A stretch of DNA of 64,000 nucleotides from Acidimicrobiales bacterium (GTDB lineage Bacteria > Actinomycetota > Acidimicrobiia > Acidimicrobiales > CADCSY01): contig JAUJNB010000011.1 in the NCBI GenBank assembly GCA_030446545.1, forward strand, positions 1 through 64,000. The letters run 5' to 3'. The notes beneath the pieces are model-generated. The model saw only the letters and a program-made list of their open reading frames with translations. It did not search any database and was not told where the DNA came from. This document shows, piece after piece, positions 1 to 64,000 of the stretch. The number at the start of each line of letters is the position of its first letter. The stretch's first letter is position 1. The position numbers and the translations under genes are program-made.

Positions 1-1
1 C

Positions 2-37
2 GCTGCCGACGAGGCGCCGGTGCTCGTGCTCTTGTGA
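2..37 (+). CDS. 3' end of an unidentified gene (partial)
   Basis: Only the last 11 codons, reading AADEAPVLVLL, and a TGA stop fall in the window. The frame is open to the window edge, and codon use (gcc, gac, gag, gtg, ctc) fits coding sequence here. The gene would converge on hpt with a 9 bp gap. No function can be inferred from so short a tail. Confidence 0.35.
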   Translation, partial: AADEAPVLVLL

Positions 38-46
38 TCGATCCCG

Positions 47-625
47 CTACCTCGACGCCGGACCTCGCCCACTCGTTCCGTAGAGCTGGCCGACGTGGGC
101 GTCGGGATCGTCGTGCAGCGCGTCGACATCGGCGGCGGCCAGCAGGTCGAGGTTGCGATACCGGCCCCGAAAGCCGAGGCCGTAGCCGATCACGAACTGG
201 TCGCCGACCTCGATGCCCACCCACCGCACGGGCACGGGCACGAGCCGGCGATCCCGGCGGTCGACCAGGGCGCAGACATCGAGCGATGTCGGGCCCCGGC
301 GGTGGAGCTCCCCGAGGAGCCACGTCAAGGTGAGCCCGGTGTCGACCACGTCGTGGACCACGACCACCGGGCGCCCGCCCACGTCGATGTCGAGGTCCTT
401 CACGAGGCGCACCCGCCCCGACCCCCGGCCGTAGGACGACAGCGCCAGGAAGTCGATCGTGACCTCGCTGGCCATGGCCCTGACCAGATCGGCCACGAAG
501 ACGAGGCTGCCGTCGAGCACGGCCACCACGACGGTCCCGTCGCCGCCGGCGGCGACCACCTCCTGGCCCAGCAGCGCGACCCGGCGGTGCAGCTCGGCGG
601 CCCCGAGCAGCACCCGGGCGCTCAC
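47..625 (-). CDS. hpt: Hypoxanthine phosphoribosyltransferase family protein
   Basis: Likely transfers phosphoribose from PRPP to hypoxanthine or guanine in cytosolic purine salvage. The PRPP-binding loop is VVVVHDVVDTGLTL near residue 95, and an N-terminal VAVLDGSLVF segment matches the family pattern. With the GTG start at 625 the protein is 192 aa, close to the family norm. Longer starts would run into the upstream regulator gene, and this GTG lies 10 bp after that stop with a GGAG about 13 nt upstream. It is the last gene of a minus-strand operon. Substrate preference (hypoxanthine, guanine or xanthine) is inference from the family. Confidence 0.85.
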   Translation of the reverse strand: MSARVLLGAAELHRRVALLGQEVVAAGGDGTVVVAVLDGSLVFVADLVRAMASEVTIDFLALSSYGRGSGRVRLVKDLDIDVGGRPVVVVHDVVDTGLTLTWLLGELHRRGPTSLDVCALVDRRDRRLVPVPVRWVGIEVGDQFVIGYGLGFRGRYRNLDLLAAADVDALHDDPDAHVGQLYGTSGRGPASR

Positions 626-635
626 GCCCGCCCGA

Positions 636-1469
636 TCAGCTCCGCCGACGACCCTTGGTCTCGGCGGGGACCACCTCGGCGACGTCGCGCAGCGCCCGGT
701 GCAACAGGGCGTCACGCAGTCCGGCCCCGAGCTGGGCCAGCTCGGCCAGGGTCTCGACGGCCTGGTGGCGGGCCGCCGGGTTGCGCTGCTTCATGAGCGG
801 GAGCACCACCTGCTCGTAGAAGCCGGCCTCTCGCTCGGCGGCGTTCTTGTACATGCGGAGGTGGCGAGGTTCGACGCCGTGGCGGGCGAAGCCGGCGACC
901 AGGCGGGCGACCTTCAAGGCGTCGAGGTCGTAGTACAGCTGCCCCCCCACCGCCCCACCCACGAGCAGGCCGTGGCGCTCGAGCTGGGCCAGGTCGGCCG
1001 GGCTGAGGCCGCTGGCCCGGGCCAGCTCGTCGCGGGTGAAGGTTGCCGTGGTGGAGTCCTCGGCGTCGTCGACGGCGGGTTGCGGATCCTCCGAGGCGGA
1101 GGACGCCTGGAAACCACCAGGGGCCTCGGAGGCGACCGGCTCGGTCGGTGGCGGGGGCTCGTGGGCCGGAAGCCGAGCTGCGGGTGGAGGCGGCTCGGCG
1201 AGGGCGTCGTCGCCCTCCGCTTCCAGTCGGCCCTTGATGACCTTGAGGGGGAGGAAGTTCTCTCGCTGCTGGCGCAGGATCCACCGGAGTCGGTCGACGT
1301 CGGCCTGGTAGAACTTGCGGTAGCCCGACGCCGTGCGCTCGGGGTCGAGGAGGCCCTGGCTCTCCAGGAAGCGGATCTTGGAGATGGTCACATCGGGGAA
1401 CTCGCCTTTGAGCAGGTCGAGCATCTCGCCGATCGACAGCGACTCGGCTCCGGCCACCGGTTCGCTCAT
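636..1469 (-). CDS. ftsR: MerR-family regulator, FtsR-like
   Basis: A 277 aa DNA-binding regulator. A MerR helix-turn-helix occupies about residues 10-75 (LSIGEMLDLL, ISKIRFLESQGLL, SGYRKFY). An acidic and proline-rich linker follows, then a second helical region from about residue 145. Family and context match the actinobacterial FtsR/Rv1828 group, which activates the cell-division gene ftsZ in corynebacteria and lies beside garA and gcvH in mycobacteria. Its ATG overlaps the stop of the FHA gene by 4 bp (ATGA), so the two are probably translationally coupled. The specific name rests on synteny and domain layout, since I could not run an alignment. Confidence 0.78.
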   Translation of the reverse strand: MSEPVAGAESLSIGEMLDLLKGEFPDVTISKIRFLESQGLLDPERTASGYRKFYQADVDRLRWILRQQRENFLPLKVIKGRLEAEGDDALAEPPPPAARLPAHEPPPPTEPVASEAPGGFQASSASEDPQPAVDDAEDSTTATFTRDELARASGLSPADLAQLERHGLLVGGAVGGQLYYDLDALKVARLVAGFARHGVEPRHLRMYKNAAEREAGFYEQVVLPLMKQRNPAARHQAVETLAELAQLGAGLRDALLHRALRDVAEVVPAETKGRRRS

Positions 1470-1960
1470 CCGCCCTCCGCCGTGCCGGAGGTGGCCAGGA
1501 ACACCAGCTTGAAGCGGCCGATCTGGACCTCGTCGCCGTTGGCGACGACCGCTTCTTCGATCCGCTCCCGGTTGAGGTAGGTGCCGTTGAGCGAGCCGGC
1601 GTCACGCAGCACGTAGCTGTCACCCCGGCGCACGAGCTCGGCGTGACGGCGAGACACGGTGACGTCGTCGAGGAAGATGTCGCTGTCGGGATGGCGCCCG
1701 GCCGACACCACGGCACGGTCGAGCACGAACTTCGATCCGGCGCCCGGACCCCGCTTGACCACGAGCATCCCGGCGCCCTCGGGCAGCTCGTCCACCGGCA
1801 CCGAGACCTCGGCGGAGGGCGGGCCGGTCTCGGGCTCGACCGGCGCCAGCGTGATGGTGTGGTCCTGGCCCCGCACGTCGAGCACTGCCCCGCACGAGGA
1901 GCAGAAGTTGGCGTTGTCGGGGTTGGCGTGCCCGCACTGGTTGCAGAAGACGTCGTCCAC
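1466..1960 (-). CDS. Zinc-ribbon FHA protein, GarA/OdhI-like
   Basis: A 164 aa cytosolic phosphopeptide-binding protein. Residues 6-23 form a zinc ribbon (CNQCG then CSSCG), and a C-terminal FHA domain carries GRHPDSDIFLDD, VSRRHAEL and SLNGTYLN. Position between gcvH and an FtsR-like gene matches mycobacterial GarA, which is phosphorylated by Ser/Thr kinases and controls 2-oxoglutarate metabolism. The N-terminal ETTS phospho-site of classic GarA/OdhI is not visible, and the zinc ribbon takes its place. Transfer of the GarA role is therefore uncertain. The gene starts 26 bp after gcvH and overlaps the next gene by 4 bp. Confidence 0.8.
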   Translation of the reverse strand: MDDVFCNQCGHANPDNANFCSSCGAVLDVRGQDHTITLAPVEPETGPPSAEVSVPVDELPEGAGMLVVKRGPGAGSKFVLDRAVVSAGRHPDSDIFLDDVTVSRRHAELVRRGDSYVLRDAGSLNGTYLNRERIEEAVVANGDEVQIGRFKLVFLATSGTAEGG

Positions 1961-1986
1961 AAGGTTCCTTGCCGGCTCCGAGGCGC

Positions 1987-2367
1987 TCAGCCCTCGATGA
2001 GCTCTCGGTAGCGGGGGGGGTCGAGGAGCCGGTCGAGCTCACCCGGGTCGGCGGGCTCGATGACGCAGATCCAGCCGGCGCCGTAGGGGTCCTCGTTGAG
2101 CCGCTCGGGCGCGTCGCCCAACTCGTCGTTCACCTCCACCACCGTCCCGGTGACCGGCGCGTAGATCTCCGAGACCGACTTCGTCGACTCGACCTCGCTG
2201 AGCGACGAGCCCACGGTGACGGCGGTGCCGACCGACGGCACCTGGACGAACACGACGTCGCCCAAGGCGTCCTGGGCGTAGTCGGTGATGCCCATGCGGA
2301 CCTGCCCGGACTCGACCCGCACCCACTCGTGGTCGGGCGAATAGCGCAGGTCATCGGGGACGTCCAC
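1987..2367 (-). CDS. gcvH: Glycine cleavage system H protein
   Basis: The lipoyl carrier of the glycine cleavage complex, shuttling the aminomethyl group between the P, T and L proteins. The 126 aa product has the family opening RYSPDHEWVRVE and the lipoylation motif EVESTKSVSE with Lys63 as the expected lipoyl-lysine. The GTG at 2367 gives normal family length, and no better start lies in the 29 bp after the upstream gene. No gcvP or gcvT is in the window. Linkage to FHA and MerR genes mirrors the mycobacterial gcvH-garA locus. Confidence 0.93.
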   Translation of the reverse strand: MDVPDDLRYSPDHEWVRVESGQVRMGITDYAQDALGDVVFVQVPSVGTAVTVGSSLSEVESTKSVSEIYAPVTGTVVEVNDELGDAPERLNEDPYGAGWICVIEPADPGELDRLLDPPRYRELIEG

Positions 2368-2396
2368 CGTGCGGGACGATACCGGAAGCGTGGGCG

Positions 2397-4883
2397 CTAC
2401 TCGACCATGGCAGCGATGCGGCTCACGTACTGCTCGACCCGCTGGCTCGCCCGGGCATCGCTCTGAGCTTCGGCCCAGACGTGGGTGAGCGGCTCCTCGG
2501 GGTCGGGAAGGGCGAGCACCCAACCGTCCTCGAAGAGCACCTTGACCCCGTCGAGCAGGACCAGCGGCCGCCGGACCTCCTCCACCAGGGTGCGCATCAC
2601 CGCTCCCTTCTGCTCCCAGGGGGTGCGCACCACCCCATGGTGCACGTAGGTCGGCCCGAGGGAGGCCACGACCTTGGAGAGCCGGGCGCCGGTGCGGGCC
2701 AGGAGCTCGAGCATCTTGGCGAAGGCGGCCACGGCGTCGAACGCAGGCAGGAACTCGGGGAAGATGAACCCCCCGTCGAGGCTGGCGGCCAGGGCGACGT
2801 CGCCCGACGAGGCGCTGGCCATGAGGGCGGACGTGGCCACCTTGGTCCACACCACCTCGGCGCCGAGCTCGGAGGCGATGCGCTCGGCCTGCGAGCTGGC
2901 CGTGACCGGCAGGGCGATGCGACATCCCGGCTCGGAGGTGGAGGCCACCAGCTGCACCAGGCAGAGCAGGGCCTCGAGATCGCTGAGCGTGTGGCCCTCG
3001 TCGTCGATGAAGGTGACGTGCTCGCCGTCAGGGTCCATGACCGTCCCGAGCTGGGAGCCGGACGAGCGCACCAGCGCCCCGACGCTGGCGGCATGGGCGG
3101 CGCGATCGAAGGCGCTGGCCCCCGGCGTCGAGGCGTAGGGGTTGACGGCGAGGACCTCGGCGCCGAGCTTGGCCAACACGTTGGGCATCACAAAGGCGGT
3201 GGTGCCGTAGGCGTAGTCGACCACGACCTTGAAGCCGTGCCCCTGCACCAGCCCGGCATCGACCGCGGTGGTCATCGAGGCGGTGTAGAACTCGATGTGG
3301 CGGGACGGGAAGTAGATGTCACCGATGTCGCCTGGGAACACCCGCCGGAAGTCCTCGCGGTAGTAGAGGCGCTCGATCTTGCGGGAGACGTCGGTGCTGA
3401 TGTCGATGCCGTTGCCGTCGAAGAAGCGCAGGACGACCGACTGGGGGTCGCCGGCCACCAACCGCACGGTGATGCCGCCCTGGGACTCCTGGGAGCGCAC
3501 CTGGAAGCGGGTCACCGGCACCGGCGCCACCTCGAGGTCCTCGACGTTGACGCCTCCGGCGTTCAACCCCGCCATGACCGCTCGCTTGAGCATCCGGGCG
3601 GCCCGGCTGGAGTCTCGCGACGTCGTGACGGTGGCGCCCTTCTTCAAGGTGGAGGCGTAGGCCATGGCCACCCGGGTGGCGAGCTCGGGGGTGATGTCGA
3701 CGTTGGCCAAACCGGCCACCCCGTGGCGGCCGAAGAGGTTGCGGGCGCCCCGGCTCTCCCACACCAGGGAGGAGTTGACCACCGCTCCGGCTTCTACGGT
3801 CTTGAACGGGTAGACCTTCACCCCGGCGGTGAGCACCGCCTGCTCGCCGATGAAGCACTCGTCGCCCAGCACCACGCCGTCCTCGCAGCGAACCCCTGCG
3901 CGCAGGTCGCACGACTGGCCGATGACCGAGCCGCGGGCTCGCACGCCGGCGCCGATGTAGGCGTTGTCGTGCACCACCACCCGTTCGAGATCGGCCTCGG
4001 CGCGGACCATCACGTTGGACCCGAGCACCGTGTACGGCCCCAGCCGAGCACCGGGCTCCACCCGCACGTTGCCGCCCACCACCACCCGACCCGCCGTTAC
4101 CGCCTCCGGGTCGACCTCGGCGCCCTCGCCCAGCCAGACGCCGTGGTCGAGTCGAAAGCCGGGGACGTCGACGCTCACCTTCCCGTCCAGTACGTCGGCG
4201 TGTGCTCCCATGTACGCCTCGAGCGTGCCCACGTCCTCCCAGTAGCCCTCGCAGACGTGGCCGAAGAGGGGCTTGCGCCGTTGCAGGAGCGCAGGGAAGA
4301 CCTCGGCCGAGAAGTCGACGGGGCGGCCCGCGGGGATGAAGTCGAAGACCTCGGGCTCGAGGACGAAGATGCCGTTGTTCACGGTGTCCGAGAACACCTG
4401 CCCCCACGTCGGCTTCTCCAGGAAGCGCTCCACCGAGCCGTCCTCGCCGGCGATGACGATGCCGAACTCGAGGGGGTTCTCCACCGCGGTCAGCCCGATG
4501 GTGGCCAGGGCTCCGCGCTGGTCGTGGAAGGCGACGACCTCGGACAGATCGATGTCGGTCAGGACGTCGCCGGAGATGACGAGGAACCGCTCGTCGAGCT
4601 CGTCCATGGCGTTGCGCACCGAGCCGGCGGTGCCGAGTGGGGTCTCCTCGGTGGCGTAGACCATGCGCACCCCGAACTCCGAGCCGTCGCCGAAGTAAGA
4701 GCGGATGTTGTTGGCCAGGAAGGCCACGGTGACCACGATGTCGTCGAAACCGTGGCGCTGGAGCAGCGTCACGATGTGCTCCATCATCGGCCGGTTGGCC
4801 AACGGCATCATGGGCTTGGGCTGGTTGGAGGTGAGCGGGCGCAGCCTGGTGCCCTCGCCCCCGGCCATGATCACCGCCTTCAT
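2397..4883 (-). CDS. Mannose-1-phosphate guanylyltransferase / phosphomannomutase-like fusion
   Basis: An 828 aa three-part protein. Residues 1-240 are a sugar-phosphate nucleotidyltransferase (AGGEGTRLRPLT, later FLEKPTWGQ). Residues about 250-375 are left-handed beta-helix hexapeptide repeats. From about residue 385 follows an alpha-D-phosphohexomutase domain. The family makes NDP-sugars, probably GDP-mannose for mannolipids. The mutase half lacks the canonical TASHNP serine loop (TSRDSSRAA instead) and the DGDGDR metal loop (DPDGEHV instead), so mutase activity is doubtful. ATG 4883 overlaps the phosphatidyltransferase stop (ATGA), as in streptomycete loci with the same pair. Confidence 0.85.
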   Translation of the reverse strand: MKAVIMAGGEGTRLRPLTSNQPKPMMPLANRPMMEHIVTLLQRHGFDDIVVTVAFLANNIRSYFGDGSEFGVRMVYATEETPLGTAGSVRNAMDELDERFLVISGDVLTDIDLSEVVAFHDQRGALATIGLTAVENPLEFGIVIAGEDGSVERFLEKPTWGQVFSDTVNNGIFVLEPEVFDFIPAGRPVDFSAEVFPALLQRRKPLFGHVCEGYWEDVGTLEAYMGAHADVLDGKVSVDVPGFRLDHGVWLGEGAEVDPEAVTAGRVVVGGNVRVEPGARLGPYTVLGSNVMVRAEADLERVVVHDNAYIGAGVRARGSVIGQSCDLRAGVRCEDGVVLGDECFIGEQAVLTAGVKVYPFKTVEAGAVVNSSLVWESRGARNLFGRHGVAGLANVDITPELATRVAMAYASTLKKGATVTTSRDSSRAARMLKRAVMAGLNAGGVNVEDLEVAPVPVTRFQVRSQESQGGITVRLVAGDPQSVVLRFFDGNGIDISTDVSRKIERLYYREDFRRVFPGDIGDIYFPSRHIEFYTASMTTAVDAGLVQGHGFKVVVDYAYGTTAFVMPNVLAKLGAEVLAVNPYASTPGASAFDRAAHAASVGALVRSSGSQLGTVMDPDGEHVTFIDDEGHTLSDLEALLCLVQLVASTSEPGCRIALPVTASSQAERIASELGAEVVWTKVATSALMASASSGDVALAASLDGGFIFPEFLPAFDAVAAFAKMLELLARTGARLSKVVASLGPTYVHHGVVRTPWEQKGAVMRTLVEEVRRPLVLLDGVKVLFEDGWVLALPDPEEPLTHVWAEAQSDARASQRVEQYVSRIAAMVE

Positions 4884-5509
4884 GACGCCGAACCTACCCG
4901 CCCGTCGGCCAGGGCCCGGCGGGCCAGGGGGATGTAGGTGGCCAGCGACACGTACCCGAGGACCAGACCGGGCACCACGAAGGCCCACGCCGCCACCTCG
5001 GCCACCTCCGCCCACGACAGGGTGGAGGCGGCGCCCAGGAAGAGGGGGAAGGAGGTGAGCAGGCAGAAGGTGCCGGCCTTGCCCACGAGGGTGACGTCGA
5101 TGCGCTTGGCCCCCTTGGCCGCCAGGACCAGGGCGGCCACGGCCACCACCGACTCCCGCACCAGGGCCAGGACGGCCACGACCAGAGGCAGCGACCCGTC
5201 GATGACGATGCTGACCACCGAGGTGGCCAGGAGCAGGCGGTCGGCCACCGGGTCGAGGATCTTGCCCAGCTCACTGACCTGGCCGTAGCGGCGGGCGACG
5301 AAACCGTCGACCCAGTCGGTGGCGCCCAGCACACCGAGGAGGACGGCGGCGGCGGCCCGGTTGTCGCGGCCGAAGAGCAGCCACAGGAACACGGGGATGG
5401 ACGCCAGGCGGACGGCGGTGATGACGTTGGGAACGGTCAGGATCCGATCCTCGCCCGTCGCCCGACGCGCCTCACCGTCGTGCGCCTCGCTGCCCTGGCG
5501 CCCTGCCAC
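4880..5509 (-). CDS. CDP-alcohol phosphatidyltransferase, PgsA family
   Basis: A 209 aa integral membrane enzyme that transfers a phosphatidyl group from CDP-diacylglycerol to an alcohol. The family signature is complete: DWVDGFVARR, then a glycine and LDPVADR. Several hydrophobic helices follow. The closest functional class looks like PgsA2-type phosphatidylglycerophosphate synthase paralogues, but the acceptor alcohol cannot be read from sequence. It sits 10 bp after the SRAP gene and overlaps the nucleotidyltransferase gene by 4 bp. That order suggests a role in making or anchoring a mannosylated phospholipid. Confidence 0.87.
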   Translation of the reverse strand: MAGRQGSEAHDGEARRATGEDRILTVPNVITAVRLASIPVFLWLLFGRDNRAAAAVLLGVLGATDWVDGFVARRYGQVSELGKILDPVADRLLLATSVVSIVIDGSLPLVVAVLALVRESVVAVAALVLAAKGAKRIDVTLVGKAGTFCLLTSFPLFLGAASTLSWAEVAEVAAWAFVVPGLVLGYVSLATYIPLARRALADGRVGSAS

Positions 5510-5519
5510 GAGCGGCAGG

Positions 5520-6224
5520 CTAGCCCGCCGACGTCTCCTGCTCGGGGATGGGCTCGACGAGGGCCGGCCCGTTGTTGGCCACCCGGTTGACCAGGGGCGC
5601 CACCGCCACCGGGGCCAACAGATCGTCGGGGGCGGGGACCAACAGGCGGGCCAGGGCTTCGGTGTCGTGGTTGTGGGGATCGAGCCAGTCCGGCCAGGCC
5701 CGAGCCGGCAGCACCACGGGCATGCGGTGGTGGATGGACGCCAGGGCGGCGTTGGCGGCGGTCGTCACGATGGCGGCCGACACCACCCGCCCGTCGCCGC
5801 CCCCCCGGGGCCGCCACGTCTCCCACAAGCCGGCCAGAGCGAGCGGCTCCCCGTCGGGGTGACGCACGTACCAAGGCTGGCCGGTGGCGCCGGCGCGGTC
5901 GCGCTGCCACTCGTAGAAGCCGTCGGCGGGCAGGAGGCAGCGTCGCTGGGCGAAGGCCTGCCGAAACGCCGGCTTGTCGATCACCGACTCGGCCCGGGCG
6001 TTGATCATGCGCGCCCCCACCTTCACGTCGTCGGCCCAGGGCGGGACCAGGCCCCAGCGCAGCGTGCCCAGGCGCAACCCGTCGCCCCGCCGGGCCACGG
6101 CGTAGACGGGGTCGGTGGGGGCCACGTTGTAGCGAGCCCCGAGGTCGTCGGCCACCACCTCGTCGATGTCGAAGTAGCGGGCCAGGGCGACCACGGGGGT
6201 GATCGAGGTGTAGCGCCCGCACAC
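5520..6224 (-). CDS. SOS response-associated peptidase (SRAP/HMCES/YedK family)
   Basis: Family members form a thiazolidine crosslink with abasic sites in single-stranded DNA through Cys2. The GTG at 6224 makes the chain start M-C-G-R-Y-T, placing the essential Cys at position 2, which rejects all longer starts. The 234 aa protein also has the family Asn (NARAES), the catalytic Glu context DGFYEW and the His motif HHRMPVVL. A TAACGT hexamer ends 7 nt before the start, so the transcript may be leaderless and may drive the whole seven-gene operon downstream. Confidence 0.92.
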   Translation of the reverse strand: MCGRYTSITPVVALARYFDIDEVVADDLGARYNVAPTDPVYAVARRGDGLRLGTLRWGLVPPWADDVKVGARMINARAESVIDKPAFRQAFAQRRCLLPADGFYEWQRDRAGATGQPWYVRHPDGEPLALAGLWETWRPRGGGDGRVVSAAIVTTAANAALASIHHRMPVVLPARAWPDWLDPHNHDTEALARLLVPAPDDLLAPVAVAPLVNRVANNGPALVEPIPEQETSAG

Positions 6225-6231
6225 GGCCCCG

Positions 6232-6237
6232 ACGTTA
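6232..6237 (-). promoter_or_regulatory. -10-like hexamer of the SRAP-pgsA-gcvH-hpt operon
   Basis: TAACGT on the minus strand ends 7 nt before GTG 6224. The spacing fits transcription starting at or near the start codon, a pattern repeated at many genes here. No clear -35 box is visible. Confidence 0.5.
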
Positions 6238-6241
6238 CCGA

Positions 6242-6325
6242 GGCGCCCTTCGGGCCCCTCCCGCTCTTTGGCGGTGAGCCCCACCCCTTGGGCATCAGCG
6301 CCGAAAGAACGGGGTGAGGGGCGCC
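6242..6325. repeat. Imperfect inverted-repeat element, copy 1
   Basis: Nested arms: GGCGCCC (6242-6248) with GGGCGCC (6319-6325), and CGCTCTTTGGCG (6262-6273) with CGCCGAAAGAACG (6299-6311). The inner part resembles the hairpin at 48544-48594. It lies between two divergent -10-like hexamers, so it is probably a DNA site or small repeat and not a transcribed leader. Confidence 0.5.
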
Positions 6326-6356
6326 GGCGCGGTGGCGGGCCGTACGCTGGGCGGCG

Positions 6357-6482
6357 ATGAGCGTCGAGGGGGTGGCCGTGGTGCCGGGCGACCCCCGTTT
6401 CGACCCCGGCCAGGGCCGGATCGTCGAGGTGGCGCTGGCCGCTGTCGGCATCGACGTGACCCAGCCGGTGCCAGAGGCATGA
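6357..6482 (+). CDS. Small hypothetical protein (41 aa)
   Basis: An ATG at 6357 is preceded by TACGCT with 8 nt spacing and opens a 41-codon frame beginning MSVEGVAVV. Its TGA overlaps the ATG of the next gene (ATGA). The overlap and the upstream hexamer are the evidence that it is translated. No domain, signal peptide or membrane segment is seen. It heads a three-gene unit with the zinc-ribbon and 79 aa proteins. Confidence 0.5.
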   Translation: MSVEGVAVVPGDPRFDPGQGRIVEVALAAVGIDVTQPVPEA

Positions 6483-6754
6483 ACCCGCCCGACGATCGAG
6501 CGGGGGGAGCGGCGGGATCGGCGGCCGACGTGGCCGACGAGCTCCGGCGCCTGCTCGGTGTCCCCGAGCCGGCCGACTGCCCGGCGGACACCGATCCGGG
6601 CCCACCTCTGCCCCGGCCACCCGCCGGTTCGGTCAACGGGAGGGCGGTGTGGCGATGCGAGCACTGCGCCTGGGAGGACGAGGCCTGGGTCCGGCCTCAG
6701 TGCCCCCGCTGCTACACCATGTCGACCCAGGCCGTCCGCTGGGCGCAGCGATGA
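6479..6754 (+). CDS. Small zinc-ribbon protein
   Basis: A 91 aa protein with a C-terminal zinc ribbon: CEHC near residue 60 and CPRC about 15 residues later. An N-terminal helix (DVADELRRLLGV) and a proline-rich linker precede it. The ATG at 6479 overlaps the previous stop by 4 bp, and its own TGA overlaps the next ATG, so all three small genes look translationally coupled. The family is not recognised. Nucleic-acid or protein binding through the ribbon is inference. Confidence 0.65.
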   Translation: MNPPDDRAGGAAGSAADVADELRRLLGVPEPADCPADTDPGPPLPRPPAGSVNGRAVWRCEHCAWEDEAWVRPQCPRCYTMSTQAVRWAQR

Positions 6755-6990
6755 CCTCGGGGGACGACTCCTACCGCTACTACCGCTGGGCCGGGTTCTT
6801 GCTTCGCCATCCCGAAGGTGACCCCGAGGCCAGCGAGATCCTGAAGCGCCTGGAGTGGTCGCCTGCGCCCAAGGAGGCCGTCTTCGACATCACCGGGCTG
6901 GCCGACGACCACCGCCCAGGCGGTTGGTGCTCCCGACTCAGCCCCAGTGAGGCGATTCGCATGGCGGCCAACTTCGGGGTCACCCTCTGA
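6751..6990 (+). CDS. Hypothetical protein (79 aa)
   Basis: The third member of the ATGA-coupled small-gene set, starting at ATG 6751. The chain begins MTSGDDSYRYYRW and carries a charged middle segment (EASEILKRLEW). It has no membrane segment and one cysteine. I do not recognise the family. Good codon bias and coupling to the zinc-ribbon gene support it as real. Confidence 0.6.
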   Translation: MTSGDDSYRYYRWAGFLLRHPEGDPEASEILKRLEWSPAPKEAVFDITGLADDHRPGGWCSRLSPSEAIRMAANFGVTL

Positions 6991-7000
6991 CCCGACCGGA

Positions 7001-7387
7001 TCAGAACGTCAGGTCGTCGTCGATGGCGCTGGCCGCCAGCTGCTCGAACACGGCGGCCACGTGGAGGGGGTCGAGTCCGTCCTCCTCGGTTCCGTCGCCG
7101 TCGGCCACCAGCTGGCCGACACCAGAGAGGGCCACCTGGAGGAGGGCGGCGAGCGAGCACAACAGTCCGGCCGCCCGGCGGGTGTGCCCCAGCGTGGGCG
7201 ACAACCCTTGGTAGAGCTCGGCCAGCGTGTTGCGCAGCACGATGCGCAGCATCACCGGGTCTTGGCCGTGGGCCAGGTAGGCGGTGACCAGCTCTCGGGC
7301 GGTGGCAGCCAGCTCGGCCGCCTCGGCCGATGTGGGGTCCAACTCGGGAAGGAAGGGGTCGGTCCGAAAAGGTTCAGGTGGCGGCAC
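7001..7387 (-). CDS. Hypothetical helical protein (128 aa)
   Basis: Starts at GTG 7387, 108 bp from the divergent F420-type oxidoreductase gene. The protein is mostly alpha-helical (SAEAAELAATARELV, AAGLLCSLAALLQVAL) with an acidic C-terminus ending DDDLTF. It could be a four-helix bundle, but no named family is evident. Longer starts would put low-complexity Arg/Pro sequence in front and cross the divergent promoter, so I chose the GTG, which has CAGACT 7 nt upstream. Confidence 0.6.
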   Translation of the reverse strand: MPPPEPFRTDPFLPELDPTSAEAAELAATARELVTAYLAHGQDPVMLRIVLRNTLAELYQGLSPTLGHTRRAAGLLCSLAALLQVALSGVGQLVADGDGTEEDGLDPLHVAAVFEQLAASAIDDDLTF

Positions 7388-7495
7388 AGCCCACAGTCTG
7401 ACCCGCCGGCGCTTCTCAACGGCAGCCGGGGGAGGTGGTGCCTGAGGGCCCGGCTGACGGCGTCGACGTTCAGGGGGGCGGGTAGAGCCCCGGCC

Positions 7496-8446
7496 ATGAG
7501 CGAGATCGGCTACTTCTTGTCCAGCGAAGAGCACACGCCGTCGGCCCTGGTCGACCAGGCCCGCCAGGCCGAGGAGGCGGGCTTCCGGTCGGTGTGGATC
7601 TCCGACCATTACCACCCCTGGACCGACAAGCAGGGCCAAGCTTCCTTCGTCTGGTCGGTCATCGGGGCCATCGCCGCCACCACCGGTCTACGCCTGACGA
7701 CGGGCGTCACCTGTCCCACCGTGCGCATCCACCCGGCGGTGATGGCCCAGGCTGCGGCCACGGCGGCGATGATGATGCCCGGCCGCTTCCAGTTCGGGGT
7801 CGGCTCCGGCGAGAATCTCAACGAGCACATCCTGGGTGACCACTGGCCTCCCACCGACGGACGCCTGGAGATGCTGGAGGAGGCCGTCGAGGTCATGCGC
7901 TCCTTGTGGGAAGGCCACTCGGTGACCCACCGGGGCCGGCACTACCACGTGGAGAACGCCCGGATCTACTCGCGGCCCGACGCACCCGTGCCGGTCTACG
8001 TCTCCGGCTTCGGCCCCAAGGCCACCAGGCTGGCCGCCCGCATCGGCGACGGCTACTGCAGCACCGCACCGGACGCCGGGATGGTGTCGCTCTACCGAGA
8101 GACCGGTGGCCGGGGGCCGGCCCAAGGCGGCATGAAGGTGTGCTGGGCGGCCGACGAGGCGTCGGCCAAGAAGACGGCGCATACGCTGTGGGCCCACCTC
8201 GCCGTGCCCGGTGAGCTCACCCAGGAGCTCCCCGCGCCGGCCCACTTCGAGCAGGTGTCAGCGCTCGTGACCGAGGACCAGGTAGCGGAGAAGATCGTCT
8301 GCGGGCCCGACCCCGAGCGCCACGTGGAGATGATCCGTGCGTACCTCGATGCCGGCTTCGACGAGGTCTACGTCAACCAGGTGGGCGGGGATCAGGCCGG
8401 GTTCTTCGAGTTCTACCGCCGCGAGCTGGTCCCCCGGCTCTCGTAG
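7496..8446 (+). CDS. F420-dependent LLM-class oxidoreductase, G6PDH-like family
   Basis: A 316 aa cytosolic TIM-barrel oxidoreductase of the luciferase-like monooxygenase class, expected to use deazaflavin F420. Family features include GYFLSSEEH near the start, a WISDHYHPW loop, GVGSGENLNEH near residue 105 and YVSGFGPKAT. The pattern is that of the FGD relatives (F420-dependent oxidoreductase, G6PDH family) and not of the single mycobacterial Fgd1. The true substrate is therefore open. The ATG at 7496 has TAGAGC 7 nt upstream, so the message may be leaderless. Confidence 0.85.
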   Translation: MSEIGYFLSSEEHTPSALVDQARQAEEAGFRSVWISDHYHPWTDKQGQASFVWSVIGAIAATTGLRLTTGVTCPTVRIHPAVMAQAAATAAMMMPGRFQFGVGSGENLNEHILGDHWPPTDGRLEMLEEAVEVMRSLWEGHSVTHRGRHYHVENARIYSRPDAPVPVYVSGFGPKATRLAARIGDGYCSTAPDAGMVSLYRETGGRGPAQGGMKVCWAADEASAKKTAHTLWAHLAVPGELTQELPAPAHFEQVSALVTEDQVAEKIVCGPDPERHVEMIRAYLDAGFDEVYVNQVGGDQAGFFEFYRRELVPRLS

Positions 8447-8454
8447 GGGGCTGG

Positions 8455-8748
8455 TCAGTCGATGGGCAGGCGGGCCAGGAGCTCGGCCTTCTTCTCCTCG
8501 AACTCGTCGTAGGTGATCTGCTTGGAGTCGAACTGGTGGTGGATCCGTTCGATGAGCTCGAGCAACTCGGGGGCGGACAGCTCCTCGCTGGCGTCGCCGA
8601 CGTCGATCTCGGAGTGCTCGGGGACTTCGGCCCCCTCCTGGTCGGGTCCGCCCGTACGGTCCTGGCGCTCCTCGCGCTTCGCCGCGGCCTTGGCCTTCTT
8701 GGCCCGATCGCGCTGCAGCTTGGCGAAACTGGTCCGTTGCGCCCCCAT
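8455..8748 (-). CDS. SHOCT-domain small protein
   Basis: A 97 aa protein with a basic N-terminus (KLQRDRAKKAKAAAKREE), an acidic middle and a C-terminal SHOCT-type helical pair (LIERIHHQFDSKQITYDEF, then EKKAELLARL). SHOCT domains are short C-terminal oligomerisation modules. GGAG lies 6 nt before ATG 8748. It converges on the F420 oxidoreductase gene. Function unknown. Confidence 0.72.
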   Translation of the reverse strand: MGAQRTSFAKLQRDRAKKAKAAAKREERQDRTGGPDQEGAEVPEHSEIDVGDASEELSAPELLELIERIHHQFDSKQITYDEFEEKKAELLARLPID

Positions 8749-8852
8749 GTTCGTCTCCCTCTCCCTTTTCCGGCCCGGTCAGCCGGCCTTCCGTCGCCCA
8801 GCCTGCATCCCAGCCTCCCGGGTACTCCTTCTCCCCTGGACACCCTCAGGGC

Positions 8853-8932
8853 CCGCAGCGAAACTCCCTGGGCCGTCGGGAACGAACGTGCAGGTCAACC
8901 TGCTCGGGAACACCCAGTTGGTTTCGCTGCGG
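8853..8932. repeat. Long nested hairpin in intergenic DNA
   Basis: A perfect 12-bp inverted repeat (CCGCAGCGAAAC at 8853-8864, GTTTCGCTGCGG at 8921-8932) encloses CTGGG/CCCAG arms and an inner GCAGGT-CA-ACCTGC hairpin (8890-8903). It fills most of the 252 bp gap between the SHOCT gene and cspA and follows the cspA terminator. It may be a small structured RNA, a leader of the SHOCT gene, or a mobile palindrome. Confidence 0.5.
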
Positions 8933-8957
8933 AACTCCAGCGGGTCCGGCACGCGAG

Positions 8958-8986
8958 AGGGCCGCCGGCCGAACGCCGGCGGCCCT
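8958..8986 (-). terminator. Terminator hairpin of the cold-shock gene
   Basis: AGGGCCGCCGGC pairs perfectly with GCCGGCGGCCCT around a 5-nt loop, 14 bp beyond the cspA stop. No T-tract follows, which is common for hairpins in GC-rich actinobacteria. Confidence 0.7.
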
Positions 8987-9000
8987 GGAACTCGCCGGGC

Positions 9001-9201
9001 TCAGATGGCTCGGACGTTCTGGGCTTCCTCGCCCTTGCGTCCGGGGGCCACGTCGAACTCAACGTGCTGGCCCTCTTCGAGCGACCGGTAGCCGTTCCCC
9101 TGGATGTTGGAGTAGTGGACGAAGACGTCCTCTCCCTGTTCACGTGAGATGAAGCCGTAGCCCTTCTCTGCGTTGAAGAACTTTACGGTTCCTGTTGCCA
9201 T
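9001..9201 (-). CDS. Cold-shock protein, CspA family
   Basis: A 66 aa single cold-shock domain and RNA chaperone. RNP1 is KGYGFIS and RNP2 is DVFVHY. SD AGAAGG lies just before the ATG. A long upstream gap to the divergent helicase (185 bp) leaves room for the regulated 5' leader typical of csp genes. A second csp gene lies at 49328. Confidence 0.95.
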
Positions 9202-9385
9202 TGCCTTCTCGTCTCTACACAGCGAGCCGGTCCCATTGACCCGCTCGTCCCTGCCACTCTACCTGCTTGCCCCGCCCAGCGGCCGCGGATGTCCCGATCG
9301 GCGCTACCATCGACGCTTCGCGACCGCTGCCTCTCGGGCCGACCACAGTCGCGCCCGACCCACCACAGCACTGGAGCGATCGCGC

Positions 9386-10876
9386 GTGTCCCCCACCTTC
9401 TCCGATCTCGGCGTACCCGCCGACCTCGTCGGCCGCCTCGAGCGCCGGGGAATCGTGGTGCCGTTCCCCATTCAGGTCGCCTCCATCGCCGACGCCCTCG
9501 CCGGCCGGGACCTCTGCGGCCGGGCCCCCACCGGCTCGGGCAAGACGCTCGCCTTCGGCGTCCCCATGGTGGCCCGGGTGGGCAAGGCCAGGTCTCGCCG
9601 ACCGCGGGGCCTAGTGCTGGTCCCCACCCGGGAGCTGGCTGCACAGGTGCGTCGGGAGCTGGCCTCGCTGGCCGGGCCGCGGGGCCGGTCGGTCCTCGCC
9701 ATCCACGGCGGGGTGGGCTTCGGCCCCCAGATCGACGGGCTGCGCAGCGGTGCCGACATCGTGGTGGCCTGTCCCGGACGGCTGGCCGACCTCATGGCCA
9801 AAGGGGAGGCCCGCCTCGACGAGGTCGACCTGGTGGTTCTGGACGAGGCCGATCGCATGGCCGACATGGGGTTCCTGCCCGAGGTGCGCCGGCTGCTCGA
9901 CCAGGTGTCGCCCGAGCGCCAGACGTTGTTGTTCTCGGCCACCCTCGACGGCGACGTCGACACCCTCGTGCGGCGCTACCAGCGCAACCCGGTCCGCCAC
10001 GAGGTGGCACCGGCCGACGACGCCCCCCTCAGCCGCCACGTCTTCTGGCGCTCCGAGGGGCCCGAGCGGGTGGCCGTGACGGCCGGGGTGGTCAACGCCG
10101 AGTGGCCGGCGCTGGTGTTCTGTCGGACCAAGCGTGGTGCCGATCGCCTGGCCGGCCAGTTGGCCCGGGCCGGGGTCAGCTCGGCTGCCCTGCACGGGGA
10201 CCGGACCCAGGGTCAACGGACCCGTGCCCTGGCCCAGTTCTCCTCCGGTCGGGTCCAGGCCCTGGTGGCCACCGACGTGGCCGCACGGGGTATCCACGTC
10301 GACAAGGTGGCCTGCGTCGTCCACTTCGACCCGCCCGCCGACGAGAAGGACTACGTGCACCGCTCCGGCCGCACCGGACGGGCCGGGGCCTCGGGCACCG
10401 TGGTGTCACTGGTGGGTCGGGGCCAGACCGCCGCCGTGCGTCGCATCCAGATCCGCCTCGGGCTCCCTCAGGGCCTCGGCCAGGCCGACCTGGCCAGCTT
10501 GGGCGACGAGCGCCACCTGGCCCGACTCGCCGGTCGACCTGCCGGCAAGACCTCCGCCGGGGCGGAAGCGCCGCCGGCCTCGGTCACGACCTCCGCCGGG
10601 GGGGAGGAGGCACCACCGGACAGCGTCCCGCGCCTCCGTACCTCGAACACCTCACGGCGACGGCGTGCGGTCGACGCCGGTCGACCCGCAGGCCGGGCAC
10701 CGTCACGAAGCCCCGGGAGCGCCGGCCCGCCCGGGCGCCCGGGGCGGCCGGGGTCGCCCCGGCCAGGGCCGGCTCGAGCCCGGAACGCGGGGGCGAGGGG
10801 AAAGGCCACCGGCCCCAGGTCCGGCGCCGGCCCCAAGCCGGGTCGGGCGCCGGCCGGACAACGCCGAGCGGGCTGA
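9386..10876 (+). CDS. DEAD-box RNA helicase, RhlE/DeaD-like
   Basis: A 496 aa ATP-dependent RNA helicase with a full motif set in order: a Q-motif region (PFPIQVASI), APTGSGKT, PTRELA, DEAD, SAT, ARGIHV and HRSGRTGRAG. After the two RecA-like domains a tail from about residue 375 is rich in Gly, Pro, Arg and Ser, the usual RNA-binding extension. The GTG at 9386 starts just before the Q motif; upstream codons are not convincing. It is divergent from a cold-shock gene, a natural partner in RNA unfolding. Confidence 0.92.
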   Translation: MSPTFSDLGVPADLVGRLERRGIVVPFPIQVASIADALAGRDLCGRAPTGSGKTLAFGVPMVARVGKARSRRPRGLVLVPTRELAAQVRRELASLAGPRGRSVLAIHGGVGFGPQIDGLRSGADIVVACPGRLADLMAKGEARLDEVDLVVLDEADRMADMGFLPEVRRLLDQVSPERQTLLFSATLDGDVDTLVRRYQRNPVRHEVAPADDAPLSRHVFWRSEGPERVAVTAGVVNAEWPALVFCRTKRGADRLAGQLARAGVSSAALHGDRTQGQRTRALAQFSSGRVQALVATDVAARGIHVDKVACVVHFDPPADEKDYVHRSGRTGRAGASGTVVSLVGRGQTAAVRRIQIRLGLPQGLGQADLASLGDERHLARLAGRPAGKTSAGAEAPPASVTTSAGGEEAPPDSVPRLRTSNTSRRRRAVDAGRPAGRAPSRSPGSAGPPGRPGRPGSPRPGPARARNAGARGKATGPRSGAGPKPGRAPAGQRRAG

Positions 10877-10932
10877 CCCACAGGCCCACGCAACGAACGT
10901 CCGGCTGGGGGCGCCCGGCTCGTCCGCCGAAT

Positions 10933-11613
10933 TCACTCGGCGCAGGTGGCGGCCCCACCAGCCAGGGTCGCCACCGTGTCGTTCGCACCGGTACCGCTGA
11001 GGGTTCCCGTGAGGCGCCCGGGCACGGGCACCTGGATCTCGAAGCCCGGCCCGAACGGGTCGACAGCCCCGATGTCGACCCGGTCGCCGTAGGCCCGGCG
11101 AAGTTCGGCGACGGTGGTCCCCACACCCACGCCTTCGGCCGTGGTCAACGGGGGAAGGGCGCCCGAGGGCGGGCCCACGTCCCAGGCCACCAGACGCGAC
11201 GTGCCCTCCCCGTCGCCGGACCCACCGAACGACACGGCCAGCTCGGCGAACTCCACCAATCGCTCGACCTCACCGGAGGGGCACGACCCGAGGGGCCTGT
11301 CGTCGCTCGGGGGGCCCAGCACGCCAGTCAGCTCGACCACCACCTGGTCGGCCCGATCACCGAAGGCCACCAGGCCCAACCCGTCGGGCCCGAGCACCAC
11401 CTGGGTCGCGGCACTCGTCGTCGACGTCGGTGACGGCGACGTGGTCGAGGTCGACGAGGTCGAGGGCGAAACTGGCGCGGTCGAGGTCGTCAACGGCACG
11501 GGCCGGGACAGCCGGCCGGCGCCGTCGTCACCGTCTGCGCAGGCCCCGGCGAGCAGGGCCAGGACGGCTACGGCCGCCGACACCGCCCGCGCCCGGCCGG
11601 TCGGAGCCCTCAG
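10933..11613 (-). CDS. Secreted lipoprotein of unknown function
   Basis: The N-terminus has an Arg-rich stretch, a hydrophobic core (AAVAVLALL) and a lipobox LAGAC, then a Ser/Thr/Pro-rich linker and a folded C-terminal domain. A CTG at 11613 overlapping the upstream stop (CTGA) gives a textbook signal peptide. A GTG at 11583 would remove the positive charges, and an ATG at 11670 would overlap the previous gene by about 60 bp, so the start is unsure. The mature domain has a repeated-module look (GLGLVAFGD, GVGVGTTVAELRRAYG). Family not recognised. Confidence 0.65.
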   Translation of the reverse strand: MRAPTGRARAVSAAVAVLALLAGACADGDDGAGRLSRPVPLTTSTAPVSPSTSSTSTTSPSPTSTTSAATQVVLGPDGLGLVAFGDRADQVVVELTGVLGPPSDDRPLGSCPSGEVERLVEFAELAVSFGGSGDGEGTSRLVAWDVGPPSGALPPLTTAEGVGVGTTVAELRRAYGDRVDIGAVDPFGPGFEIQVPVPGRLTGTLSGTGANDTVATLAGGAATCAE

Positions 11614-12056
11614 GTCGGCGGCTCCGTGCGGCCCAGCCCAGGGTCGAGCTGGGACAGGAACTGCTGGCACCGCTGGGCTTCATCGAGCTCACCGATGGCT
11701 TCGGCCTGGCGGGCCAACCCCTGGACAGCGCGCAGGAACCCCTGGTTGGTGGGGTGGCGCCAGCGCACGAAGCCCGACCCCCGCCAGCCCGACTGGCGCA
11801 GGCGGTCCAGGCCTCGGTGGTAACCCACCCGGTAGGAGGCGTAGGCCTCCACGTCGTCGCGAGCGAGCGACCCGAGGTGGGCCCACCCGTCGAGGAAGCG
11901 GGGGAAGCGGGACACCACGGCCGACACCGCCTGGCGCCGGCGCTCGTCGGGCTCGGCCAAGGCCGCCTCCAAGGCCGTCCGCGCCTCGTCGGGCTCGGGG
12001 CCGAGGATGGTCTCGGGGGGTCCCGAGGCGCTGAGGTTCACGGGCGAGTCGGACAT
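11610..12056 (-). CDS. DUF3151 family protein
   Basis: A 148 aa soluble helical protein matching the actinobacterial DUF3151 pattern: VEAYASYRVGYHRGLDRLR, the GFVRWRHPTNQGFLRAV region, and AQRCQQFLSQLDP near the end. Function is unknown in the family. SD AAAGGA lies 7 nt upstream of the ATG, with TAGTGT further upstream as a possible -10. It overlaps the lipoprotein frame downstream. Confidence 0.8.
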   Translation of the reverse strand: MSDSPVNLSASGPPETILGPEPDEARTALEAALAEPDERRRQAVSAVVSRFPRFLDGWAHLGSLARDDVEAYASYRVGYHRGLDRLRQSGWRGSGFVRWRHPTNQGFLRAVQGLARQAEAIGELDEAQRCQQFLSQLDPGLGRTEPPT

Positions 12057-12111
12057 GGGCGGTCCTTTCCCCGGAGACCCGGACGCAACGGCGGGATGCA
12101 GACACTACCGC

Positions 12112-12963
12112 TCACCCTGGAGGCAGTGACGCCGATCCGGGCCGGGCCCCCAGCCCCCGGGCGTCGAGATAGGCGGCAGCCACGGCATGGGTGCGCTCGA
12201 CGATCTCGGAGGTGTGGCTGAAGCCGTCGTAGCGCAGGCGGGGCCAGGGTGCGGCCGGCAGCACGTGGGCTTCGATGTCCGGGGGCAAGGTGGCCAGCTC
12301 GTGGACGAAGCGGAAGTTGCGGGAGATGGCGAAGCAGCGGTAGAGCACGTCGAGCGGTCGGCGGGGTCGGCGGGGCAGGGCGTCGAGGTCCTTGAGCTGG
12401 AGGACGAACAGGCGGGTCGCCCCCATCTCCAGGGCCTTGCCCAGGGGGACCACGTTGACCGTGGCGCCGTCGACGAAGGCCTCACCGTCGATTTCTACAG
12501 GGGGGAGCAGCACCGGCAGGGCTGCCGAGGCCAGGACGGCCTCGGTGAGGGACCCACTGGTGAACCAGCGCTCGCGTCCGGTGTCGAGCGAGGTGGCCAC
12601 ACAGGCGAAGGGCACCGCCAGATCGGCGAAGGTGGCATCGGGAAGGAACCGCTCGACCACCCGGCGCAGCCCTTCGTTGCCGTTGAGGGCGGATCCTCTC
12701 CGCAGCAGCCGGGTCACCCCTGCCAGCCTCCCCGTGGGCCAGACGTCGCTGCGGGTGAGATCCTTCCATAGGGCCTCCAGACGGTCGAGGGTCTCCAGGG
12801 TCGGGGCCGAGGCGATGGCCCCGCCGTTGAGGGCACCGGCCGAGCACCCCACCACCAGGTCGGGCCGGATCCCCCGCTCCAGCAGGGCCCGCAGCATCCC
12901 CAGCTGGATCGCTCCCATGTTGCCGGCGCCACCCAGAACAAAGGCGGTGACCTGCCTGCTCAT
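12112..12963 (-). CDS. Patatin-like phospholipase
   Basis: A 283 aa serine acyl hydrolase. It has a glycine-rich oxyanion loop GGAGNMGAIQLG at residues 11-22, nucleophile elbow GCSAG near residue 40, and DGA for the catalytic Asp near residue 166. These are the three patatin signatures. Likely substrates are membrane phospholipids or acyl esters, inferred from the family. No signal peptide is seen, so it is cytosolic or membrane-associated. CATCCT lies 6 nt before the ATG. Confidence 0.88.
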   Translation of the reverse strand: MSRQVTAFVLGGAGNMGAIQLGMLRALLERGIRPDLVVGCSAGALNGGAIASAPTLETLDRLEALWKDLTRSDVWPTGRLAGVTRLLRRGSALNGNEGLRRVVERFLPDATFADLAVPFACVATSLDTGRERWFTSGSLTEAVLASAALPVLLPPVEIDGEAFVDGATVNVVPLGKALEMGATRLFVLQLKDLDALPRRPRRPLDVLYRCFAISRNFRFVHELATLPPDIEAHVLPAAPWPRLRYDGFSHTSEIVERTHAVAAAYLDARGLGARPGSASLPPG

Positions 12964-13019
12964 GGAAGAAGGATGTCGGGCTCGGCCGTCGAGGGCAGGA
13001 CCGGGGGGCGGTGCACGAG

Positions 13020-13817
13020 TCAGTTGAGGCGGGCGCGCAACCGGCGGGCGGTGGCCCGGGCCTCCTCAGAATCCGCGCCCGGATCGGCCGACGCCAGCCG
13101 CTCCAGGACGTCGGCGGCCTCACCGAAGTGACAGGACGCGGCCAACGACCCGGCCAGGCGACGTTGCAGGGCGGGCGGCGCCCCGGGCATGGCCGCCCGC
13201 AGGCGCACGACCCATTCGAGCATGGCCCGATCCACCCGGGCGGTGGCGATGGCGTCGAGGTTGGCCAGCATGCGGGCCACGACGGTTGCGGTGCCGACGG
13301 GTTCGAGAAAAGCCGACCGGAAGGCGACCGCAGGACCGAGGACCTTGCCGACCCGCGCCTCGCAGGCCGAACGGTCGAGGACGGCGCCACCATCGAAGGG
13401 ATCGAACAGGCGTACCCCGTCGTGGACCTCCTCTCGGAAGCTCCGGACCAGGAAGTGACCGGGCATGGACACGCCGACCAGCTCGATCCCCGCTCGCCGG
13501 CCCACCTCGATCATGACCACGGCCAGGCTGATGGGAATCCCCACCCGCCGTTCCAGGACCTGGTCCAGGTACGAGTTGCGGGGGTCGTAGTAGTCGTCGT
13601 GGTTCCCCGCGAAACCCTCCTCGCCGAAGAGGTGGCGCGACAGCCCCTCGACACTGCGCTCACTCACCCCGGCGGCCAACTCGTCGAGGCGGGCCTGGCC
13701 GGCGGCCACGTCGAGGTCGGGTCGGGCGTGGGCGGCAATGAGCAGGGCCAGCTCATCGAGGGGCAGGGTGGACTCCGGTCGACGGACCAGGGTCAGAAAT
13801 CGGGCCGTGGGGTCCAT
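13020..13817 (-). CDS. SirB1/transglutaminase-like protein
   Basis: A 265 aa protein of the SirB1 family (PF13369-type transglutaminase-like fold with C-terminal TPR-like helices). The signature YLDQVLERRVGIPISLAVV is followed by GVSMPGHFLVR. ATG 13817 is preceded by TACCGT with 6 nt spacing, so it may be leaderless. Its promoter is divergent from that of the GDPD gene (81 bp between starts). The family has no firm biochemical role. Confidence 0.82.
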   Translation of the reverse strand: MDPTARFLTLVRRPESTLPLDELALLIAAHARPDLDVAAGQARLDELAAGVSERSVEGLSRHLFGEEGFAGNHDDYYDPRNSYLDQVLERRVGIPISLAVVMIEVGRRAGIELVGVSMPGHFLVRSFREEVHDGVRLFDPFDGGAVLDRSACEARVGKVLGPAVAFRSAFLEPVGTATVVARMLANLDAIATARVDRAMLEWVVRLRAAMPGAPPALQRRLAGSLAASCHFGEAADVLERLASADPGADSEEARATARRLRARLN

Positions 13818-13897
13818 CGGCCCACGGTAGCGACCTCGGCCTGGCCCACGGTCCCTCCCCGGGCTTGGGCCCGGCCCGGGGTAGCTTGGCCGGCGCC

Positions 13898-14659
13898 ATG
13901 CCCCCCTCCCCCTGGTCCTTCCTCGATCACCCCGGCCCACTGGCGTTCGCCCATCAGGGCGGCGGCGCCGAACACCCGGAGAACACCATGGCCGCCTTCG
14001 ACCACGCCGTCTCCCTCGGCTACCGCTACCTGGAGACCGATGTCCACGTCACCGCCGACGGGGTCCTGGTGGTCTTCCACGACGATGAGCTCGACCGGAT
14101 GACCGATTCCAGCGGCCGGATCGAGGACCTTCCCTGGTCGATGGTGCGCCAGGCCAGGGTGGCCGGCACCCACCCCATCCCCCTCCTCGAGGATCTCCTC
14201 GGCGCTTGGCCCGAGGTCCGGGTCAACATCGATCCCAAGCAGGACGCGGCGGTCACCCCGCTGGTAGAGGTGCTGCGGCGGACGGCGGCGACCTCCAGGG
14301 TGGCGGTGGGGGCCTTTTCCGATCGCCGCCTGTCCCGACTGGCCCACGCCGCGGGACCGGCCCTGTGCCGCTCGCTCGGGCCCCTCGGAGTCGCCCGGCT
14401 CTACGCCGCAGCCCGAGGCCTGCCCACCGGACCCCTCCCTGCAGCCTGTGTCCAGGTTCCGGTGTCCACTCGGGGGGTCACGGTCACCGATGCCCGCCTG
14501 GTGGCCGAGGCGCACCGGCGGGGCCTCCAGGTCCATGTGTGGACGGTCGACAACCCCGTCGAGATGCGACGCCTGCTCGACCTCGGCGTCGACGGCCTCA
14601 TGACCGACCGACCGACCGTTCTCAAGGGCGTGCTCCAGGCGAGCAACGACTGGAGCTGA
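13898..14659 (+). CDS. Glycerophosphodiester phosphodiesterase
   Basis: Hydrolyses glycerophosphodiesters to an alcohol and glycerol-3-phosphate. The 253 aa TIM-barrel chain has the metal and catalytic segments AHQGGGAEHPENTMAAF near residue 19 and LETDVHVTADG with VVFHDDELDR near residue 55. The first motif has His-Gln where His-Arg is usual, a variant I believe occurs in some actinobacterial members. There is no signal peptide, so it is cytosolic. A TAGCTT hexamer lies 10 nt before the ATG. Confidence 0.9.
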   Translation: MPPSPWSFLDHPGPLAFAHQGGGAEHPENTMAAFDHAVSLGYRYLETDVHVTADGVLVVFHDDELDRMTDSSGRIEDLPWSMVRQARVAGTHPIPLLEDLLGAWPEVRVNIDPKQDAAVTPLVEVLRRTAATSRVAVGAFSDRRLSRLAHAAGPALCRSLGPLGVARLYAAARGLPTGPLPAACVQVPVSTRGVTVTDARLVAEAHRRGLQVHVWTVDNPVEMRRLLDLGVDGLMTDRPTVLKGVLQASNDWS

Positions 14660-14749
14660 GTCCCGGCCCGCTCCACGGCGTGCTCCGGGTGGTGCCGAGT
14701 TGGTGGCAGACTGGCCCGGGCCGAGCGGCACTGGCCCACGTGGTAGCGA

Positions 14750-16084
14750 GTGGGCAGGAGCGATCGGCGGCGGGGGCCAAGAGGGAAGAGAGGAGGCGGT
14801 ACGGGCACGGGGATCCCGACCGGGACCGGCGCCGACTGGGACCCGATCGACGAGGACGACGACGTGGTGGGAGAAGCATCGGCGCGCCTCCTGGTGGCCG
14901 GCGCGGCCCGCCCCGATCGCCTCGACGCCCTCAACCTGCTCGGGCTCCTCATCGACCACGCCGACCCCGAGGGATTGGTCCGCCTGCCGTTCGAGACCCT
15001 GTCGGGCGAGTTCGGCGTCGAGGCGGGGCGTGGGCGCGAGCTGCTCGAGGCACTGATGGCCGTGGGCGTGGTGCGAGCCGTCGGAGACGGCGTGGCCGTA
15101 GGAGGGACACCTCCGGTGCACGCCGGCGCATTCCGTCTGTCGGGGTACCTGGCCAACGTGGCCACCGTGCTCGACCCGCCCGCGGGCAGCGGCCCGCCGG
15201 CTCCCGCCGAGCCCGCCGTCGGGGCCCCGCCCATACCGGTGCTTCGGGGTCGGCGGGGTGCCAGCCACCCACTAGCCGCCCGGGTGCTACCCCGGGCGCT
15301 GGTCGGTGTCGCCGCCGCCCTGGCCGTCGTGTGGTCGACCGCATCCCCGTCGGGAGAACCCACCGCGGTGCGCACCGGCGACGGCTCGTCGGTACCGACG
15401 GGGCGGGCGCCATGGGCCGTCACGCCCACCACCGTGACGGCCGGCCAGGCCATGGCGCCGGTCGGCGACGACCCGTCGCCGCCGCCGGCTTCCCCGGTCG
15501 CCCCCGTCACTCCCGCGGTGCCGACACGGGAAGGGAATCGGACGGACGCGGGCCGGCCGGAGCCGGCGCCCGGCGCGCCCGAGAGCCCCGACGAGGCGTC
15601 GTCGACCTCGCCGCCACCCGGTCGCCCCCTCACTCCGGGGACTCCGCCGGCTCGACCTGCGCCCCGAACGCCGGCGCCTCCCCGAGCTCCCGGTCCGGTC
15701 GTCCCTCCTCCCGAGGAGCCGGGGAGCCGGTGTCCCGTCGGCACACCCGGGGCCGAGGTGCTCGACGTCAGGCTCCTGCCGGCCGTGGGCCCGGGCCTGC
15801 TCACCGTCCTGGCCGAGCCCGGAGTGGAGGTGCGCGGGACCCTGGGCAACCCCACCGACGCCGACCTCGTCGTGCGTTCCTTCGAGGTCCGCGTCGGCGA
15901 GGTCGAGAGCGCTCCGAGGGTAGCCGGCTCACCCGCACCCCTCCCCGTCCCCGCCGGCGGCTCGGCCGAGTGGCGGGTGGTCCTGCCCCCCGAGGTCGGA
16001 TTCCCCCACCTGGGCCTGGTCGAGGTTCGCATCCTCGATTGGTCCTGGACCGACCCCGTGCTGAACGCCATCTGCCTGAGCTGA
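14750..16084 (+). CDS. Membrane-anchored protein with proline-rich extracellular region
   Basis: Up to 444 aa. A helical N-terminal cytoplasmic region (LDALNLLGLLIDHADPEG) resembles a winged-helix fold. One transmembrane helix near residue 185 (LVGVAAALAVVW) follows, then about 130 residues of Pro/Thr/Ser linker and a C-terminal beta-type domain (residues about 335-444) that looks immunoglobulin-like. The first 16 codons use rare AGG and AGA, and a GTG at 14864 is an alternative start. The layout suggests a transmembrane sensor or anti-sigma-like protein, but no known family is recognised. Confidence 0.6.
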   Translation: MGRSDRRRGPRGKRGGGTGTGIPTGTGADWDPIDEDDDVVGEASARLLVAGAARPDRLDALNLLGLLIDHADPEGLVRLPFETLSGEFGVEAGRGRELLEALMAVGVVRAVGDGVAVGGTPPVHAGAFRLSGYLANVATVLDPPAGSGPPAPAEPAVGAPPIPVLRGRRGASHPLAARVLPRALVGVAAALAVVWSTASPSGEPTAVRTGDGSSVPTGRAPWAVTPTTVTAGQAMAPVGDDPSPPPASPVAPVTPAVPTREGNRTDAGRPEPAPGAPESPDEASSTSPPPGRPLTPGTPPARPAPRTPAPPRAPGPVVPPPEEPGSRCPVGTPGAEVLDVRLLPAVGPGLLTVLAEPGVEVRGTLGNPTDADLVVRSFEVRVGEVESAPRVAGSPAPLPVPAGGSAEWRVVLPPEVGFPHLGLVEVRILDWSWTDPVLNAICLS

Positions 16085-16113
16085 CCCGGGAAGCCGGAGG
16101 TCGGCCGGGTCAG
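16081..16113. terminator. Bidirectional terminator between convergent genes
   Basis: CTGACCCGG (16081-16089) pairs perfectly with CCGGGTCAG (16105-16113) around 15 nt. Each arm contains the stop codon of one of the two convergent genes. Confidence 0.6.
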
Positions 16114-17051
16114 GGAATGGCCGACTGCATGCCTCGGGCCGGTCCACGACCGCCTTCCCTCACCCGGTCCCGGTCCCGGTCCCGCTCCCGGGCCAAGAGG
16201 CCGAGGGCGTGGTCGCACGCCTCCACGTCGACGCGGTCGCCGAGGCGGTCGAACCACTGCCGGGCCCGATCCAGGTTGGCGCGGGCGTCCTCGAGCTCAC
16301 CCACTGCGTGGAGCGAGGTGGCCAGGGCGGAGGCGCACCGGGCGGCCTGGCGACGGCAGCCGGCTTGGTGGAACGTCGCCAGCGCCCGGCGCAGGTTGAC
16401 CACGGCGTCAGCCGGGCGACCGAGGTCGTGGAGCACCAAACCGAGGTTGTGGTGACACGCGGCCCGGTCGAGCGTGCGGCCGGCCGCCTCCAGCCCGGGT
16501 AGTGCAGTCGTGAGCGCCTCCAGGCTGTGGTCGAGGCGGCTCAGGCCGTAGAGGACCACGCCGGCGTTGTGGTTGATGACCGCGGCCTCGGCCTCCATGC
16601 CGGCGCCGCGAAACCCCCCCATCGCCCGCCGCAGGTGGCCCAGGGCCTCCTCGGGACGGCCCAGGCTGCGCAGGATGCGGGCCAGGTCGGCCTCACAGGC
16701 GGCCAGGGCGGCAACCGGGCCGGCGTCGGCTCGGGTTCGGCGGGCCGCCTCGAGACGGTCGATGGCATCGTCGGGCCGACCCAGGTCGAGAAGCGTGAGC
16801 CCGAGGAGGCGATCGCAGGAGGCCACCTTGCGCGCCAGGCGCCCGGCGCTGAGCACGGTGCGGGCCTCGTACAGCACCTCGAGCGCCTCGGCCCCCCGCC
16901 CGGCCGAACGCAGGGCCGCTGCGAGGGCGAGCAGGGCCGGGCCCCGGTCCGGGCCCTCGCCGCGTGCCGCCAGCTCCAGTGCCGCCAGCCGCGACCTCGC
17001 TTCGCCCTTGCGCTTCACCCCCCCGATGTTGGCCCATGACCGACGCCACAT
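16110..17051 (-). CDS. Tetratricopeptide-repeat protein
   Basis: A 313 aa all-helical protein of at least six TPR-like units with recurring LGRPxEAxxxLxxA patterns (LGRPDDAIDRLEAA, LGRPEEALGHLRRA, LGRPADAVVNLRRA, VGELEDARANLDRA). The C-terminus is Arg/Asp-rich. Such proteins act as scaffolds for protein partners. The ATG at 17051 has CACAAT 5 nt upstream; a GTG at 17018 is the alternative start. It is divergent from the adenylate kinase gene. Partner unknown. Confidence 0.75.
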   Translation of the reverse strand: MWRRSWANIGGVKRKGEARSRLAALELAARGEGPDRGPALLALAAALRSAGRGAEALEVLYEARTVLSAGRLARKVASCDRLLGLTLLDLGRPDDAIDRLEAARRTRADAGPVAALAACEADLARILRSLGRPEEALGHLRRAMGGFRGAGMEAEAAVINHNAGVVLYGLSRLDHSLEALTTALPGLEAAGRTLDRAACHHNLGLVLHDLGRPADAVVNLRRALATFHQAGCRRQAARCASALATSLHAVGELEDARANLDRARQWFDRLGDRVDVEACDHALGLLARERDRDRDRVREGGRGPARGMQSAIP

Positions 17052-17119
17052 GCCAGATTGTGGGCAAGGCCTCGGGGGGCCGCTAGCGTTCCTCGACCGA
17101 CGCTGCGGCAGGGGAAGCG

Positions 17120-17794
17120 ATGTTGCACAGAACCCGGCTGATCGTCCTCGGCCGACAGGGTGCGGGCAAAGGAACGCAGTGCGCCCGCCTGGCGGCGCGC
17201 CTGTCGGTCCCCCACGTCTCCACCGGTGACCTGTTTCGGGCCGAGGCGGCCGACGGCACCGAGATCGGTCGCCGGGCGGCGGCCTACCTCGACGCCGGCG
17301 CCCTGGTCCCCGACGACTTGGTGCTCGATCTCGTGGCCGGGCGGCTGGGTGGTCCCGACGCCCGTGCCCTGGGTTACCTGCTCGACGGCTTCCCCCGAAC
17401 CCTCGCCCAGGGCCAGGCCCTGTTCGAGGTGCTCGGAAGTGGGGCGGCCGACATCGCCGTAGAGCTCCATGTCCCCACCAGCGTGGTCCTGCCCCGCCTG
17501 GCCGCCCGGCGCGTGTGCCAGGACTGCGGCGCCAACTCACGGGCTGGGCCCGGAGATCCCGACGTCACCAAGTGTGACCAGTGCGGGGGCACCGTGACCC
17601 GGCGCACCGACGACACCGACGAGGCCATCCACCGCCGCCTGGCCACCTACGACCGCGAATCGCGACCGCTGCTGGACTGGCTGGACGACAGGGACCTGCT
17701 CGTGCGCGTCGACGGTGTGGGCGATCCCGACGTCGTCCACCAGCGCCTGCTCGACGCCGTCCGCAACCGCATACCGGCCATCGACGACGTCTGA
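17120..17794 (+). CDS. adk: Adenylate kinase family protein
   Basis: Interconverts AMP plus ATP with two ADP. The 224 aa chain has P-loop GRQGAGKGT at residues 11-19, STGDLFR for AMP binding, LLDGFPRT and a zinc-type LID with two CxxC pairs (CQDC and CDQC). SD AGGGGAAGCG precedes ATG 17120, and TAGCGT lies upstream as a -10. The gene is away from the secY/infA region where the main adk usually sits, so this may be a second copy. I cannot tell from this window. Confidence 0.9.
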   Translation: MLHRTRLIVLGRQGAGKGTQCARLAARLSVPHVSTGDLFRAEAADGTEIGRRAAAYLDAGALVPDDLVLDLVAGRLGGPDARALGYLLDGFPRTLAQGQALFEVLGSGAADIAVELHVPTSVVLPRLAARRVCQDCGANSRAGPGDPDVTKCDQCGGTVTRRTDDTDEAIHRRLATYDRESRPLLDWLDDRDLLVRVDGVGDPDVVHQRLLDAVRNRIPAIDDV

Positions 17795-17849
17795 GGGGGG
17801 CGTCTCCGGACTGCCGGTGGGGCCGTCGGCCTCGGGGCTGGCGGTCGAT

Positions 17850-18781
17850 TCAGACCAGGGCGGGAGTGCGGCTCTGGGGTTCCTCGCCGGCGGCCTGGCG
17901 GCGCTCGCTCACCCGTCGCCCGGCCTTGCCCACCCGGGCGATGTAGCGCAGCACCCGCGTGCGGGCCTCCTCGGCCTCAGGGGTGAGGCCCTCCACCGAT
18001 TCCAGGCCCCAGTGCTCGAGCACGACGGGACGCAGGATCCGCTCGTAGTGGTTGGCGAAGTCGTAGATGCCGGCGTTGGCGATGGCCCGGGCGTGGCTGG
18101 CGAAGTTCGGGATGCCCGTGCCCGGCATCTCGAAGCCCGCACCTGGCGGTCGACGGCCAGGACCACCGCCGAGGGATCGATCTCGAGCACCGCCGACGTG
18201 GCGTCCCGGTAGAAGACGTGGTGGAGGTTCTCGTCGCCGGCCACGCGCGCCATGATCTCCCGCCCCCGCCGGTCGGCCAGGAGGCGACCGGTGTTGCCGT
18301 GGGAGATGCGGGTGGCCAACTCCTGGAGGCTGACGTAGACCAGGCCGTCGACCACGGTCTCGGGCTCGGGCACCTCACCCCGGCTCACCTGGGCCATCCG
18401 CCCCCGCTCCAGGGCGACGGGGTCGACGCTGCGGGTGACGGTCAGGTAGTCACGGATGACGATGGCGTGGCGACCCTCCTCGGCGGTCCAGCGCTTCGAC
18501 CACGCCCCCCACGCCTCGTCGATGCCGAACAGGCCGTTGATGGTGCGGAAGTAGTGCGGGAGGTTGTCCTCGGTGAGGAGGTTGACGAACAGGGCGCTGC
18601 GTACGGCCCCGTCCATGGGCGCCTCCGACGGGTCCCACTCTTCACCCGCCTCGAAGTCTCGTCCCAGGCTCCAGGGCACCAGCTCGTGGGGGAACCACTC
18701 CCGGGCGTTGTCCAGGTGACGTTCCAGCAGCTGCTCGGCGACGGGCGAGAGCTCGTGGAGCAGGTCGGTGTCTCGATCCAT
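17850..18781 (-). pseudogene. Acyl-ACP desaturase family gene with a single-base frameshift
   Basis: Family members are soluble diiron enzymes that put double bonds into acyl-ACP. From ATG 18781 one frame carries TEDN, AEEGRHAIV, LQELATR and DENLHHVFY, giving the four Glu and two His diiron ligands. Around 18133 the frame is lost at GTGCGGGCTTCGAGATG. The family sequence resumes one frame over with FEMPGTGIPNFA and runs to 17850. Restoring one base before TTCGAG would rejoin it to about 310 aa. Either a recent mutation or a sequencing error is possible. A 20-bp dyad overlaps its promoter. Confidence 0.8.
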
Positions 18782-18788
18782 GGCCCCC

Positions 18789-18810
18789 ACCCTACCGACC
18801 AGTAGGTAGG
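18789..18810 (-). promoter_or_regulatory. Promoter and TetR-type operator of the desaturase gene
   Basis: TAGGGT (minus strand, 18789-18794) ends 7 nt before ATG 18781. CCTACC (18791-18796) and GGTAGG (18805-18810) form a 20-bp inverted repeat that covers it. A dyad over the -10 is expected for a TetR-type repressor. No regulator gene is adjacent. Confidence 0.55.
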
Positions 18811-19466
18811 TCTGACAAGCGGACGGAGAGGTCGGGCACCTGGTCCAAGGCCCGCCAGCAGTACCAGGCCACCACGGAGCGCCACGGGCGGTAGGCATCG
18901 CCCAACGGCTCCAGGTCAGCCGGGCTGGGAGCCTCGGCCAGGCCGTGGACCAGGGCGTAGCCCCGGCGGACACCGAGGTCGCCGGTAGGCCAGACGTCGG
19001 GGCGGCCGAGGCTGAACATCAAGAACATCTGGGCCGTCCAGCGACCGATCCCCCGCACCTGGCTGAGGCGGTCCACCACTTCCTGATCGGCGAGGGCGGC
19101 CACCTCGTCGAGGTCCAGCGAACCGGCAGCCACCCGCCCGGCCAGATCGGCCACCGCCGCCGCCTTGGCCGCCGAGAGCCCGGCCGAGCGAAGGACCGCT
19201 GGATCCAGGTCGGCGAGACGGGCGGCGACGAAGCCCTGAGGCGCCAGCGCCCGCACCCGGGCCCAGATGACCGCCGCCGCCCGTCCGGCCAGCTGCTGGT
19301 GCACGATGCTCGACGCCAGGGCCTCGAAGTGGTCGGCCACCGCTGCGGGCCGGGAGAGGAGCGGGCACGGACCGAAGCGCTCGACCAGCACCGCCAACCC
19401 CGGTGCCCGCCGCACCAGTTCGGCCTCCACGGCCGCCACCTCGTGGTCGCAACGCCTTCTGGTCAC
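18792..19466 (-). CDS. DNA-3-methyladenine glycosylase II (AlkA-like)
   Basis: A base-excision repair glycosylase of the helix-hairpin-helix GPD superfamily. It has SSIVHQQLAGRAA near residue 65, the hairpin VRGIGRWTAQMFLMF, and TGDLGVRRG with the catalytic Asp. With GTG 19466 the product is 224 aa. A longer frame to 19547 would overlap the divergent gene's start, so the GTG is preferred, with GGAG just upstream. Its last bases overlap the desaturase operator. Substrate is probably alkylated purines. Confidence 0.85.
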   Translation of the reverse strand: MTRRRCDHEVAAVEAELVRRAPGLAVLVERFGPCPLLSRPAAVADHFEALASSIVHQQLAGRAAAVIWARVRALAPQGFVAARLADLDPAVLRSAGLSAAKAAAVADLAGRVAAGSLDLDEVAALADQEVVDRLSQVRGIGRWTAQMFLMFSLGRPDVWPTGDLGVRRGYALVHGLAEAPSPADLEPLGDAYRPWRSVVAWYCWRALDQVPDLSVRLSDLPTGR

Positions 19467-19545
19467 CTCTCCGCTCGTCGTCCCCTCGAAATACACAGGG
19501 TTCTCCCTCTGGATGCCCCCAGCCGGTCGGGTCCATGATGGCCCC

Positions 19546-19755
19546 ATGAGCTACCGAGTGACGATCTCCGACGGGGGCAACGAGCTGGTCACCGGGGCCG
19601 ACACCTACCAGCTCGAAGGTCCCCTCACCACCTTCTTCAGCACCGACGCCGGTCGGCGGGTGGTGGACTCCTGGAGCGTGCGCCTGGCCAGCTTCCGTAC
19701 CGTCGACGTGGTGCGCATCCGCCGGGTGGACGAGGACGGGGTGCGGGCGGCGTGA
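19546..19755 (+). CDS. Small hypothetical protein (69 aa)
   Basis: ATG 19546 follows CATGAT by 6 nt. The 69 aa product is beta-rich (SYRVTISDGGNELV, DTYQLEG) with alternating hydrophobic and charged residues in the second half (VDVVRIRRVDED). It is probably a small cytosolic domain. Family not recognised. It is divergent from the AlkA gene and converges on arfB with a 16 bp gap. Confidence 0.65.
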   Translation: MSYRVTISDGGNELVTGADTYQLEGPLTTFFSTDAGRRVVDSWSVRLASFRTVDVVRIRRVDEDGVRAA

Positions 19756-19771
19756 AGGATTGACGGCGGGC

Positions 19772-20215
19772 TCAGTCGTCGGGCGGGCGACGCAGGCGCT
19801 TGGTCTCGGACCGACGACCTTTGGCGTCGAGTCGGCGCCGCTGCGACCCCCGGGTCGGACGGGTCGCGCGGCGGGGCGTGGCCACGGCCAAGCCGGTGGC
19901 CAGGCGGCCCCGGAGGCGGTCGAGGGCCAGGGTGCGGTTGCGCATCTGGGAGCGTTCGTCTGACGCCACCGCCCGCGCCTCGGGGCCGAGGCGCTCCAAC
20001 AGGCGTTGACGTTGTCCCGGCCCCAACGAGGGCGAGTTGGCCACGTCGAAGACGACCTCGACCCGGGTGTCGGAGGTGTTGGCGTGCTGGCCCCCGGGCC
20101 CGCTGCTGCGGCTGAAGCGCCACCGCAGCTCGGCCAACGGGATGCGACAGCCCCGGCCCACCACCAGGTAGCCGTCCCCCGCTCCCTCCCCTCGACTGCC
20201 CTCACCGTCGACCAC
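19772..20215 (-). CDS. arfB: Aminoacyl-tRNA hydrolase ArfB (YaeJ-like rescue factor)
   Basis: A ribosome-rescue peptidyl-tRNA hydrolase with a release-factor domain: FSRSSGPGGQHANTSDTRVE contains the catalytic GGQ at about residues 35-37. The basic C-terminal tail (RRRLDAKGRRSETKRLRR) would thread into the empty mRNA channel. At 147 aa it is the normal ArfB length and lacks the codon-recognition domains of RF1 and RF2. GTG 20215 has TACCGT 8 nt upstream. Confidence 0.92.
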   Translation of the reverse strand: MVDGEGSRGEGAGDGYLVVGRGCRIPLAELRWRFSRSSGPGGQHANTSDTRVEVVFDVANSPSLGPGQRQRLLERLGPEARAVASDERSQMRNRTLALDRLRGRLATGLAVATPRRATRPTRGSQRRRLDAKGRRSETKRLRRPPDD

Positions 20216-20262
20216 GACGGCCGACGGTACCGGCGCCGGCGGCGGCCGTAACGTCCCCCGAC

Positions 20263-21177
20263 GTGCTCCTCCCGTCCGCCCGGCGCATGGTCCGCCTGCA
20301 CTGCCCGCTCGACCTGCGGACCACGCTCGCGCCTCTGCGCCAGGGCCGCCACGACCCGGCGGTCCGCCTGGAGCCCGACCGTTGCTGGCGGGCGACACGC
20401 ACGCCCGAGGGCCCGGCCACCACCCACCTGGAGGTGCGCGCTGGCGAGCTTCTGATCGAGGCGTGGGGCCCGGGGGCGGCCTGGGCCACCGAGCACGGCC
20501 CCCAACTGGTGGGGGTGGCCGGTCGGGAGAAGCAGGAGCACCTGCTGGCCGGGCACCGCCTGTTGTGCGACCTGGACCGCCGCCTCCCGGGCCTGCGCAT
20601 CCCCCGCAGCTCGGCCGTGGCCGAGGCCCTGGTGCCCACCGTCCTCGAACAGAAGGTCACCGGTCTGGAAGCCAAGCGAAGCTACCGGGCCCTGGTGCTG
20701 GCCCTCGGGACACCGGCACCCGGTCCCGCGGGACTGGTGGTCCCGCCGTCCCCGTCGGTGCTGGCCGCCACCCCCTCGTGGGTCTACCACCGCGCCGGGG
20801 TGGAGCGTCGCCGAGCCGAGACCGTCAAGAGGGCCATGGTCCGCTCGGCCCGTCTGGAGGAGGTGGCCACCATGGCCCTGCCCGACGCCTACCGCCGTCT
20901 CCAGGCGCTCCCGGGGGTGGGCCCGTGGACCGCGTCCACGGTGGCCCTCATGGCCTTGGGCGACGCCGACGCCGTGCCTCTGGGCGACTACCACCTCCCC
21001 GACCAGGTCTCCTGGGGCCTGGCCGGCGAGCCCCGTGGCGACGACGAGCGCATGCTGGAGCTCCTCGAGCCCTTCCGGGGGCAACGGGCCCGGGTCCTAC
21101 GACTCCTCGTCGCCGGCGGGATCCGACCTCCCCGACGGGGCCCCCGCTTCTCCCCCCGGTCGATCGCCCGACATTGA
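20263..21177 (+). CDS. DNA-3-methyladenine glycosylase-like HhH-GPD protein
   Basis: A second AlkA-family gene, 304 aa. It has an N-terminal region like the AlkA_N fold, then the HhH region LQALPGVGPWTASTVALM and PLGDYHLPD with the expected catalytic Asp. GTG 20263 is preceded by TAACGT with 8 nt spacing. It is divergent from arfB with only 47 bp between starts, so the promoters are interleaved. Its 3' end overlaps the convergent GNAT gene by 81 bp. It differs enough from the 18792 gene that a different lesion range is likely. Confidence 0.82.
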   Translation: MLLPSARRMVRLHCPLDLRTTLAPLRQGRHDPAVRLEPDRCWRATRTPEGPATTHLEVRAGELLIEAWGPGAAWATEHGPQLVGVAGREKQEHLLAGHRLLCDLDRRLPGLRIPRSSAVAEALVPTVLEQKVTGLEAKRSYRALVLALGTPAPGPAGLVVPPSPSVLAATPSWVYHRAGVERRRAETVKRAMVRSARLEEVATMALPDAYRRLQALPGVGPWTASTVALMALGDADAVPLGDYHLPDQVSWGLAGEPRGDDERMLELLEPFRGQRARVLRLLVAGGIRPPRRGPRFSPRSIARH

Positions 21178-21642
21178 GACCGGCGCGGCGCCGGGGCCCG
21201 TGGCCACCAGGTCGAGGAGCACGGTGTGGTGGGGAAGGCCACCGGCAGCGAGGTAGCCCTCCCCCTCCACCGTCCACCCCTGGCGCCGGTAGAAGCCCAG
21301 CGCCGGGTCCCGCCCCGCAGCCCACACGCCCTCGGCCCCGAGGTCCCGGGCCCGGGTGACCACCGCCTCGAGCAGGACCGCTCCGAGCCCCCGACCCTGG
21401 TGCCCGGGCTCCACCGCCATGCCCCGCACCCGCCACCACCGCCGGCCGGGGCGGTGCTCGGTGGGCGCCGGATGGGCCGAGGCCACGGCCACCAGGCGCC
21501 CCTCGTCGTCGGCCAAGGCCAGGTGGAACGCCCCCGGGTCGACATCCCCGACCAAGGCCACTTCGGCATCGGGGGCGCCCTGGCGCAGTACCTGGCGACG
21601 CAACTCGTAGGTGGCCTCCGCCGGGACCGCCCGGACCCTCAC
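21097..21642 (-). CDS. GNAT-family N-acetyltransferase
   Basis: A 181 aa acetyl-CoA dependent acyltransferase. The pyrophosphate-binding loop MAVEPGHQGRGLGAVLL is at about residues 75-91, followed by LGAEGVWAAGRD and LGFYRRQGW, typical of the ElaA-like or general GNAT fold. A disordered C-terminal tail of about 35 residues lies in the part that overlaps the convergent glycosylase gene. GTG 21642 has GAGG 4 nt upstream. Substrate unknown. Confidence 0.85.
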   Translation of the reverse strand: MRVRAVPAEATYELRRQVLRQGAPDAEVALVGDVDPGAFHLALADDEGRLVAVASAHPAPTEHRPGRRWWRVRGMAVEPGHQGRGLGAVLLEAVVTRARDLGAEGVWAAGRDPALGFYRRQGWTVEGEGYLAAGGLPHHTVLLDLVATGPGAAPVSMSGDRPGGEAGAPSGRSDPAGDEES

Positions 21643-21680
21643 CGCGCCTCAGGCCCGGAAGGTCGGCCGGCCGGCAACCG

Positions 21681-21944
21681 TCACAGATGTTCGGCGGCTG
21701 CGGCCTCGACGGCGGCGGTGATCGGTGCCCACTCGGCGCCCGATCGCCGGGTGACGGTGACGAAGTTCGCCGTACCGAAGACCGAGGCCACGCCCTCCGT
21801 GGAGAAGACGGCCACGGCGAAGTCGTTGCCCTCGGCGGCGGCCGCCTCGGCACTGGCCAGATTCATGGGCGCCGCCAAGGGCCGGTCGAGCGTGTACTTC
21901 ATGGCGTCGGGATTGGGCGTGGTCGACGGCGAGACGGTGGCCAT
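21681..21944 (-). CDS. Nfu/NifU N-terminal domain protein
   Basis: An 87 aa stand-alone Nfu_N domain: TPNPDAMKYTLD near the start and GVASVFGTANFVTVTRR in the middle. In larger proteins the domain accompanies the Fe-S scaffold Nfu; the C-terminal CxxC scaffold is absent here, so an adaptor role in Fe-S assembly is inference. TAGGAT lies 8 nt before ATG 21944, and its first three bases are the TAG stop of the upstream gene. Confidence 0.8.
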   Translation of the reverse strand: MATVSPSTTPNPDAMKYTLDRPLAAPMNLASAEAAAAEGNDFAVAVFSTEGVASVFGTANFVTVTRRSGAEWAPITAAVEAAAAEHL

Positions 21945-21955
21945 GGGCGGTGATC

Positions 21956-22237
21956 CTAGGGGTGGGGCCCACTCCCCAGGGGCCCCGCACCGGGCTGGGG
22001 CGGGAACAGAACGGGCTCGTCCTCGGCCTCGTCGCTGATGTCGGGCAGCTCGAAGTGCACGACGGCGATGCGCTCCGCGGTGGCGGCCAGATCGGCCTGG
22101 AGCGCCTCGATCTCGACGGTCAGCTCCTCGGCCTGCTCGTTCCGGCCCTGGACCAGGGCCCGCTCGCGCTTCTCCACCAGTTCGGTGAGCTGCAACTCCA
22201 CGCCGACGGCGTGGTCCTCCAGGCGTGGGTCGGTCAC
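21956..22237 (-). CDS. Small coiled-coil protein
   Basis: A 93 aa protein with one long heptad-rich helix (ELQLTELVEKRERALVQGR, then TVEIEALQADLAATAERI) and an acidic, proline-rich C-terminus. GTG 22237 follows TACGCT by 7 nt. That hexamer overlaps the -10-like hexamer of the divergent flavoprotein gene. Family not recognised; dimerisation through the coiled coil is likely. Confidence 0.68.
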   Translation of the reverse strand: MTDPRLEDHAVGVELQLTELVEKRERALVQGRNEQAEELTVEIEALQADLAATAERIAVVHFELPDISDEAEDEPVLFPPQPGAGPLGSGPHP

Positions 22238-22244
22238 GGACCGA

Positions 22245-22254
22245 AGCGTAGGCT
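22245..22254. promoter_or_regulatory. Overlapping divergent -10 elements
   Basis: AGCGTAGGCT contains TACGCT on the minus strand (22245-22250, serving 22237) and TAGGCT on the plus strand (22249-22254, serving 22261). The two hexamers share the central TA, and the start codons are only 23 bp apart. Confidence 0.6.
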
Positions 22255-22260
22255 GCGCCG

Positions 22261-23697
22261 ATGGGACCAGGCCACCGCTACGACCTGGTGGTGGTGGGGA
22301 TGGGCTCCGGCGGCATGGTGGCGGCCGAGTTGGCTGCCTCCCTGCCCCTGCGGGTGGCGGTGGTCGAACGGGACCGGGTGGGCGGGGAATGCCTGTGGAC
22401 CGGGTGTGTCCCGAGCAAGGCCCTGCTGGCGTCGGCCAAGGTGGCCCAGGCCATGCGCACCGCCGACCGCTTCGGGCTGGTCTCCGTCGATCCCGTCGTC
22501 GACACCGGCGCAGTGTGGGACCGGGTGCGAGCCGTCCAGGACCAGATCGCCGCCACCGACGACAGCCCGGCCCGCTTCGAGGCGCTGGGTGTGGAGGTCG
22601 TCGCCGGCCAGGCCCGGTTGATCGACGCCCACACCGTGGCCGTGGGTGAGCGCCGACTGTCCACCCGCTTCGTCCTGTTGTGCACCGGCAGTCGCCCGTC
22701 GTCGCTGCCCGTCGAAGGCCTGGCCCAAGCCGGCTACCTGACCAACGAGACCATCTTCGGCCTGGCCCGGGCCCCGGCATCGATCACCATGATCGGCGGC
22801 GGTCCCATCGCCATCGAGCTGGCCCAGGCCATGCACCGTCTGGGGGTGGGGGTCACGGTGCTGGAGAAGGCGCCTGGCATCCTCCTTCGGGAGGAACCCG
22901 AGCTGGTCACCGTCCTGGCCCGCCTGCTCGCCCACGAAGGGCTCACGATCCACACCGGGGTCGACATCGAGCGGGTCGTGGTCGAGGGCGACCGCAAGGT
23001 GGTGGTGGGGACCGAGGGTGGCAGGTCCCGGCGCTGGGACGCCGAGGAGCTGTTGGTGGCCGTAGGTCGTACGCCCAACCTCGACGGCCTGGGACTGGAC
23101 CAGGTGGGGGTGACCACCACCTCGAAGGGAGTGGTGGTCGACGAGCGCATGCGCACGTCGGTGCCGTCGATCTACGCCGCCGGCGACGTCGCCGGCCGCT
23201 TCTTGTTCACCCATTCGGCGGCCCACGAGGCGGTGCGAGCGGTGCGCGACATGTTCTTCCCGGGAAAGGGCACGGTGACCACGCTCGTGCCCTGGTGCAC
23301 CTTCACCGAGCCCGAGCTGGCCCACGTCGGGATGACCGCCGAGGAGGCCAGGCGGCACGGCGGTGGCCAGGTCGAGGTGCACCGCCTCGAACTGGCCCAC
23401 TCCGACCGGGCTCGAGCCGACGGTCACGCCGAGGGGAGCGTCCTGGTCGTGACCGTCGATCGGGTGGTCAGGGGGGCCCACATCCTGGCTCCGTCCGCCG
23501 GCGAGATGATCCACGAACTGGCCCTGGCCATCCAGGAGGAATTGGAGCTCACCGAGCTGGCGTCGCTCATCCACGTCTACCCCACGCTGGCCACGTCGGT
23601 GGGCCGCCTCGCCGCCGAGGCCGCCTTCGCCGGGGCCCGGCGTTGGGCCTGGACCGTTCGACTCGGGCGGACCTGGGACCGTCTGCGCAAGGTCTGA
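22261..23697 (+). CDS. FAD-dependent pyridine nucleotide-disulfide oxidoreductase
   Basis: A 478 aa flavoprotein disulfide reductase. FAD-binding is VVVGMGSGGMVAAE, the redox disulfide is GGECLWTGCVPSK, NAD(P) binding is MIGGGPIAIE, and the second FAD motif is IYAAGDVAG. The C-terminal interface has HVYPTLATS, keeping the His but with Thr where dihydrolipoamide dehydrogenases have the paired Glu. This fits mercuric-reductase-like or uncharacterised members better than Lpd. ATG 22261 has TAGGCT 6 nt upstream. Substrate unknown. Confidence 0.88.
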   Translation: MGPGHRYDLVVVGMGSGGMVAAELAASLPLRVAVVERDRVGGECLWTGCVPSKALLASAKVAQAMRTADRFGLVSVDPVVDTGAVWDRVRAVQDQIAATDDSPARFEALGVEVVAGQARLIDAHTVAVGERRLSTRFVLLCTGSRPSSLPVEGLAQAGYLTNETIFGLARAPASITMIGGGPIAIELAQAMHRLGVGVTVLEKAPGILLREEPELVTVLARLLAHEGLTIHTGVDIERVVVEGDRKVVVGTEGGRSRRWDAEELLVAVGRTPNLDGLGLDQVGVTTTSKGVVVDERMRTSVPSIYAAGDVAGRFLFTHSAAHEAVRAVRDMFFPGKGTVTTLVPWCTFTEPELAHVGMTAEEARRHGGGQVEVHRLELAHSDRARADGHAEGSVLVVTVDRVVRGAHILAPSAGEMIHELALAIQEELELTELASLIHVYPTLATSVGRLAAEAAFAGARRWAWTVRLGRTWDRLRKV

Positions 23698-23790
23698 GGC
23701 GCATCCCGGCCGAGGCGTAGCCGGAGGCATCTACGGGCAGAGTGGCCTGGTCCCCTCGACCCTGGCGCCCCACCGCGCCTCGCGTGCTCC

Positions 23791-23796
23791 TAACCT
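23791..23796 (+). promoter_or_regulatory. -10-like hexamer of the ergothioneine operon
   Basis: TAACCT would start transcription near 23803, placing the 26-codon leader ORF (23846) and then egtA (23934) downstream. No convincing -35 element is visible. Confidence 0.45.
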
Positions 23797-23845
23797 TGGT
23801 CGTTGCGTCACCGCCCCCGTCCCTTCCCGACCCGCGAGGAGCGCC

Positions 23846-23926
23846 ATGAATCGTCCGAGCCTGCACCTGTGGCTGCCCCCTGTCCGCAACCACGATTGGG
23901 TCGCCGCCCAGTGCGGCTACCGGTAG
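23846..23926 (+). CDS. Possible leader peptide of the egt operon (26 aa)
   Basis: ATG 23846 has a strong Shine-Dalgarno (GAGGAG, 4 nt before the start) and encodes MNRPSLHLWLPPVRNHDWV followed by AAQCGYR and TAG, 7 bp before egtA. It contains two His and one Cys, the two amino-acid precursors of ergothioneine. Short Cys-containing leader ORFs upstream of sulfur genes are known in actinobacteria. Attenuation by His or Cys supply is inference; no clear competing hairpins were worked out. Confidence 0.5.
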   Translation: MNRPSLHLWLPPVRNHDWVAAQCGYR

Positions 23927-23933
23927 CCGCCTG

Positions 23934-25229
23934 ATGCCCTCCCCCCACCGTCGCCTGCGGGCGGCCGACGTCGAGTCCTTCATCCGGACCCGGTGCTTCG
24001 CCCCGGCCGAGCACGGTCGCATCGGCGTCGAGCTCGAGCGCCTGGTGGTTTCCGCCGGGGGACGGCGCCACGCCGGTGGCGCGAGGGCCGACCACACCGC
24101 GGTGGCCCGGGCCGTGGCCGCGGTGGGCCCCCTTCCCGGCGGCAGCCGGGTGACCTTCGAGCCCGGCGGGCAGGTCGAGGTCAGCTCCCCGCCCCACCGA
24201 GGCCCGGACCGGGCCTGTGCGGTCACCAGCGCCGACCTGGCGGTCGTCGACCCGGCCGTCCGGCGCCTGGGCCTCGAACTGGTCGGGGCCGGCCTCCATC
24301 CGCTGGGTGAGGGGCGACAAGTGGTCGACCACCCCCGCTATCGGGCCATGGCCGCCTACTTCGACGCCCAGGGTGGATGTGGACGGACGATGATGTGCAG
24401 CACGGCGTCGCTCCAGGTGAACGTCGACATCGGCGACGAAGGGTCCCAGGCCCGACGCTGGCGCCTGGCCCACCGCTTGGGCCCGGTCCTGTTGGGGGCC
24501 TTCGCCAACTCGCCCCTCACCGCCGGCGTGGCCAACGGGTCGTGCTCGGGTCGGGCCGGGGTCTGGGCCGGCATCGACGCCAGCCGGACGGCGTCGGCCG
24601 ACTCCGGGTCCGGGTCCGGGGCCGGGGAAGTGGAGGATCCGGCCCGGGCCTGGGCCCGCTACACGCTGGCCGCCCGGGTCATGATGCTGAGGGTGTCCGA
24701 CAACGAGATGGTCCCCGTGGTCAGGCCCCTGCCTTTCGCCCGTTGGATCGACGAGGGCCACGAGTTGGGCTTTCCCACGCTCGAGGACCTGGAGTACCAC
24801 CTGAGCACGCTGTTCCCCCCGGTGCGGGCCCGCGGCTGGTTGGAGCTGCGCATGATCGACTCCTTGCCCGATCCGTGGTGGCAGGTGGCGGTGGCGGTGT
24901 GCGCAGCCTTGTTCGACGACGCCGAAGCGGCCGAGGAGGCCGCCCGGGCCACCGTCCCCACGGCCGGGCTGTGGACCGAAGCCGCCCGTTTCGGGCTGGC
25001 CCACCCGGCGCTGGGCGCAGCCGCACGCGCCTGCTTCGCCAGCGCCCTCGACGCCCTTCCCCGGTTGGGTGCCGGTGCCGACCTGGTCTCCCATGTGGCC
25101 GCCTTCGTCGACCGTTTCGTCGATCGGGGGCGTTGTCCGGCCGACGACCTGCTCGACGCCGCCGTCGTCGGACGCGCCGGGCCGGTCGAGCTCCGCACGA
25201 CCGTCGCCGCCACCGCCGAGGCTCGGTGA
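23934..25229 (+). CDS. egtA: Glutamate-cysteine ligase EgtA
   Basis: Makes gamma-glutamylcysteine, the sulfur donor for the ergothioneine pathway. The 431 aa protein has the EgtA/GCS2-like pattern: GVELERLVV near residue 28, then GGQVEVSSPPH, CGRTMMCSTASLQVNVDIG, and RARGWLELRMID. The first gene of a cluster in the order egtA, egtB, egtC, egtD. Its TGA overlaps the GTG start of egtB (GTGA). Confidence 0.93.
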   Translation: MPSPHRRLRAADVESFIRTRCFAPAEHGRIGVELERLVVSAGGRRHAGGARADHTAVARAVAAVGPLPGGSRVTFEPGGQVEVSSPPHRGPDRACAVTSADLAVVDPAVRRLGLELVGAGLHPLGEGRQVVDHPRYRAMAAYFDAQGGCGRTMMCSTASLQVNVDIGDEGSQARRWRLAHRLGPVLLGAFANSPLTAGVANGSCSGRAGVWAGIDASRTASADSGSGSGAGEVEDPARAWARYTLAARVMMLRVSDNEMVPVVRPLPFARWIDEGHELGFPTLEDLEYHLSTLFPPVRARGWLELRMIDSLPDPWWQVAVAVCAALFDDAEAAEEAARATVPTAGLWTEAARFGLAHPALGAAARACFASALDALPRLGAGADLVSHVAAFVDRFVDRGRCPADDLLDAAVVGRAGPVELRTTVAATAEAR

Positions 25230-26578
25230 ACCCGGGCGTGGCCGAGGCTGTGGGTGTGACCCGACCGCACCGGCTCGACCCGGCCCGGCTGCGGGCCCAT
25301 GTCGCCGCCGAGCTCGACGCCGCCCGTCGTCGATCGCTCGGCCTGCTGGAACCGGTGTCCGACGCCGACCTGGTGCGCCAACACTCGCCCCTGATGTCGC
25401 CGCTGTCCTGGGACCTGGCCCACGTCGCCAACTTCGAGGACCTGTGGCTGGTGCGGGCGCTCGGCGGAGCGGCGGTGGGGCCTGGCTACGACCACCTCTA
25501 CGACGCCTTTGCCAACCCCCGGGCCGACCGTCCCTCGCTGCCCCTCCTCGACCCGGCCGGCTCCCGCCGCTACCTGCACGACGTCCGTGGGCGAGCGCTC
25601 GACCTCCTCGACCGGGCCCCGCTCGACCCGGGCCACCAGCTCCTCGATGCCGGCTTCGTCTACGGGATGGTCCTGCAACACGAGCACCAGCACGACGAGA
25701 CCATGCTGGCCACCCTCCAGCTCATGGACGCCCCCGGCTATCGGCCGGCCGCTCCGTCACCGCCGCCCCGGGCGTCTGGACCCACGGTCGACCAGGAGGT
25801 CCTGGTCGACGGGGGCCCCTTCGTCATGGGCACCGACACCTCCGCCTGGGCCTACGACAACGAACGCCCCGCCCATCTGGTCGACCTCGCCCCCTTCCGC
25901 ATCGACGTGCTGCCCACCACCAACGCCGGCTACCTGGAGTTCGTGGAGGCCGGCGGCTACTCCGAGGCCCGGTGGTGGAGCGAGGCGGGGTGGGCATGGC
26001 GCAGAGAGGCCGGCGTTGCCCACCCCGGGAACTGGCGACCAGAGGGCCAGGGTGCCTGGTCCCGGGACCGCTTCGGTTGGGTGGAGGACCTGCCACCCGA
26101 CGAGCCGGTGCAGCACGTGTGCTGGTACGAGGCCGACGCCTACGCCCGCTGGCGGGGCCGGCGCCTGCCCACCGAAGCCGAGTGGGAGAAGGCCGCGTCG
26201 TGGGACCCGCAGCCGCCCACCAAGCGGCGCTACCCCTGGGGGGACCAGGAGGCCACGCCCGCCCGGGCCAACCTGGGCCAGGACCGCTTCGGACCCGTTC
26301 CCGTGGGCTCGCTTCCCGACGGGGCCGGTCCCTCGGGCTGTCAACACCTGGTGGGCGACGTCTGGGAGTGGACCTCGTCGGACTTCCGGCCCTATCCCGG
26401 GTTCCGGGCCTTCCCCTATCCGGAGTACTCCGAGGTCTTCTGGGGACAGGGCTACAAAGTGCTGCGGGGCGGGTCCTGGGCCACCCACCCCTCGGCGGTG
26501 CGCACCACGTTCCGCAACTGGGACCACCCCATCCGCCGACAGATCTTCGCCGGGTTGCGCTGCGCCCGCGACGCCTAG
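25226..26578 (+). CDS. egtB: Hercynine oxygenase (sulfoxide synthase) EgtB
   Basis: A non-heme iron enzyme that joins hercynine and gamma-glutamylcysteine with O2 to a sulfoxide. Its N-terminal DinB-like domain carries LAHVANFEDLW and LQHEHQHDET, which supply the three iron-binding His. The C-terminal formylglycine-generating-like domain has GGPFVMGT, RLPTEAEWEKAA, GDVWEWTSS and LRGGSW. GTG 25226 is coupled to egtA (450 aa); GTG 25256 would give a more usual N-terminus. Confidence 0.94.
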   Translation: MNPGVAEAVGVTRPHRLDPARLRAHVAAELDAARRRSLGLLEPVSDADLVRQHSPLMSPLSWDLAHVANFEDLWLVRALGGAAVGPGYDHLYDAFANPRADRPSLPLLDPAGSRRYLHDVRGRALDLLDRAPLDPGHQLLDAGFVYGMVLQHEHQHDETMLATLQLMDAPGYRPAAPSPPPRASGPTVDQEVLVDGGPFVMGTDTSAWAYDNERPAHLVDLAPFRIDVLPTTNAGYLEFVEAGGYSEARWWSEAGWAWRREAGVAHPGNWRPEGQGAWSRDRFGWVEDLPPDEPVQHVCWYEADAYARWRGRRLPTEAEWEKAASWDPQPPTKRRYPWGDQEATPARANLGQDRFGPVPVGSLPDGAGPSGCQHLVGDVWEWTSSDFRPYPGFRAFPYPEYSEVFWGQGYKVLRGGSWATHPSAVRTTFRNWDHPIRRQIFAGLRCARDA

Positions 26579-26591
26579 CCGGCCCGCCACC

Positions 26592-27425
26592 GTGTGCCGC
26601 CTCCTCGCCTACCTCGGCCCCCCCGTTCCCCTGGAGGCGGTGGTGTCGGCTCCGGAGCACTCGCTCGTGCGCCAGTCCTACGCCCCTCGCCACCAGCGGC
26701 ACGGGCGGGTCAACGCCGACGGCTTCGGGGTGGGCTGGTACGACCGGGCGGTGCGCGAGGCACCGGCTCGCTACCGCTCCGACCGACCCATCTGGTCCGA
26801 CCGGTCCCTGGCCAGCATGGCCGGGTTGGTGTGCTCGGGGGCGGTGCTGGCCGCCGTCCGCGACGCCACCCCGCCGGCGGCGGTGGAGGAGAGCGGCTCC
26901 CCGCCCTTCGCCTCCGGGCCCTGGCTGTTCGCCCACAACGGGGCGGTGGCCGGCTTCACCGGCGGCGCCGGCGTGGCCCTGCGCCAACTGATCTCGCCCA
27001 CCCGCCTGGCCGGCATCGAGGGGGCGAGCGACAGCGAGGTCGTCTTCGCCCTGGTGCTGGATGCCCTCGACGCCGGCGCCGGCGCCGGCGACGCCGTCGC
27101 CCGGGCCGTGACTGCGGTCGAGTCCGTGGCCTCCGCCCGCCTCAACCTGGTCCTCACCGACGGCAGGGACGTGGTGGCCAGCGCCTGGGGTGACACCCTC
27201 TTCCTGCTCGACGACCCCTGGTGGGGCCGACCACCGGGCCGGGCCACGGTGGTGGCGTCCGAACCCTACGACGACGACCCCCGCTGGCTCGCCGTCCCCG
27301 ACCGCTCGATCGTGGGCGTCGGTGCCGAGGGCGTCACCGTGGCGCCTCTGGCCCCGACCGCATCCCCGACCAGACAGGAGCCCCCCACCATGGCCGAGAA
27401 CCTCACCACCGGGGAGACGGCATGA
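26592..27425 (+). CDS. egtC: Gamma-glutamyl hydrolase EgtC
   Basis: Removes glutamate from the gamma-glutamyl-cysteinyl-hercynine sulfoxide. It is a class-II glutamine amidotransferase fold. GTG 26592 puts Cys at position 2 (M-C-R-L-L-A-Y), the N-terminal nucleophile, which fixes the start. Other family segments are [10 protein letters not shown] and [11 protein letters not shown]. 277 aa, 13 bp after egtB, and its stop overlaps the egtD ATG (ATGA). The last 25 residues look disordered. Confidence 0.93.
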
Positions 27426-28411
27426 CCGCCACGGGTACGGATGTGTGCGTCGACGTCCACCTCGACGACGACGACCTCGGCGCCGCCCTGCGCCACGACG
27501 CCCGGCGGGGCCTCGGTTCCCGGCCCAAGTGGCTGCCGCCCAAGTGGTTCTACGACGACCGCGGCTCCGCCCTCTTCGACGACATCACCCGCCTGCCCGA
27601 GTACTACCCCACCCGGTGCGAGACGGAGATCCTGGAGCACCGGGCCGGCGAGATCGCCGCCGCCTGCGGGGCCGACACGTTGGTCGAACTGGGCTCGGGG
27701 ACCTCGCACAAGACCCGGCTCCTGCTCGACGCCCTGGCCGCCGCAGGATCCCTCACCCGGGTCGTGCCCTTCGACGTGAGCGAGGCCACGTTGCGCCGTG
27801 CCGCCGACGCCCTGGCCGCCTCGTACCCCGGGGTGGAGGTCCACGCCGTGGTGGGCGACTTCGAGCGCCATCTCCACCTCCTGCCCCGCGGTGGTCGACG
27901 TCTGGTGGCGTTCCTCGGAGGGACGATCGGCAACCTCGAGCCGGCGCCCCGAGCGGCCTTCCTGGCCGACGTGGCCGGCGACCTGGCCCCCGGCGACGGC
28001 CTGCTCCTCGGCACCGATCTGGTCAAGGAGCCCGGTCGCCTGGTGGCCGCCTACGACGACGCCACCGGGGTCACGGCCGAGTTCAACGTCAACGTGCTCC
28101 GGGTCCTCAACCGGGAGCTGGGGGCCGATTTCGAGCCCCGGGCCTTCCGCCACGTCGCCCACTGGGACCCCCACCAGGAGCGCATCGAGATGCGGCTGCG
28201 TTCGCTGGCGTCCCAGACGGTGACCCTGCCGGCGATCGACCTCGGCGTGGCCTTCGCCGAGGGCGAGGAACTGCGCACCGAGGTGAGCGCCAAGTTCCGC
28301 CGGGAAGGGGTGGAGGCCGAGTTGGCTGCGGCCGGCCTGCGCCTGGCCCGGTGGTGGACCGACGCCGCCGGAGATTTCGCCCTGTCGCTGTCCTTTCCGG
28401 CCGAGGCCTAG
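27422..28411 (+). CDS. egtD: L-histidine N(alpha)-methyltransferase EgtD
   Basis: Trimethylates histidine to hercynine with SAM, the committed step. The 329 aa protein shows [18 protein letters not shown] near residue 35, the SAM loop [16 protein letters not shown], and [11 protein letters not shown], characteristic of EgtD. It closes the cluster. No EgtE-like PLP lyase gene follows, so the final C-S cleavage must be encoded elsewhere or done by another enzyme. Confidence 0.95.
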
Positions 28412-28526
28412 GAGGCGTTTCGGCGGCCGTGCCCGTCCCCCCGCCTCTCCACCCCGCCCCCCACCGTTCTGGCCCCGGGGAGGCGTGGATCTCGTCTCGT
28501 TCCCGAGGCCAGGAGCAGGGTGACCC

Positions 28527-29096
28527 GTGAATGAGGCCGAGGCCAGGGCCACCCTCGGCGTCGAACCGGGGACGAGCCCCGACGAGTTGAGGCGGGCCTT
28601 CCGGCGACGCCTGCGCCAGGCCCATCCCGACCTGGCCCCCGGCGATCCCCACGCCGCCGAGGCCACCGCCCGGTTGGTGCGGGCCTTCGCCCTCCTCCGC
28701 CACCGGCGCCTCCCCTCTGCCCCCTCGCCGACCCCTTCGTCCTGCGGCCCGTGGGCCTCTTCGGCCCAGCCGACGGTCGAGGTCGACGGCGACAGCCTCA
28801 CCTTCCCGGCGCCCCCCGATGAGGTCTACCGCCGCTTGATGGCCGCCGCCGAACAACTGGGCGAGTTGACCTACGTCGACCCCGACGCCCGCCTGCTCGA
28901 CACCGTCGTCACCATGGCCGACGGCACCGCCTGCTCCCTGCTGGCCAACCTCCAGGGAAGGGCGAACGGCACCGAGGTCTTCCTCACCCTCGAGGCCCTC
29001 GGCCGTGAGCCCAGCCCACCGGTGGCGCCCCTGGTGGCCGCCCTGGCCGCCCTGCTGGCCGGCAACGACCCCCCCTCCCCGTTCCTGCGGCCCTGA
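28527..29096 (+). CDS. J-domain protein
   Basis: A 189 aa protein. Residues 1-60 are a J domain (EARATLGVEPGTSPDELRRAF and the HPD motif in QAHPDL), so it should stimulate an Hsp70. After a Ser/Pro linker a C-terminal alpha/beta domain (VYRRLMAAAEQLGELTYVD) follows, not recognised. GTG 28527 has GGAG about 12 nt upstream. The 115 bp gap after egtD is pyrimidine-rich with no clear hairpin. It converges on the TusA/ferritin gene. Confidence 0.78.
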   Translation: MNEAEARATLGVEPGTSPDELRRAFRRRLRQAHPDLAPGDPHAAEATARLVRAFALLRHRRLPSAPSPTPSSCGPWASSAQPTVEVDGDSLTFPAPPDEVYRRLMAAAEQLGELTYVDPDARLLDTVVTMADGTACSLLANLQGRANGTEVFLTLEALGREPSPPVAPLVAALAALLAGNDPPSPFLRP

Positions 29097-29136
29097 CGGA
29101 CACCAGCTGTCCTTCAGGGACGCAGGAACGAGAGCG

Positions 29137-30429
29137 CTACATGAAGTTGCGGGTGTGGAGGGCCGACAGCGCTCCTGCTTCGCCGGGGGAGAAGCCCAGA
29201 CGGGTCAGGCGGCGGCGGCGGCCGTCGGCCATCTCCGCCTCCAGGGCCTGGACCCGGGTGAAGCCCTCGGCCACGGCCCGGGGGGTGAAGCTCCCGGCGG
29301 CCAGCACCACCAGGGCGTCCACCACGTCGGCGTTGAGGCCGACGGTGCTGGCCAGAGCGTCGTGGCGCCGGTGGATGGCGGCAGCCAGTCGGGCCCGCTG
29401 CCCGGGATCGCTGGTTACGACCGCGCCCAGATGGGCCATGCCAAAGGCGACGTGGCGGGCCTCGTCGGCCAGGGCCAGGCGGGCCACGGCCGCCGTCACC
29501 GGATCGGGCGCATGGCGCTCGATGAACGACAGCAGGGCCAAGAAGGTGCCTTCGCCCAGCACCGAGAGCAGGAAGTGGGCCAGGGCGAAGTCGGGCTCCT
29601 CCAACAGGGTCAGCAGCGATGCCTGACCGCCGGCGCTGGAGCGGCCCAGCTCTGCGCCCTTCAGCGTGGCCCGCCGGGTGAACACCTCCACGTGCCGGGC
29701 CTCGTCGGCGATCTGGACGGCCAGCACCTGCACCACCTCACGGAAGTGGGGATGGACCCGGCCGAGGAAGCGGGCGGGCACGGCCAGGGCCGCCTGCTCG
29801 TTCTCCACCAGGTAGGTCATGACCTGGATCACGGCCGCCTCCACCTCGGCCGGGAGGTCGACGGGTGTCTCCCAGGGCACGGCGGTGGCCGGGTCCCACT
29901 GGGCGGCGGCAGCCTGGCGGTAGTAACGGGGAGCGTCGTCGGTCCACACCATCGACCGGTGGTCGAGGGGGAAGGGGAAGGCCGGGCTGCCGGCCTCGAC
30001 CAGCGCCCCCCGGGCGGCGACCCCCCAGGTGGATGCCGCCGTCTCGGCCACGGCGCCCGGACGGACGGGGTCGGCCGCGCCGGTGCGCTGCGCGCCCCTC
30101 CAGCGATCGTCGGCGGCCGTGCCCCGCACGATCCACGCCTCGACCCGGTCACCGTTGGTCACGGCCGCTGCGGGCGGGGGGCCCGGCTCGTCGCCGCTGA
30201 TCGACCCGGGGGCAGGGTGGTCGACCAGGGTGTGGCCCTGGTTGCGGCACCAGGCTCGGAGGTGGACGGCCAGTTCGGGGGCCCGGCCCGAGACGGCCAG
30301 GCGCTCACCCGGGGCCAGGCCGGCCAGGGCCCGCTCGACCAGCAGGTGGCCGCCCCGGTCGAGCCCCAGGTCTTCCAAGTCGAGCACGGCGGGGGCGGGT
30401 GCCGCGCCACCACGGCCCGGGGTGGTCAC
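29137..30429 (-). CDS. TusA-like / diiron ferritin-like fusion protein
   Basis: A 430 aa protein. Residues about 10-70 resemble a TusA fold (LAGLAPGERLAVSG, AWCRNQGHTLV) but lack the CPxP sulfur-transfer cysteine. From about residue 160 it is a ferritin-like four-helix diiron domain with a complete ligand set: Glu in LVENEQAAL, ExxH in DEARHVEVF, Glu in GEGTFLALL, and ExxH in DEARHVAFG. A diiron oxygenase or N-oxygenase type reaction is plausible. GTG 30429 overlaps the PhnD-like stop (GTGA). Last gene of an uncharacterised three-gene operon. Confidence 0.75.
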   Translation of the reverse strand: MTTPGRGGAAPAPAVLDLEDLGLDRGGHLLVERALAGLAPGERLAVSGRAPELAVHLRAWCRNQGHTLVDHPAPGSISGDEPGPPPAAAVTNGDRVEAWIVRGTAADDRWRGAQRTGAADPVRPGAVAETAASTWGVAARGALVEAGSPAFPFPLDHRSMVWTDDAPRYYRQAAAAQWDPATAVPWETPVDLPAEVEAAVIQVMTYLVENEQAALAVPARFLGRVHPHFREVVQVLAVQIADEARHVEVFTRRATLKGAELGRSSAGGQASLLTLLEEPDFALAHFLLSVLGEGTFLALLSFIERHAPDPVTAAVARLALADEARHVAFGMAHLGAVVTSDPGQRARLAAAIHRRHDALASTVGLNADVVDALVVLAAGSFTPRAVAEGFTRVQALEAEMADGRRRRLTRLGFSPGEAGALSALHTRNFM

Positions 30430-31280
30430 GGCAGCCGGACCAGGCCGCCGGCGTCGTCGTAGACGCCCTGCTCCTCCACGGCGAGGGCCAGGGCCCCGTA
30501 GCCGCTGGTCCGACCCGGCCGCCACGCCTTGAGGCCCTCCAGATCGAGCAGCGGGCGCACCTCGGGGTCGTCGTAGGACATCGACAGCAACAACCCCGTG
30601 AATCGCTCCACCAGCGGGCCGGGCGCAGAGGCGCCCACCGTGAAGTTGCAGTGGTCGTAGGTAGGGGTTTGGGTGAGGATCCGGGTCGACCCCGGGGCCA
30701 GCGTGCCCTCGTGGGAGAACAGCAGGTGGTTGCCGTCGATCATGCAGGCGGCGTCGACCCTCCCGTCGAGGAGGGCCCGGGCCGCCTCCCGCTCCCCGCC
30801 GACGTGGTCGCCGTGCTTGCCCACACCGATCTCGTGGCCGACCACGTCGAAGTCGACACCGGCGGCCAGGCCCATGCTGCGCAGATGCGACAACGGGATC
30901 AGCGTGGCCTGGGGCGAGTCGACCGCACCCACTCCGACCCGCCGTCCCCGCAGGTCCTCGACCTGGGTCACCGGTCCGTCGCTGCGCACCACCACGACCG
31001 AGGTCAGATCGCAGTCGGTGTCGCGCATGGCCACGGCCCGCACCGCCCCACCCCCCGAGCGACTCAGCCGCTCGGCCCGGACCCAGGCCAGCGGTGAGTT
31101 CCAGGCCACGTCCAGCTGTCCCGCCACCAGCGCCTCCACCAGGGCGTCGTAGTTGGAGTACAGCACGTAGTCGAAGCCCAGCCCCTTGCCCGCGAACCAG
31201 TCCTTGAACCCCTCCCAGATGGTGACCACCTTCGGGTCGTAGGCCACCGCCCCCATCACCAGCACCCCGTCCGTCGCCAT
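30426..31280 (-). CDS. Cytosolic PhnD-like substrate-binding-fold protein
   Basis: A 284 aa protein with the PhnD/SsuA/transferrin-type binding fold: VAYDPKVVTIWEGFKDWF, then VLYSNYDALVEALVAGQLD, DLRGRRVGVGAVDSPQ and VDAACMIDGNHL. Unlike ABC-transporter binding proteins it has no signal peptide or lipobox, and no permease or ATPase gene is near. It is therefore probably a cytosolic enzyme or ligand sensor, as is true of some THI5 and Mqn proteins with this fold. Its ATG shares one base with the upstream stop (TGATG). Confidence 0.78.
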   Translation of the reverse strand: MATDGVLVMGAVAYDPKVVTIWEGFKDWFAGKGLGFDYVLYSNYDALVEALVAGQLDVAWNSPLAWVRAERLSRSGGGAVRAVAMRDTDCDLTSVVVVRSDGPVTQVEDLRGRRVGVGAVDSPQATLIPLSHLRSMGLAAGVDFDVVGHEIGVGKHGDHVGGEREAARALLDGRVDAACMIDGNHLLFSHEGTLAPGSTRILTQTPTYDHCNFTVGASAPGPLVERFTGLLLSMSYDDPEVRPLLDLEGLKAWRPGRTSGYGALALAVEEQGVYDDAGGLVRLP

Positions 31281-32440
31281 CAGCTGGGCTCCTCGAACAG
31301 CGGCAGGCCACACGTGATGCGTCCGATGAAGTCGTAGAGGATGTCGGTGGTGGGCGCCATCACCGTGGCCGCCCGGGCGTCCCGGAAGTGGCGTTCCACC
31401 CCCACCTCCTTGCGGAAGGCGGCGCCCCCGCAGACGCGCATGGCCAGGTCGGCCACCTCGGTGGCGCTCTCCCCGGCGGCCGCCTTGACCTCCAGCACCC
31501 GCAGCATGACGTCGTCCCTCCCGCCCTCCAGGGAGTCCAGGCTGTCGAGGAGCAACGTGCGGGCCATGTCGGTGCGGATGCGCATGCGGGCCACGTAGGC
31601 CCGCACCGTGGGCGAGGCGGCCAGTGACTGGTCGAGGTGGGCCAGGCGGGTGCCGGCCACATGGGCCGCCGCCTTGGTGGTGACGGCGTCCATGGTGCCC
31701 ACCGAGAAGGCGGCGTTCATGAGCTGGAACGAGGGCAGCACCACCATCATCATCAGGTCGAACCCCCCCCCGTCGGGGCCGAGCATGGCGTCGGCCGGGA
31801 CCACGAGGCCCTCGGCGGTCATGGGGCTGGAGCGGTTGCCCCGCAGCCCGAGGCCGTCGAAGGGGGCACCCACCGACAGGCCCGGCGTGTCGGCCGGCAC
31901 CAGCCACAGGGTGCTCATGCCATCGGCGGCCATCGGCCGGCTCGACCAGACGTAGCTGTCGGCTTCCCCCGCCGAGGTGACCCAGCTCTTCCGGGCGTCG
32001 AGGCGGACCTGACCACCGTCGGAGCCGTCCTCGGGGGAGGCCGTGCTCATGGGCGCCCAGAAGTGGCTGCGCGAGCCGGCCTCCGACAGGGCCAGCGCCA
32101 GCAGATGGCGACCGGCGGCCACCTCCTCGCGGACCGCCCTCGAACCGTGAGCCTCGACGAGGGGGACGGCGCAGTAGTGCATCATCGCCACCATGGCGGT
32201 GGAGGCGCAGTGGTGGGCCAGCTCCTCGATCACGAGTGCGGCGGCCCGATGCCCCTCGCCCCGGCCGCCCACCTGAGGGGCACTGAGCAAGCCGAGGAGA
32301 CCGGCCCGGCCCAGGGCGTCGATGCCGGCACGGGGGAAGACGGCCTCGCGGTCGACCTCGGCGGCCGCGGGGGCCACCACCTCTTCGATCACCGACCTGA
32401 GGGTGTCGAGGGAGGAAAGGGCAGGGGCAGTGGGGGACAT
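31280..32440 (-). CDS. Acyl-CoA dehydrogenase-fold flavoprotein (non-canonical)
   Basis: A 386 aa protein with the acyl-CoA dehydrogenase fold: LALALSEAGSRSHFWAPM and KSWVTSAGEADSYVW for flavin binding, then CGGAAFRKEVGVERHFRDAR near the C-terminus. The usual EGTxEIQ segment is replaced by APTTDILYDFIGR, and no catalytic Glu is evident. This suggests a flavin-dependent monooxygenase or N-hydroxylase relative (DszC or nitrososynthase type) more than a beta-oxidation enzyme. First gene of the operon with PhnD-like and TusA/ferritin-like partners. Confidence 0.78.
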   Translation of the reverse strand: MSPTAPALSSLDTLRSVIEEVVAPAAAEVDREAVFPRAGIDALGRAGLLGLLSAPQVGGRGEGHRAAALVIEELAHHCASTAMVAMMHYCAVPLVEAHGSRAVREEVAAGRHLLALALSEAGSRSHFWAPMSTASPEDGSDGGQVRLDARKSWVTSAGEADSYVWSSRPMAADGMSTLWLVPADTPGLSVGAPFDGLGLRGNRSSPMTAEGLVVPADAMLGPDGGGFDLMMMVVLPSFQLMNAAFSVGTMDAVTTKAAAHVAGTRLAHLDQSLAASPTVRAYVARMRIRTDMARTLLLDSLDSLEGGRDDVMLRVLEVKAAAGESATEVADLAMRVCGGAAFRKEVGVERHFRDARAATVMAPTTDILYDFIGRITCGLPLFEEPS

Positions 32441-32709
32441 GGGACGCGCTCGCTTCCTGGAAGTCGGCCGTCCGGGCGGGACGGACCGGGATCGAAACGG
32501 ATGGACGACGCGGCACCGGGCCGGGCCCGGGCGTCGTCAGGTGGTGGTCGCCCGACCGGACGACACGTGCATCGATCAGCGTCCGGCCATGGCCCACCTC
32601 CTCCGTCGTGCTGCTCGTCGGGCGTCGGCCGCCATTGTGGTCGCCCGGCCGGCGCCATGGCAACGAGGCCACGGGCGGGGCCGACGCGCGACCAGGACGA
32701 TCGGCGGCA
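32441..32709. promoter_or_regulatory. Control region of the three-gene operon, with a 16-bp direct repeat
   Basis: No gene of normal length is seen in these 269 bp. GTGGTCGCCCGACCGG (32544-32559) recurs with one change at 32637-32652, 93 bp apart, and contains the inverted repeat GGTCG-CC-CGACC. On the minus strand a very strong Shine-Dalgarno (GGAGGAGG) precedes a four-codon ORF M-A-G-R-stop (32576-32590). CACAAT near 32640 could be a -10. The repeats look like paired operators. Confidence 0.4.
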
Positions 32710-34044
32710 TCAGGTCCCGCCTCCGTGTCCGTCCGACTCCGGCCACGAGGCGGCCAGACACCGGATCCGCTCGTGCTCGTGATCGAGGGCGGTGGAGTGC
32801 CGGGCCTCCTCCACCACCAGGGCCGCCTGCCGGCGGAGGATCTCGACCCGGGCCTCCAGGCCGGCGGAGCCCAGGTCGTCCCGCAACATGGCCAGTGTCT
32901 CGAGCATGGCCACGTGCACCGCCGGGTGGTCGCGGGCACACAACCGGATCTGGCCGAACGACCGCTCGACGTAGCCGTCGGGGTCGACCTCGTGCGGTCG
33001 CACCAGGCACCGGCCCTGGTCGTCGCGGAGCACCCGGGCCACGGGTTGGCGACGGAGGACCTCGCGCAGCACCGCACCCAGGTGGACCACGACCTCGCAG
33101 GCGGTGGTGGGGTCGTTGATGGCGGGCGACAGGGCCCGCAGGGCGATGTCGGCGAGCTGGCGGAGGCCGAAGCCCACGTCTTGTTGCATGGTGCGGGAAC
33201 GACCGATGGCGAAGCTGTCGTCGACGACCTCCCGGAGGTGGTCGGCGTCGAGCTCCTCGCCCGACCCACCGGTGGGTGGCCACACGCTGACCAGCGGTGT
33301 CCCGGCCACCGTGAAGCGGCCCACCCGGACCTCCATGCGGGCACTGGCTCCCGCCGGCAGGGCCCGCAGAATGCCGCCGCCGTCGACCTGTTGCACCCAT
33401 CCGGTCCACGGTGCGGCCACCACCACCGCAGGCGGGCCCGGGGGCCCGGCCGACCGCTCCGAACCATCGTCCCCGCCGGTGCCCCGGCCGGGGTGGGCCA
33501 GGGGAAGCTCGCGCCGCACCGTCTCCAGGGTCTCGTCGCTGATCCGGCGCACGATCTCCCCCACGACCATGTTGCGGGCGGTGTGGTCAATGGACCCGAG
33601 AATGGCCAAGAGGGCGATCAGGGCCAACAGGACGGCCATGGCCACGGTGAGGTCGGGGACGGGAGGAGCACTCGACCCGAGGGTGAGCATGGCGTAGGTG
33701 AAGGTGCCGACCAGCAGACCCATAACCACCTGCTGGAAGCGGTCCCGCAGGAACCCCCGCAGGACCCGGGGGGAGAACTGGCTGGAGGCCAGCTGGACGG
33801 CCACGACGGTGACGGAGAACACGATGCCGGCGACGGTGATGGTGGCACCGGCGATGGTGGCCAGCAGCGGACCGGCGGTCTCCTCGGAGAAGCGGACCAG
33901 GTCCGGGAGCCGCTCGCGGTCGACGGCCGTGTCCAGGCTGAGCATCCCCCGCCACAAGGCCACCGAGGCCAGCACGAACAGCGACGGCAGGTAGAAGAGG
34001 CTGTTGCGGAAGCCCTCGCCCGCAGCCCGAACCCGCAGCAGCAC
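32710..34044 (-). CDS. DUF2254 membrane protein
   Basis: A 444 aa protein of the DUF2254 family. Four hydrophobic helices lie in the first 160 residues (LPSLFVLASVALW, LLATIAGATITVAGIVFSV, GLLVGTFTYAML, AVLLALIALLAILGS), then a soluble domain with the family segment ADIALRALSPAINDPTTA. The role is unknown; an inner-membrane location is clear. GTG 34044 has GGAG 5 nt upstream and lies 8 bp after the DoxX-like stop. Confidence 0.88.
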   Translation of the reverse strand: MLLRVRAAGEGFRNSLFYLPSLFVLASVALWRGMLSLDTAVDRERLPDLVRFSEETAGPLLATIAGATITVAGIVFSVTVVAVQLASSQFSPRVLRGFLRDRFQQVVMGLLVGTFTYAMLTLGSSAPPVPDLTVAMAVLLALIALLAILGSIDHTARNMVVGEIVRRISDETLETVRRELPLAHPGRGTGGDDGSERSAGPPGPPAVVVAAPWTGWVQQVDGGGILRALPAGASARMEVRVGRFTVAGTPLVSVWPPTGGSGEELDADHLREVVDDSFAIGRSRTMQQDVGFGLRQLADIALRALSPAINDPTTACEVVVHLGAVLREVLRRQPVARVLRDDQGRCLVRPHEVDPDGYVERSFGQIRLCARDHPAVHVAMLETLAMLRDDLGSAGLEARVEILRRQAALVVEEARHSTALDHEHERIRCLAASWPESDGHGGGT

Positions 34045-34052
34045 TGGAACTC

Positions 34053-34460
34053 CTAGGGCCGGTGGCGGCGGGCATGGACCAGGGCCCACCACACCAGCGG
34101 TCCCTGGAGCGGAACTCGCAACCAGGCCACGACCGGCGAGCCCAGGGGGAATCCCTCGCCCGGGATGCCCCCGTCCAGCGCCATCTGCACGTTGGCCGGG
34201 AACACGGCCACCAACAGCGCCGCCGCCATGCACGCCCCCAGGCGGCGGGTACGGGGGATGATCAACAACACCCCCGCCGTCAGCTCGACCGCCCCGCTCA
34301 CCAGCACCAGGGTCCGGGCGTTGCCGGGGCCGAGCACCCGGGGGACGATGCGGGCGTAGGCCGAGGGGATCACGAAGTGCAGGGTGCCGGCCCCCAGCAT
34401 GAAGGCGGCCAGGGTCAGCCGCGACACCTGGCGCCGGCGGTCACGGCCGGCCTCAGCCAC
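34053..34460 (-). CDS. DoxX-like small membrane protein
   Basis: About 135 aa with four hydrophobic helices (LAAFMLGAGTLHFV, LVLVSGAVELTAGVLLII, ACMAAALLVAVFPANV, VWWALVHA). The GTLHFV and FPANVQMAL patterns fit the DoxX/DUF4870-type group of small membrane proteins. GTG 34460 overlaps the lipase stop by 8 bp; GTG 34427 is a shorter alternative. It lies between the lipase and DUF2254 genes in one minus-strand unit. Confidence 0.75.
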   Translation of the reverse strand: MAEAGRDRRRQVSRLTLAAFMLGAGTLHFVIPSAYARIVPRVLGPGNARTLVLVSGAVELTAGVLLIIPRTRRLGACMAAALLVAVFPANVQMALDGGIPGEGFPLGSPVVAWLRVPLQGPLVWWALVHARRHRP

Positions 34461-35754
34461 GGCACGTCGACAGGGCCTGCTCGCCGGCCACCCGTGCCCC
34501 CACCCACGCCAGGATCTCGTCGCCGGCCTCGGCCAGGACCTCACCGTGGTCGGCGTTGGGGTACTCGCGGTACTCGATGGTGTTGCCGCCGGCACAGAGC
34601 CGATCGACGGCGGTGTCGGTGCTCGAGGCCAGGACCACGAAGTCGGTCGTGCCCTGGGCCACCAGCACCGGGGCGGCGATCTCCCTCGACCCGGGCTCGT
34701 TCTGGGCCACCCGGGCCGCCCAGGGCTCGACGTCGAGGGGGTTGGTGACCAGCCAGGCCGAGGTGCGCTGGTCGAGGAAGGCGTTGGTGACGCCCTGGAG
34801 ACACTCCTGGTCGACCACCCCGATGCGCTCGACGGCGGCGGGGGTGAGCACGTCGTCGTAGATCAGTTCGTCGTAGGTCTCGCCGTAGGCGTAGATCGAC
34901 GAGGCCACCAGGCCGAAGGCCAGGGAGATGGGAACCGCCGAACGCAACAAGGTGCCCAGTTCGGCCGCGGGGGCCGAGGCGGCCACGCCGAGCAGGTCGA
35001 GCTCGGGGGCGTAGTCGGGCGCCAGGGCCCCGGCGAAGAGCACGGCGTGGCCCCCCTGGGAGTGGCCGAAGGCGACCACCTGGTCGGCGGCACCGGCCTC
35101 ATCGATGCGGGCCGCGGCCCGGGCCGCGTCGAGCACGCTGCGGCCCTCGCTCTCGCCCACGAGGTAGGGGTGGACCCCCGGCGTGCCCAAGCCTTCGTAG
35201 TCGGTGGCGGCGACCACGTAGCCGGCCGCCAGGAGCCGCTCCAGGCCGGGCACCCCCACGCCCGTGCGGGAGGGGGCGCAGGCGTCGGCCACCCCGACCG
35301 TCCCGTGGGCCCAGGTGATCACCGGCCGACCCTCGGGCGGGGCCGGACCCTCCGGCGCATAGACCACCCCCGACACCGCCACCGGACCCCCGTCGACCCC
35401 CTCGGAGCGGTAGAGCAGGTCCCAGGCCCGGGCCCCGGCGGGGACGTCGGGGGCGGTCCGGGGAGCCAGGGCCACCAGGTCGCCGGGCTCGGAACCCGGG
35501 AGCGGATCGGGGACGGCCCGCACGTCGGTGGGCAATTCCCCCACCACCACCTCCTCCGGTGCGGGCCGGGGGTCGCCGGCGGGGTCCGGGGGCGTCAGCG
35601 CGCCCTGGTCCCCGCCGCGGCCACTGCTGCAACCCGAGACCACGAGGACCGCCGCCAGCACCGCTGCGGCGGTCCGGCGTCGACTCGGCGCCCACCACGT
35701 CCCCCGTGGGCTCGTCACCACATGGCTGGTCACCGGGTCGAGGGTACGGGCCAC
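34453..35754 (-). CDS. Secreted lipase, LIP-type alpha/beta hydrolase lipoprotein
   Basis: A 433 aa secretory lipase. The signal peptide ends in lipobox VSGC near residue 42, so it is anchored outside. The catalytic elbow is GHSQGG, with WAHGTVGVADAC as the oxyanion loop and an Asp and His late in the chain (GTTDFVV, NADHGEV). The layout matches the PF03583 family. Substrate is probably acylglycerols, by family. Confidence 0.87.
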   Translation of the reverse strand: MARTLDPVTSHVVTSPRGTWWAPSRRRTAAAVLAAVLVVSGCSSGRGGDQGALTPPDPAGDPRPAPEEVVVGELPTDVRAVPDPLPGSEPGDLVALAPRTAPDVPAGARAWDLLYRSEGVDGGPVAVSGVVYAPEGPAPPEGRPVITWAHGTVGVADACAPSRTGVGVPGLERLLAAGYVVAATDYEGLGTPGVHPYLVGESEGRSVLDAARAAARIDEAGAADQVVAFGHSQGGHAVLFAGALAPDYAPELDLLGVAASAPAAELGTLLRSAVPISLAFGLVASSIYAYGETYDELIYDDVLTPAAVERIGVVDQECLQGVTNAFLDQRTSAWLVTNPLDVEPWAARVAQNEPGSREIAAPVLVAQGTTDFVVLASSTDTAVDRLCAGGNTIEYREYPNADHGEVLAEAGDEILAWVGARVAGEQALSTCRG

Positions 35755-35773
35755 GGGGTGTCACCATGGGTCG

Positions 35774-36598
35774 GTGCGCGTGGTCTCCACCGACGGTGTC
35801 GACATCGCCGTCCACGATCTCGGGGGGAACGGGCCCGCCCTGGTCCTGGCCCACGCCACCGGCTTCCACGGGCGGGCGTGGGGGCCACTGGCCTCGGCCC
35901 TGGCCGAGCGCTTCCACTGTTGGGCCTTCGACGCCCGCGGCCACGGAGACTCCGCCCGCCCGCGGGTACCGGACTTCGACTGGGGCGGCTTCGGTGACGA
36001 CGCCCTCGCCGTGGTCGACGGCCTGGGCCTGGACGCCCCCCTCGGCTTCGGCCACTCCCAGGGTGGTTCGGCGCTGCTGCTGGCCGAGCAGGGTAGACCC
36101 CACACCTTCGGGGCGTTGTACCTGTACGAACCGGTGGCTTGGCCCGAACCGTTCCCCATGGACGACCACCCCCTGGTGACGGGCGCCCTGCGCCGCCGGG
36201 ACACCTTCGACTCGGTGCAGGCCGCGGTGGAGCGGCTGGGGTCCAAGCCCCCGATGTCGGATCTCGACCCCCGGGCCCTTCAGGCCTACGTGGAAGGGGG
36301 CGTACGGGTGGCCGTCGGCGGCGGCGTGACGCTCAAGTGCCGGCGCCAGGACGAGGCCCAGACCTACCGCATGGGCCCCCGCCAGCGCGCCTTCGACCAC
36401 CTGGGGGAAGTGGCCTGTCCGGTCACCCTGGCCCGAGGGGCGGCCAGCCGGTCGGTCAGCCGGGAGTTGGCCGAGCGGCAGGCGGCCCTACTTCCCGAGG
36501 GTCGCCTCGAGGTCTTCGACGGCCTCGGCCACTTCGGCCCCCTCGAGGAGCCGTACCGCGTGGCGGGAAGCGTCTGTGCCGCCCTTCTCGCTCCCTGA
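35774..36598 (+). CDS. Alpha/beta hydrolase
   Basis: A 274 aa soluble hydrolase. It has HATGFHGRAW for the oxyanion loop, FDARGHGDS, the nucleophile elbow GHSQGG, and GLGHFGPLEEP with the catalytic His. There is no signal peptide. GTG 35774 follows CACCAT by 6 nt; an earlier start would overlap the divergent lipase gene. Could be an esterase or epoxide-hydrolase relative; substrate not readable. Confidence 0.82.
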   Translation: MRVVSTDGVDIAVHDLGGNGPALVLAHATGFHGRAWGPLASALAERFHCWAFDARGHGDSARPRVPDFDWGGFGDDALAVVDGLGLDAPLGFGHSQGGSALLLAEQGRPHTFGALYLYEPVAWPEPFPMDDHPLVTGALRRRDTFDSVQAAVERLGSKPPMSDLDPRALQAYVEGGVRVAVGGGVTLKCRRQDEAQTYRMGPRQRAFDHLGEVACPVTLARGAASRSVSRELAERQAALLPEGRLEVFDGLGHFGPLEEPYRVAGSVCAALLAP

Positions 36599-36662
36599 CC
36601 CGGTGGGCCTGCTCCTCCCGGTGGTCCGCGTAGGTGTCCCACCCCCCGTCTACCCTGCGGGC

Positions 36663-37478
36663 ATGGCGCGAGTCCTGCCCAGCACGCTGTCGCCCTCCAA
36701 GGTCTCCGCCTTCAAGGACTGCGCCCTGGCCTTTCGCTTCTCGGTCATCGATCGTCTGCCCGAGCCCCCCTCTCCTGCCGCGGTGAAGGGCACCTTGGTG
36801 CACCGTGCCCTCGAGCAGCTGTACTGCGCGGCACCGGAGGGGCGCACCCGAGCTGCTGCCCTGGCGGCCCTGGGGGCGGCCTTCGACCACGCCCGGCGAC
36901 ACGACGGCGAGTACGCCCAGCTCGCCCTGCAGGGCGAGGCCGAGGAGCGCTTTCGGGACGATGCCGAACGGCTGGTCCATGGCTACTTCGAGATGGAGGA
37001 CCCGACCACCATCCGGCCCATCGGCATCGAGCTGCTGCTCGAGGCCGAGCTCGACGGGGTCCGCGTCCGGGGCATCATCGACCGCTTGGAGCTCGACGCC
37101 CAGGGCGAGCTCGTCGTCACCGACTACAAGACCGGCCGCGCCCCCGCCCCTCGCCACGAGCAGGGGCGATTCGGCGGGGTGCACTTCTATGCCTTCCTGT
37201 GCGAAGCGATGCTGGGTCGGCGCCCGGCCCGGGTCCAGCTCCTCTATCTCGGTGACGGCGTGACCATCGTGGCCACCCCGTCGGAGCAGTCGGTCAGAGG
37301 CCTCGAACGCCGGGTGGGCGCGGTGTGGCAGGCGGTCGAGCGAGCTTGTGCGGCCGACGACTTCCGGCCCCACCCCGGGCCCCTGTGCGACTGGTGCGCC
37401 TTCCAGGCCCACTGCCCGGCGTACGGGGGGGATCCCGCTCCGCTCCCCTACGCCCCTACCGTCACGGCAGGCGTTTGA
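36663..37478 (+). CDS. RecB-family PD-(D/E)XK nuclease
   Basis: A 271 aa nuclease of the RecB/Cas4-like PF12705 type: LSPSKVSAFKDCALAFRF at the start, GTLVHRALEQLY with the active-site His, and VTDYKTGRAP with the Asp and Lys of the active site. One Cys near the N-terminus and CDWCAFQAHC near the C-terminus make four cysteines for a likely [4Fe-4S] cluster. ATG 36663 has TACCCT 6 nt upstream. Stand-alone, without helicase domains. Confidence 0.87.
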   Translation: MARVLPSTLSPSKVSAFKDCALAFRFSVIDRLPEPPSPAAVKGTLVHRALEQLYCAAPEGRTRAAALAALGAAFDHARRHDGEYAQLALQGEAEERFRDDAERLVHGYFEMEDPTTIRPIGIELLLEAELDGVRVRGIIDRLELDAQGELVVTDYKTGRAPAPRHEQGRFGGVHFYAFLCEAMLGRRPARVQLLYLGDGVTIVATPSEQSVRGLERRVGAVWQAVERACAADDFRPHPGPLCDWCAFQAHCPAYGGDPAPLPYAPTVTAGV

Positions 37479-38200
37479 AGGCGCGGCAGCGGGCCGTTGC
37501 GCTCGGGAGGCGGGTCGAACACGAGAGGTCGGCGCTGGCCGAGGCCACCATCGAGGCCCTCGGGGGCACCTCCCAGGGCGTGCACCGCGGTCCGGTCAGT
37601 CCCCTCCGATGGTTGCTCCCCCCGGCCCTGGGCCGCCAGATCAGTGCCTTCGACCGATCAGCCGAGGTGGTCTTCGACCGAGTCAGGGGGCAGTGGGCGG
37701 TCGATCGCCTCTTCTACAGCGCCTCGGCGCTGGCCGACTTCTCCCTCCTGTGGCACCTGGTGGGGGCGAGTCGGGCGCTGCGCACCAGGCACGAGGCCGA
37801 GTCGTTGCGGATGGTGGCGGCCCTCGGGGTGGAGTCCCTGCTGGTCAACGTGGGGGTGAAATCGCTGTTCCGCCGTCGACGGCCGGTTCGCCAGGAGCAC
37901 GAGCGCCACCACCTACGCCAGCCCCGGTCGAGCAGCTTCCCGAGCGGCCACGCCACCTCGGGGTTCATGGCGGCCACGCTCCTGGGCGAAGGGCGCTCGG
38001 GCCTCCACCGGCTGGGCTGGTACGGCTTGGCGTCGGTGGTGGCCGCCAGCCGCGTGCACGTCAACATCCACCACGCGTCCGACGTCGTGGGTGGCGCGGT
38101 CATGGGCGTGGGCCTCGGACGTCTCGCCATGCGGGTCTGGCCCCTGTCGACGTCCCGGTCGAAGGCGTCCCGGCCGCTCCGAGCGCACCGGCGAGGCTGA
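37475..38200 (+). CDS. PAP2-family phosphatase
   Basis: A 241 aa lipid phosphatase-like protein with the three PAP2 motifs: KSLFRRRRPVR, FPSGHATS and ASRVHVNIHHASD. Hydrophobic segments flank them, so it is probably in the membrane and acts on a lipid or isoprenyl phosphate. TTG 37475 overlaps the nuclease stop (TTGA), a coupled arrangement seen often here. The N-terminal 60 residues are basic and soluble. Confidence 0.85.
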   Translation: MKARQRAVALGRRVEHERSALAEATIEALGGTSQGVHRGPVSPLRWLLPPALGRQISAFDRSAEVVFDRVRGQWAVDRLFYSASALADFSLLWHLVGASRALRTRHEAESLRMVAALGVESLLVNVGVKSLFRRRRPVRQEHERHHLRQPRSSSFPSGHATSGFMAATLLGEGRSGLHRLGWYGLASVVAASRVHVNIHHASDVVGGAVMGVGLGRLAMRVWPLSTSRSKASRPLRAHRRG

Positions 38201-38215
38201 ACCAGGGCGGATACC

Positions 38216-38404
38216 TCAGTTGACGAGCGGCTCGGGCTCGATGTCAGGCGTGGCCAGCAGGGTACGGACGTCGAGAAGCAGGTCGGCGACCTCGTCGGTC
38301 GACACCAACTCCCGGTGGAGCATCTCGGCCAACCCCTTGTCGATGACAGCGAGCGCCTCGGTGATGATCTTGGGCTCTCGGGTGTCGGTCATCGTTCGCT
38401 CCAT
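38216..38404 (-). CDS. Small hypothetical protein (62 aa)
   Basis: ATG 38404 has GAGGA 5 nt upstream. The product is a helical 62 aa protein (IITEALAVIDKGLAEML, DEVADLLLDVRTLLA). It converges on the PAP2 gene. I do not recognise the family. Confidence 0.6.
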   Translation of the reverse strand: MERTMTDTREPKIITEALAVIDKGLAEMLHRELVSTDEVADLLLDVRTLLATPDIEPEPLVN

Positions 38405-38640
38405 GATGTCCTCGCCTTCCTGTCGGCTCCACTCTCGTCGTCCGGTTCATCGTCGTCGGTTCCGACCTGGGCCTTGAGGACGCCCGTGAGGGCACGACCT
38501 TCAGCCAGGACGATCGGCGACGCCTTCGAGGACTCCCGTGAGCCTATCCGCCTCAGGGGCCCGGCGGACTTGCCTTTCCGGCCAGTGATGGCGGCCACGG
38601 GGTCAGCCCACCCCTCGGAACCGTCGCGCGGCCCTCCCAT
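38389..38640 (-). CDS. Possible small ORF (83 aa)
   Basis: A frame from ATG 38640 with moderate GC3 overlaps the start of the 62 aa gene by 16 bp. The product is hydrophilic and disordered-looking (GRKGKSAGPLRRIGS, TDDDEPDDESGADRK). The region 38405-38789 otherwise shows no gene or clear repeat. Weak case, no family. Confidence 0.25.
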   Translation of the reverse strand: MGGPRDGSEGWADPVAAITGRKGKSAGPLRRIGSRESSKASPIVLAEGRALTGVLKAQVGTDDDEPDDESGADRKARTSWSER

Positions 38641-38789
38641 GTGCGAGACTTCCTGCGGGTGGCCCTCCCGGCGACCGCTTCTCATCCAGAGGCGACGGTG
38701 GGAACGGAGACGGACATGGTCACCTCAAGGTGCCCACAACGTCGATCATGAAGATTTCGGGACGATTTCTCGGGACAAGGAGCCCTGCC

Positions 38790-39515
38790 ATGAACAGCTT
38801 GTTCGAGGACCAGATGGAGGAGAACGCAGCCCTTCTCCAGCGCCTGGCCCCCTCACCACTCAGCCGCCGCAAGCTGCTCCTCGGAGGCGGGGTGGCGGCC
38901 CTCGGCGTGGTGGCGGCCGCCTGCGGCACCGACGAGGACCCCTTCGTACTCGAGGACCCACCCGACCCGAACCTGACCACTCCCCCCCGTGAGGAGGAGC
39001 GCCAGCAGGAGGGCAAGCCGAGCGGGGGGGGCGACGTGGCCACGGCCCAGCTCGCCGCCGGCCTCGAGGTGCTGGCGGTCAACACCTACACCGATGCGCT
39101 GGGCGCGGCCGGGCGGGGCGACCTCGGCGAGGTACCCGAGGCCGTGGGCACCTTTGCCACCACCGCCCTGGCCCACCACGAAGCCCACCTCCAGCGCTGG
39201 AACGACCTCTTGTCGAGCCTCGGAGAGCAGCCGGTCAACGAACCGCTGGCGTCCCTGGCCGGCCCCGTCAGCGAGATGTTCGGTAAGGTCACCGATGTCG
39301 CCGGCGTGGCCCGCTTGGCCCTCCTGCTCGAGGACAAGGCGGCGTCGACCTACTTCGAGGCCATCCCCACCATCAAGAACGCCGAGGCCCTGGAACTGGC
39401 CGCCACCATCCAGCCCATCGACATGCAGCACGCGGCCGTGCTGCGTTACGTGTTGGGCGAGTACCCCGTGCCTGACAGCTTCACCGATGCCAGCGAGTCA
39501 GCCATCCCCGCCTGA
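38790..39515 (+). CDS. Exported ferritin-like domain protein
   Basis: A 241 aa protein with a twin-arginine-type signal (SRRKLLLGGGVAALG) ending in a lipobox-like AAACG, so exported and probably lipid-anchored. After a Pro/Glu linker a ferritin-like four-helix domain carries EVLAVNTY, HHEAHLQRW, LEDKAAST and DMQHAAV, giving possible metal ligands. It resembles the DUF4439/ferritin_2 group. AAGGAG lies 7 nt before ATG 38790. Metal-binding or stress role is inference. Confidence 0.8.
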   Translation: MNSLFEDQMEENAALLQRLAPSPLSRRKLLLGGGVAALGVVAAACGTDEDPFVLEDPPDPNLTTPPREEERQQEGKPSGGGDVATAQLAAGLEVLAVNTYTDALGAAGRGDLGEVPEAVGTFATTALAHHEAHLQRWNDLLSSLGEQPVNEPLASLAGPVSEMFGKVTDVAGVARLALLLEDKAASTYFEAIPTIKNAEALELAATIQPIDMQHAAVLRYVLGEYPVPDSFTDASESAIPA

Positions 39516-39643
39516 CCAGCAGCGAGGGCGGGCCAGGCCTCGGAGGTACCCCGCTCGGGGGCTGAGGCCGCGGTCTGGAGTTCTTGTCTCACCCCCTCTT
39601 CATACTGGGATGCATGTGGTCCTGGAACCGACGAGGAGGAGAC

Positions 39644-39901
39644 ATGCCAACGGATCGCTCCACGAGCGACCACCATCGAGGTGCGGCGCCGGTCGGCGTG
39701 GCGGCCCTGTGTGACGCCACCCTGGTCCTGCACGCCGACGGGTCCCTGGCCTGCCCGCGGGTCGAGGTCTGCGACGCCCAACCCGAGCTCCATCCGTGGT
39801 GGATCACCTGCACCGAGCTGACGTCGCCGTGTGGCTGCACCGGTGACGAGCACCCAGGAGCGGGACGACCGGGATCCTGGCTCCTGGCCCGGGCGGCGTG
39901 A
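39644..39901 (+). CDS. Hypothetical Cys-containing protein (85 aa)
   Basis: ATG 39644 has an extended Shine-Dalgarno (GAGGAGGAG) directly upstream. The 85 aa protein has a cluster of cysteines (LACPRVEVCD, ITCTELTSPCGCTGDEH) suggesting metal binding. An upstream ATG at 39614 with CATACT 7 nt before it is an alternative start. Its TGA overlaps the next GTG (GTGA). Family not recognised. Confidence 0.6.
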   Translation: MPTDRSTSDHHRGAAPVGVAALCDATLVLHADGSLACPRVEVCDAQPELHPWWITCTELTSPCGCTGDEHPGAGRPGSWLLARAA

Positions 39902-40131
39902 GCGGGAGGGCCGGGGTGGCCGGCACGACCCCGACGGTCAGGCCCGGCCGTCCGCCCCGCCGGGTGCCGTCGACCCACGGGCAGCTCGCCCTCCTGGCGG
40001 CCGACGAGCCGATGTGGCGCCTCGATGCCCACACCCGGGAAGTGGGCCGCAAGGGCGTGGCCGCAGCCAGGGAGATCCTCCGCCGCTCCCCCGGCCCCCA
40101 CCGCGACCAGGCTGGGTCCGAGGCGGCGTGA
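39898..40131 (+). CDS. Hypothetical protein (77 aa)
   Basis: GTG 39898 is coupled by GTGA overlap to the previous gene, and its own stop overlaps the next GTG. A basic N-terminus precedes a helical segment WRLDAHTREVGRKGVAAAREIL, a pattern I recall from other small actinobacterial proteins of unknown function. No membrane segment. Confidence 0.6.
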   Translation: MSGRAGVAGTTPTVRPGRPPRRVPSTHGQLALLAADEPMWRLDAHTREVGRKGVAAAREILRRSPGPHRDQAGSEAA

Positions 40132-40631
40132 GCACACCCCGCAGCACCGCCCGCGTGGTGGTGCTGGTGGTGGCTCTGGTCCTGCTGGGTGGCTGCGGAG
40201 ACGGCGGCGACGCGACGCCAGGAGCCGGTCAGGCCGAGGTCCGGCGGGTGGTCGACGGCGACACCATCGATGTGAGCATCGGGGGCGTCGAGGAAACCGT
40301 GCGCCTGCTCGGGATCGACACCCCCGAGAGCGTCGACCCCCGGGCACCGGTGGAGTGCTTCGGGCCGGAAGCGGCCGCCCACACCGCCTCGTTGCTCCCC
40401 ATCGGCACCGTGGTCCACCTGGTGCGCGATGTGGAGGCTCGTGATCGCTACGACCGCCTCCTCGCCTACGTCTACCGCCGCCACGACGGCAACTTCGTCA
40501 ACCTCGCCCTCGTGCGCGACGGCTTCGCCTCGGTGTTGACCTATCCCCCGAACGTGGCCCACGCCGACGAGCTCACCTCGGCGGCAGCCGAGGCTCGTGG
40601 CGAACAGCGGGGCTTGTGGTCAGCGTGTTGA
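40128..40631 (+). CDS. Thermonuclease-like lipoprotein
   Basis: A 167 aa staphylococcal-nuclease-fold protein. The signal peptide ends in lipobox LGGC near residue 22. The SNase motifs follow: RVVDGDTIDV, RLLGIDTPES, DRYDRLLAYVY and LVRDGFA. The expected catalytic Arg and Glu are present, so it may cut nucleic acids outside the cell. GTG 40128 overlaps the previous stop by 4 bp. Confidence 0.85.
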   Translation: MSTPRSTARVVVLVVALVLLGGCGDGGDATPGAGQAEVRRVVDGDTIDVSIGGVEETVRLLGIDTPESVDPRAPVECFGPEAAAHTASLLPIGTVVHLVRDVEARDRYDRLLAYVYRRHDGNFVNLALVRDGFASVLTYPPNVAHADELTSAAAEARGEQRGLWSAC

Positions 40632-40661
40632 GCCGCTCCAGCGCCGGCTGGCGCGGGTACC

Positions 40662-41543
40662 GTGCACCCCATGCCCGCGCTGGTCGAACGGCTCGGCTAT
40701 CCCTCCGACGCTCGGCTCCTCATCCTCGGGTGCGACGGCCTCGGCACCAGTCATGCTGCCAACGTCGGCTGCTACGACGCCCTGCGGGAGGGGATCGCCA
40801 CCAGCGCCCGCCTCATGATCCCCTGCCCGTGGTCCCGAGAGGCGGCCGGCCGCTACCGGGGCGAGGACATCGGCGTGGAGCTCACCCTCAACGCCGAGTG
40901 GGACCTCTACCGCTGGGCGCCCCTCACCCAGGCCCCCTCGCTGCTCGACGGCGACGGGGGCTTCCCCCGGAGTTGTGTCGAGGTCTGGGACCACGCCGAC
41001 CTCGACGAGGTCCGCAGGGAGTGCCGCACCCAGATCGAGCGGGCCATCCTGTGGGGCTTCGACGTCAGCCACCTCGGGTCACACCTGTACAGCCTGGCCC
41101 TGCGCCCCGAGTTCTTCGATGTCTACCTGGAACTGGCCGTCGACTTCGGCCTCCCGATGCAACTTCCCGACGAGGCGTCGGAGCGGGTGGCGGGCTTTCC
41201 CTTCCGCCGCCTGGCGGCCGAGGAGGGCGTCGTGTTCCCCGATCAGGTCCTGAGGCCCCACGAGACGGGGGTGCGCAAGACCCTCGAGCGTGCCCTGTTC
41301 GAGTTGGCGCCCGGCGTCACCGAGATCGACGCCCGACCCGCCGTCGACAGCTCCGAGCTCCGGGCCCTGACCCACGACTGGCCCGCCCGCAGTGACGACC
41401 ATCAGGTCCTGGTGTACGATCACGACCTGCGCGCCCTGGCCGACCGGGCCGGCATCACCCTCATCGGCTACCGGGAGCTCCGCAGCCTCCAGCGCTCTTC
41501 GGCCTCACTCGCTCGCTCCGCTCGCTCCGTTCGACCGAGCTGA
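40662..41543 (+). CDS. YdjC/ChbG-like carbohydrate deacetylase family protein
   Basis: A 293 aa protein. The metal-binding N-terminal segment is GCDGLGTSHAANVG. GVELTLNAEW has Glu where the family usually has His, and SHLGSHLYSL supplies the later His. Family members deacetylate di- or oligosaccharides; the Glu change makes activity uncertain. ATG 40662 has TACCGT 7 nt upstream. The last 13 or so residues (SSASLARSARSV and after) are encoded by a dispersed palindromic repeat, so the original C-terminus was probably altered by its insertion. Confidence 0.78.
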   Translation: MHPMPALVERLGYPSDARLLILGCDGLGTSHAANVGCYDALREGIATSARLMIPCPWSREAAGRYRGEDIGVELTLNAEWDLYRWAPLTQAPSLLDGDGGFPRSCVEVWDHADLDEVRRECRTQIERAILWGFDVSHLGSHLYSLALRPEFFDVYLELAVDFGLPMQLPDEASERVAGFPFRRLAAEEGVVFPDQVLRPHETGVRKTLERALFELAPGVTEIDARPAVDSSELRALTHDWPARSDDHQVLVYDHDLRALADRAGITLIGYRELRSLQRSSASLARSARSVRPS

Positions 41544-41836
41544 GAGCGCTTCGGGCACCGGCGGAGCCGGCACCCTACGCCCTGAGCACTTGCTGGGCGA
41601 GCTGCGCTCGCCTGGACCGCTAGCACGTGCGGCCGCCTTCGGCGGCGAATGTTGCCAGCGGTCTGGTGCACCCGTCGCAGGTCGCCGGCCACGACCGCCG
41701 CCGCAGGCGGCCCCTTTGGATGGCGGCCCAGCGGGCGAAGCTCGCCGGAAGGTGTTCTGGGCGGAGGTCGGCCGGCTCTGCCGGACGGCCGGAGCACGAT
41801 CACTTCGGTCGAACGGAGCGAAGCGAGTGAGACTGA
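41505..41836. repeat. Large inverted palindromic repeat, copy 1
   Basis: The ends match as an inverted repeat (41505-41538 against 41805-41830, with shared core CGCTCCGTTCGACCGA). Inside are several GC-rich hairpins such as GGCACCGGCGGAGCCGG. Parts in both orientations resemble 45781-45955. It overlaps the 3' end of the YdjC-like gene and stops just short of the SCP2 stop. No transposase is present. Confidence 0.65.
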
Positions 41837-41839
41837 CGA

Positions 41840-42226
41840 TCAGAACTCGGTCTGCTCCCGAACCTGAGCCAGGATCGCCTGGTACTCGGGCTTGTTGGTC
41901 AAGGGCAGCAGGGCCATGACCTTGGCGATGTTGCCGGTCACCTTGACCCGTCCCTGCATGAAGGCGGCGTTGGCGTCCAACTCGCCTTTGTCCACCTTCA
42001 TCTTGTCGTCGTAGGTCGAGGTCAGGGTCACCTCGGACTCGGGGTCCTCACCGAGGGCATGCTCCACGGTGTGGCCGTTGTCGATGACGTGGTGGTACCG
42101 CACGTCGCCGTCCGGCCCCCCGGTGATGACGTACTGCAGGCGGGCGGAGGCCCCCGGCGTCTCGGGGAACTCGGCCGCCAGCTCCTTGGTCAGGGCCATC
42201 CATTCCGGTGAGAGGTACTTCACCAT
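41840..42226 (-). CDS. SCP2 sterol-binding domain protein
   Basis: A 128 aa stand-alone SCP2 domain, which binds lipids or acyl-CoA in a hydrophobic pocket. Typical features are VTLTSTYDDKMKVDKGELD and AAFMQGRVKVTGNIAKVMALL. The start MVKYLSPEW is the usual family opening. It ends immediately before the palindromic repeat and lies 9 bp after the LmbE-family gene, so the two form one unit. Confidence 0.9.
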   Translation of the reverse strand: MVKYLSPEWMALTKELAAEFPETPGASARLQYVITGGPDGDVRYHHVIDNGHTVEHALGEDPESEVTLTSTYDDKMKVDKGELDANAAFMQGRVKVTGNIAKVMALLPLTNKPEYQAILAQVREQTEF

Positions 42227-42235
42227 GCCCGGAGG

Positions 42236-43141
42236 CTAACCCATCACCCGATCTCCGATGCCGGCGAACAGATCGGTCTCGGGCAGGGAGCTGTCGACCA
42301 GGGAGCGGGCCAACACGTAGTCGTCGTAGGGGTGCACCGTGCGGGCCTCCTCGGGCGGGAGGCCGAACCACATCGTCGACTCGGGATCGACCTGGGTGCG
42401 ATGGGCCAGCAGGGCCCGGGTCCGGACGTCGGTGAGCTCGGAGATGTCGACCTGGGTGGTGATGCGATCGTCCGGGTCGGCGCGCTCCCGCCACTCCTCG
42501 CTGAAGGGGGACTCGAGGCCGAGAGCGAGGAAGCGCTCGTGGGTGGCCATGACCCGGGCCCGGGACCACACCGTGTAGTACAGCTTGAGCGGCTGCCACG
42601 GGTCTCCCGCCTCGGGGTGGGCCTGCGGGTCACCGGCGGCCTCGAAGGCGGCGACGCCGATCTCGTGCACCCGCAGGTGGTCGGGATGGGGGTAGCCCCG
42701 CTGGTCGTCGCCGTAGATCACCAGGACCTGGGGCCGGTGGGTCCGGATGGCCTGCACCAGGCGACCCACGGCCTCGTCGTGGTCGGCCCGGGCGAAGCAA
42801 CGGGGATCGTCGTTGGCCGGTGTCCCGGCCATGCCCGAATCCCGGTATCCGAGCAGGACCAGGTCGTCGTAGCCGATGACCTCCATGGAGGCGGCCAGTT
42901 CCTCGAGGCGGACCTCGGGCAGGCGCTCGCGTACCTCGGGGTCGTCCATGGCCGGGTTGAGGATGTCGCCCTGCTCCCCCCCGGTGCAGCACACCAACAC
43001 GGTGTGGATCCCTTCGGCCCGGGCCCGGGCCACCGTCCCCGCCCCCTTCGACGCCTCGTCGTCGGGGTGGGCGTGCACGGTCATGAGGCAGAGCGGCTCG
43101 GCCTCGGAGTCGGAGCCAAAGCGCGGTCGCACCGGGGACAT
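42236..43141 (-). CDS. mca: LmbE/PIG-L deacetylase, mycothiol conjugate amidase-like
   Basis: A 301 aa zinc amidase. HAHPDDEASKGAGT near residue 24 and YPHPDHLRVHE near residue 150 supply the zinc ligands, and CTGGEQGDILNP is characteristic of the Mca/MshB group. The most likely role is cutting mycothiol S-conjugates in detoxification. MshB (deacetylation in mycothiol synthesis) is the alternative. TACCGT lies 6 nt before ATG 43141. Confidence 0.85.
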   Translation of the reverse strand: MSPVRPRFGSDSEAEPLCLMTVHAHPDDEASKGAGTVARARAEGIHTVLVCCTGGEQGDILNPAMDDPEVRERLPEVRLEELAASMEVIGYDDLVLLGYRDSGMAGTPANDDPRCFARADHDEAVGRLVQAIRTHRPQVLVIYGDDQRGYPHPDHLRVHEIGVAAFEAAGDPQAHPEAGDPWQPLKLYYTVWSRARVMATHERFLALGLESPFSEEWRERADPDDRITTQVDISELTDVRTRALLAHRTQVDPESTMWFGLPPEEARTVHPYDDYVLARSLVDSSLPETDLFAGIGDRVMG

Positions 43142-43241
43142 CGATCCACGGTAGCGGTCACCAGGTCGGCCTTTGGCTTTCGCGTCCCATCCGCGGGCGT
43201 CGCCGGAGAAGTGGGTGGGACGGGGGCGGTAGCCTGGTGGC

Positions 43242-43754
43242 GTGGACTCCCCCGAGTTCTGGCGTTGGGTCTGGTTGGCCGTCGTCGCCGCTGGCGCCAT
43301 CGGGGAGATGGCCACCGCCGGCTCGTTCTTCCTGCTGCCCTTCGCCGCCGGAGGCGCCGTGGCCGCCGTGCTGGCCTTCGCCGGGGTGCCCGTGGGCATC
43401 GAGTGGCTGGTGTTCGTGGTCGTGTCGGTCGCCGGCGTGGTCGCCACCCGTCCCCTCGCCCGGCGCCTGGACCGCGATTCCTCGAGCGAGGGCATCGGCG
43501 CCCGGCGCTGGATCGGCCAGACGGCCACGGTGCTCGAGGCCATCCCTTCGGGCCCCCAGGCCACCGGCCTGGTGCGCCTGGGCCGGGCCGAGTGGCGGGC
43601 GGAGAGCCTCGAAGGGCTCGGCATCGACGCCGGCACGCTGGTCAAGGTGGTCGACCTGGCCGGTACCCGCCTGGTGGTCTGGCCTCTCGACCAGATCGCC
43701 CCTCGATCCCGCCAACCCGTTGCCGGCCAACCCGATCCCGATCCCGTCGACTAG
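43242..43754 (+). CDS. NfeD-family membrane protein
   Basis: A 170 aa protein with three hydrophobic helices in the first 70 residues (AVVAAGAIGEMATAGSFF, AAVLAFAGVPVGI, LVFVVVSVAGVV) and a C-terminal OB-like domain (IGQTATVLEAI, GTLVKVVDLAG). NfeD proteins partner with stomatin-like proteins, and the stomatin gene follows 12 bp later. GTG 43242 has TAGCCT 6 nt upstream, a clear leaderless arrangement. Confidence 0.88.
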   Translation: MDSPEFWRWVWLAVVAAGAIGEMATAGSFFLLPFAAGGAVAAVLAFAGVPVGIEWLVFVVVSVAGVVATRPLARRLDRDSSSEGIGARRWIGQTATVLEAIPSGPQATGLVRLGRAEWRAESLEGLGIDAGTLVKVVDLAGTRLVVWPLDQIAPRSRQPVAGQPDPDPVD

Positions 43755-43766
43755 GAGCAGCTACCC

Positions 43767-44729
43767 GTGGCCATCGTCGCCGTCCTCGCCGTCATTGCCC
43801 TCATCCTCCTGGTCTACGTCGCCTCGGGCATCAAGATCGTCCGGCCCTTCGAGCGGGGCATCGTCGAGCGGCTGGGCAAGTTCAAGCTGACCGTGGACCC
43901 GGGGCTGCGCATCATCGTCCCCGGCATCGACCGCCTCACCAAGGTCGACATGCGCGAGCAGGTCATCGACGTCCCCCCTCAGGAGGTCATCACCTCCGAC
44001 AACGTGGTCGTGTCGGTCGACGCCGTCGTCTACTACGAGGCCACCGATGCCCAGCGCCTCGTCTACAACATCGGCAACTTCATGATGGCCATCATCAAGC
44101 TGGCCCAGACCAACCTGCGCAACGTGGTGGGCGACCTCCAGCTCGACCAGGCCCTCACCTCGCGCGACACGATCAACACCACGCTTCGCACCATCCTCGA
44201 CGACGCCACCGACAACTGGGGCGTGCGGGTGGTGCGGGTGGAGATACAACGGGTCGACCCGCCGCCTGACGTGATGTCGGCCATGCACGAGGTGATGAAG
44301 GCCGAGCGCACCCGCCGGGCCGTGGTGACCGAGGCCCAGGGCTCGCGCGAGGCGGCCATCACCCGGGCCGAGGGTGAGAAGGCAGCGGGCATCCTCGAGG
44401 CCGAGGGCCGCAAGCAACGCAACATCCTCGACGCCGAGGGCCAGGCCGAGGCCACCCGGGCGGTGGCCGACGCCGAGCGCTTCCGCCAGCTCACCGTGGC
44501 CGAGGGCGAGGCCGAGGCCATCCGCAGCGTGTTCGCCGCCATCCACGAGGGAGGGGCCACCCCCGAGATCGTGGCCCTGCGGTACTTCGAGGCCCTTCGC
44601 CACGTGGCCGACGGCCAGGCCACCAAGATCTTCCTCCCGGCCGACGCCGCCGGGCTCCTCGGATCGCTGGCAGGGGTGGGCGAGCTGTTGGCGCACGGCC
44701 GGTCCAACTCCAGCGTCGGCTCCCCGTGA
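43767..44729 (+). CDS. SPFH/band 7 (stomatin-like) protein
   Basis: A 320 aa membrane-scaffold protein. One N-terminal helix (VAVLAVIALILLVYV) is followed by the SPFH domain (VRPFERGIVERLGKF, VDVPPQEVITSDNV written VIDVPPQ) and a long Ala/Glu-rich coiled coil (REAAITRAEGEKAAGILEA). It likely forms membrane microdomains with NfeD. AGGAG lies upstream of GTG 43767. Its stop codon is inside a 17-bp tandem repeat that leads into corA. Confidence 0.9.
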   Translation: MAIVAVLAVIALILLVYVASGIKIVRPFERGIVERLGKFKLTVDPGLRIIVPGIDRLTKVDMREQVIDVPPQEVITSDNVVVSVDAVVYYEATDAQRLVYNIGNFMMAIIKLAQTNLRNVVGDLQLDQALTSRDTINTTLRTILDDATDNWGVRVVRVEIQRVDPPPDVMSAMHEVMKAERTRRAVVTEAQGSREAAITRAEGEKAAGILEAEGRKQRNILDAEGQAEATRAVADAERFRQLTVAEGEAEAIRSVFAAIHEGGATPEIVALRYFEALRHVADGQATKIFLPADAAGLLGSLAGVGELLAHGRSNSSVGSP

Positions 44730-44818
44730 GCCACGTCGCTCCACGTGGTCCACGCCCCTGCGTGAGCCACGTCTCCAGATGAGCCACGTCCCCACGTGAG
44801 CCACGTCCCGACGTGAGC
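44726..44818 (+). repeat. 17-bp tandem repeat between stomatin and corA
   Basis: The core GTGAGCCACGTC occurs at 44726, 44762, 44779 (ATG variant) and 44796, with a partial copy at 44813. The last spacings are 17 bp. Each unit carries a potential GTG or ATG start and TGA. The first unit holds the stomatin stop, and the last supplies the corA start. Confidence 0.7.
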
Positions 44819-45769
44819 ATCGCCGTCCGCACCTACAACTCCGAGGGTTGCACCCCAGTCGAGCATCCGGAGGAGATCTCCAACATCGTCGCTCGGGACG
44901 ACTGCGTGCTGTGGGTGGACCTGGTCGACCCCACTGACGAGGACTTCGCCCGGGTTCGCGAGGAGTTCGAGCTCCACCCCCTGGCCATGGAGGACGCTCG
45001 CAAGCACGGCCAGCGGCCCAAGCTGGAGCACTACCCCAGCCACGCCTTCCTGGTGGCCTACTCCAAGGAGGTCTCCGAAGTCGACCTTTTCGTGGGCGCC
45101 AACTGGGTGGTCAGCGTGCGAGAGCGCAACCAGGCCGGCGAACGCTGGTCGTTCGACACCGTGCGGGCGCGCATCGAGCGCGGGGCGGGCCACGTCGACG
45201 TCGGCTTCCTCGTCTACTCCATCCTCGACGAGCTGGTCGACGGCTATTTCGAGGCGGTGGACGCCTTCGAGGACACCGTCGAGACGTTCGAGGAGCAGGT
45301 CCTCACCGAGCAGCTCGGGGGCGAAGGGGACATCCAGATCGAGCTGTTGTCGCTGCGACGGCGCCTGGTGGAGTTCCGCCGGGTGCTCGTGCCCCTGCGG
45401 GACGTGCTCAGCGCCCTGATGCGCGGCGACGTGGCCTGGGTCGACGACGCCACCCGGCTGCACCTCCAGGACGTCTTCGATCACGTCCTGCGCGCGGTCG
45501 AGAGCCTGGACAGCCAGCGAGAGCTGGTGGGCAACGCCGTGGACGCCCATCTGGCCCTCACGTCCAACCGCATGAACCAGGTGATGAAGCGCATGACCTC
45601 GTGGGGCGCCATCCTGCTGGGCTCCACCCTGGTGGCCGGCATCTACGGCATGAACTTCGACCACATGCCCGAGCTGCACTGGCGCCTCGGCTACCCCTTC
45701 GCCCTCGGGATCATGGCCACCATCACGCTGGCCGGCTACCGCTTCTTCTCCCGGAGGGACTGGCTGTAG
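44813..45769 (+). CDS. corA: CorA-type magnesium/divalent cation channel
   Basis: A 318 aa channel subunit. A large cytoplasmic domain with long helices precedes two C-terminal transmembrane helices, the first ending in the family signature YGMNF. The C-terminus RRDWL is typical. GTG 44813 starts in the last repeat unit. It probably belongs with the NfeD and stomatin genes upstream and lies across from an MgtE-like transporter. Confidence 0.9.
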   Translation: MSIAVRTYNSEGCTPVEHPEEISNIVARDDCVLWVDLVDPTDEDFARVREEFELHPLAMEDARKHGQRPKLEHYPSHAFLVAYSKEVSEVDLFVGANWVVSVRERNQAGERWSFDTVRARIERGAGHVDVGFLVYSILDELVDGYFEAVDAFEDTVETFEEQVLTEQLGGEGDIQIELLSLRRRLVEFRRVLVPLRDVLSALMRGDVAWVDDATRLHLQDVFDHVLRAVESLDSQRELVGNAVDAHLALTSNRMNQVMKRMTSWGAILLGSTLVAGIYGMNFDHMPELHWRLGYPFALGIMATITLAGYRFFSRRDWL

Positions 45770-45780
45770 GGCTCGCCGCC

Positions 45781-45955
45781 GAACCGGAGGTTCGACGGCG
45801 AACTGATCGTGCTCGGGCACCGGCGAAGCCGGCACCCTCCGCGCTCACCACCTCTTTGGCGCTTCGCTCGCTGCGCCGCCATCCAGATGGGGCCGGCTTC
45901 GCCAGCGGTGGTGGCCGGCGGCCTTCGCGTCGCCGGCGGTCGTGGCCGAAGGCGC
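45781..45955. repeat. Palindrome-rich dispersed repeat, copy 2
   Basis: TCGGGCACCGGCGAAGCCGG followed by CACCCTCCGC matches 41550-41580 nearly exactly. Further on, CTTCGC, GCCGCCATCC, GGGGCCG and CGGTCGTGGCCG match the reverse complement of 41700-41800. Like copy 1 it fills the gap between two convergent genes. The remaining bases to 46006 hold nothing recognisable. Confidence 0.6.
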
Positions 45956-46006
45956 CTCTGGTGTGTGGTCTTCGCCGGGGCCCTCCGAGATCGGCGACGG
46001 CTCGCC

Positions 46007-47251
46007 CTATCTCGGGGTGTCGCCTACGGGAACCAGGACGTCTTCGCCGGTTTCCTCGTCGTCGACCAGGAGCCAGCCACAGAGCTCGGCCAACGTCCGC
46101 TCACCTTCGCCGGGGCCGCTGCCGATGAGCTCGTCGTCGGCCCGCAGCACCTCGGCGCCGCGGGGGCGGTAGACGTAGCGACCTCCCCGACGGATGGCCA
46201 GGATGTGGAAGCCGGGATCGATGTCGAGGTGGAGATCGGCCAGGCTGCGGCCCTCGACCCGCGAGCCCCTGCCCACCGGCAGGCGGACCAGCACCTCGTC
46301 GGCGTCACCCAGGGCCAGCGAGAGGATGGGATGCACCTCCTCTTCGTTTTCGATGAGCCAGACCATCTGCTGGGCCGAGTCGCCCAGGTCCTCGGCGGCC
46401 TGCGCCAGGTGCAACAGCCCCCGCAACGACGAGGGGTCGGCGGCCACGGGCGACGAGCGCAGCACCCACGTCTCCAGCCGCTCCTTCATCTCGTCGAGCC
46501 GGTCCTCCAGGTGGTTGACCTCGGCCGCCAGGCCCACGTCCCGCAGCACCAGGGCCGACCAGGCCAGGCCCACGCAGGTGGTCGAGATGTTCTTCATCTC
46601 CACCAGCACGTCGATGGCCCGGTCGAGATCGGAGGTGGTGGGCTCGTCGACCGGCTCCGGCGGCTCCCACGAGGGGGCTCCGGCCAACTGGTGGAGCCGG
46701 GAGATGCCGGCCGGCGCGCCGTGGAGGAAGAGCACGTCCCCGGGCAGCAGGATCTGATCGCCCCCCACATCGGTGATCCACTCCCGTCCCCGGTGGATGG
46801 CCATCACCCGCATGCCCACGGCCACGGGAAGCTCGAAGTCCGAGAGCAGCCGGTGAGCGAAGTGGGAGCCCTCCCGCAGTGAGACCCGGTGGCTGACCTC
46901 CTCGGCCTCGGACAGGTCGGCCACCAGCTCACGGGGAATGCCCACCTGGTGGGTGACGATGCGGGAGATGTCGACGGCGGCGTGGCCCATGCGCTCGATG
47001 GAGGAGATGACCTTGAGCACCGACGCCATGGAGTCGGCGTCCCGGGGCGAACGGGCGGCCAGCACGCACACCGCCCGCATGTCGTGCACGAGGTCGTTGA
47101 GCCGCCCCTGGAGCTCGTCGACCTCGTCGGCCATCTGCGGATCGCCGAAGTAGACCGAGGCGTAGGCCAGGTCGATCATGAGCTCGCAGGAGTCCTTGGC
47201 CTCCGAGATCATGGTGCGCAGGTTGCGGGGTCGTTCGTCCACCGAGGTCAC
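46007..47251 (-). CDS. PhoU/TrkA-C domain regulatory protein
   Basis: A 414 aa cytosolic protein with two PhoU-like helical units (residues about 10-110 and 215-310) and two TrkA-C (RCK_C) domains: LPGDVLFLHGAP and ADDELIGSGPG end each. The arrangement is PhoU, TrkA-C, PhoU, TrkA-C. Such proteins regulate cation transporters by ligand binding. It follows the MgtE-like gene by 25 bp, its probable partner. GTG 47251 overlaps the stop of a five-codon ORF. Confidence 0.85.
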   Translation of the reverse strand: MTSVDERPRNLRTMISEAKDSCELMIDLAYASVYFGDPQMADEVDELQGRLNDLVHDMRAVCVLAARSPRDADSMASVLKVISSIERMGHAAVDISRIVTHQVGIPRELVADLSEAEEVSHRVSLREGSHFAHRLLSDFELPVAVGMRVMAIHRGREWITDVGGDQILLPGDVLFLHGAPAGISRLHQLAGAPSWEPPEPVDEPTTSDLDRAIDVLVEMKNISTTCVGLAWSALVLRDVGLAAEVNHLEDRLDEMKERLETWVLRSSPVAADPSSLRGLLHLAQAAEDLGDSAQQMVWLIENEEEVHPILSLALGDADEVLVRLPVGRGSRVEGRSLADLHLDIDPGFHILAIRRGGRYVYRPRGAEVLRADDELIGSGPGEGERTLAELCGWLLVDDEETGEDVLVPVGDTPR

Positions 47252-47265
47252 CAGGGTAGTGGCAT
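47248..47265 (-). CDS. Five-codon ORF coupled to the PhoU/TrkA-C gene
   Basis: TAGGAGG (the mgtE-like stop plus Shine-Dalgarno) is followed by ATG 47265 encoding M-P-L-P-W. Its TGA overlaps GTG 47251 of the PhoU/TrkA-C gene (GTGA). The only strong ribosome site for that gene therefore loads ribosomes on this mini-ORF first. It may act in translational coupling. Confidence 0.35.
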   Translation of the reverse strand: MPLPW

Positions 47266-47276
47266 CCCGGCGCCTC

Positions 47277-48512
47277 CTAGGCCAGGCCCAGGGCGAGGAT
47301 GGCGAAGATCAGGCTGAAGGCGCCGACGAGGTCGATGGACGAGGTCACCATGGGCACCCCGTAGGTGTCGGGGTCCAGGCCCAGGCGCACCGCCGCCAGG
47401 GTCCCGTAGTAGGCGATGAGCACGGCGAAGCCCACGGCGATCAGCCCCCCGATCAACGAGGCGGCCACGATGAGGCCGAGCCCGGGACTGGCCACGCCGA
47501 TGAGGTGGGCAGCCACCTCGGCCACGGCTGCGTTGAGGGCGAAGACGGGGACCGCCAACAGGATCACAAAGGCGATGTCGGCCCGGGCCTCGCGCCCGGG
47601 CACCGCCGCCGCCCGCACGACGCCGAGATGGATCTTGCTCGACAGGCGGTTGGCCAGCACCCCACCGAGGGCTCCGGCGGTGCTCAGGTGGCCGGGGAGC
47701 AGCACCAGCAGCGCAGGCAGGGCGGTGAAGGTCGACAGCCGGCGTTCGATGGCGATCCCGGCCACCACGCTGATGAGGCCGGCCACACACAGGATGGGTA
47801 CCGACTCCCGCAGCACCCGGACCAACAGCTCGAGGCGCGACCGGAGAGCGACCACCAGGGCGCCGGCCGAGCCCACCACCAACAGCGCCCCCAGGATGTC
47901 GCTGAACAGGCCGAAGGCGACCAGGAGCGAGGCCACCCACAGCGACGGCAGACCCACCACGTCACCCACCGACGCCACCAGCGGTGCGTTCACGTTGTCC
48001 AGGTCCCAGCCGAAGCGGACCGAGCCGGCGGCCAGGGCCAGGGTGAAGGCCAGCACCACCACCGAGGACAACAGTGCCCCCACCACCGAGATGACCACCA
48101 GGTCGAGGACGGGGATGGTCTGGGACAACCCGAGAGCCACGGCCACGGCCTTGGTGATCCCGGCCAGGACCACGGCGGTGACGGTCGTGAGGACCAGGGA
48201 GGCGATGACGTTCTGGCCGACCACGGTGTCGGGCCGGCGCGACAGACCGAAGGTCCCGGTGTGGATCGACGTGCTCAACCGGCTCCCCAGGGCGCCGAAG
48301 ATGTTGCCCCGCATGCCGATGGAGGCCGGGACCAGCACGAGCAGGCCGGGCAGGCGCTCGAGCGTGCCGGTGATGGCCCCGAGGGTGACGCCGGCGGCCA
48401 GGCTGGTCAGGGTGCTGAGGCCGAGGGCAGTGAGGCTCTGGCGGGTACCGGCCGCGTCGGGACCGAGCAGGGCCCGCAGGCGCGTCACCGGTCGGAGCCG
48501 TCCTCGCTGCAT
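47277..48512 (-). CDS. MgtE/SLC41-like divalent cation transporter
   Basis: A 411 aa polytopic membrane protein made of two MgtE-type transmembrane halves. Each has a similar block: LVLVPASIGMRGNIFGALGSRL and LLVLLPGHLSTAGALGGVLANRL, with about ten helices in all. It lacks the CBS and N-domains of classic MgtE, so regulation probably comes from the PhoU/TrkA-C protein downstream. Magnesium is the likely ion by family. AAGACT lies 7 nt before ATG 48512. Confidence 0.85.
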   Translation of the reverse strand: MQRGRLRPVTRLRALLGPDAAGTRQSLTALGLSTLTSLAAGVTLGAITGTLERLPGLLVLVPASIGMRGNIFGALGSRLSTSIHTGTFGLSRRPDTVVGQNVIASLVLTTVTAVVLAGITKAVAVALGLSQTIPVLDLVVISVVGALLSSVVVLAFTLALAAGSVRFGWDLDNVNAPLVASVGDVVGLPSLWVASLLVAFGLFSDILGALLVVGSAGALVVALRSRLELLVRVLRESVPILCVAGLISVVAGIAIERRLSTFTALPALLVLLPGHLSTAGALGGVLANRLSSKIHLGVVRAAAVPGREARADIAFVILLAVPVFALNAAVAEVAAHLIGVASPGLGLIVAASLIGGLIAVGFAVLIAYYGTLAAVRLGLDPDTYGVPMVTSSIDLVGAFSLIFAILALGLA

Positions 48513-48543
48513 CGGGAGGAGTCTTGCCGACCACCTCTCCCCT

Positions 48544-48594
48544 CGTTCTTTCGTCTCTCAGTCCCAGGGGCTGGGCCTCAACGCCGAAAGAACG
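48544..48594. repeat. Inverted-repeat element, copy 2
   Basis: CGTTCTTTCG (48544-48553) pairs perfectly with CGAAAGAACG (48585-48594), with CCCAG-GGG-CTGGG inside. CGCCGAAAGAACGG and flanking bases match 6299-6312. It lies between the redoxin stop and the mgtE-like start. Confidence 0.55.
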
Positions 48595-48603
48595 GTGATG
48601 AAG

Positions 48604-48621
48604 GCCGCTGAACTCAGCGGC
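48604..48621 (-). terminator. Terminator hairpin of the redoxin gene
   Basis: GCCGCTGA pairs with TCAGCGGC around a 2-nt loop, 14 bp beyond the redoxin stop. No T-tract. Confidence 0.5.
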
Positions 48622-48634
48622 GGGACCGGCTCGC

Positions 48635-49132
48635 TCAACCAGGTCGATAGGGGGGGAGGCCGTCGTCGGGCGTGCTCAGCGGCCCGGGGCTCGGCCGTCC
48701 GCTGCGCTCGGCCAGCTCGGCGTCCCAGGCGTTGGCCCGGTCCCGGTCCCAGCCCTGGCTGGAGGCCACGACCTTGCCATCGACGCCCACCAGGACCAGG
48801 GCGGGCACGGTTTCGAGGTCATAGGCGCGAGAGGTGGCGAACCCGTCGCTGTCGTCGAGCACCGGGGCGGCGAAGCCCAGGTCGTCGAGCCAGCGGCGCG
48901 CCTCGGCCCGGGGATCCTGGGCTACGGCCGCCATCGCCGCCCATCCTCCGTAGCGGCGGGCCAGCTCGGCCCACACCGGGAACGACAGCACGCAGACCGG
49001 GCAGGACATCTTGAAGAAGGCCAGGAGTGCGGGGCCCGAAGTGGTGAGCTCGGCCAAGGTGAGGCGGTCCCGGCCGTCGCCGGCGGCAGGCAGGTCGAAG
49101 TCGGGGGCGCTCGTCCCGGGGCCCAGCGTCAC
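48635..49132 (-). CDS. TlpA/peroxiredoxin-like thioredoxin-fold protein
   Basis: A 165 aa redoxin. It begins with the AhpC-TSA pattern GTSAPDFDLPAAGDG, has the redox motif FFKMSCPVCVLSFPVW (CPVC) near residue 48, and a cis-Pro segment LETVPALVLVG. No signal peptide is seen with GTG 49132, so it is cytosolic. The start was chosen because the GTG overlaps the stop of a short leaderless ORF (GTGA) and begins right at the domain. Electron donor unknown. Confidence 0.82.
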   Translation of the reverse strand: MTLGPGTSAPDFDLPAAGDGRDRLTLAELTTSGPALLAFFKMSCPVCVLSFPVWAELARRYGGWAAMAAVAQDPRAEARRWLDDLGFAAPVLDDSDGFATSRAYDLETVPALVLVGVDGKVVASSQGWDRDRANAWDAELAERSGRPSPGPLSTPDDGLPPYRPG

Positions 49133-49164
49133 GGCTGCCCCGACTCCTCGGACCACGTCGACAT
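49129..49164 (-). CDS. Leaderless 11-codon ORF upstream of the redoxin gene
   Basis: TACCGT (49172-49177, minus strand) ends 7 nt before ATG 49164, which opens M-S-T-W-S-E-E-S-G-Q-P and a TGA overlapping the redoxin GTG. No other promoter-like hexamer is closer. It may couple leaderless initiation to the redoxin frame or act as a regulatory upstream ORF. Confidence 0.4.
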   Translation of the reverse strand: MSTWSEESGQP

Positions 49165-49327
49165 GTCCCCGACGGTAGCGACCGGTGGCAACGGCGGGGT
49201 GTGCGGGCACGGAGTTCCCAGGCGGCCCGGGGAGCGATGACAAGCGATCCATCCGGTGCTAGATTTTCCTTCATCAAGTGGGTACGTGCGTCAGGCCGAC
49301 CCCATCGAGCAACAAGGGGGATCGGTT

Positions 49328-49528
49328 GTGGCAACCGGTACCGTGAAGTGGTTCAACGCTGAGAAGGGCTATGGGTTCATCCAGCGCGAAGGCGGCTCGG
49401 ACCTCTTCGTCCACTACACCGCCATCAACGGATCCGGCTACAAGTCCCTCGAGGAGGGTCAGGCCGTCGAGTTCGAGGTGACGCAGGGCCCCAAGGGAGA
49501 CCAGGCCCAGAACGTCACCACCATCTGA
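49328..49528 (+). CDS. Cold-shock protein, CspA family
   Basis: A 66 aa cold-shock domain: KGYGFIQ (RNP1) and DLFVHY (RNP2), close to the copy at 9001 but with KWF instead of KFF in the first strand. GTG 49328 follows a GGGGGA ribosome site. TAGATT at 49260 could start a leader of about 55 nt, the usual csp arrangement. Confidence 0.95.
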
Positions 49529-49585
49529 TCCCTCGGGTCCGACCCTTGCGGTCTGATCTTCCGGTCAGGAGCCCTGCGTGCTCTC

Positions 49586-50095
49586 TCAGGTGGCGGGGGC
49601 AGACGCCAGGACCGCGGCCACCCGCTCGGCCTCGGACTCGGCGACTTCGTGGATGACCAGGTCTGCGAGGTAGTACGAGACCCTCGGAGCCGGGGCCCGC
49701 TCCCAGTTGCCCCCCTCGTAGTCGAAGTACCACGAGCCCCAATCGTCGAGGGCGTACAGCGCCTCCACCTCTTCGGCGCTCAGCTCCTCCAACAGGGCCA
49801 GGCGCACCGGGCTGTCATGTGGCCCCCACTCGGCGGAAGTGGCGTCGAGCACCCAACCGCCGTCCTGGTCGAGGCGGTAGAGGGCATCTGGGTGGTCACC
49901 CCGGAAGCGGGTGAACGAGCCGGAGGGTCCCGACATCTTGTAGGGCTGGTTGGGGCGCCCCCCGGTATAGGTGGCGAACCAGCGGACGGGGGGCACGCGG
50001 GGTACCCAGCCGCTGGCCCACAGACCCTCCTCGTCCAGCTCCCGGGCGAGGAACGCCACCACGGCCTGGCGGGTGCGGGAGCGGACGGCGCTCAT
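49586..50095 (-). CDS. Hypothetical protein (169 aa)
   Basis: ATG 50095 has AGGAGG 7 nt upstream. The soluble protein is rich in aromatic residues (VPPVRWFATYTGG, YALDDWGSWYFDYEGG) and ends in a helix (YYLADLVIHEVAESEAERVAAVL). No signal peptide or membrane helix. I do not recognise the family. Confidence 0.7.
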   Translation of the reverse strand: MSAVRSRTRQAVVAFLARELDEEGLWASGWVPRVPPVRWFATYTGGRPNQPYKMSGPSGSFTRFRGDHPDALYRLDQDGGWVLDATSAEWGPHDSPVRLALLEELSAEEVEALYALDDWGSWYFDYEGGNWERAPAPRVSYYLADLVIHEVAESEAERVAAVLASAPAT

Positions 50096-50207
50096 CGGAG
50101 GCCTCCTGGGGTCGACGTCAGCAGGGCCGGAGCACCATAGCCGCACCGGTCAGGCGAACTACGGGGGTGACGGAGCCGGCGCGGAGACCATCGGTAGCCT
50201 CGGGAGG

Positions 50208-51158
50208 GTGCAGACCAACGGGTCGAAGTGGTCGAGGATCCCTGGTCTGGTCCTGGCCGGGGCGTTGGTGCTCACCGGCTGTGGCGGGACCGGAGGCGGC
50301 CCGCCGGGGGTGGCCCGAGAGGCCGGCGGCGCGGCGCCGGTTGTGACGGTGGCCCCGTTGGGCCAGGCACCGGAGGCGGCTCCGCCCGCCACGACTCCGG
50401 CTCCGATCGACCCTCCGAACCCCGGGGCGGAGGCCGGCCAGGGCGCCGGCGAGGCCTCGCCCCGGCCGGCTTGGCTGGGCACCCGGATGCTTCCCCTCGG
50501 TACCGACGGCTACGGCCAGATCCAACCGACTCCGGCCGAGCTGGTCGACCGTCGCCTGATCTCGCCCGACGATCTGGCGCCGCCCGCCGGTGACGACTTC
50601 GGTGCCACCGTCACCCCGCCACCGCCCGACGTGGTGAGGCGCTCGACATGGGACCCGGCCTGTCCCGTGGGCCTCGAGGATCTCCGCTACCTCACCCTCA
50701 GCTTCTGGGGCTTCGACGGTCGCCCCCACACGGGCGAGCTCCTGGTGCACACCGACGTGGCCGATGACGTGGTCGCAGTGTTCGGGCGACTGCACGAGGC
50801 CCGCTTCCCGATCGAGGAGATGCGCGTCACCCGGACCGACGAGCTCGACGCCCACCCCACCGGCGACGGCAACAACACCGGCGCATTCGTCTGTCGGCCG
50901 TCGCGGGGCACGACCTCGTGGTCAGAACACGCCTACGGCCGGGCCGTCGACATCAACCCCTTCCACAACCCCTACGTCAAAGGTGACGTGGTGCTGCCGG
51001 AACTGGCCTCGGCCTACCAGGACCGGGAAGCACTGCGGCCGGGAATGATCGTCGCCGGCGATGCCGCCACCAGCGCCTTCCAGGCCATCGGTTGGGGTTG
51101 GGGCGGCCACTGGCGCTCGAGCCGGGACTTCATGCACTTCTCGGCCAACGGCAGCTGA
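50208..51158 (+). CDS. M15-type peptidase-like lipoprotein
   Basis: A 316 aa exported lipoprotein (lipobox LTGC near residue 25) with a Pro/Ala linker and a C-terminal D-Ala-D-Ala carboxypeptidase-like domain: GELLVHTDVAD, SEHAYGRAVDINPFHNPY with the zinc His and Asp, and DFMHF. It probably trims cell-wall peptides. GTG 50208 has TAGCCT 7 nt upstream, so it may be leaderless. Confidence 0.85.
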   Translation: MQTNGSKWSRIPGLVLAGALVLTGCGGTGGGPPGVAREAGGAAPVVTVAPLGQAPEAAPPATTPAPIDPPNPGAEAGQGAGEASPRPAWLGTRMLPLGTDGYGQIQPTPAELVDRRLISPDDLAPPAGDDFGATVTPPPPDVVRRSTWDPACPVGLEDLRYLTLSFWGFDGRPHTGELLVHTDVADDVVAVFGRLHEARFPIEEMRVTRTDELDAHPTGDGNNTGAFVCRPSRGTTSWSEHAYGRAVDINPFHNPYVKGDVVLPELASAYQDREALRPGMIVAGDAATSAFQAIGWGWGGHWRSSRDFMHFSANGS

Positions 51159-51276
51159 CCGCCATCCCGCCCACCCCCTGTATTGCCCTCCCGAGAGGCG
51201 ATATCTAGCGTGACGGCCGGCGCACGGTCGTGCCCCCGGCCTGCTGACGCCGACGGCAAAGAAGGGAGCACGAACC

Positions 51277-52437
51277 GTGGTGTCAACTCGTGCGCTCGGC
51301 CAGCTCCTGGCCGCGCTCGACGCCGCCCCGCCCTTCGCCCTGGCCGACGTCTTGTCCTGCGAGCTGGCCATGGCCGTGGGCGCGTCTTCCAGCCTGGTCC
51401 TGCTGGCCGATTACGAGGCCCAGACCCTCGAGCCCGTTGCGGGCGCGTCGGCGTCCTCCCGCGGGGGCAGCCAGTCGGTCGAGCGCAGCGTGGCCGGCCG
51501 GTGCTACCGGGAGCAGTCCGTACAGCTCGACCGGAGCGGCCGGAGGCTCTACGTCCCCATCACCATGCGCCAGGAGCGCATGGGGGTGCTCGACGTCCAC
51601 CTCAGCGATGAGGTCGCAGGCCCCACCCGGGAGTACCTGGAGCAGGTGGCCGCGGTGCTCGGCCACGTCCTCAACGGGGCCCGGCGCTACACCGACCACT
51701 TCGAACGAATCCGTCGGCGCCGTCAGCTCAACCTGGAGGCCGAGATCCAGTGGGAGCTCTTGCCCGTGCTGGCCTTCTCCCACGCCACCTTCTCGGTGGC
51801 CGGCCATCTCGAACCGGCCTACGAGATCGGCGGTGACACCTTCGACTACGCCATCGAACCCGCCTCCCTGAGTCTGGGCATCAGCGACGCACGCGGCCAC
51901 GGCCTGCGCGCCGCCCTCCTCGGGGCGCTGGCCACCACCGCCCTGCGCAACAGCCGGCGACGGGGTGACGGGCTGGTCGAACAAGCGGGGACGGCCAACG
52001 CCGCCCTCTTGGCCCAGTTCGGCGGAGAGGACTTCGTGACGGCCGCCCTGCTGCTGGTCGACCTGCCCTCGGGTGCCACCGCCCTGGTCAACGCCGGCCA
52101 CCTGCCGCCGTTCGTGGTGAGAGACGGAACGTGCCACCAGGTCCAGGCGGACGCGCAAACCCCCCTCGGCATGTTCGCCGACACCGTCTACCAACCGCAG
52201 CGCCTCAACCTTGTGCCCGGCGACCGGCTGGTGCTCTTCACCGACGGGATCACCGAGTCGATGCCGGAGGGCGGAACCACCTTCGGCGAGGCCCGCCTGG
52301 TCGACCTGCTCCTCGCCACCCGTCCGATCCCTCCGGCGGAGACCGTCCGCCTCGTGGCCAGCGAAGTGCTCGGTCACCGGGCCGGCCAGCTCAACGACGA
52401 CGCCACCGTCGTCGTGCTCGACTGGAAGGGCGCCTGA
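51277..52437 (+). CDS. PP2C/SpoIIE-type serine phosphatase with GAF-like sensor
   Basis: A 386 aa protein. An N-terminal GAF-like domain (residues about 10-150) precedes a SpoIIE phosphatase domain with EIGGDTFDYAI, ISDARGHG, VNAGHLPPFV, LFTDGITES and NDDATVVVLD. Such proteins dephosphorylate anti-anti-sigma factors. GAAGGGAG precedes GTG 51277. No sigma or anti-sigma gene is adjacent. A related phosphatase lies at 60512. Confidence 0.87.
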   Translation: MVSTRALGQLLAALDAAPPFALADVLSCELAMAVGASSSLVLLADYEAQTLEPVAGASASSRGGSQSVERSVAGRCYREQSVQLDRSGRRLYVPITMRQERMGVLDVHLSDEVAGPTREYLEQVAAVLGHVLNGARRYTDHFERIRRRRQLNLEAEIQWELLPVLAFSHATFSVAGHLEPAYEIGGDTFDYAIEPASLSLGISDARGHGLRAALLGALATTALRNSRRRGDGLVEQAGTANAALLAQFGGEDFVTAALLLVDLPSGATALVNAGHLPPFVVRDGTCHQVQADAQTPLGMFADTVYQPQRLNLVPGDRLVLFTDGITESMPEGGTTFGEARLVDLLLATRPIPPAETVRLVASEVLGHRAGQLNDDATVVVLDWKGA

Positions 52438-52478
52438 GGATCGGCCAGCTCCGCCCGGTACGGGTGCCGGCGACGCAG

Positions 52479-54164
52479 TCAGGTCCGGGGCCAGGTCGCC
52501 ACCGAAACGGCTTCCAAGCGCACGTCGACGCCCAGCGCAGTCGCCAGAAGCTCCTTGCGCTCCTCGGCGGTGTAGAGCTCCAACGACGGGTCACCTCGAG
52601 AACCCACCTCCAACACCAGCGTCTCCCCCTCCCGCCGGCAGGCCAGATCCTGGACCACGCCGGCATGGGACCGGTCCAGTGCGATGGCGGTACGCAGGAT
52701 GCCGGCCAAGGTCCGCACCGTTCGCTGGTCACGTGAGGTCAGCGAGGCGAACGCCTCGTGCTTGGCCTTGGGCAAGCTCTTGCGGTGGTACCGGGCCACC
52801 TGGGCGATCAGCTCCACCTCGCGCTGGGTGAAGCCACGCAGATGTTCGGCATGGCGGATCACGTAGTAGGAGTGGAGATGGTGGCGATCGTGGGAGATGG
52901 CGATGCCCACGTTGGCCAGGAGGGCGGCGGCGGCCAGCAGCTCCCGAGCCGGCGCCCCCAACTCGTGCAGGTCGGACGTGGCGTCGAACAGCTCGAGGGC
53001 CAGGTGGCGGGAGTGCTCGGCGTGGGCCCGTTCCTCGGGGCAGAGATTGCTCAGACGCCTCACGCTGCGAGCTCGGATGTCCGCCGTCCCCTCACCGATG
53101 AGGCTCGACGCCGGGCTCGAGCGTTGCAGGGTGTCGAGCACCAGCCCCTCTCGCAAGGCGTAGTCCGAGACCGTCATCTCCTCGATGCCCAGCGCCGCCG
53201 CGGCCTCGTCGAGGAGGATGGCGCCGCCAACGATGATGTCGACCCGTCGGACGTCGAGGCCGGCGACTTTGAGCCGTTGCTTGACCGTCGTGGCCTCGAC
53301 CAGGGACGCCACCACTTTGCCCAGCTCCTTGCGGCTGAAGGTGATGTTGCTGACCGCCCGGCCTGACTCACCCCGGCGTTGACGCACCATCTCGGCCACG
53401 TTGAGGATGGTGCCCGAGCTGCCGATCGCCACCTCGAACCCGAGGCGGTGCACCTCCCGCACGACCGGTCCGAGATAGGACCGGACGTGTGCCCGGCACT
53501 GCCTCACCTGCCCGGCGGTGAGGGGCTCGTGGGCGAAGAAGCGGTCGGTCAGGCGGATGGCCCCCAGCTTGAGACTGCGGGCCGCCAGCATCTCGGTGCC
53601 CTCTCCCACCACGAACTCGGTGCTCCCGCCGCCGATGTCGATGAGCAGGAGGCGCTTGTCGACCACCGCCACGTCCTGGAGGACGCCGAGGTGGATGAGG
53701 CGGGCCTCCTCGACGCCCGACACCACCTCGACCTCGACCCCGGCGTCGTCGCGGGCCCGGCGGAGGAACTCGTCGCGGTTGTCGGCCTCTCGCACCGCGC
53801 TGGTGGCGATGGCCCGCACCTCGGCACCGGAGATCTCGGCGATCTGGCGGAACCGGGTCAGGGCGTCGATCCCCCGGTCGATGGCGTCGGGGGCGAGGCG
53901 CTTCATGTCACCCGAGCCCGAGCCCAGACGCACGACCTCCTTCTCTCGAGCGATGATCTCGAAGGCGCCGGACCTGGTGGTGCGGGCCACCACCAGGTGG
54001 AAGGAGTTGGTGCCGATGTCGATGGCGGCCAACACCTGGCCGGAACCCTGGCCCTCGCCCGGTCCCGGCCCCGACGAGCCCTCTGCGCTGTCCGCCACCG
54101 CCACGGAGCGCCAGTCAACTCGCCGGCCACGTCCTTGGCCAAGACGCCGGGCTCCCGAGGTCAC
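52479..54164 (-). CDS. Ppx/GppA exopolyphosphatase family protein
   Basis: An ASKHA-fold phosphatase that degrades polyphosphate or converts pppGpp. It has AIDIGTNSFHLVV near the start of the domain, IDIGGGSTEFVVG and AIGSSGTI, then an HD-like C-terminal region (ANVGIAISHDRHHLHSYY). 561 aa with GTG 54164, which overlaps the MerR stop (GTGA). GTG 54104 would trim a 20-residue basic extension and cannot be excluded. Confidence 0.87.
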   Translation of the reverse strand: MTSGARRLGQGRGRRVDWRSVAVADSAEGSSGPGPGEGQGSGQVLAAIDIGTNSFHLVVARTTRSGAFEIIAREKEVVRLGSGSGDMKRLAPDAIDRGIDALTRFRQIAEISGAEVRAIATSAVREADNRDEFLRRARDDAGVEVEVVSGVEEARLIHLGVLQDVAVVDKRLLLIDIGGGSTEFVVGEGTEMLAARSLKLGAIRLTDRFFAHEPLTAGQVRQCRAHVRSYLGPVVREVHRLGFEVAIGSSGTILNVAEMVRQRRGESGRAVSNITFSRKELGKVVASLVEATTVKQRLKVAGLDVRRVDIIVGGAILLDEAAAALGIEEMTVSDYALREGLVLDTLQRSSPASSLIGEGTADIRARSVRRLSNLCPEERAHAEHSRHLALELFDATSDLHELGAPARELLAAAALLANVGIAISHDRHHLHSYYVIRHAEHLRGFTQREVELIAQVARYHRKSLPKAKHEAFASLTSRDQRTVRTLAGILRTAIALDRSHAGVVQDLACRREGETLVLEVGSRGDPSLELYTAEERKELLATALGVDVRLEAVSVATWPRT

Positions 54165-55012
54165 CGTCCGTCGAGGTAGGCCACCACCCGGTTGGTGAGA
54201 GCGGTCGTCCTCTGGAGATCCAGCACCGGGTCGGCGGGGAGGGGGGACAGGCCCGCCGCCGTCATGGTCACCAGCTCGGGTGCGTGCTGGCCGGCCAGTT
54301 CGAGCGCGATGGCCATGGCGTCGCCCACCACCTCCGCATGCGTGGTCCACAGGGCTTCGAATCGGCGGGCACCATCGGCCACATCGTCCCTGCTCGGGCG
54401 TTCCCACCCGGCCAACACGGCCGCAGCACCGACTGCATGACAGACGATCGTCCATTCCCTGCGCAGGGGCGCCTCTCGGGGCAGGGACACCTCCACCGGG
54501 GAGCACGGTGGCGCTCGGTTCACGGGAAAGTCGGCGAAGACCACGCTGAACGACGCGGTGCGGGCCAACTCCCCCCATCGTCGTTCCGACCGGCGGTAGA
54601 ACGCGTCACGTTGGAAGCCGGCGGCGAGCACGGGTCGTTCGGCGGTGGCGCAGCACTCGTCCTCGATGGCGCGCGTGACGGCCATCATGGCCCGGGTGGT
54701 GAGGATGTGGATGCCGAGCTCGGGATGGCGACGGCGGAGCCCTGCGAAGATCGAAGGCTCGCGTCGAGCATCCAGATGGCGAGCCCGTTCGATGGCCGCG
54801 TCCAGTGAGAGCCCGGCGTCACGATCCCGGACGAGCTGTTCGATCTGTGCCACCTCGACCGGCCCATAGCGGCGATGGCCACTGGCCAGGCGTCGCGGGT
54901 CGGGGAAGCCGTGGCGGGCCTCCCAGGCACGAAGGGTCGCCACGCTGACGCCCGTTCGCTCGGCCACGTCGCCGATGGTCAGGCGGGCATCCTCGTTCCT
55001 CGACCTCGACAT
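54161..55012 (-). CDS. MerR-family regulator with DICT sensory domain
   Basis: A 283 aa regulator. A MerR HTH (LTIGDVAERTGVSVATLRAWE, RLASGHRRYGP) at residues 10-80 is followed by a DICT-like domain (residues about 110-240), a module known from light and two-component signalling proteins. TATCAT ends 7 nt before ATG 55012. It is divergent from a set of small stress-type genes, which it may control. Ligand unknown. Confidence 0.83.
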   Translation of the reverse strand: MSRSRNEDARLTIGDVAERTGVSVATLRAWEARHGFPDPRRLASGHRRYGPVEVAQIEQLVRDRDAGLSLDAAIERARHLDARREPSIFAGLRRRHPELGIHILTTRAMMAVTRAIEDECCATAERPVLAAGFQRDAFYRRSERRWGELARTASFSVVFADFPVNRAPPCSPVEVSLPREAPLRREWTIVCHAVGAAAVLAGWERPSRDDVADGARRFEALWTTHAEVVGDAMAIALELAGQHAPELVTMTAAGLSPLPADPVLDLQRTTALTNRVVAYLDGR

Positions 55013-55078
55013 GGTGTAGATGATACCTCGACAGGGTAGTGAGGGCCGATCCTGAACGCAACCGTGGAGAGGACATCG

Positions 55079-55540
55079 ATGAGCACTGTGGAAGAGTCCG
55101 TCGAGGTGGCGGTGCCGCTGCGCACCACCTATGACCAGTGGACCCAGTTCGAGGAGTTCCCCGAGTTCATGGAAGGGGTCGAGGCGGTGACCCAGCTGGA
55201 CGACACCCATCTGGCCTGGGTGGCGGAGATCGCCGGCGCCCGCCGGGAGTGGACCGCAGAGATCACCGAGCAGCATCCCGACGAGCGGGTGGCCTGGCGG
55301 GCCACCGACGGTGCTCACAACGCCGGGGTGGTCACCTTTCACCACATCGACGACAACACGACCAAGGTCATGCTCCAGTTGGACTTCGAGCCTGAAGGCG
55401 CCATCGAAGCTGTCGGCGACAAGCTGGGAGTGGTGCGGCGCCGGGCGGCCGGTGACCTCGAGCGGTTCAAGGAGTTCATCGAACGGCGGGGCAGGGAGTC
55501 CGGCGCCTGGCGGGGCGACGTCAACAGTCCCACCCGCTAG
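55079..55540 (+). CDS. SRPBCC/polyketide-cyclase-like protein
   Basis: A 153 aa protein of the START/SRPBCC fold: VPLRTTYDQWTQFEEFPEFM at the start, HLAWVAEIAGARREWTAEI in the middle and a long C-terminal helix (DLERFKEFIERRG). It binds a hydrophobic ligand in a cavity. AGAGG lies 7 nt before ATG 55079. First of four short genes divergent from the MerR-DICT regulator. Confidence 0.87.
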   Translation: MSTVEESVEVAVPLRTTYDQWTQFEEFPEFMEGVEAVTQLDDTHLAWVAEIAGARREWTAEITEQHPDERVAWRATDGAHNAGVVTFHHIDDNTTKVMLQLDFEPEGAIEAVGDKLGVVRRRAAGDLERFKEFIERRGRESGAWRGDVNSPTR

Positions 55541-55552
55541 GGCGATCGAACC

Positions 55553-55765
55553 ATGGCCGACGGGACGCTCCAGCCCGGCGACGAGGTGAGCTGGAACACC
55601 CCGCAGGGCGAGACCAAGGGCCGGGTGAAGAAAAAGCTGACGTCGCCCACGAAGATCAAGGGGCACCGGGCGGCGGCCACCACGGACGACCCGCAGTTCC
55701 TGGTGGAAAGCGACGCCTCCGGGAACGAGGCTGCGCACAAACCCGAATCCATCCGCCGACGATGA
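55553..55765 (+). CDS. DUF2945 (HVA1/Tudor-like) small protein
   Basis: A 70 aa protein fitting DUF2945: QPGDEVSWNTPQGETKGRV and PQFLVESDASGNEAAHKPE. The family is often found in stress-related clusters; function unknown. 12 bp after the SRPBCC gene. Its stop overlaps the next ATG (ATGA). Confidence 0.82.
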   Translation: MADGTLQPGDEVSWNTPQGETKGRVKKKLTSPTKIKGHRAAATTDDPQFLVESDASGNEAAHKPESIRRR

Positions 55766-55893
55766 GCAAACGTCCGGCGCCTACCGTCAGCTCAGCAGGC
55801 ACGCCGATGTTCGACGACGCCGCCGACGCGCCCGTCGACGGTCACCGCCTGTTCGGAGCCGAGTTGAGGCAACAGCGGCGCCGCCAGCCCTGA
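55762..55893 (+). CDS. Small hypothetical protein (43 aa)
   Basis: ATG 55762 overlaps the DUF2945 stop by 4 bp. The 43 aa chain runs from MSKRPAPTVSS to a basic end FGAELRQQRRRQP. The ending resembles the first helix of an HTH protein, so this could be a remnant of a longer regulator. Evidence is the coupling only. Confidence 0.4.
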   Translation: MSKRPAPTVSSAGTPMFDDAADAPVDGHRLFGAELRQQRRRQP

Positions 55894-55991
55894 CCAAGGG
55901 TGAGATATCGACCCGTGGCTTTCCCTCGTGTAGATGCCCCCGATGCGTGGGTACAGGCACCGACAGCGCACGACGACGAAAGGTGATCGAC

Positions 55992-56246
55992 ATGACCGAG
56001 AAGCGCACCAGCGGTGAGCTCACCCCCGAGGAGATGCAGGCTCCTCCCAAGACGGGCCGTGACGACCTCGAACCCACCCAGATGACCACGTGGGACGGGA
56101 CGGGTGAGCCGATCAATCACGTCCTCACCGACAATGCCGAGGGCAGGCTGGCCGAGGGCACCGGCCGCAGCACGGAGGACGCCCGCCAGGACGCCCAAGC
56201 CGACGGCAAGGTGCTGGGCGACGATACCGGACCCGAGGGCCACTGA
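55992..56246 (+). CDS. Small acidic hypothetical protein (84 aa)
   Basis: ATG 55992 has AAAGG 9 nt upstream. The product is hydrophilic and disordered-looking (GELTPEEMQAPPKTGRDD, EGRLAEGTGRSTEDARQD), like stress-induced small proteins. It has its own 98 bp upstream gap with no clear hairpin. Family not recognised. Confidence 0.6.
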   Translation: MTEKRTSGELTPEEMQAPPKTGRDDLEPTQMTTWDGTGEPINHVLTDNAEGRLAEGTGRSTEDARQDAQADGKVLGDDTGPEGH

Positions 56247-56344
56247 GGAGGGACTCCCCTGACGGCTGGCGGACCCCTGAGCAACTCCGGCCCACGCCGA
56301 CCCAGCGTGTCCCACCACAGAGATGACCGGCCGGCGACGGTCGG

Positions 56345-59131
56345 TCATCGTCGCGTCCGCATGGCGTCGTGCAACAGGGCCCGGGCCGCGGCCCGCCCCG
56401 GTGTCCCGGCGATGCCTCCGGCGGGATTGGTGCCTGCCCCCGAGAGGTACAGGCCCGCCACCGGCGTGCGGTGGTCACCCAAGGCCCGGGTGGGGCGAAG
56501 CGGGCCCAACTGGTCGAGGGCGATGTCGAGGTGCATGGGGTGGGCTCCCGGCCAGCGTTCCCCCGCCATCATGAGGTCGGGGGTGTAGGCCCGCACCCCC
56601 CGGACCTCGGCGCCGAACCCCGGCGCCCGCTCCTCCAGGGTGGCCAGGCATCGATCGACCAGTTCGGCGGTGCGGGCCGGCCACCCTCCCTCCACCTCGG
56701 CCGGCGCTGCCGGGCACGCCAGATAGAGGGCATGGTGGCCGGCCGGGGCCAGCGTGTCGTCCAGGGCCGAGGTGGTGAAGGCATAGAGCGGCAGCGGGTC
56801 GGGCAGGCGTCGGGCCTGGGCCTGGTCCCAGGCGTCGGTGAGGTCGTCGAGACGGTCGACATAGCTCTGCAGGCCGTGCCAGTCACCCGGGCGGGCACCG
56901 GGATAGGCCGGCAGGGAGGCGGCCGCCACGTGGACCACCGCCTGCACCACGTTGCTCCGTCGGGCCGCGGCCAGGTCGGCACCGACCCGACCGCCGAGCG
57001 GCGGATCGAGCAGGGCCAGCAGCGCGGCCTTGGGGTCCATGGCCGTCACCACCGCCGAGCAGGCCATCCGCTCGCCCCCCGAGGTCACCACCGCCCGGAC
57101 CCGACCCCCCGTCGTCTCGATGCGCGCCACTCCCTCCGAGCACCGGACGGTCACTCCCAGGGAGGTGGCCCGCCGTACCAGAGCATCGGTCAGCCCCTGG
57201 GCACCACCCCGTGCGTGCCACTGCCCGAAGAGGTGGTAGGCCGCCTGCCAGAGGGCGTACAAGGCGCCGCCGGGAGTGGACGGACCCACGCCGGCGTGAG
57301 CCGCGAAGGCGGCCACCGGCCCCCGAGTCAGGTCCGAGGGCAACCGGCGTTCCAGAAGCGCCTGATAGGGACCGAGGATGTCCCGCACGGCGGCAAGGGG
57401 GCCGGGACGCAGGGCCCGGGCCAGGTTGGCCAGACGCCGGGGCAGCTCCCGGAGCGACACGTCGCCCCGCACCGCCGGCAGGATGGTGCCCACGACCGGA
57501 ACCGCCTGGTCGATGAAGGCCCGGTAGGCCGCGGCCTCCTCGGCACTGGTCTCGGCGATCGAGTCCACCGTGGCCTCCACCGACCGGAAGAAGCGGACCC
57601 GCCGACCGTCGGCGTGCACGGCGACGGAGAAGGGGTCCATCTCCTGGTACTCGAGCCCGGCGCCGGCCAGGTCGAGCTCGGCGGGGATGTCGGTCATGTT
57701 GATGATGTTGTGGGCCACCGAGTGGAGGTCGAAGCGGTAGCCGGGGATGGTCTCCTCGGTGCGGGCCCCACCGCCGGGCCGGTCGAGCTGCTCCAGCACC
57801 ACCACCTGACGACCGGCCCGGGCCAGGTAGCAGGCCGCGATGAGGCCGTTGTGGCCGGCACCCACCACCACCACGTCGGTCCCTGCGCCCGATGTCACCG
57901 ACGCGTCAGCCGAACAGGGGTCCTGGCCCGGCCAGGCGTCGGTTGACGCCGGTGCCGGGTCCTCCTCTGCCAGTGGCGGGCGCCGGCGGAAGTGCTTGCC
58001 CAACGTCTCCTCCTGGCCCTGGTAGTTCGAGCCGATCCCTTCGCCGTAGAGCTTCTCGGGCGGTTCGATCATGTGCTCGAAGGTGAGCTTGCACACCCGC
58101 TGGCGGTGCTCGATCATGAACGGCACGTCGTGGGCCCTGACCTCCAGGGCCGCCCGGGATCCCTTGAGGGAGCCGCTCGGGTGGTACCCGAAGCCGGGGT
58201 CGAAGAACCCGGCGTAGTGGGTGCGCAGCTCGCCGCTGGTGGGGTCGTAGGCGGTCATCTCGGCGGCCAGGTCGGGGGGCACGAGCACGCTTTCCTCCGA
58301 GAGCAGGAGGTAGAAGCGCTCAGGGGCCAACACGATGCGGTCGCCCTCCTCCCGTCGCACGGGTTCCCAGTAGTCGTCGGGGTCGAAGGCGCCGATGCGG
58401 TGCATCTCCAGCAGCGGGGCGTAGCTCATGGCCCGATGACCCACCCGGCCCTCGGCGTCGCCCCGCAGGTCGAGGCCGAGGAAGAGGCCGGAGGCGGTGA
58501 CGAAGTCGGCGTCGGGCACCGGCTCGCCGGCGCGGAACAACAGAGGTCGCCGGTGATGGAGTCGGCGCAGCTCGTCGTCGTCGAGGGTGGCCCGGCCCCG
58601 CACGAGGCGGAGCTGGTTGAGGGCCAGGCCCTGGCGGACCCGCACCGTGTAGGAGAGGGGGACGACTTCGAGGTAGAGCTTGCCCCGGTATCCCGGAGCG
58701 ATCTCGTCGAAGCGATCGCTCTCGTCGGTGATCACCCGCGTGAAGACGTCAAGGCGGCCCGTGGAGCTCTTGGGGTTGGTACGGGCCCGCACGTCGGCGG
58801 GCAGGGCCAACCCCTCGATGAGGGGGATCAGGTAGGGCCGGTTCGTCTCCAGCACGGCGCCGTCGCGGCGCAGATCGAGCTCGTCGATGATGAAGTCCTT
58901 GACCTTGTGCTCCACCGGGTCGCGGTCGGGCAGGAAGCTGCAGCGGATGCGGTAGGCCACCTCACCCAGCCGTAGGTCGAGGCTTGCCGGTTGGATGCTC
59001 GACTCGGGGATCTTGTACTCGCCCCCGTCGACCCACCCGTCGGCCACCGCCGCCCGGAGGAGCTGGCTGGGCAGCACCCCCGAGGGGCGCCGGGGCGGGT
59101 CGCCTCCGGGTGGGCCCTGCTGCGCGGACAT
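56345..59131 (-). CDS. dCTP deaminase fused in frame to a phytoene-desaturase-like FAD oxidoreductase
   Basis: One open frame of 928 aa. Residues 1-370 match the long 2'-deoxycytidine 5'-triphosphate deaminase type (SSIQPASLDLRLGEVAYRI, ARTNPKSSTGRLDVF, GSNYQGQEETLGKHFR), which makes dUTP. After a 40-residue linker, residues 412-928 are an FAD oxidoreductase (VVVVGAGHNGLIAACYLARAG, LSGAGTNPAGGIAGTPG) of the CrtI-like class. GTG 57898 could start the second enzyme. One frame over, TGA would overlap that GTG (GTGA), so an indel may have fused two coupled genes. Confidence 0.75.
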   Translation of the reverse strand: MSAQQGPPGGDPPRRPSGVLPSQLLRAAVADGWVDGGEYKIPESSIQPASLDLRLGEVAYRIRCSFLPDRDPVEHKVKDFIIDELDLRRDGAVLETNRPYLIPLIEGLALPADVRARTNPKSSTGRLDVFTRVITDESDRFDEIAPGYRGKLYLEVVPLSYTVRVRQGLALNQLRLVRGRATLDDDELRRLHHRRPLLFRAGEPVPDADFVTASGLFLGLDLRGDAEGRVGHRAMSYAPLLEMHRIGAFDPDDYWEPVRREEGDRIVLAPERFYLLLSEESVLVPPDLAAEMTAYDPTSGELRTHYAGFFDPGFGYHPSGSLKGSRAALEVRAHDVPFMIEHRQRVCKLTFEHMIEPPEKLYGEGIGSNYQGQEETLGKHFRRRPPLAEEDPAPASTDAWPGQDPCSADASVTSGAGTDVVVVGAGHNGLIAACYLARAGRQVVVLEQLDRPGGGARTEETIPGYRFDLHSVAHNIINMTDIPAELDLAGAGLEYQEMDPFSVAVHADGRRVRFFRSVEATVDSIAETSAEEAAAYRAFIDQAVPVVGTILPAVRGDVSLRELPRRLANLARALRPGPLAAVRDILGPYQALLERRLPSDLTRGPVAAFAAHAGVGPSTPGGALYALWQAAYHLFGQWHARGGAQGLTDALVRRATSLGVTVRCSEGVARIETTGGRVRAVVTSGGERMACSAVVTAMDPKAALLALLDPPLGGRVGADLAAARRSNVVQAVVHVAAASLPAYPGARPGDWHGLQSYVDRLDDLTDAWDQAQARRLPDPLPLYAFTTSALDDTLAPAGHHALYLACPAAPAEVEGGWPARTAELVDRCLATLEERAPGFGAEVRGVRAYTPDLMMAGERWPGAHPMHLDIALDQLGPLRPTRALGDHRTPVAGLYLSGAGTNPAGGIAGTPGRAAARALLHDAMRTRR

Positions 59132-59139
59132 CGGCGCCG

Positions 59140-59149
59140 AGCGTACTCT
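59140..59149. promoter_or_regulatory. Overlapping divergent -10 elements
   Basis: AGCGTACTCT holds TACGCT on the minus strand (8 nt before ATG 59131) and TACTCT on the plus strand (6 nt before GTG 59156), sharing the central TA. This is the same layout as at 22245-22254. Confidence 0.6.
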
Positions 59150-59155
59150 TGGTCC

Positions 59156-60457
59156 GTGATACGACCTCGGGAGTCCTGGTGGTCCTGGGAGTCGCGCGCG
59201 CCTGAGCTGGCCGGACTGGCCGTCGCGGTCGTCCTCGGCGGCATCGGGCGCTTCGGTCGGCGAGCCGCCCTGCGTGGGGTGGGGGCCGCCCTGGCCACCC
59301 GGGCCCTCGCCGGCGCGGCCAGGCTGGGACGCCCCGTCTCCACCACGGCCACAGCCGGTGCCTACGCCGTGGGGGCCGGCTTGGAGCTGCCCTGGGCCGG
59401 GGCCCTGTTGGCCGGCGCCGCCGTTGCCGTGGGAGCGACCTCCGTGCGATCGGGCCGGTCCCCGGGCGACACCACGCTGGCCGCCACCGCCGTGGGTGTC
59501 GGCCTGGCCGTGGCCACCCGCCGGCTCTGGCCGGTGGCCCCTCGCACTCCCGCTGAGCTGCGCCCGGCGGGAGGGACTCGGCGCAACCTGGCCACGCCCG
59601 CCGGCAACGAGGTGGCCGTGGTGGTCAACGTCGGCGCCGGCTCCGTCGCGAGCGGCCTGGCGCAGCAGGTCCGCCAGGCCCTGCCCGAAGCCCGGTTGGT
59701 GGAGCGGGAGGAGGACGACGACCTGATCGAGCTGCTGAAGGACGCGGCCGGTGGGGCCAAGGTGCTCGGGGCCATGGGTGGCGACGGGACCCTCAACGCC
59801 GCCGCCGGCATCGCCCACGACCACGGCATCCCGCTGTTGGCCCTCCCCGGCGGCACCCTCAACCACTTCGCCCGCGACATCGGCCTGGAGTCGGCTGACG
59901 ACGCCGTCACCGCCTTGGCCAACGGTGAGGTGGTGACGGTGGACCTGGCCTCGATCGATGGCCACTGCTTCCTCAACACGGCCAGCTTCGGGGGTTACGT
60001 GGAGCTGGTGGACGCCCGCGAGAAGCTCGAGGATCGCATCGGCAAGTGGCCGGCCATGGTCGTGGCCCTGGTGAAGGTGCTGCGCCGGTCCCACCCCACC
60101 GAGGTCGAGATCGACGGCCGCCGCCGCCGGCTGTGGATGATCTTCGTGGGCAACTGCGCCTACCACCCCAACGGGTTCGCTCCCAGCTGGCGCACGAGCC
60201 TGGAGGACGGCCAGCTCGACGTCCGCCTCATCGATGCCGCCATGCCGGGGGCTCGCGTCCGCCTGGTCCTGGCCGTGCTGACCGGCCGTCTCGGGCGCTG
60301 CCGGGCCTACGAGGCGTGGTGCACCCGGGAGCTGCACGTCCGGCGCCTCGACGGCGACCGCCGCCTGGCCCGCGACGGCGAGACCTTCGACGGCTCGGCT
60401 GAGTTCACCATCACCAAGTGGGACGAGCCCCTCTCGGTCTACGCCCCCCACCGCTGA
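59156..60457 (+). CDS. Diacylglycerol kinase-like lipid kinase
   Basis: A 433 aa protein. The N-terminal 130 residues hold three or four hydrophobic segments (LAGLAVAVVLGGIG, LPWAGALLAGAAVAVGA) that resemble a PAP2-like membrane part. A DAGK catalytic domain follows, with LGAMGGDGTLNAAAGIA and PGGTLNHFARDIG. It phosphorylates a lipid such as diacylglycerol or a sphingoid base; substrate not readable. GTG 59156 has TACTCT 6 nt upstream. Confidence 0.87.
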   Translation: MIRPRESWWSWESRAPELAGLAVAVVLGGIGRFGRRAALRGVGAALATRALAGAARLGRPVSTTATAGAYAVGAGLELPWAGALLAGAAVAVGATSVRSGRSPGDTTLAATAVGVGLAVATRRLWPVAPRTPAELRPAGGTRRNLATPAGNEVAVVVNVGAGSVASGLAQQVRQALPEARLVEREEDDDLIELLKDAAGGAKVLGAMGGDGTLNAAAGIAHDHGIPLLALPGGTLNHFARDIGLESADDAVTALANGEVVTVDLASIDGHCFLNTASFGGYVELVDAREKLEDRIGKWPAMVVALVKVLRRSHPTEVEIDGRRRRLWMIFVGNCAYHPNGFAPSWRTSLEDGQLDVRLIDAAMPGARVRLVLAVLTGRLGRCRAYEAWCTRELHVRRLDGDRRLARDGETFDGSAEFTITKWDEPLSVYAPHR

Positions 60458-60511
60458 CGGGCCGAGCCCATCAAGGCCGCCGTCGCGGATCCGCCTCGTA
60501 CACTCTCCGCG

Positions 60512-61855
60512 ATGAGTGCCAACGGGCAGGAGGTGCGCGACCCCAGGCGCCTGGAGGCGGTGCGGACCTCAGCGCTGCTCGACAGCGAGCCCGAGGAGCG
60601 CTTCGACCGCCTGGCCGGCTTGGCCGCCCTCCTCCTGGAGGCGCCCGTGGCCCTCATCACCGTGGTCGACGACCAGCGGTCGTGGTTCAAGAGTTGCATC
60701 GGCGTCCCCGTGGGCGGCGAGCACCAGGTGCCGGTGGGCAGCTCCTTTTGCCAGTACGTCATCGACTCCAGCCGACCCCTGATCGTCGACGACGCGCGCC
60801 ACGACACCCGCACCGCCGGGAACCCCTCCATCGACGCCCTGGGTGTTGCCGCCTGGGCCGGCTACCCCGTGACGGCGCCGAGTGGAGAGGTGCTGGGCAC
60901 CCTGTGCGTGGTCGACACCGTGCCCCGACGCTGGACCGATCGCGACGTCACCGTGCTGGAGACGCTGGCCGATGCCGTCTCGGCCAACATCGCCCTGCGG
61001 GCTTCCCTGGCCGCCGAGCAGCAGGCCCGTCGCGAAGCGGAGGAAGCGGCGGCCCAGGCCGCCCTGGTGGCCGCCGAATCGGCCGAGCTGAGCCGGATGC
61101 TCCTCGCCTCGAGCGAGCGTTTCGCCTCCCTCGCCCAGACCCTGCAGCAGAGCCTGCTTCCTCCCCACCTTCCCGACGTGCCCGGCCTCGAGTTGGCCGC
61201 CCGCTACCTGCCGGCGGCGTCGGGCCAGGAGGTGGTGGGCGACTTCTACGACGTGTTCCAGGCGGGCCGGTCGAGCTGGGGCCTGGTCATGGGCGACGTG
61301 AGCGGCAAGGGCCCTCAGGCGGCGACGCTCACCGGCCTGGCTCGCTACACCGTGCGGGCGGCGGCCATGCGGACGCGGGTCCCGAGCCGGGTGCTGCGCC
61401 TGCTCAACGACGCCCTGCTCCTACACGCTGATGCCGACGACGAACGATTCATGACCGTCACCTACGCCAACATCCGCCCCCGCCAGGGCGACGCTCCCGT
61501 GGAGGTGGCCCTGAGCTCGGGCGGACACCTTCCCCCTCTGGTGCATCGGGCCGACGGGTCGGTAGAGATGATCCGGGAACCGGGCATGGCGCTCGGCCTG
61601 TTCGCCGACCCCACCCTGGTGAACCGCAAGCTCTCCCTGGCCCCTGGTGACGCCCTGGTGCTCTACACCGACGGAGTCACCGAGGCCCGGCACCAGGATC
61701 GCCAGTTCGGTGACGAGGGCCTGGTGGCGGCCGTGGCCGAGACCAGGGGCATGGCTGCGGCCGACAAGGCCAGGCACCTCGAAGAGACCGTGGAACGATT
61801 CCGCGACGGGACTCGCCACGACGACACTGCCGTGCTCGTGCTCCAGGTGCCCTGA
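60512..61855 (+). CDS. GAF-domain PP2C/SpoIIE serine phosphatase
   Basis: A 447 aa phosphatase. A GAF domain at residues about 20-165 (RSWFKSCIGVP, SFCQYVIDSSRPLIVDDAR) and a short coiled coil precede the SpoIIE domain: GDFYDVFQ, VMGDVSGKGPQAA, LSSGGHLPPLV, YTDGVTEAR and DDTAVLVLQ. The probable target is a phosphorylated anti-sigma antagonist. TACACT lies 7 nt before ATG 60512. Confidence 0.92.
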   Translation: MSANGQEVRDPRRLEAVRTSALLDSEPEERFDRLAGLAALLLEAPVALITVVDDQRSWFKSCIGVPVGGEHQVPVGSSFCQYVIDSSRPLIVDDARHDTRTAGNPSIDALGVAAWAGYPVTAPSGEVLGTLCVVDTVPRRWTDRDVTVLETLADAVSANIALRASLAAEQQARREAEEAAAQAALVAAESAELSRMLLASSERFASLAQTLQQSLLPPHLPDVPGLELAARYLPAASGQEVVGDFYDVFQAGRSSWGLVMGDVSGKGPQAATLTGLARYTVRAAAMRTRVPSRVLRLLNDALLLHADADDERFMTVTYANIRPRQGDAPVEVALSSGGHLPPLVHRADGSVEMIREPGMALGLFADPTLVNRKLSLAPGDALVLYTDGVTEARHQDRQFGDEGLVAAVAETRGMAAADKARHLEETVERFRDGTRHDDTAVLVLQVP

Positions 61856-61903
61856 CCCGGGCACCCGGTGGGGAGCTGACCGCGAGGTCGGCCGAGCCAG
61901 GAT

Positions 61904-62713
61904 CTAGGCCAGGGCCCGACGGGTGACGCCGCGCCACGCGGTGGCCGCCAGGTAACAGGCGATGGCCACCAGCACGATGGCCGAGCCCGGGGCGTAGTCG
62001 CGGTAGTGGGCCACCAGCAGCCCGACCACCGCGCTGGCTCCCCCGATGGCCGAGGCCAAGACCAGTGCCCCCCGGTAGCTCGAGGCCAACTGGGCGGCGG
62101 CGGCCACGGGCACCACCATCATGGCCGAGATCAACAACAGCCCGATCGACGACATGCCGCCCACCACCACCATGGCCACCATCACGGTGAGGGCCAGCAC
62201 CATCCGGTCGGTGGGCACGCCCGCCACCCGAGCTGCCTCCTCGTCGAAGGCCATGGCCACCAACCGGGGGTAGAGGGCCACCACCACGGCCACCACCGCC
62301 AGCGCCAGGCCCACGATGACCCCCACTTCGGGCCAGGTCAGGTTCAGCGGGCTGCCGAAGAGGAGCCCGACGAGGCGCGACTGGCCGGCCTGGGCCCGGC
62401 TGGCGAAGAGGTAACCCACCGCGATGCCGCCGTAGAAGATGAGGGCGATGGCCAGGTCACCGGCCAGGCCGGCCCGTCCCATGCGCACCAGGAGCAGCCC
62501 GGCCAGCACGGTGCAGGCCAACGCTCCCAGCACCGGGTCGGCGCCCACCAGGAAGGCCAGGCCCACGCCGGCGAAGGCCACGTGGCCCATCCCGTCGCCC
62601 ACCAGCGACTGGCCCCGCTGCACGATGAAGCTGCCCACCAGCGGAGCGACGGCGGCGATGACGGCGCAGGCGACGAAGGCCCGCTGCATGAACTCGAACT
62701 CGAACGGGTTCAC
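61904..62713 (-). CDS. znuB: Zinc/manganese-type ABC transporter permease (ZnuB-like)
   Basis: A 269 aa permease of the ABC-3 family with seven to eight hydrophobic helices. SLVGDGMGHVAFAGVGLAF near residue 36 and GLLLISAMMVVPVAAAAQL near residue 190 are family hallmarks. GTG 62713 overlaps the ATPase stop (GTGA). The ion is zinc or manganese by family. Confidence 0.88.
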   Translation of the reverse strand: MNPFEFEFMQRAFVACAVIAAVAPLVGSFIVQRGQSLVGDGMGHVAFAGVGLAFLVGADPVLGALACTVLAGLLLVRMGRAGLAGDLAIALIFYGGIAVGYLFASRAQAGQSRLVGLLFGSPLNLTWPEVGVIVGLALAVVAVVVALYPRLVAMAFDEEAARVAGVPTDRMVLALTVMVAMVVVGGMSSIGLLLISAMMVVPVAAAAQLASSYRGALVLASAIGGASAVVGLLVAHYRDYAPGSAIVLVAIACYLAATAWRGVTRRALA

Positions 62714-63450
62714 CCGGTCGCCACCTCACGCAACGACGAACGTCCGGAATCCACCGGGGTGCGACCGCCGACGACCTCGACGACCCGCTGGGCCAGGCCG
62801 GAGAACCCTTCGGGGTCGTGACTGACGTAGACCACGGCCATGCCCTCGACCTCCACGAGGTGCTGGAGCGACTTCCGCAGCACCGAGCGGGCCTCGGCGT
62901 CCACACCCGTCGTGGGCTCGTCGAGCACGAGGAGCTTCGGCCCGGTGACCAGAGCCCGGGCGATCAAGGCCCGCTGTTGTTGGCCCCCCGACAGCTCGGA
63001 CAGGCGCGACCGACGCAGGCCTTCGAGTCCCAGCAGCTCGACGACGTGGTCGATGCGCGCCGCCTCCCCGGGTGAACGCCTCCGGATCAGCCGGGTGCGG
63101 GCGGCCAGGCCGGAGACCACCACCTCCTCCACGCTGACGGGGATGGTCGAGCTGGCGGTGGCCCGCTGCGGGACGTAGCCGACCTGCCACCAGGCCCGGA
63201 ACGAGGAGAGCTCCTCACCGAACAACCGGACGTGTCCCGAGCCCGCCGGGAGCAGCCCCAGGCCGAGTTTCATCAACGTCGTCTTGCCCGACCCGTTGGA
63301 GCCCACCACCGCCACGAACTCCCCCTGGGCCACCCGCAGGGACACGTCCGACAACACCTTGGACCGTCCGTAGGCGAAGCTCACGCCGTCGAGCTCGAGC
63401 GGCGCTGCGGGAGGGGCGGCGAGAGGGGCGCCGGTGGCGGCGGACGCCAT
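62710..63450 (-). CDS. znuC: Zinc/manganese-type ABC transporter ATPase (ZnuC-like)
   Basis: A 246 aa ATP-binding subunit: Walker A GSNGSGKTT, signature LSGGQQQRALIARAL, Walker B LLVLDEPTTGVD, and switch VYVSHDPEG. Starts 2 bp after the binding-protein gene and overlaps the permease gene. Confidence 0.92.
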   Translation of the reverse strand: MASAATGAPLAAPPAAPLELDGVSFAYGRSKVLSDVSLRVAQGEFVAVVGSNGSGKTTLMKLGLGLLPAGSGHVRLFGEELSSFRAWWQVGYVPQRATASSTIPVSVEEVVVSGLAARTRLIRRRSPGEAARIDHVVELLGLEGLRRSRLSELSGGQQQRALIARALVTGPKLLVLDEPTTGVDAEARSVLRKSLQHLVEVEGMAVVYVSHDPEGFSGLAQRVVEVVGGRTPVDSGRSSLREVATG

Positions 63451-63452
63451 GC

Positions 63453-64000
63453 TCAACAACCCAGGGCCAGGGAGAACTGTTCGGCCTGGGTCCGAACCAG
63501 GTCGACGAAGTCGGCGTCGGCCTGCTCGTCGGTCACGGCGTCGAGGGGGGAGACCTCCAACAGCTCGACCCCGGACTCCATGGCCACCGTCTCCGCCCCG
63601 GCCCGTCCCTCGACCGGCTCGGTGATGACGTGCTCGAAGCCCTCGGCCTCGATCTCGTCCACCAGCTCGGCCAACTCGCCGCTCGAGGCGCCCCCCTCGG
63701 GGTTGATGCCCGTCACCCCGTGCTGGGTCACGCCGAACGGTTCCAACAGGTAGCCGTAGGCCTGGTGGCTGACGATGGCCTCGGCGTGACGACACTCCCC
63801 TCCCAAAAGCTCGGCCAGCTCGCCCTGCAGGCCGACCAGCTGGGCCCGAACCTTCTCGGCGTTGGCCCGGTAGGCCTGGGCGTTGTCGGGATATGCGGCG
63901 GCGAAGGCGTCCGCCGTGCGCACGGCGGCGTCGGCCATGACCGAAGGGTCGAACCAGATGTGGGGGTCCACGACGGCCTCCTCGCCCTCGTGCTCCGCAC
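63453..64000 (-). CDS. znuA: Zinc/manganese-binding ABC transporter lipoprotein (ZnuA-like), partial
   Basis: The C-terminal 182 residues of a metal-binding protein; the start lies beyond the window. An acidic loop (AEHEGEEAVV) leads into DPHIWFDP with the metal His. VSHQAYGYLLEPFG and ITEPVEGRAGAETVA follow, all typical of the ZnuA/TroA family. The last residues LALGC end the chain. It is the first gene of the znuA-znuC-znuB unit as far as visible. Confidence 0.9.
   Translation of the reverse strand, partial: AEHEGEEAVVDPHIWFDPSVMADAAVRTADAFAAAYPDNAQAYRANAEKVRAQLVGLQGELAELLGGECRHAEAIVSHQAYGYLLEPFGVTQHGVTGINPEGGASSGELAELVDEIEAEGFEHVITEPVEGRAGAETVAMESGVELLEVSPLDAVTDEQADADFVDLVRTQAEQFSLALGC

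Follow-up and report, generated by a model that had tools for sequence, protein, structure and literature searches.

Which process would call for an acyl-CoA-dehydrogenase (ACAD)-fold flavoprotein, a cytosolic binding-protein fold and a diiron protein encoded side by side? The question is raised by three genes of an Acidimicrobiales bacterium that lie in a 64,000-nucleotide stretch of DNA, which was analysed as a whole and is referred to here as the window (Table 1). From the letters alone, the original prediction had read them as a single operon belonging to no named system. In agreement with this, no system with the same gene set was found in family libraries, structures or papers, and a literature search limited to open-licence papers found no description of the trio.

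Table 1. Position and content of the trio in the window
Feature	Coordinates	Strand	Description
Gene 1	31280..32440	-	386 aa; ACAD-fold flavoprotein, relative of the Rv1679/FadE16 family
Gene 2	30426..31280	-	284 aa; PhnD/PtxB-fold protein of the cytosol, related to the Rv1680 family
Gene 3	29137..30429	-	430 aa; TusA-like N-terminal domain and ferritin-like diiron domain
TusA-like domain of gene 3	30199..30387	-	about residues 15-77; Pfam TusA E 9e-5; modelled with an alpha/beta layout
Ferritin-like diiron domain of gene 3	29140..29850	-	about residues 194-430; ligands E209, E243, H246, E293, E323, H326

A deeply conserved operon

The overlaps on which the operon reading was based are confirmed: genes 1 and 2 share 1 bp and genes 2 and 3 share 4 bp, the latter overlap being also present in the closest relative (L039). 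Conservation was evaluated in 80 relatives of gene 3 drawn from at least 7 phyla. All three genes are co-directional within 4.6 kb in 74 of these loci, and the gene order of the window is kept in 72 of the 80, only 2 of the 74 complete loci being shuffled. Co-occurrence in genome databases, the check proposed with the original prediction, thus far exceeds chance, and the trio is a deeply conserved operon.

The immediate surroundings in the window give a different picture from that of many relatives described below. The trio neighbours are the ergothioneine genes EgtABCD, and no selenium gene lies beside it. A link to ergothioneine was considered on account of this vicinity; it is not general and stays unproven. 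In a second ergothioneine case, egtB/egtC lie about 4 kb from a gene 1-gene 2 pair (L154). No known RNA element was detected at the trio, the sole Rfam match in the window lying elsewhere. An anti-phage defence role was discarded for lack of any PADLOC match, and a plasmid-borne trait was discarded after gene 3 gave no match in 72,556 plasmids.

Features of the three proteins

Gene 1 matches the N-terminal, middle and C-terminal ACAD domains of Pfam with 64.5, 47.8 and 66.8 bits, each of which exceeds the gathering score. Its MAPTTDI motif aligns where human SCAD carries YEGTSEI, so that the catalytic Glu is absent, as had been noticed in the first reading of the sequence (APTTDIL in place of EGTxEIQ). 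The replacement is a family-wide trait: the motif is of the MAPT type in all 34 relatives, and the LPxF helix-G segment of the family holds no alternative Glu. The protein scores 385.8 bits over its full length against the Rv1679 (FadE16) equivalog NF049984, below the curated cut-off of 600. A possible Sec codon in gene 1 of one locus (L102) was rejected, its TGA being an ordinary stop at the C-terminus.

The product of gene 2 starts with MATDGVLVMGAVAYDP and has no signal peptide. It matches Pfam Phosphonate-bd at 9e-32, and its AlphaFold model (pLDDT 92.9) finds PhnD (7s6g) in Foldseek with an E value of 3.5e-22, which indicates a periplasmic-binding fold of the PhnD type. The trio operon contains no permease or ATPase genes, and the closest ABC set in the window is located at 61.9-64 kb. 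Pfam, model and gene survey of the window therefore agree with the earlier description of a binding-protein fold lacking both signal peptide and nearby transporter. The family is characterized by invariant H156, H159, H210 and C211 and by a GGER insertion that ABC binding proteins lack. Gene 2 scores 238.9 bits against the Rv1680 SBP-like model NF049985, below its curated cut-off of 400, and groups with it in one clade with a support of 100/100. On the strength of the tree and of the loss of the binding loop, the idea that gene 2 is the retained binding protein of a selenate transporter was rejected.

Gene 3 matches Pfam TusA weakly at its N-terminus, below the gathering score and from profile position 16. 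The CPxP active-site cysteine is absent, LGLDRGGHLL being found at that site, and C61, which lies further along, is not invariant. The ferritin-like part adopts an ADO/VlmB-like fold in an AlphaFold model with a pLDDT of 91, and the protein ends in a conserved HTRNFM tail. The six ligands (4 Glu and 2 His), placed on the four-helix core, are invariant in 40 relatives and are also retained in diverged trios, which bears out the fusion, seen from the start, of a Cys-less TusA-like domain to a full diiron ligand set. The Pfam AurF model matches 32 of 40 gene 3 members; the window protein reaches 25.1 bits, below the gathering score of 29.6. In two related genomes (L156 and L157), a diiron relative devoid of the TusA domain lies beside a small gene, and L156 also carries ferredoxins there, a vicinity that suggests an electron donor and points to no substrate.

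On the whole, the oxidative part of the pathway originally envisaged is in line with two of the proteins, which look oxidative by virtue of their flavin fold and diiron site. Of a biosynthetic pathway with the chemistries put forward as examples, N- or S-oxygenation or cofactor synthesis, no sign was found.

Selenium genes around the trio and in its genomes

The neighbourhoods of the relatives are more telling with regard to function. In Variovorax the genes follow the order fdhA-fdhB-fdhC-fdhE-selA-[trio]-selB-tRNASec-selD, and then come an ABC transporter of the selenate type (TIGR04553, 368 bits against a cut-off of 250) and mnmH. The order is selA-selB-tRNASec-[trio]-selD in Methyloversatilis, whereas the trio locus of Novimethylophilus comprises a Sec-containing formate dehydrogenase (Sec-FDH; RVUHAPT), selD, mnmH, tRNASec, selB and selA, and Luteimonas displays another arrangement of selenium genes around the trio. 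A tRNASec precedes gene 1 by about 28 bp in Peristeroidobacter and adjoins gene 3 in Amycolatopsis. In an actinomycete with a diverged trio, selD-tRNASec-selA-selB-[trio] lies beside a Sec-containing GrdB. Finally, a Streptosporangiaceae genome presents [trio]-senA-senB together with a convergent SelD-family gene (SenA 474 bits, cut-off 420; SenB 344 bits, cut-off 300). The trio is thus a repeated neighbour of sel, sen and mnmH genes in independent arrangements from two phyla and many orders.

In genomes that carry the trio, SelD is above cut-off in 45 of 50 and SelB in 38 of 50, with one or the other in 48; as to the remaining genomes, L118 has neither and the only SelB match of L087 falls just under the cut-off. 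Among bacteria overall, SelD is present in 33.7% and Sec users account for 21.5% (PMC5029168). Base rates are nevertheless high in the two groups sampled, Actinomycetota and Burkholderiales (SelB 125/199, SelD 112/150), and presence or absence of SelD and SelB therefore adds little within these groups. The genome of the window itself decodes Sec: it encodes SelA and SelB (L152) and a Sec-form SelD (HGAGUACK). The first reading had no selenium context, as selA/selB and selD sit on other contigs of this genome, outside the window.

Taken together, these data make it highly probable that the trio is linked to selenium use. The opposite view, that the trio serves sulfur or organic-acid metabolism in general and has selenium genes nearby by chance or through an indirect link, appears improbable. 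It would account for the lack of an adjoining selenium gene both in the genome of the window and at many diverse loci, a finding that counts against the selenium reading, for hydrogenase genes among some neighbours, and for a diverged Rv1679/Rv1680-type pair in a Mycobacterium genome with no SelD, which shows that genes of this kind can function where SelD is missing. Against this view stand the several independent selenium arrangements and the occurrence of SelD or SelB in nearly all trio genomes. As regards the hydrogenases seen at some trio loci, a NiFeSe enzyme beside one of them (L102) was discarded as a selenoprotein, its large subunit carrying Cys and not Sec.

The selenium association could partly track the selenocysteine formate dehydrogenase. 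In the strongest form of this idea, the trio would assist in the assembly or protection of the molybdenum-containing formate dehydrogenase (FDH, a Mo/W enzyme) and selenium genes would be nearby only because FDH contains Sec. The fdh and fdhE genes flanking the trio in Proteobacteria islands agree with it, as do genes resembling moeA and mobA, together with a molybdopterin oxidoreductase, 3-6 kb from the trio in another genome (G168), and a mycobacterial third gene that encodes a radical SAM protein and is the positional counterpart of moeX. Nevertheless, FDH genes are not close by where the trio meets senA-senB and a SelD-family gene (L080), tRNASec alone (L052), selD-selC-selA-selB and Sec-GrdB (L147), SelD/SelA/tRNASec (L090) or a SenA fragment adjoining gene 3 (L071), and FDH maturation is a rather unlikely role.

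The reading that we favour, at a little less than even likelihood, is that the trio forms a dedicated, O2-using module of the cytosol which would mobilise selenium for SelD, a supply role that we infer. According to this supply model, gene 2 would capture a selenium compound, perhaps imported by the TIGR04553-type ABC transporter of some islands, and the flavoprotein and the diiron enzyme would oxidise it in turn. Oxidation might break a C-Se bond or shift the Se oxidation state, so that inorganic selenium would be set free, then reduced and used by SelD, whose output leads to selenocysteine, selenouridine and selenoneine. That the chemistry is specifically an oxidative C-Se cleavage is doubtful. 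It counts against supply that the gene 2 family forms a separate clade and is not nearest to the selenate-type transporter protein.

The same selenium gene context and the oxidative look of both enzymes, in hosts of which many are known aerobes by their organism names, would fit detoxification or repair, in which flavin and diiron enzymes would oxidise excess selenide, selenols or elemental selenium in O2-respiring cells and so prevent harm from the pool. The location of the trio between selA and selB suggests supply over defence, and the binding-fold protein hints at scavenging of a compound present at low concentration; neither point is decisive, and we give detoxification little credence. 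An equally slim chance is granted to a pathway towards an undescribed small molecule or cofactor containing selenium, for which SelD would provide the donor, selenophosphate. The trio adjoins senA-senB, a known selenometabolite cluster, in L080, and its diiron fold is AurF/VlmB-like, yet it has no selenium-incorporating enzyme of the SenB, SelA or MnmH type, and the gene sets that surround it are otherwise known selenium pathways.

The relevance of the supply model lies in a gap recently remarked upon. According to a 2026 review, no specific high-affinity prokaryotic selenium transport system is known, and the in vivo form of selenium for SelD and its delivery system are incompletely elucidated (PMC13188914). 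The trio, which shares operons with selA, selB and selC, is a direct candidate to fill this gap. We tentatively regard it as possible that these are the first dedicated selenium-acquisition enzymes in aerobic bacteria, freeing organic or oxyanion selenium for SelD as part of the missing donor route. If true, this could explain how O2-respiring bacteria synthesise selenoproteins when only traces of selenium are available. Selenium metabolism would gain a chemistry that depends on O2, and there would be a lead on the uncharacterised mycobacterial Rv1679-Rv1681.

Comparison with known systems

Each component of the trio resembles proteins already described. TIGR04553 and the oxyanion-binding proteins PhnD, PtxB, ArrX and AioX have the fold of gene 2, and a TIGR04553-type transporter is encoded within some trio-bearing selenium islands. 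Unlike them, gene 2 is cytosolic, belongs to its own clade with 100/100 support and has lost the SSTSG loop, its gains being an HC pair and an insertion, GDHxGGER. The YedF/SirA-like and other SelD-linked genes reported by Zhang, Lin and colleagues have, like gene 3, a TusA/SirA-like domain tied to selenium genes by neighbourhood (PMC2432076, PMC5322559); YedF combines TusA and DsrE domains, and an ACAD, PhnD-like or diiron partner is not described in these two papers. AurF, VlmB and the aldehyde-deformylating oxygenase have in common with gene 3 the ferritin-like fold and the 4 Glu/2 His ligands, whereas gene 3 bears an extra TusA-like domain and the TM-score is about 0.4 on query length. The DszC/DszB desulfurisation pair consists of an ACAD-fold oxygenase and an SBP-fold C-S-cleaving enzyme. 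It offers an analogy for a C-Se cleavage by the trio, with the difference that the sequence of gene 1 matches SCAD (136 bits) better than it matches a DszC (58 bits).

A further likeness is that of Rv1679 (FadE16) and Rv1680 of Mycobacterium, which lie side by side, encode an ACAD-fold and a cytosolic PhnD-fold protein and are homologues of genes 1 and 2; identity is 47% and 41%, respectively, in a Mycobacterium genome, and the MAPT and HC motifs are in common. In contrast to the trio, the third mycobacterial gene, which occupies the same place and matches moeX (Rv1681) by position, encodes a radical SAM protein and not a diiron enzyme. A TusA-like domain in this protein was proposed from an alike residue pattern and rejected, the profile comparison not being significant (E 0.03, probability 1.7%). 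The mycobacterial locus and the trio have the ACAD-fold and PhnD-fold pair in common and differ in the enzyme that accompanies it.

Conservation and predicted chemistry of the three proteins

The original prediction described three genes overlapping by 1 bp and 4 bp, and this arrangement is borne out by the gene coordinates. When gene 3 was used as query against 84,980 species genomes, 99 loci were confirmed, of which the best 80 were studied with gene calls made in the present analysis. In these 80 loci, which are non-independent samples, gene 3 relatives are 47-77% identical and span Actinomycetota, Pseudomonadota, Myxococcota/Deltaproteobacteria and Acidobacteriota, as well as Chloroflexota, Planctomycetota and Rokubacteria. 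At 74 of these loci the trio is complete, with all genes on the same strand and spanning no more than 4.6 kb; contig ends cut three of the six incomplete loci. The window's order is kept in 72 and shuffled in two (L053 and L111). Conservation of the trio, for which co-occurrence and order had been proposed as a check, is thus far beyond chance, and the persistence of linkage despite shuffled order argues for a working unit.

Table. Features at the window and related loci
Feature	Sequence	Coordinates	Strand	Description
Gene 1	window	32440-31280	minus	acyl-CoA-dehydrogenase (ACAD)-fold protein
Gene 2	window	31280-30426	minus	PhnD/PtxB fold, Rv1680-related
Gene 3	window	30429-29137	minus	TusA-like N-terminus and ferritin-like domain
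egtA-egtB-egtC-egtD	window	23934-28411	plus	complete ergothioneine operon, convergent with the trio
ASdes (TB sRNA)	window	18411-18478	plus	Rfam match in an acidimicrobial genome, 57.5 bits (gathering 40)
SelD	window's genome (L151)	G000:C4:184354-185277		Sec form, on another contig
senA, senB, SelD-family gene	L080	9202-12464		uncultured Streptosporangiaceae
GrdB	L147	16500-18880		glycine/sarcosine/betaine-reductase type, in-frame TGA, with partner subunit; actinomycete selenium island
Gene 1-gene 2 pair, radical-SAM gene	L153	5697-8637		SelD-less Mycobacterium
Gene 3 relative	L156	8300-10504		diiron protein without TusA domain, then a small uncharacterised gene and ferredoxins

The ACAD Pfam domains of gene 1 (3/3) score above gathering, and its nearest NCBIfam model, matched below cut-off, is the uncharacterised Rv1679/FadE16 family. 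MAPTTDI aligns with the catalytic YEGTSEI of human SCAD, a MAPT-type motif is kept in 34/34 aligned relatives, and an alternative helix-G Glu is absent from these 34, in agreement with the predicted loss of the dehydrogenase motif. Lacking this base, gene 1 would be likelier, judging from its sequence, to perform oxygenase-like or other flavin chemistry than desaturation.

As had been claimed, gene 2 combines an ABC-binding-protein fold with the lack of a signal peptide; it is related to the NCBIfam Rv1680 SBP-like family (score below cut-off). In the tree its family forms a clade apart from every sampled ABC binding protein (support 100/100). It has lost the SSTSG anion loop of TIGR04553, the selenate-type binding protein, and gained GKHGD, an insertion and the HC pair H210-C211, which even the mycobacterial relative retains. 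The separate clade, the lost loop and the gained motifs rule out an exported binding protein, and gene 2 looks like an SBP-fold enzyme or carrier with a reactive cysteine.

Gene 3 indeed joins a TusA-like domain without the sulfur cysteine to a diiron ferritin-like domain; all six metal ligands are invariant across the 40 sequences compared. Aldehyde-deformylating oxygenase and VlmB, an azoxy synthase, resemble the model of gene 3 (pLDDT 91), which is expected to be an O2-using protein with two bound irons. TusA-less diiron relatives occur at L156 and L157, in two genomes from the same order as the window, each followed by a small uncharacterised gene; the ferredoxin genes at the former, lacking at the latter, hint at an electron donor for the predicted chemistry.

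Selenium traits and gene neighbourhoods

SelD scores above cut-off in 45/50 trio genomes, SelB in 38/50 (several others just below or partial) and at least one of them in 48/50. In the L087 genome, one of the two exceptions, SelB narrowly misses the cut-off (223 vs 242 bits); the other is the L118 genome, the most diverged. SelD is also found in six Actinomycetota whose trios are diverged and in two additional Burkholderiales. In bacteria at large, SelD reaches 33.7% and selenocysteine (Sec) users 21.5% (PMC5029168). Since group base rates are high in our own samples (SelB above cut-off in 125/199 Actinomycetota, SelD in 112/150 Burkholderiales), the presence profile alone is weak in these groups; the case for a selenium link is carried by neighbourhood evidence. 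Full-length gene 3 is rare in the samples (7/199 Actinomycetota, 4/150 Burkholderiales), which makes the trio an optional extra for selenium users. Genome G043 has SelD and genes 1 and 2 (67-68% identical) without gene 3; egtB/egtC lie ~4 kb from this pair (L154). In the window's genome (71% complete), selA and selB stand side by side on another contig (L152). The SelD of this genome is itself a selenoprotein (HGAGUACK), and the organism therefore decodes UGA as Sec.

All ORFs around the trio were clustered and identified by NCBIfam. After the trio itself, the commonest neighbours are SelB, SelA, formate dehydrogenase (FDH) subunits, FdhE and SelD, together with a PhnC/PhnE-type ABC transporter and MnmH. 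The Variovorax island (L061, L069, L076, L088, L089, L092, L100) reads fdhA-B-C, fdhE, selA, trio, selB, tRNA-Sec and selD (reverse), followed by a TIGR04553 binding protein, ATPase, permease and mnmH. ARAGORN located tRNA-Sec in 16/60 trio loci scanned. Independent arrangements include selA-selB-tRNASec-trio-selD (L047), Sec-FDH and sel genes on the opposite strand (L085, with RVUHAPT in its FDH, and L068), selD-selA divergent from tRNASec-trio (L090), two Luteimonas loci (L107, L111), a selenate-type transporter between trio and selB (L113) and tRNASec adjoining gene 3 (L052, Amycolatopsis). In an actinomycete with a diverged trio (G101), selD-tRNASec-selA-selB-trio are co-directional, and the GrdB gene next to them contains an in-frame TGA. 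At L080, senA and senB come immediately after the trio, with a SelD-family gene, probably senC, in convergent orientation; at L071, gene 3 alone adjoins a SenA fragment.

Proposed role and comparison with known systems

The three selenium end uses (Sec, the selenouridine island and selenoneine) point to a trio acting upstream of SelD rather than toward a single product. From the protein features, a selenium compound would be captured, oxidised in one or two steps, and inorganic selenium released to SelD. Counter-evidence comes from the many loci, the window included, without selenium genes near the trio, and from hydrogenase genes flanking it in Acidimicrobiia (L040, L042, L044) and L102. Moreover, the SelD-less Mycobacterium-type genome G151 carries the gene 1-gene 2 pair with radical SAM in place of the diiron gene; this branch may have changed function, or else the chemistry extends beyond selenium. 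We take these three genes to correspond, also by position, to Rv1679-Rv1680-Rv1681 (Rv1681/MoeX type), names for which searches of the open literature turned up only lists, proteomics and biomarker papers.

The trio is real, conserved and tied to selenium, and selenium supply, as yet unproven, is the best explanation of its function. A 2026 review treats neither the uptake of selenium nor its donor to SelD in vivo as settled (PMC13188914). In the open literature searched, the trio does not figure in the gene lists of the selenium gene discovery papers, which name YedE, YedF, DUF3343, a LysR-like regulator and HP1/HP2.
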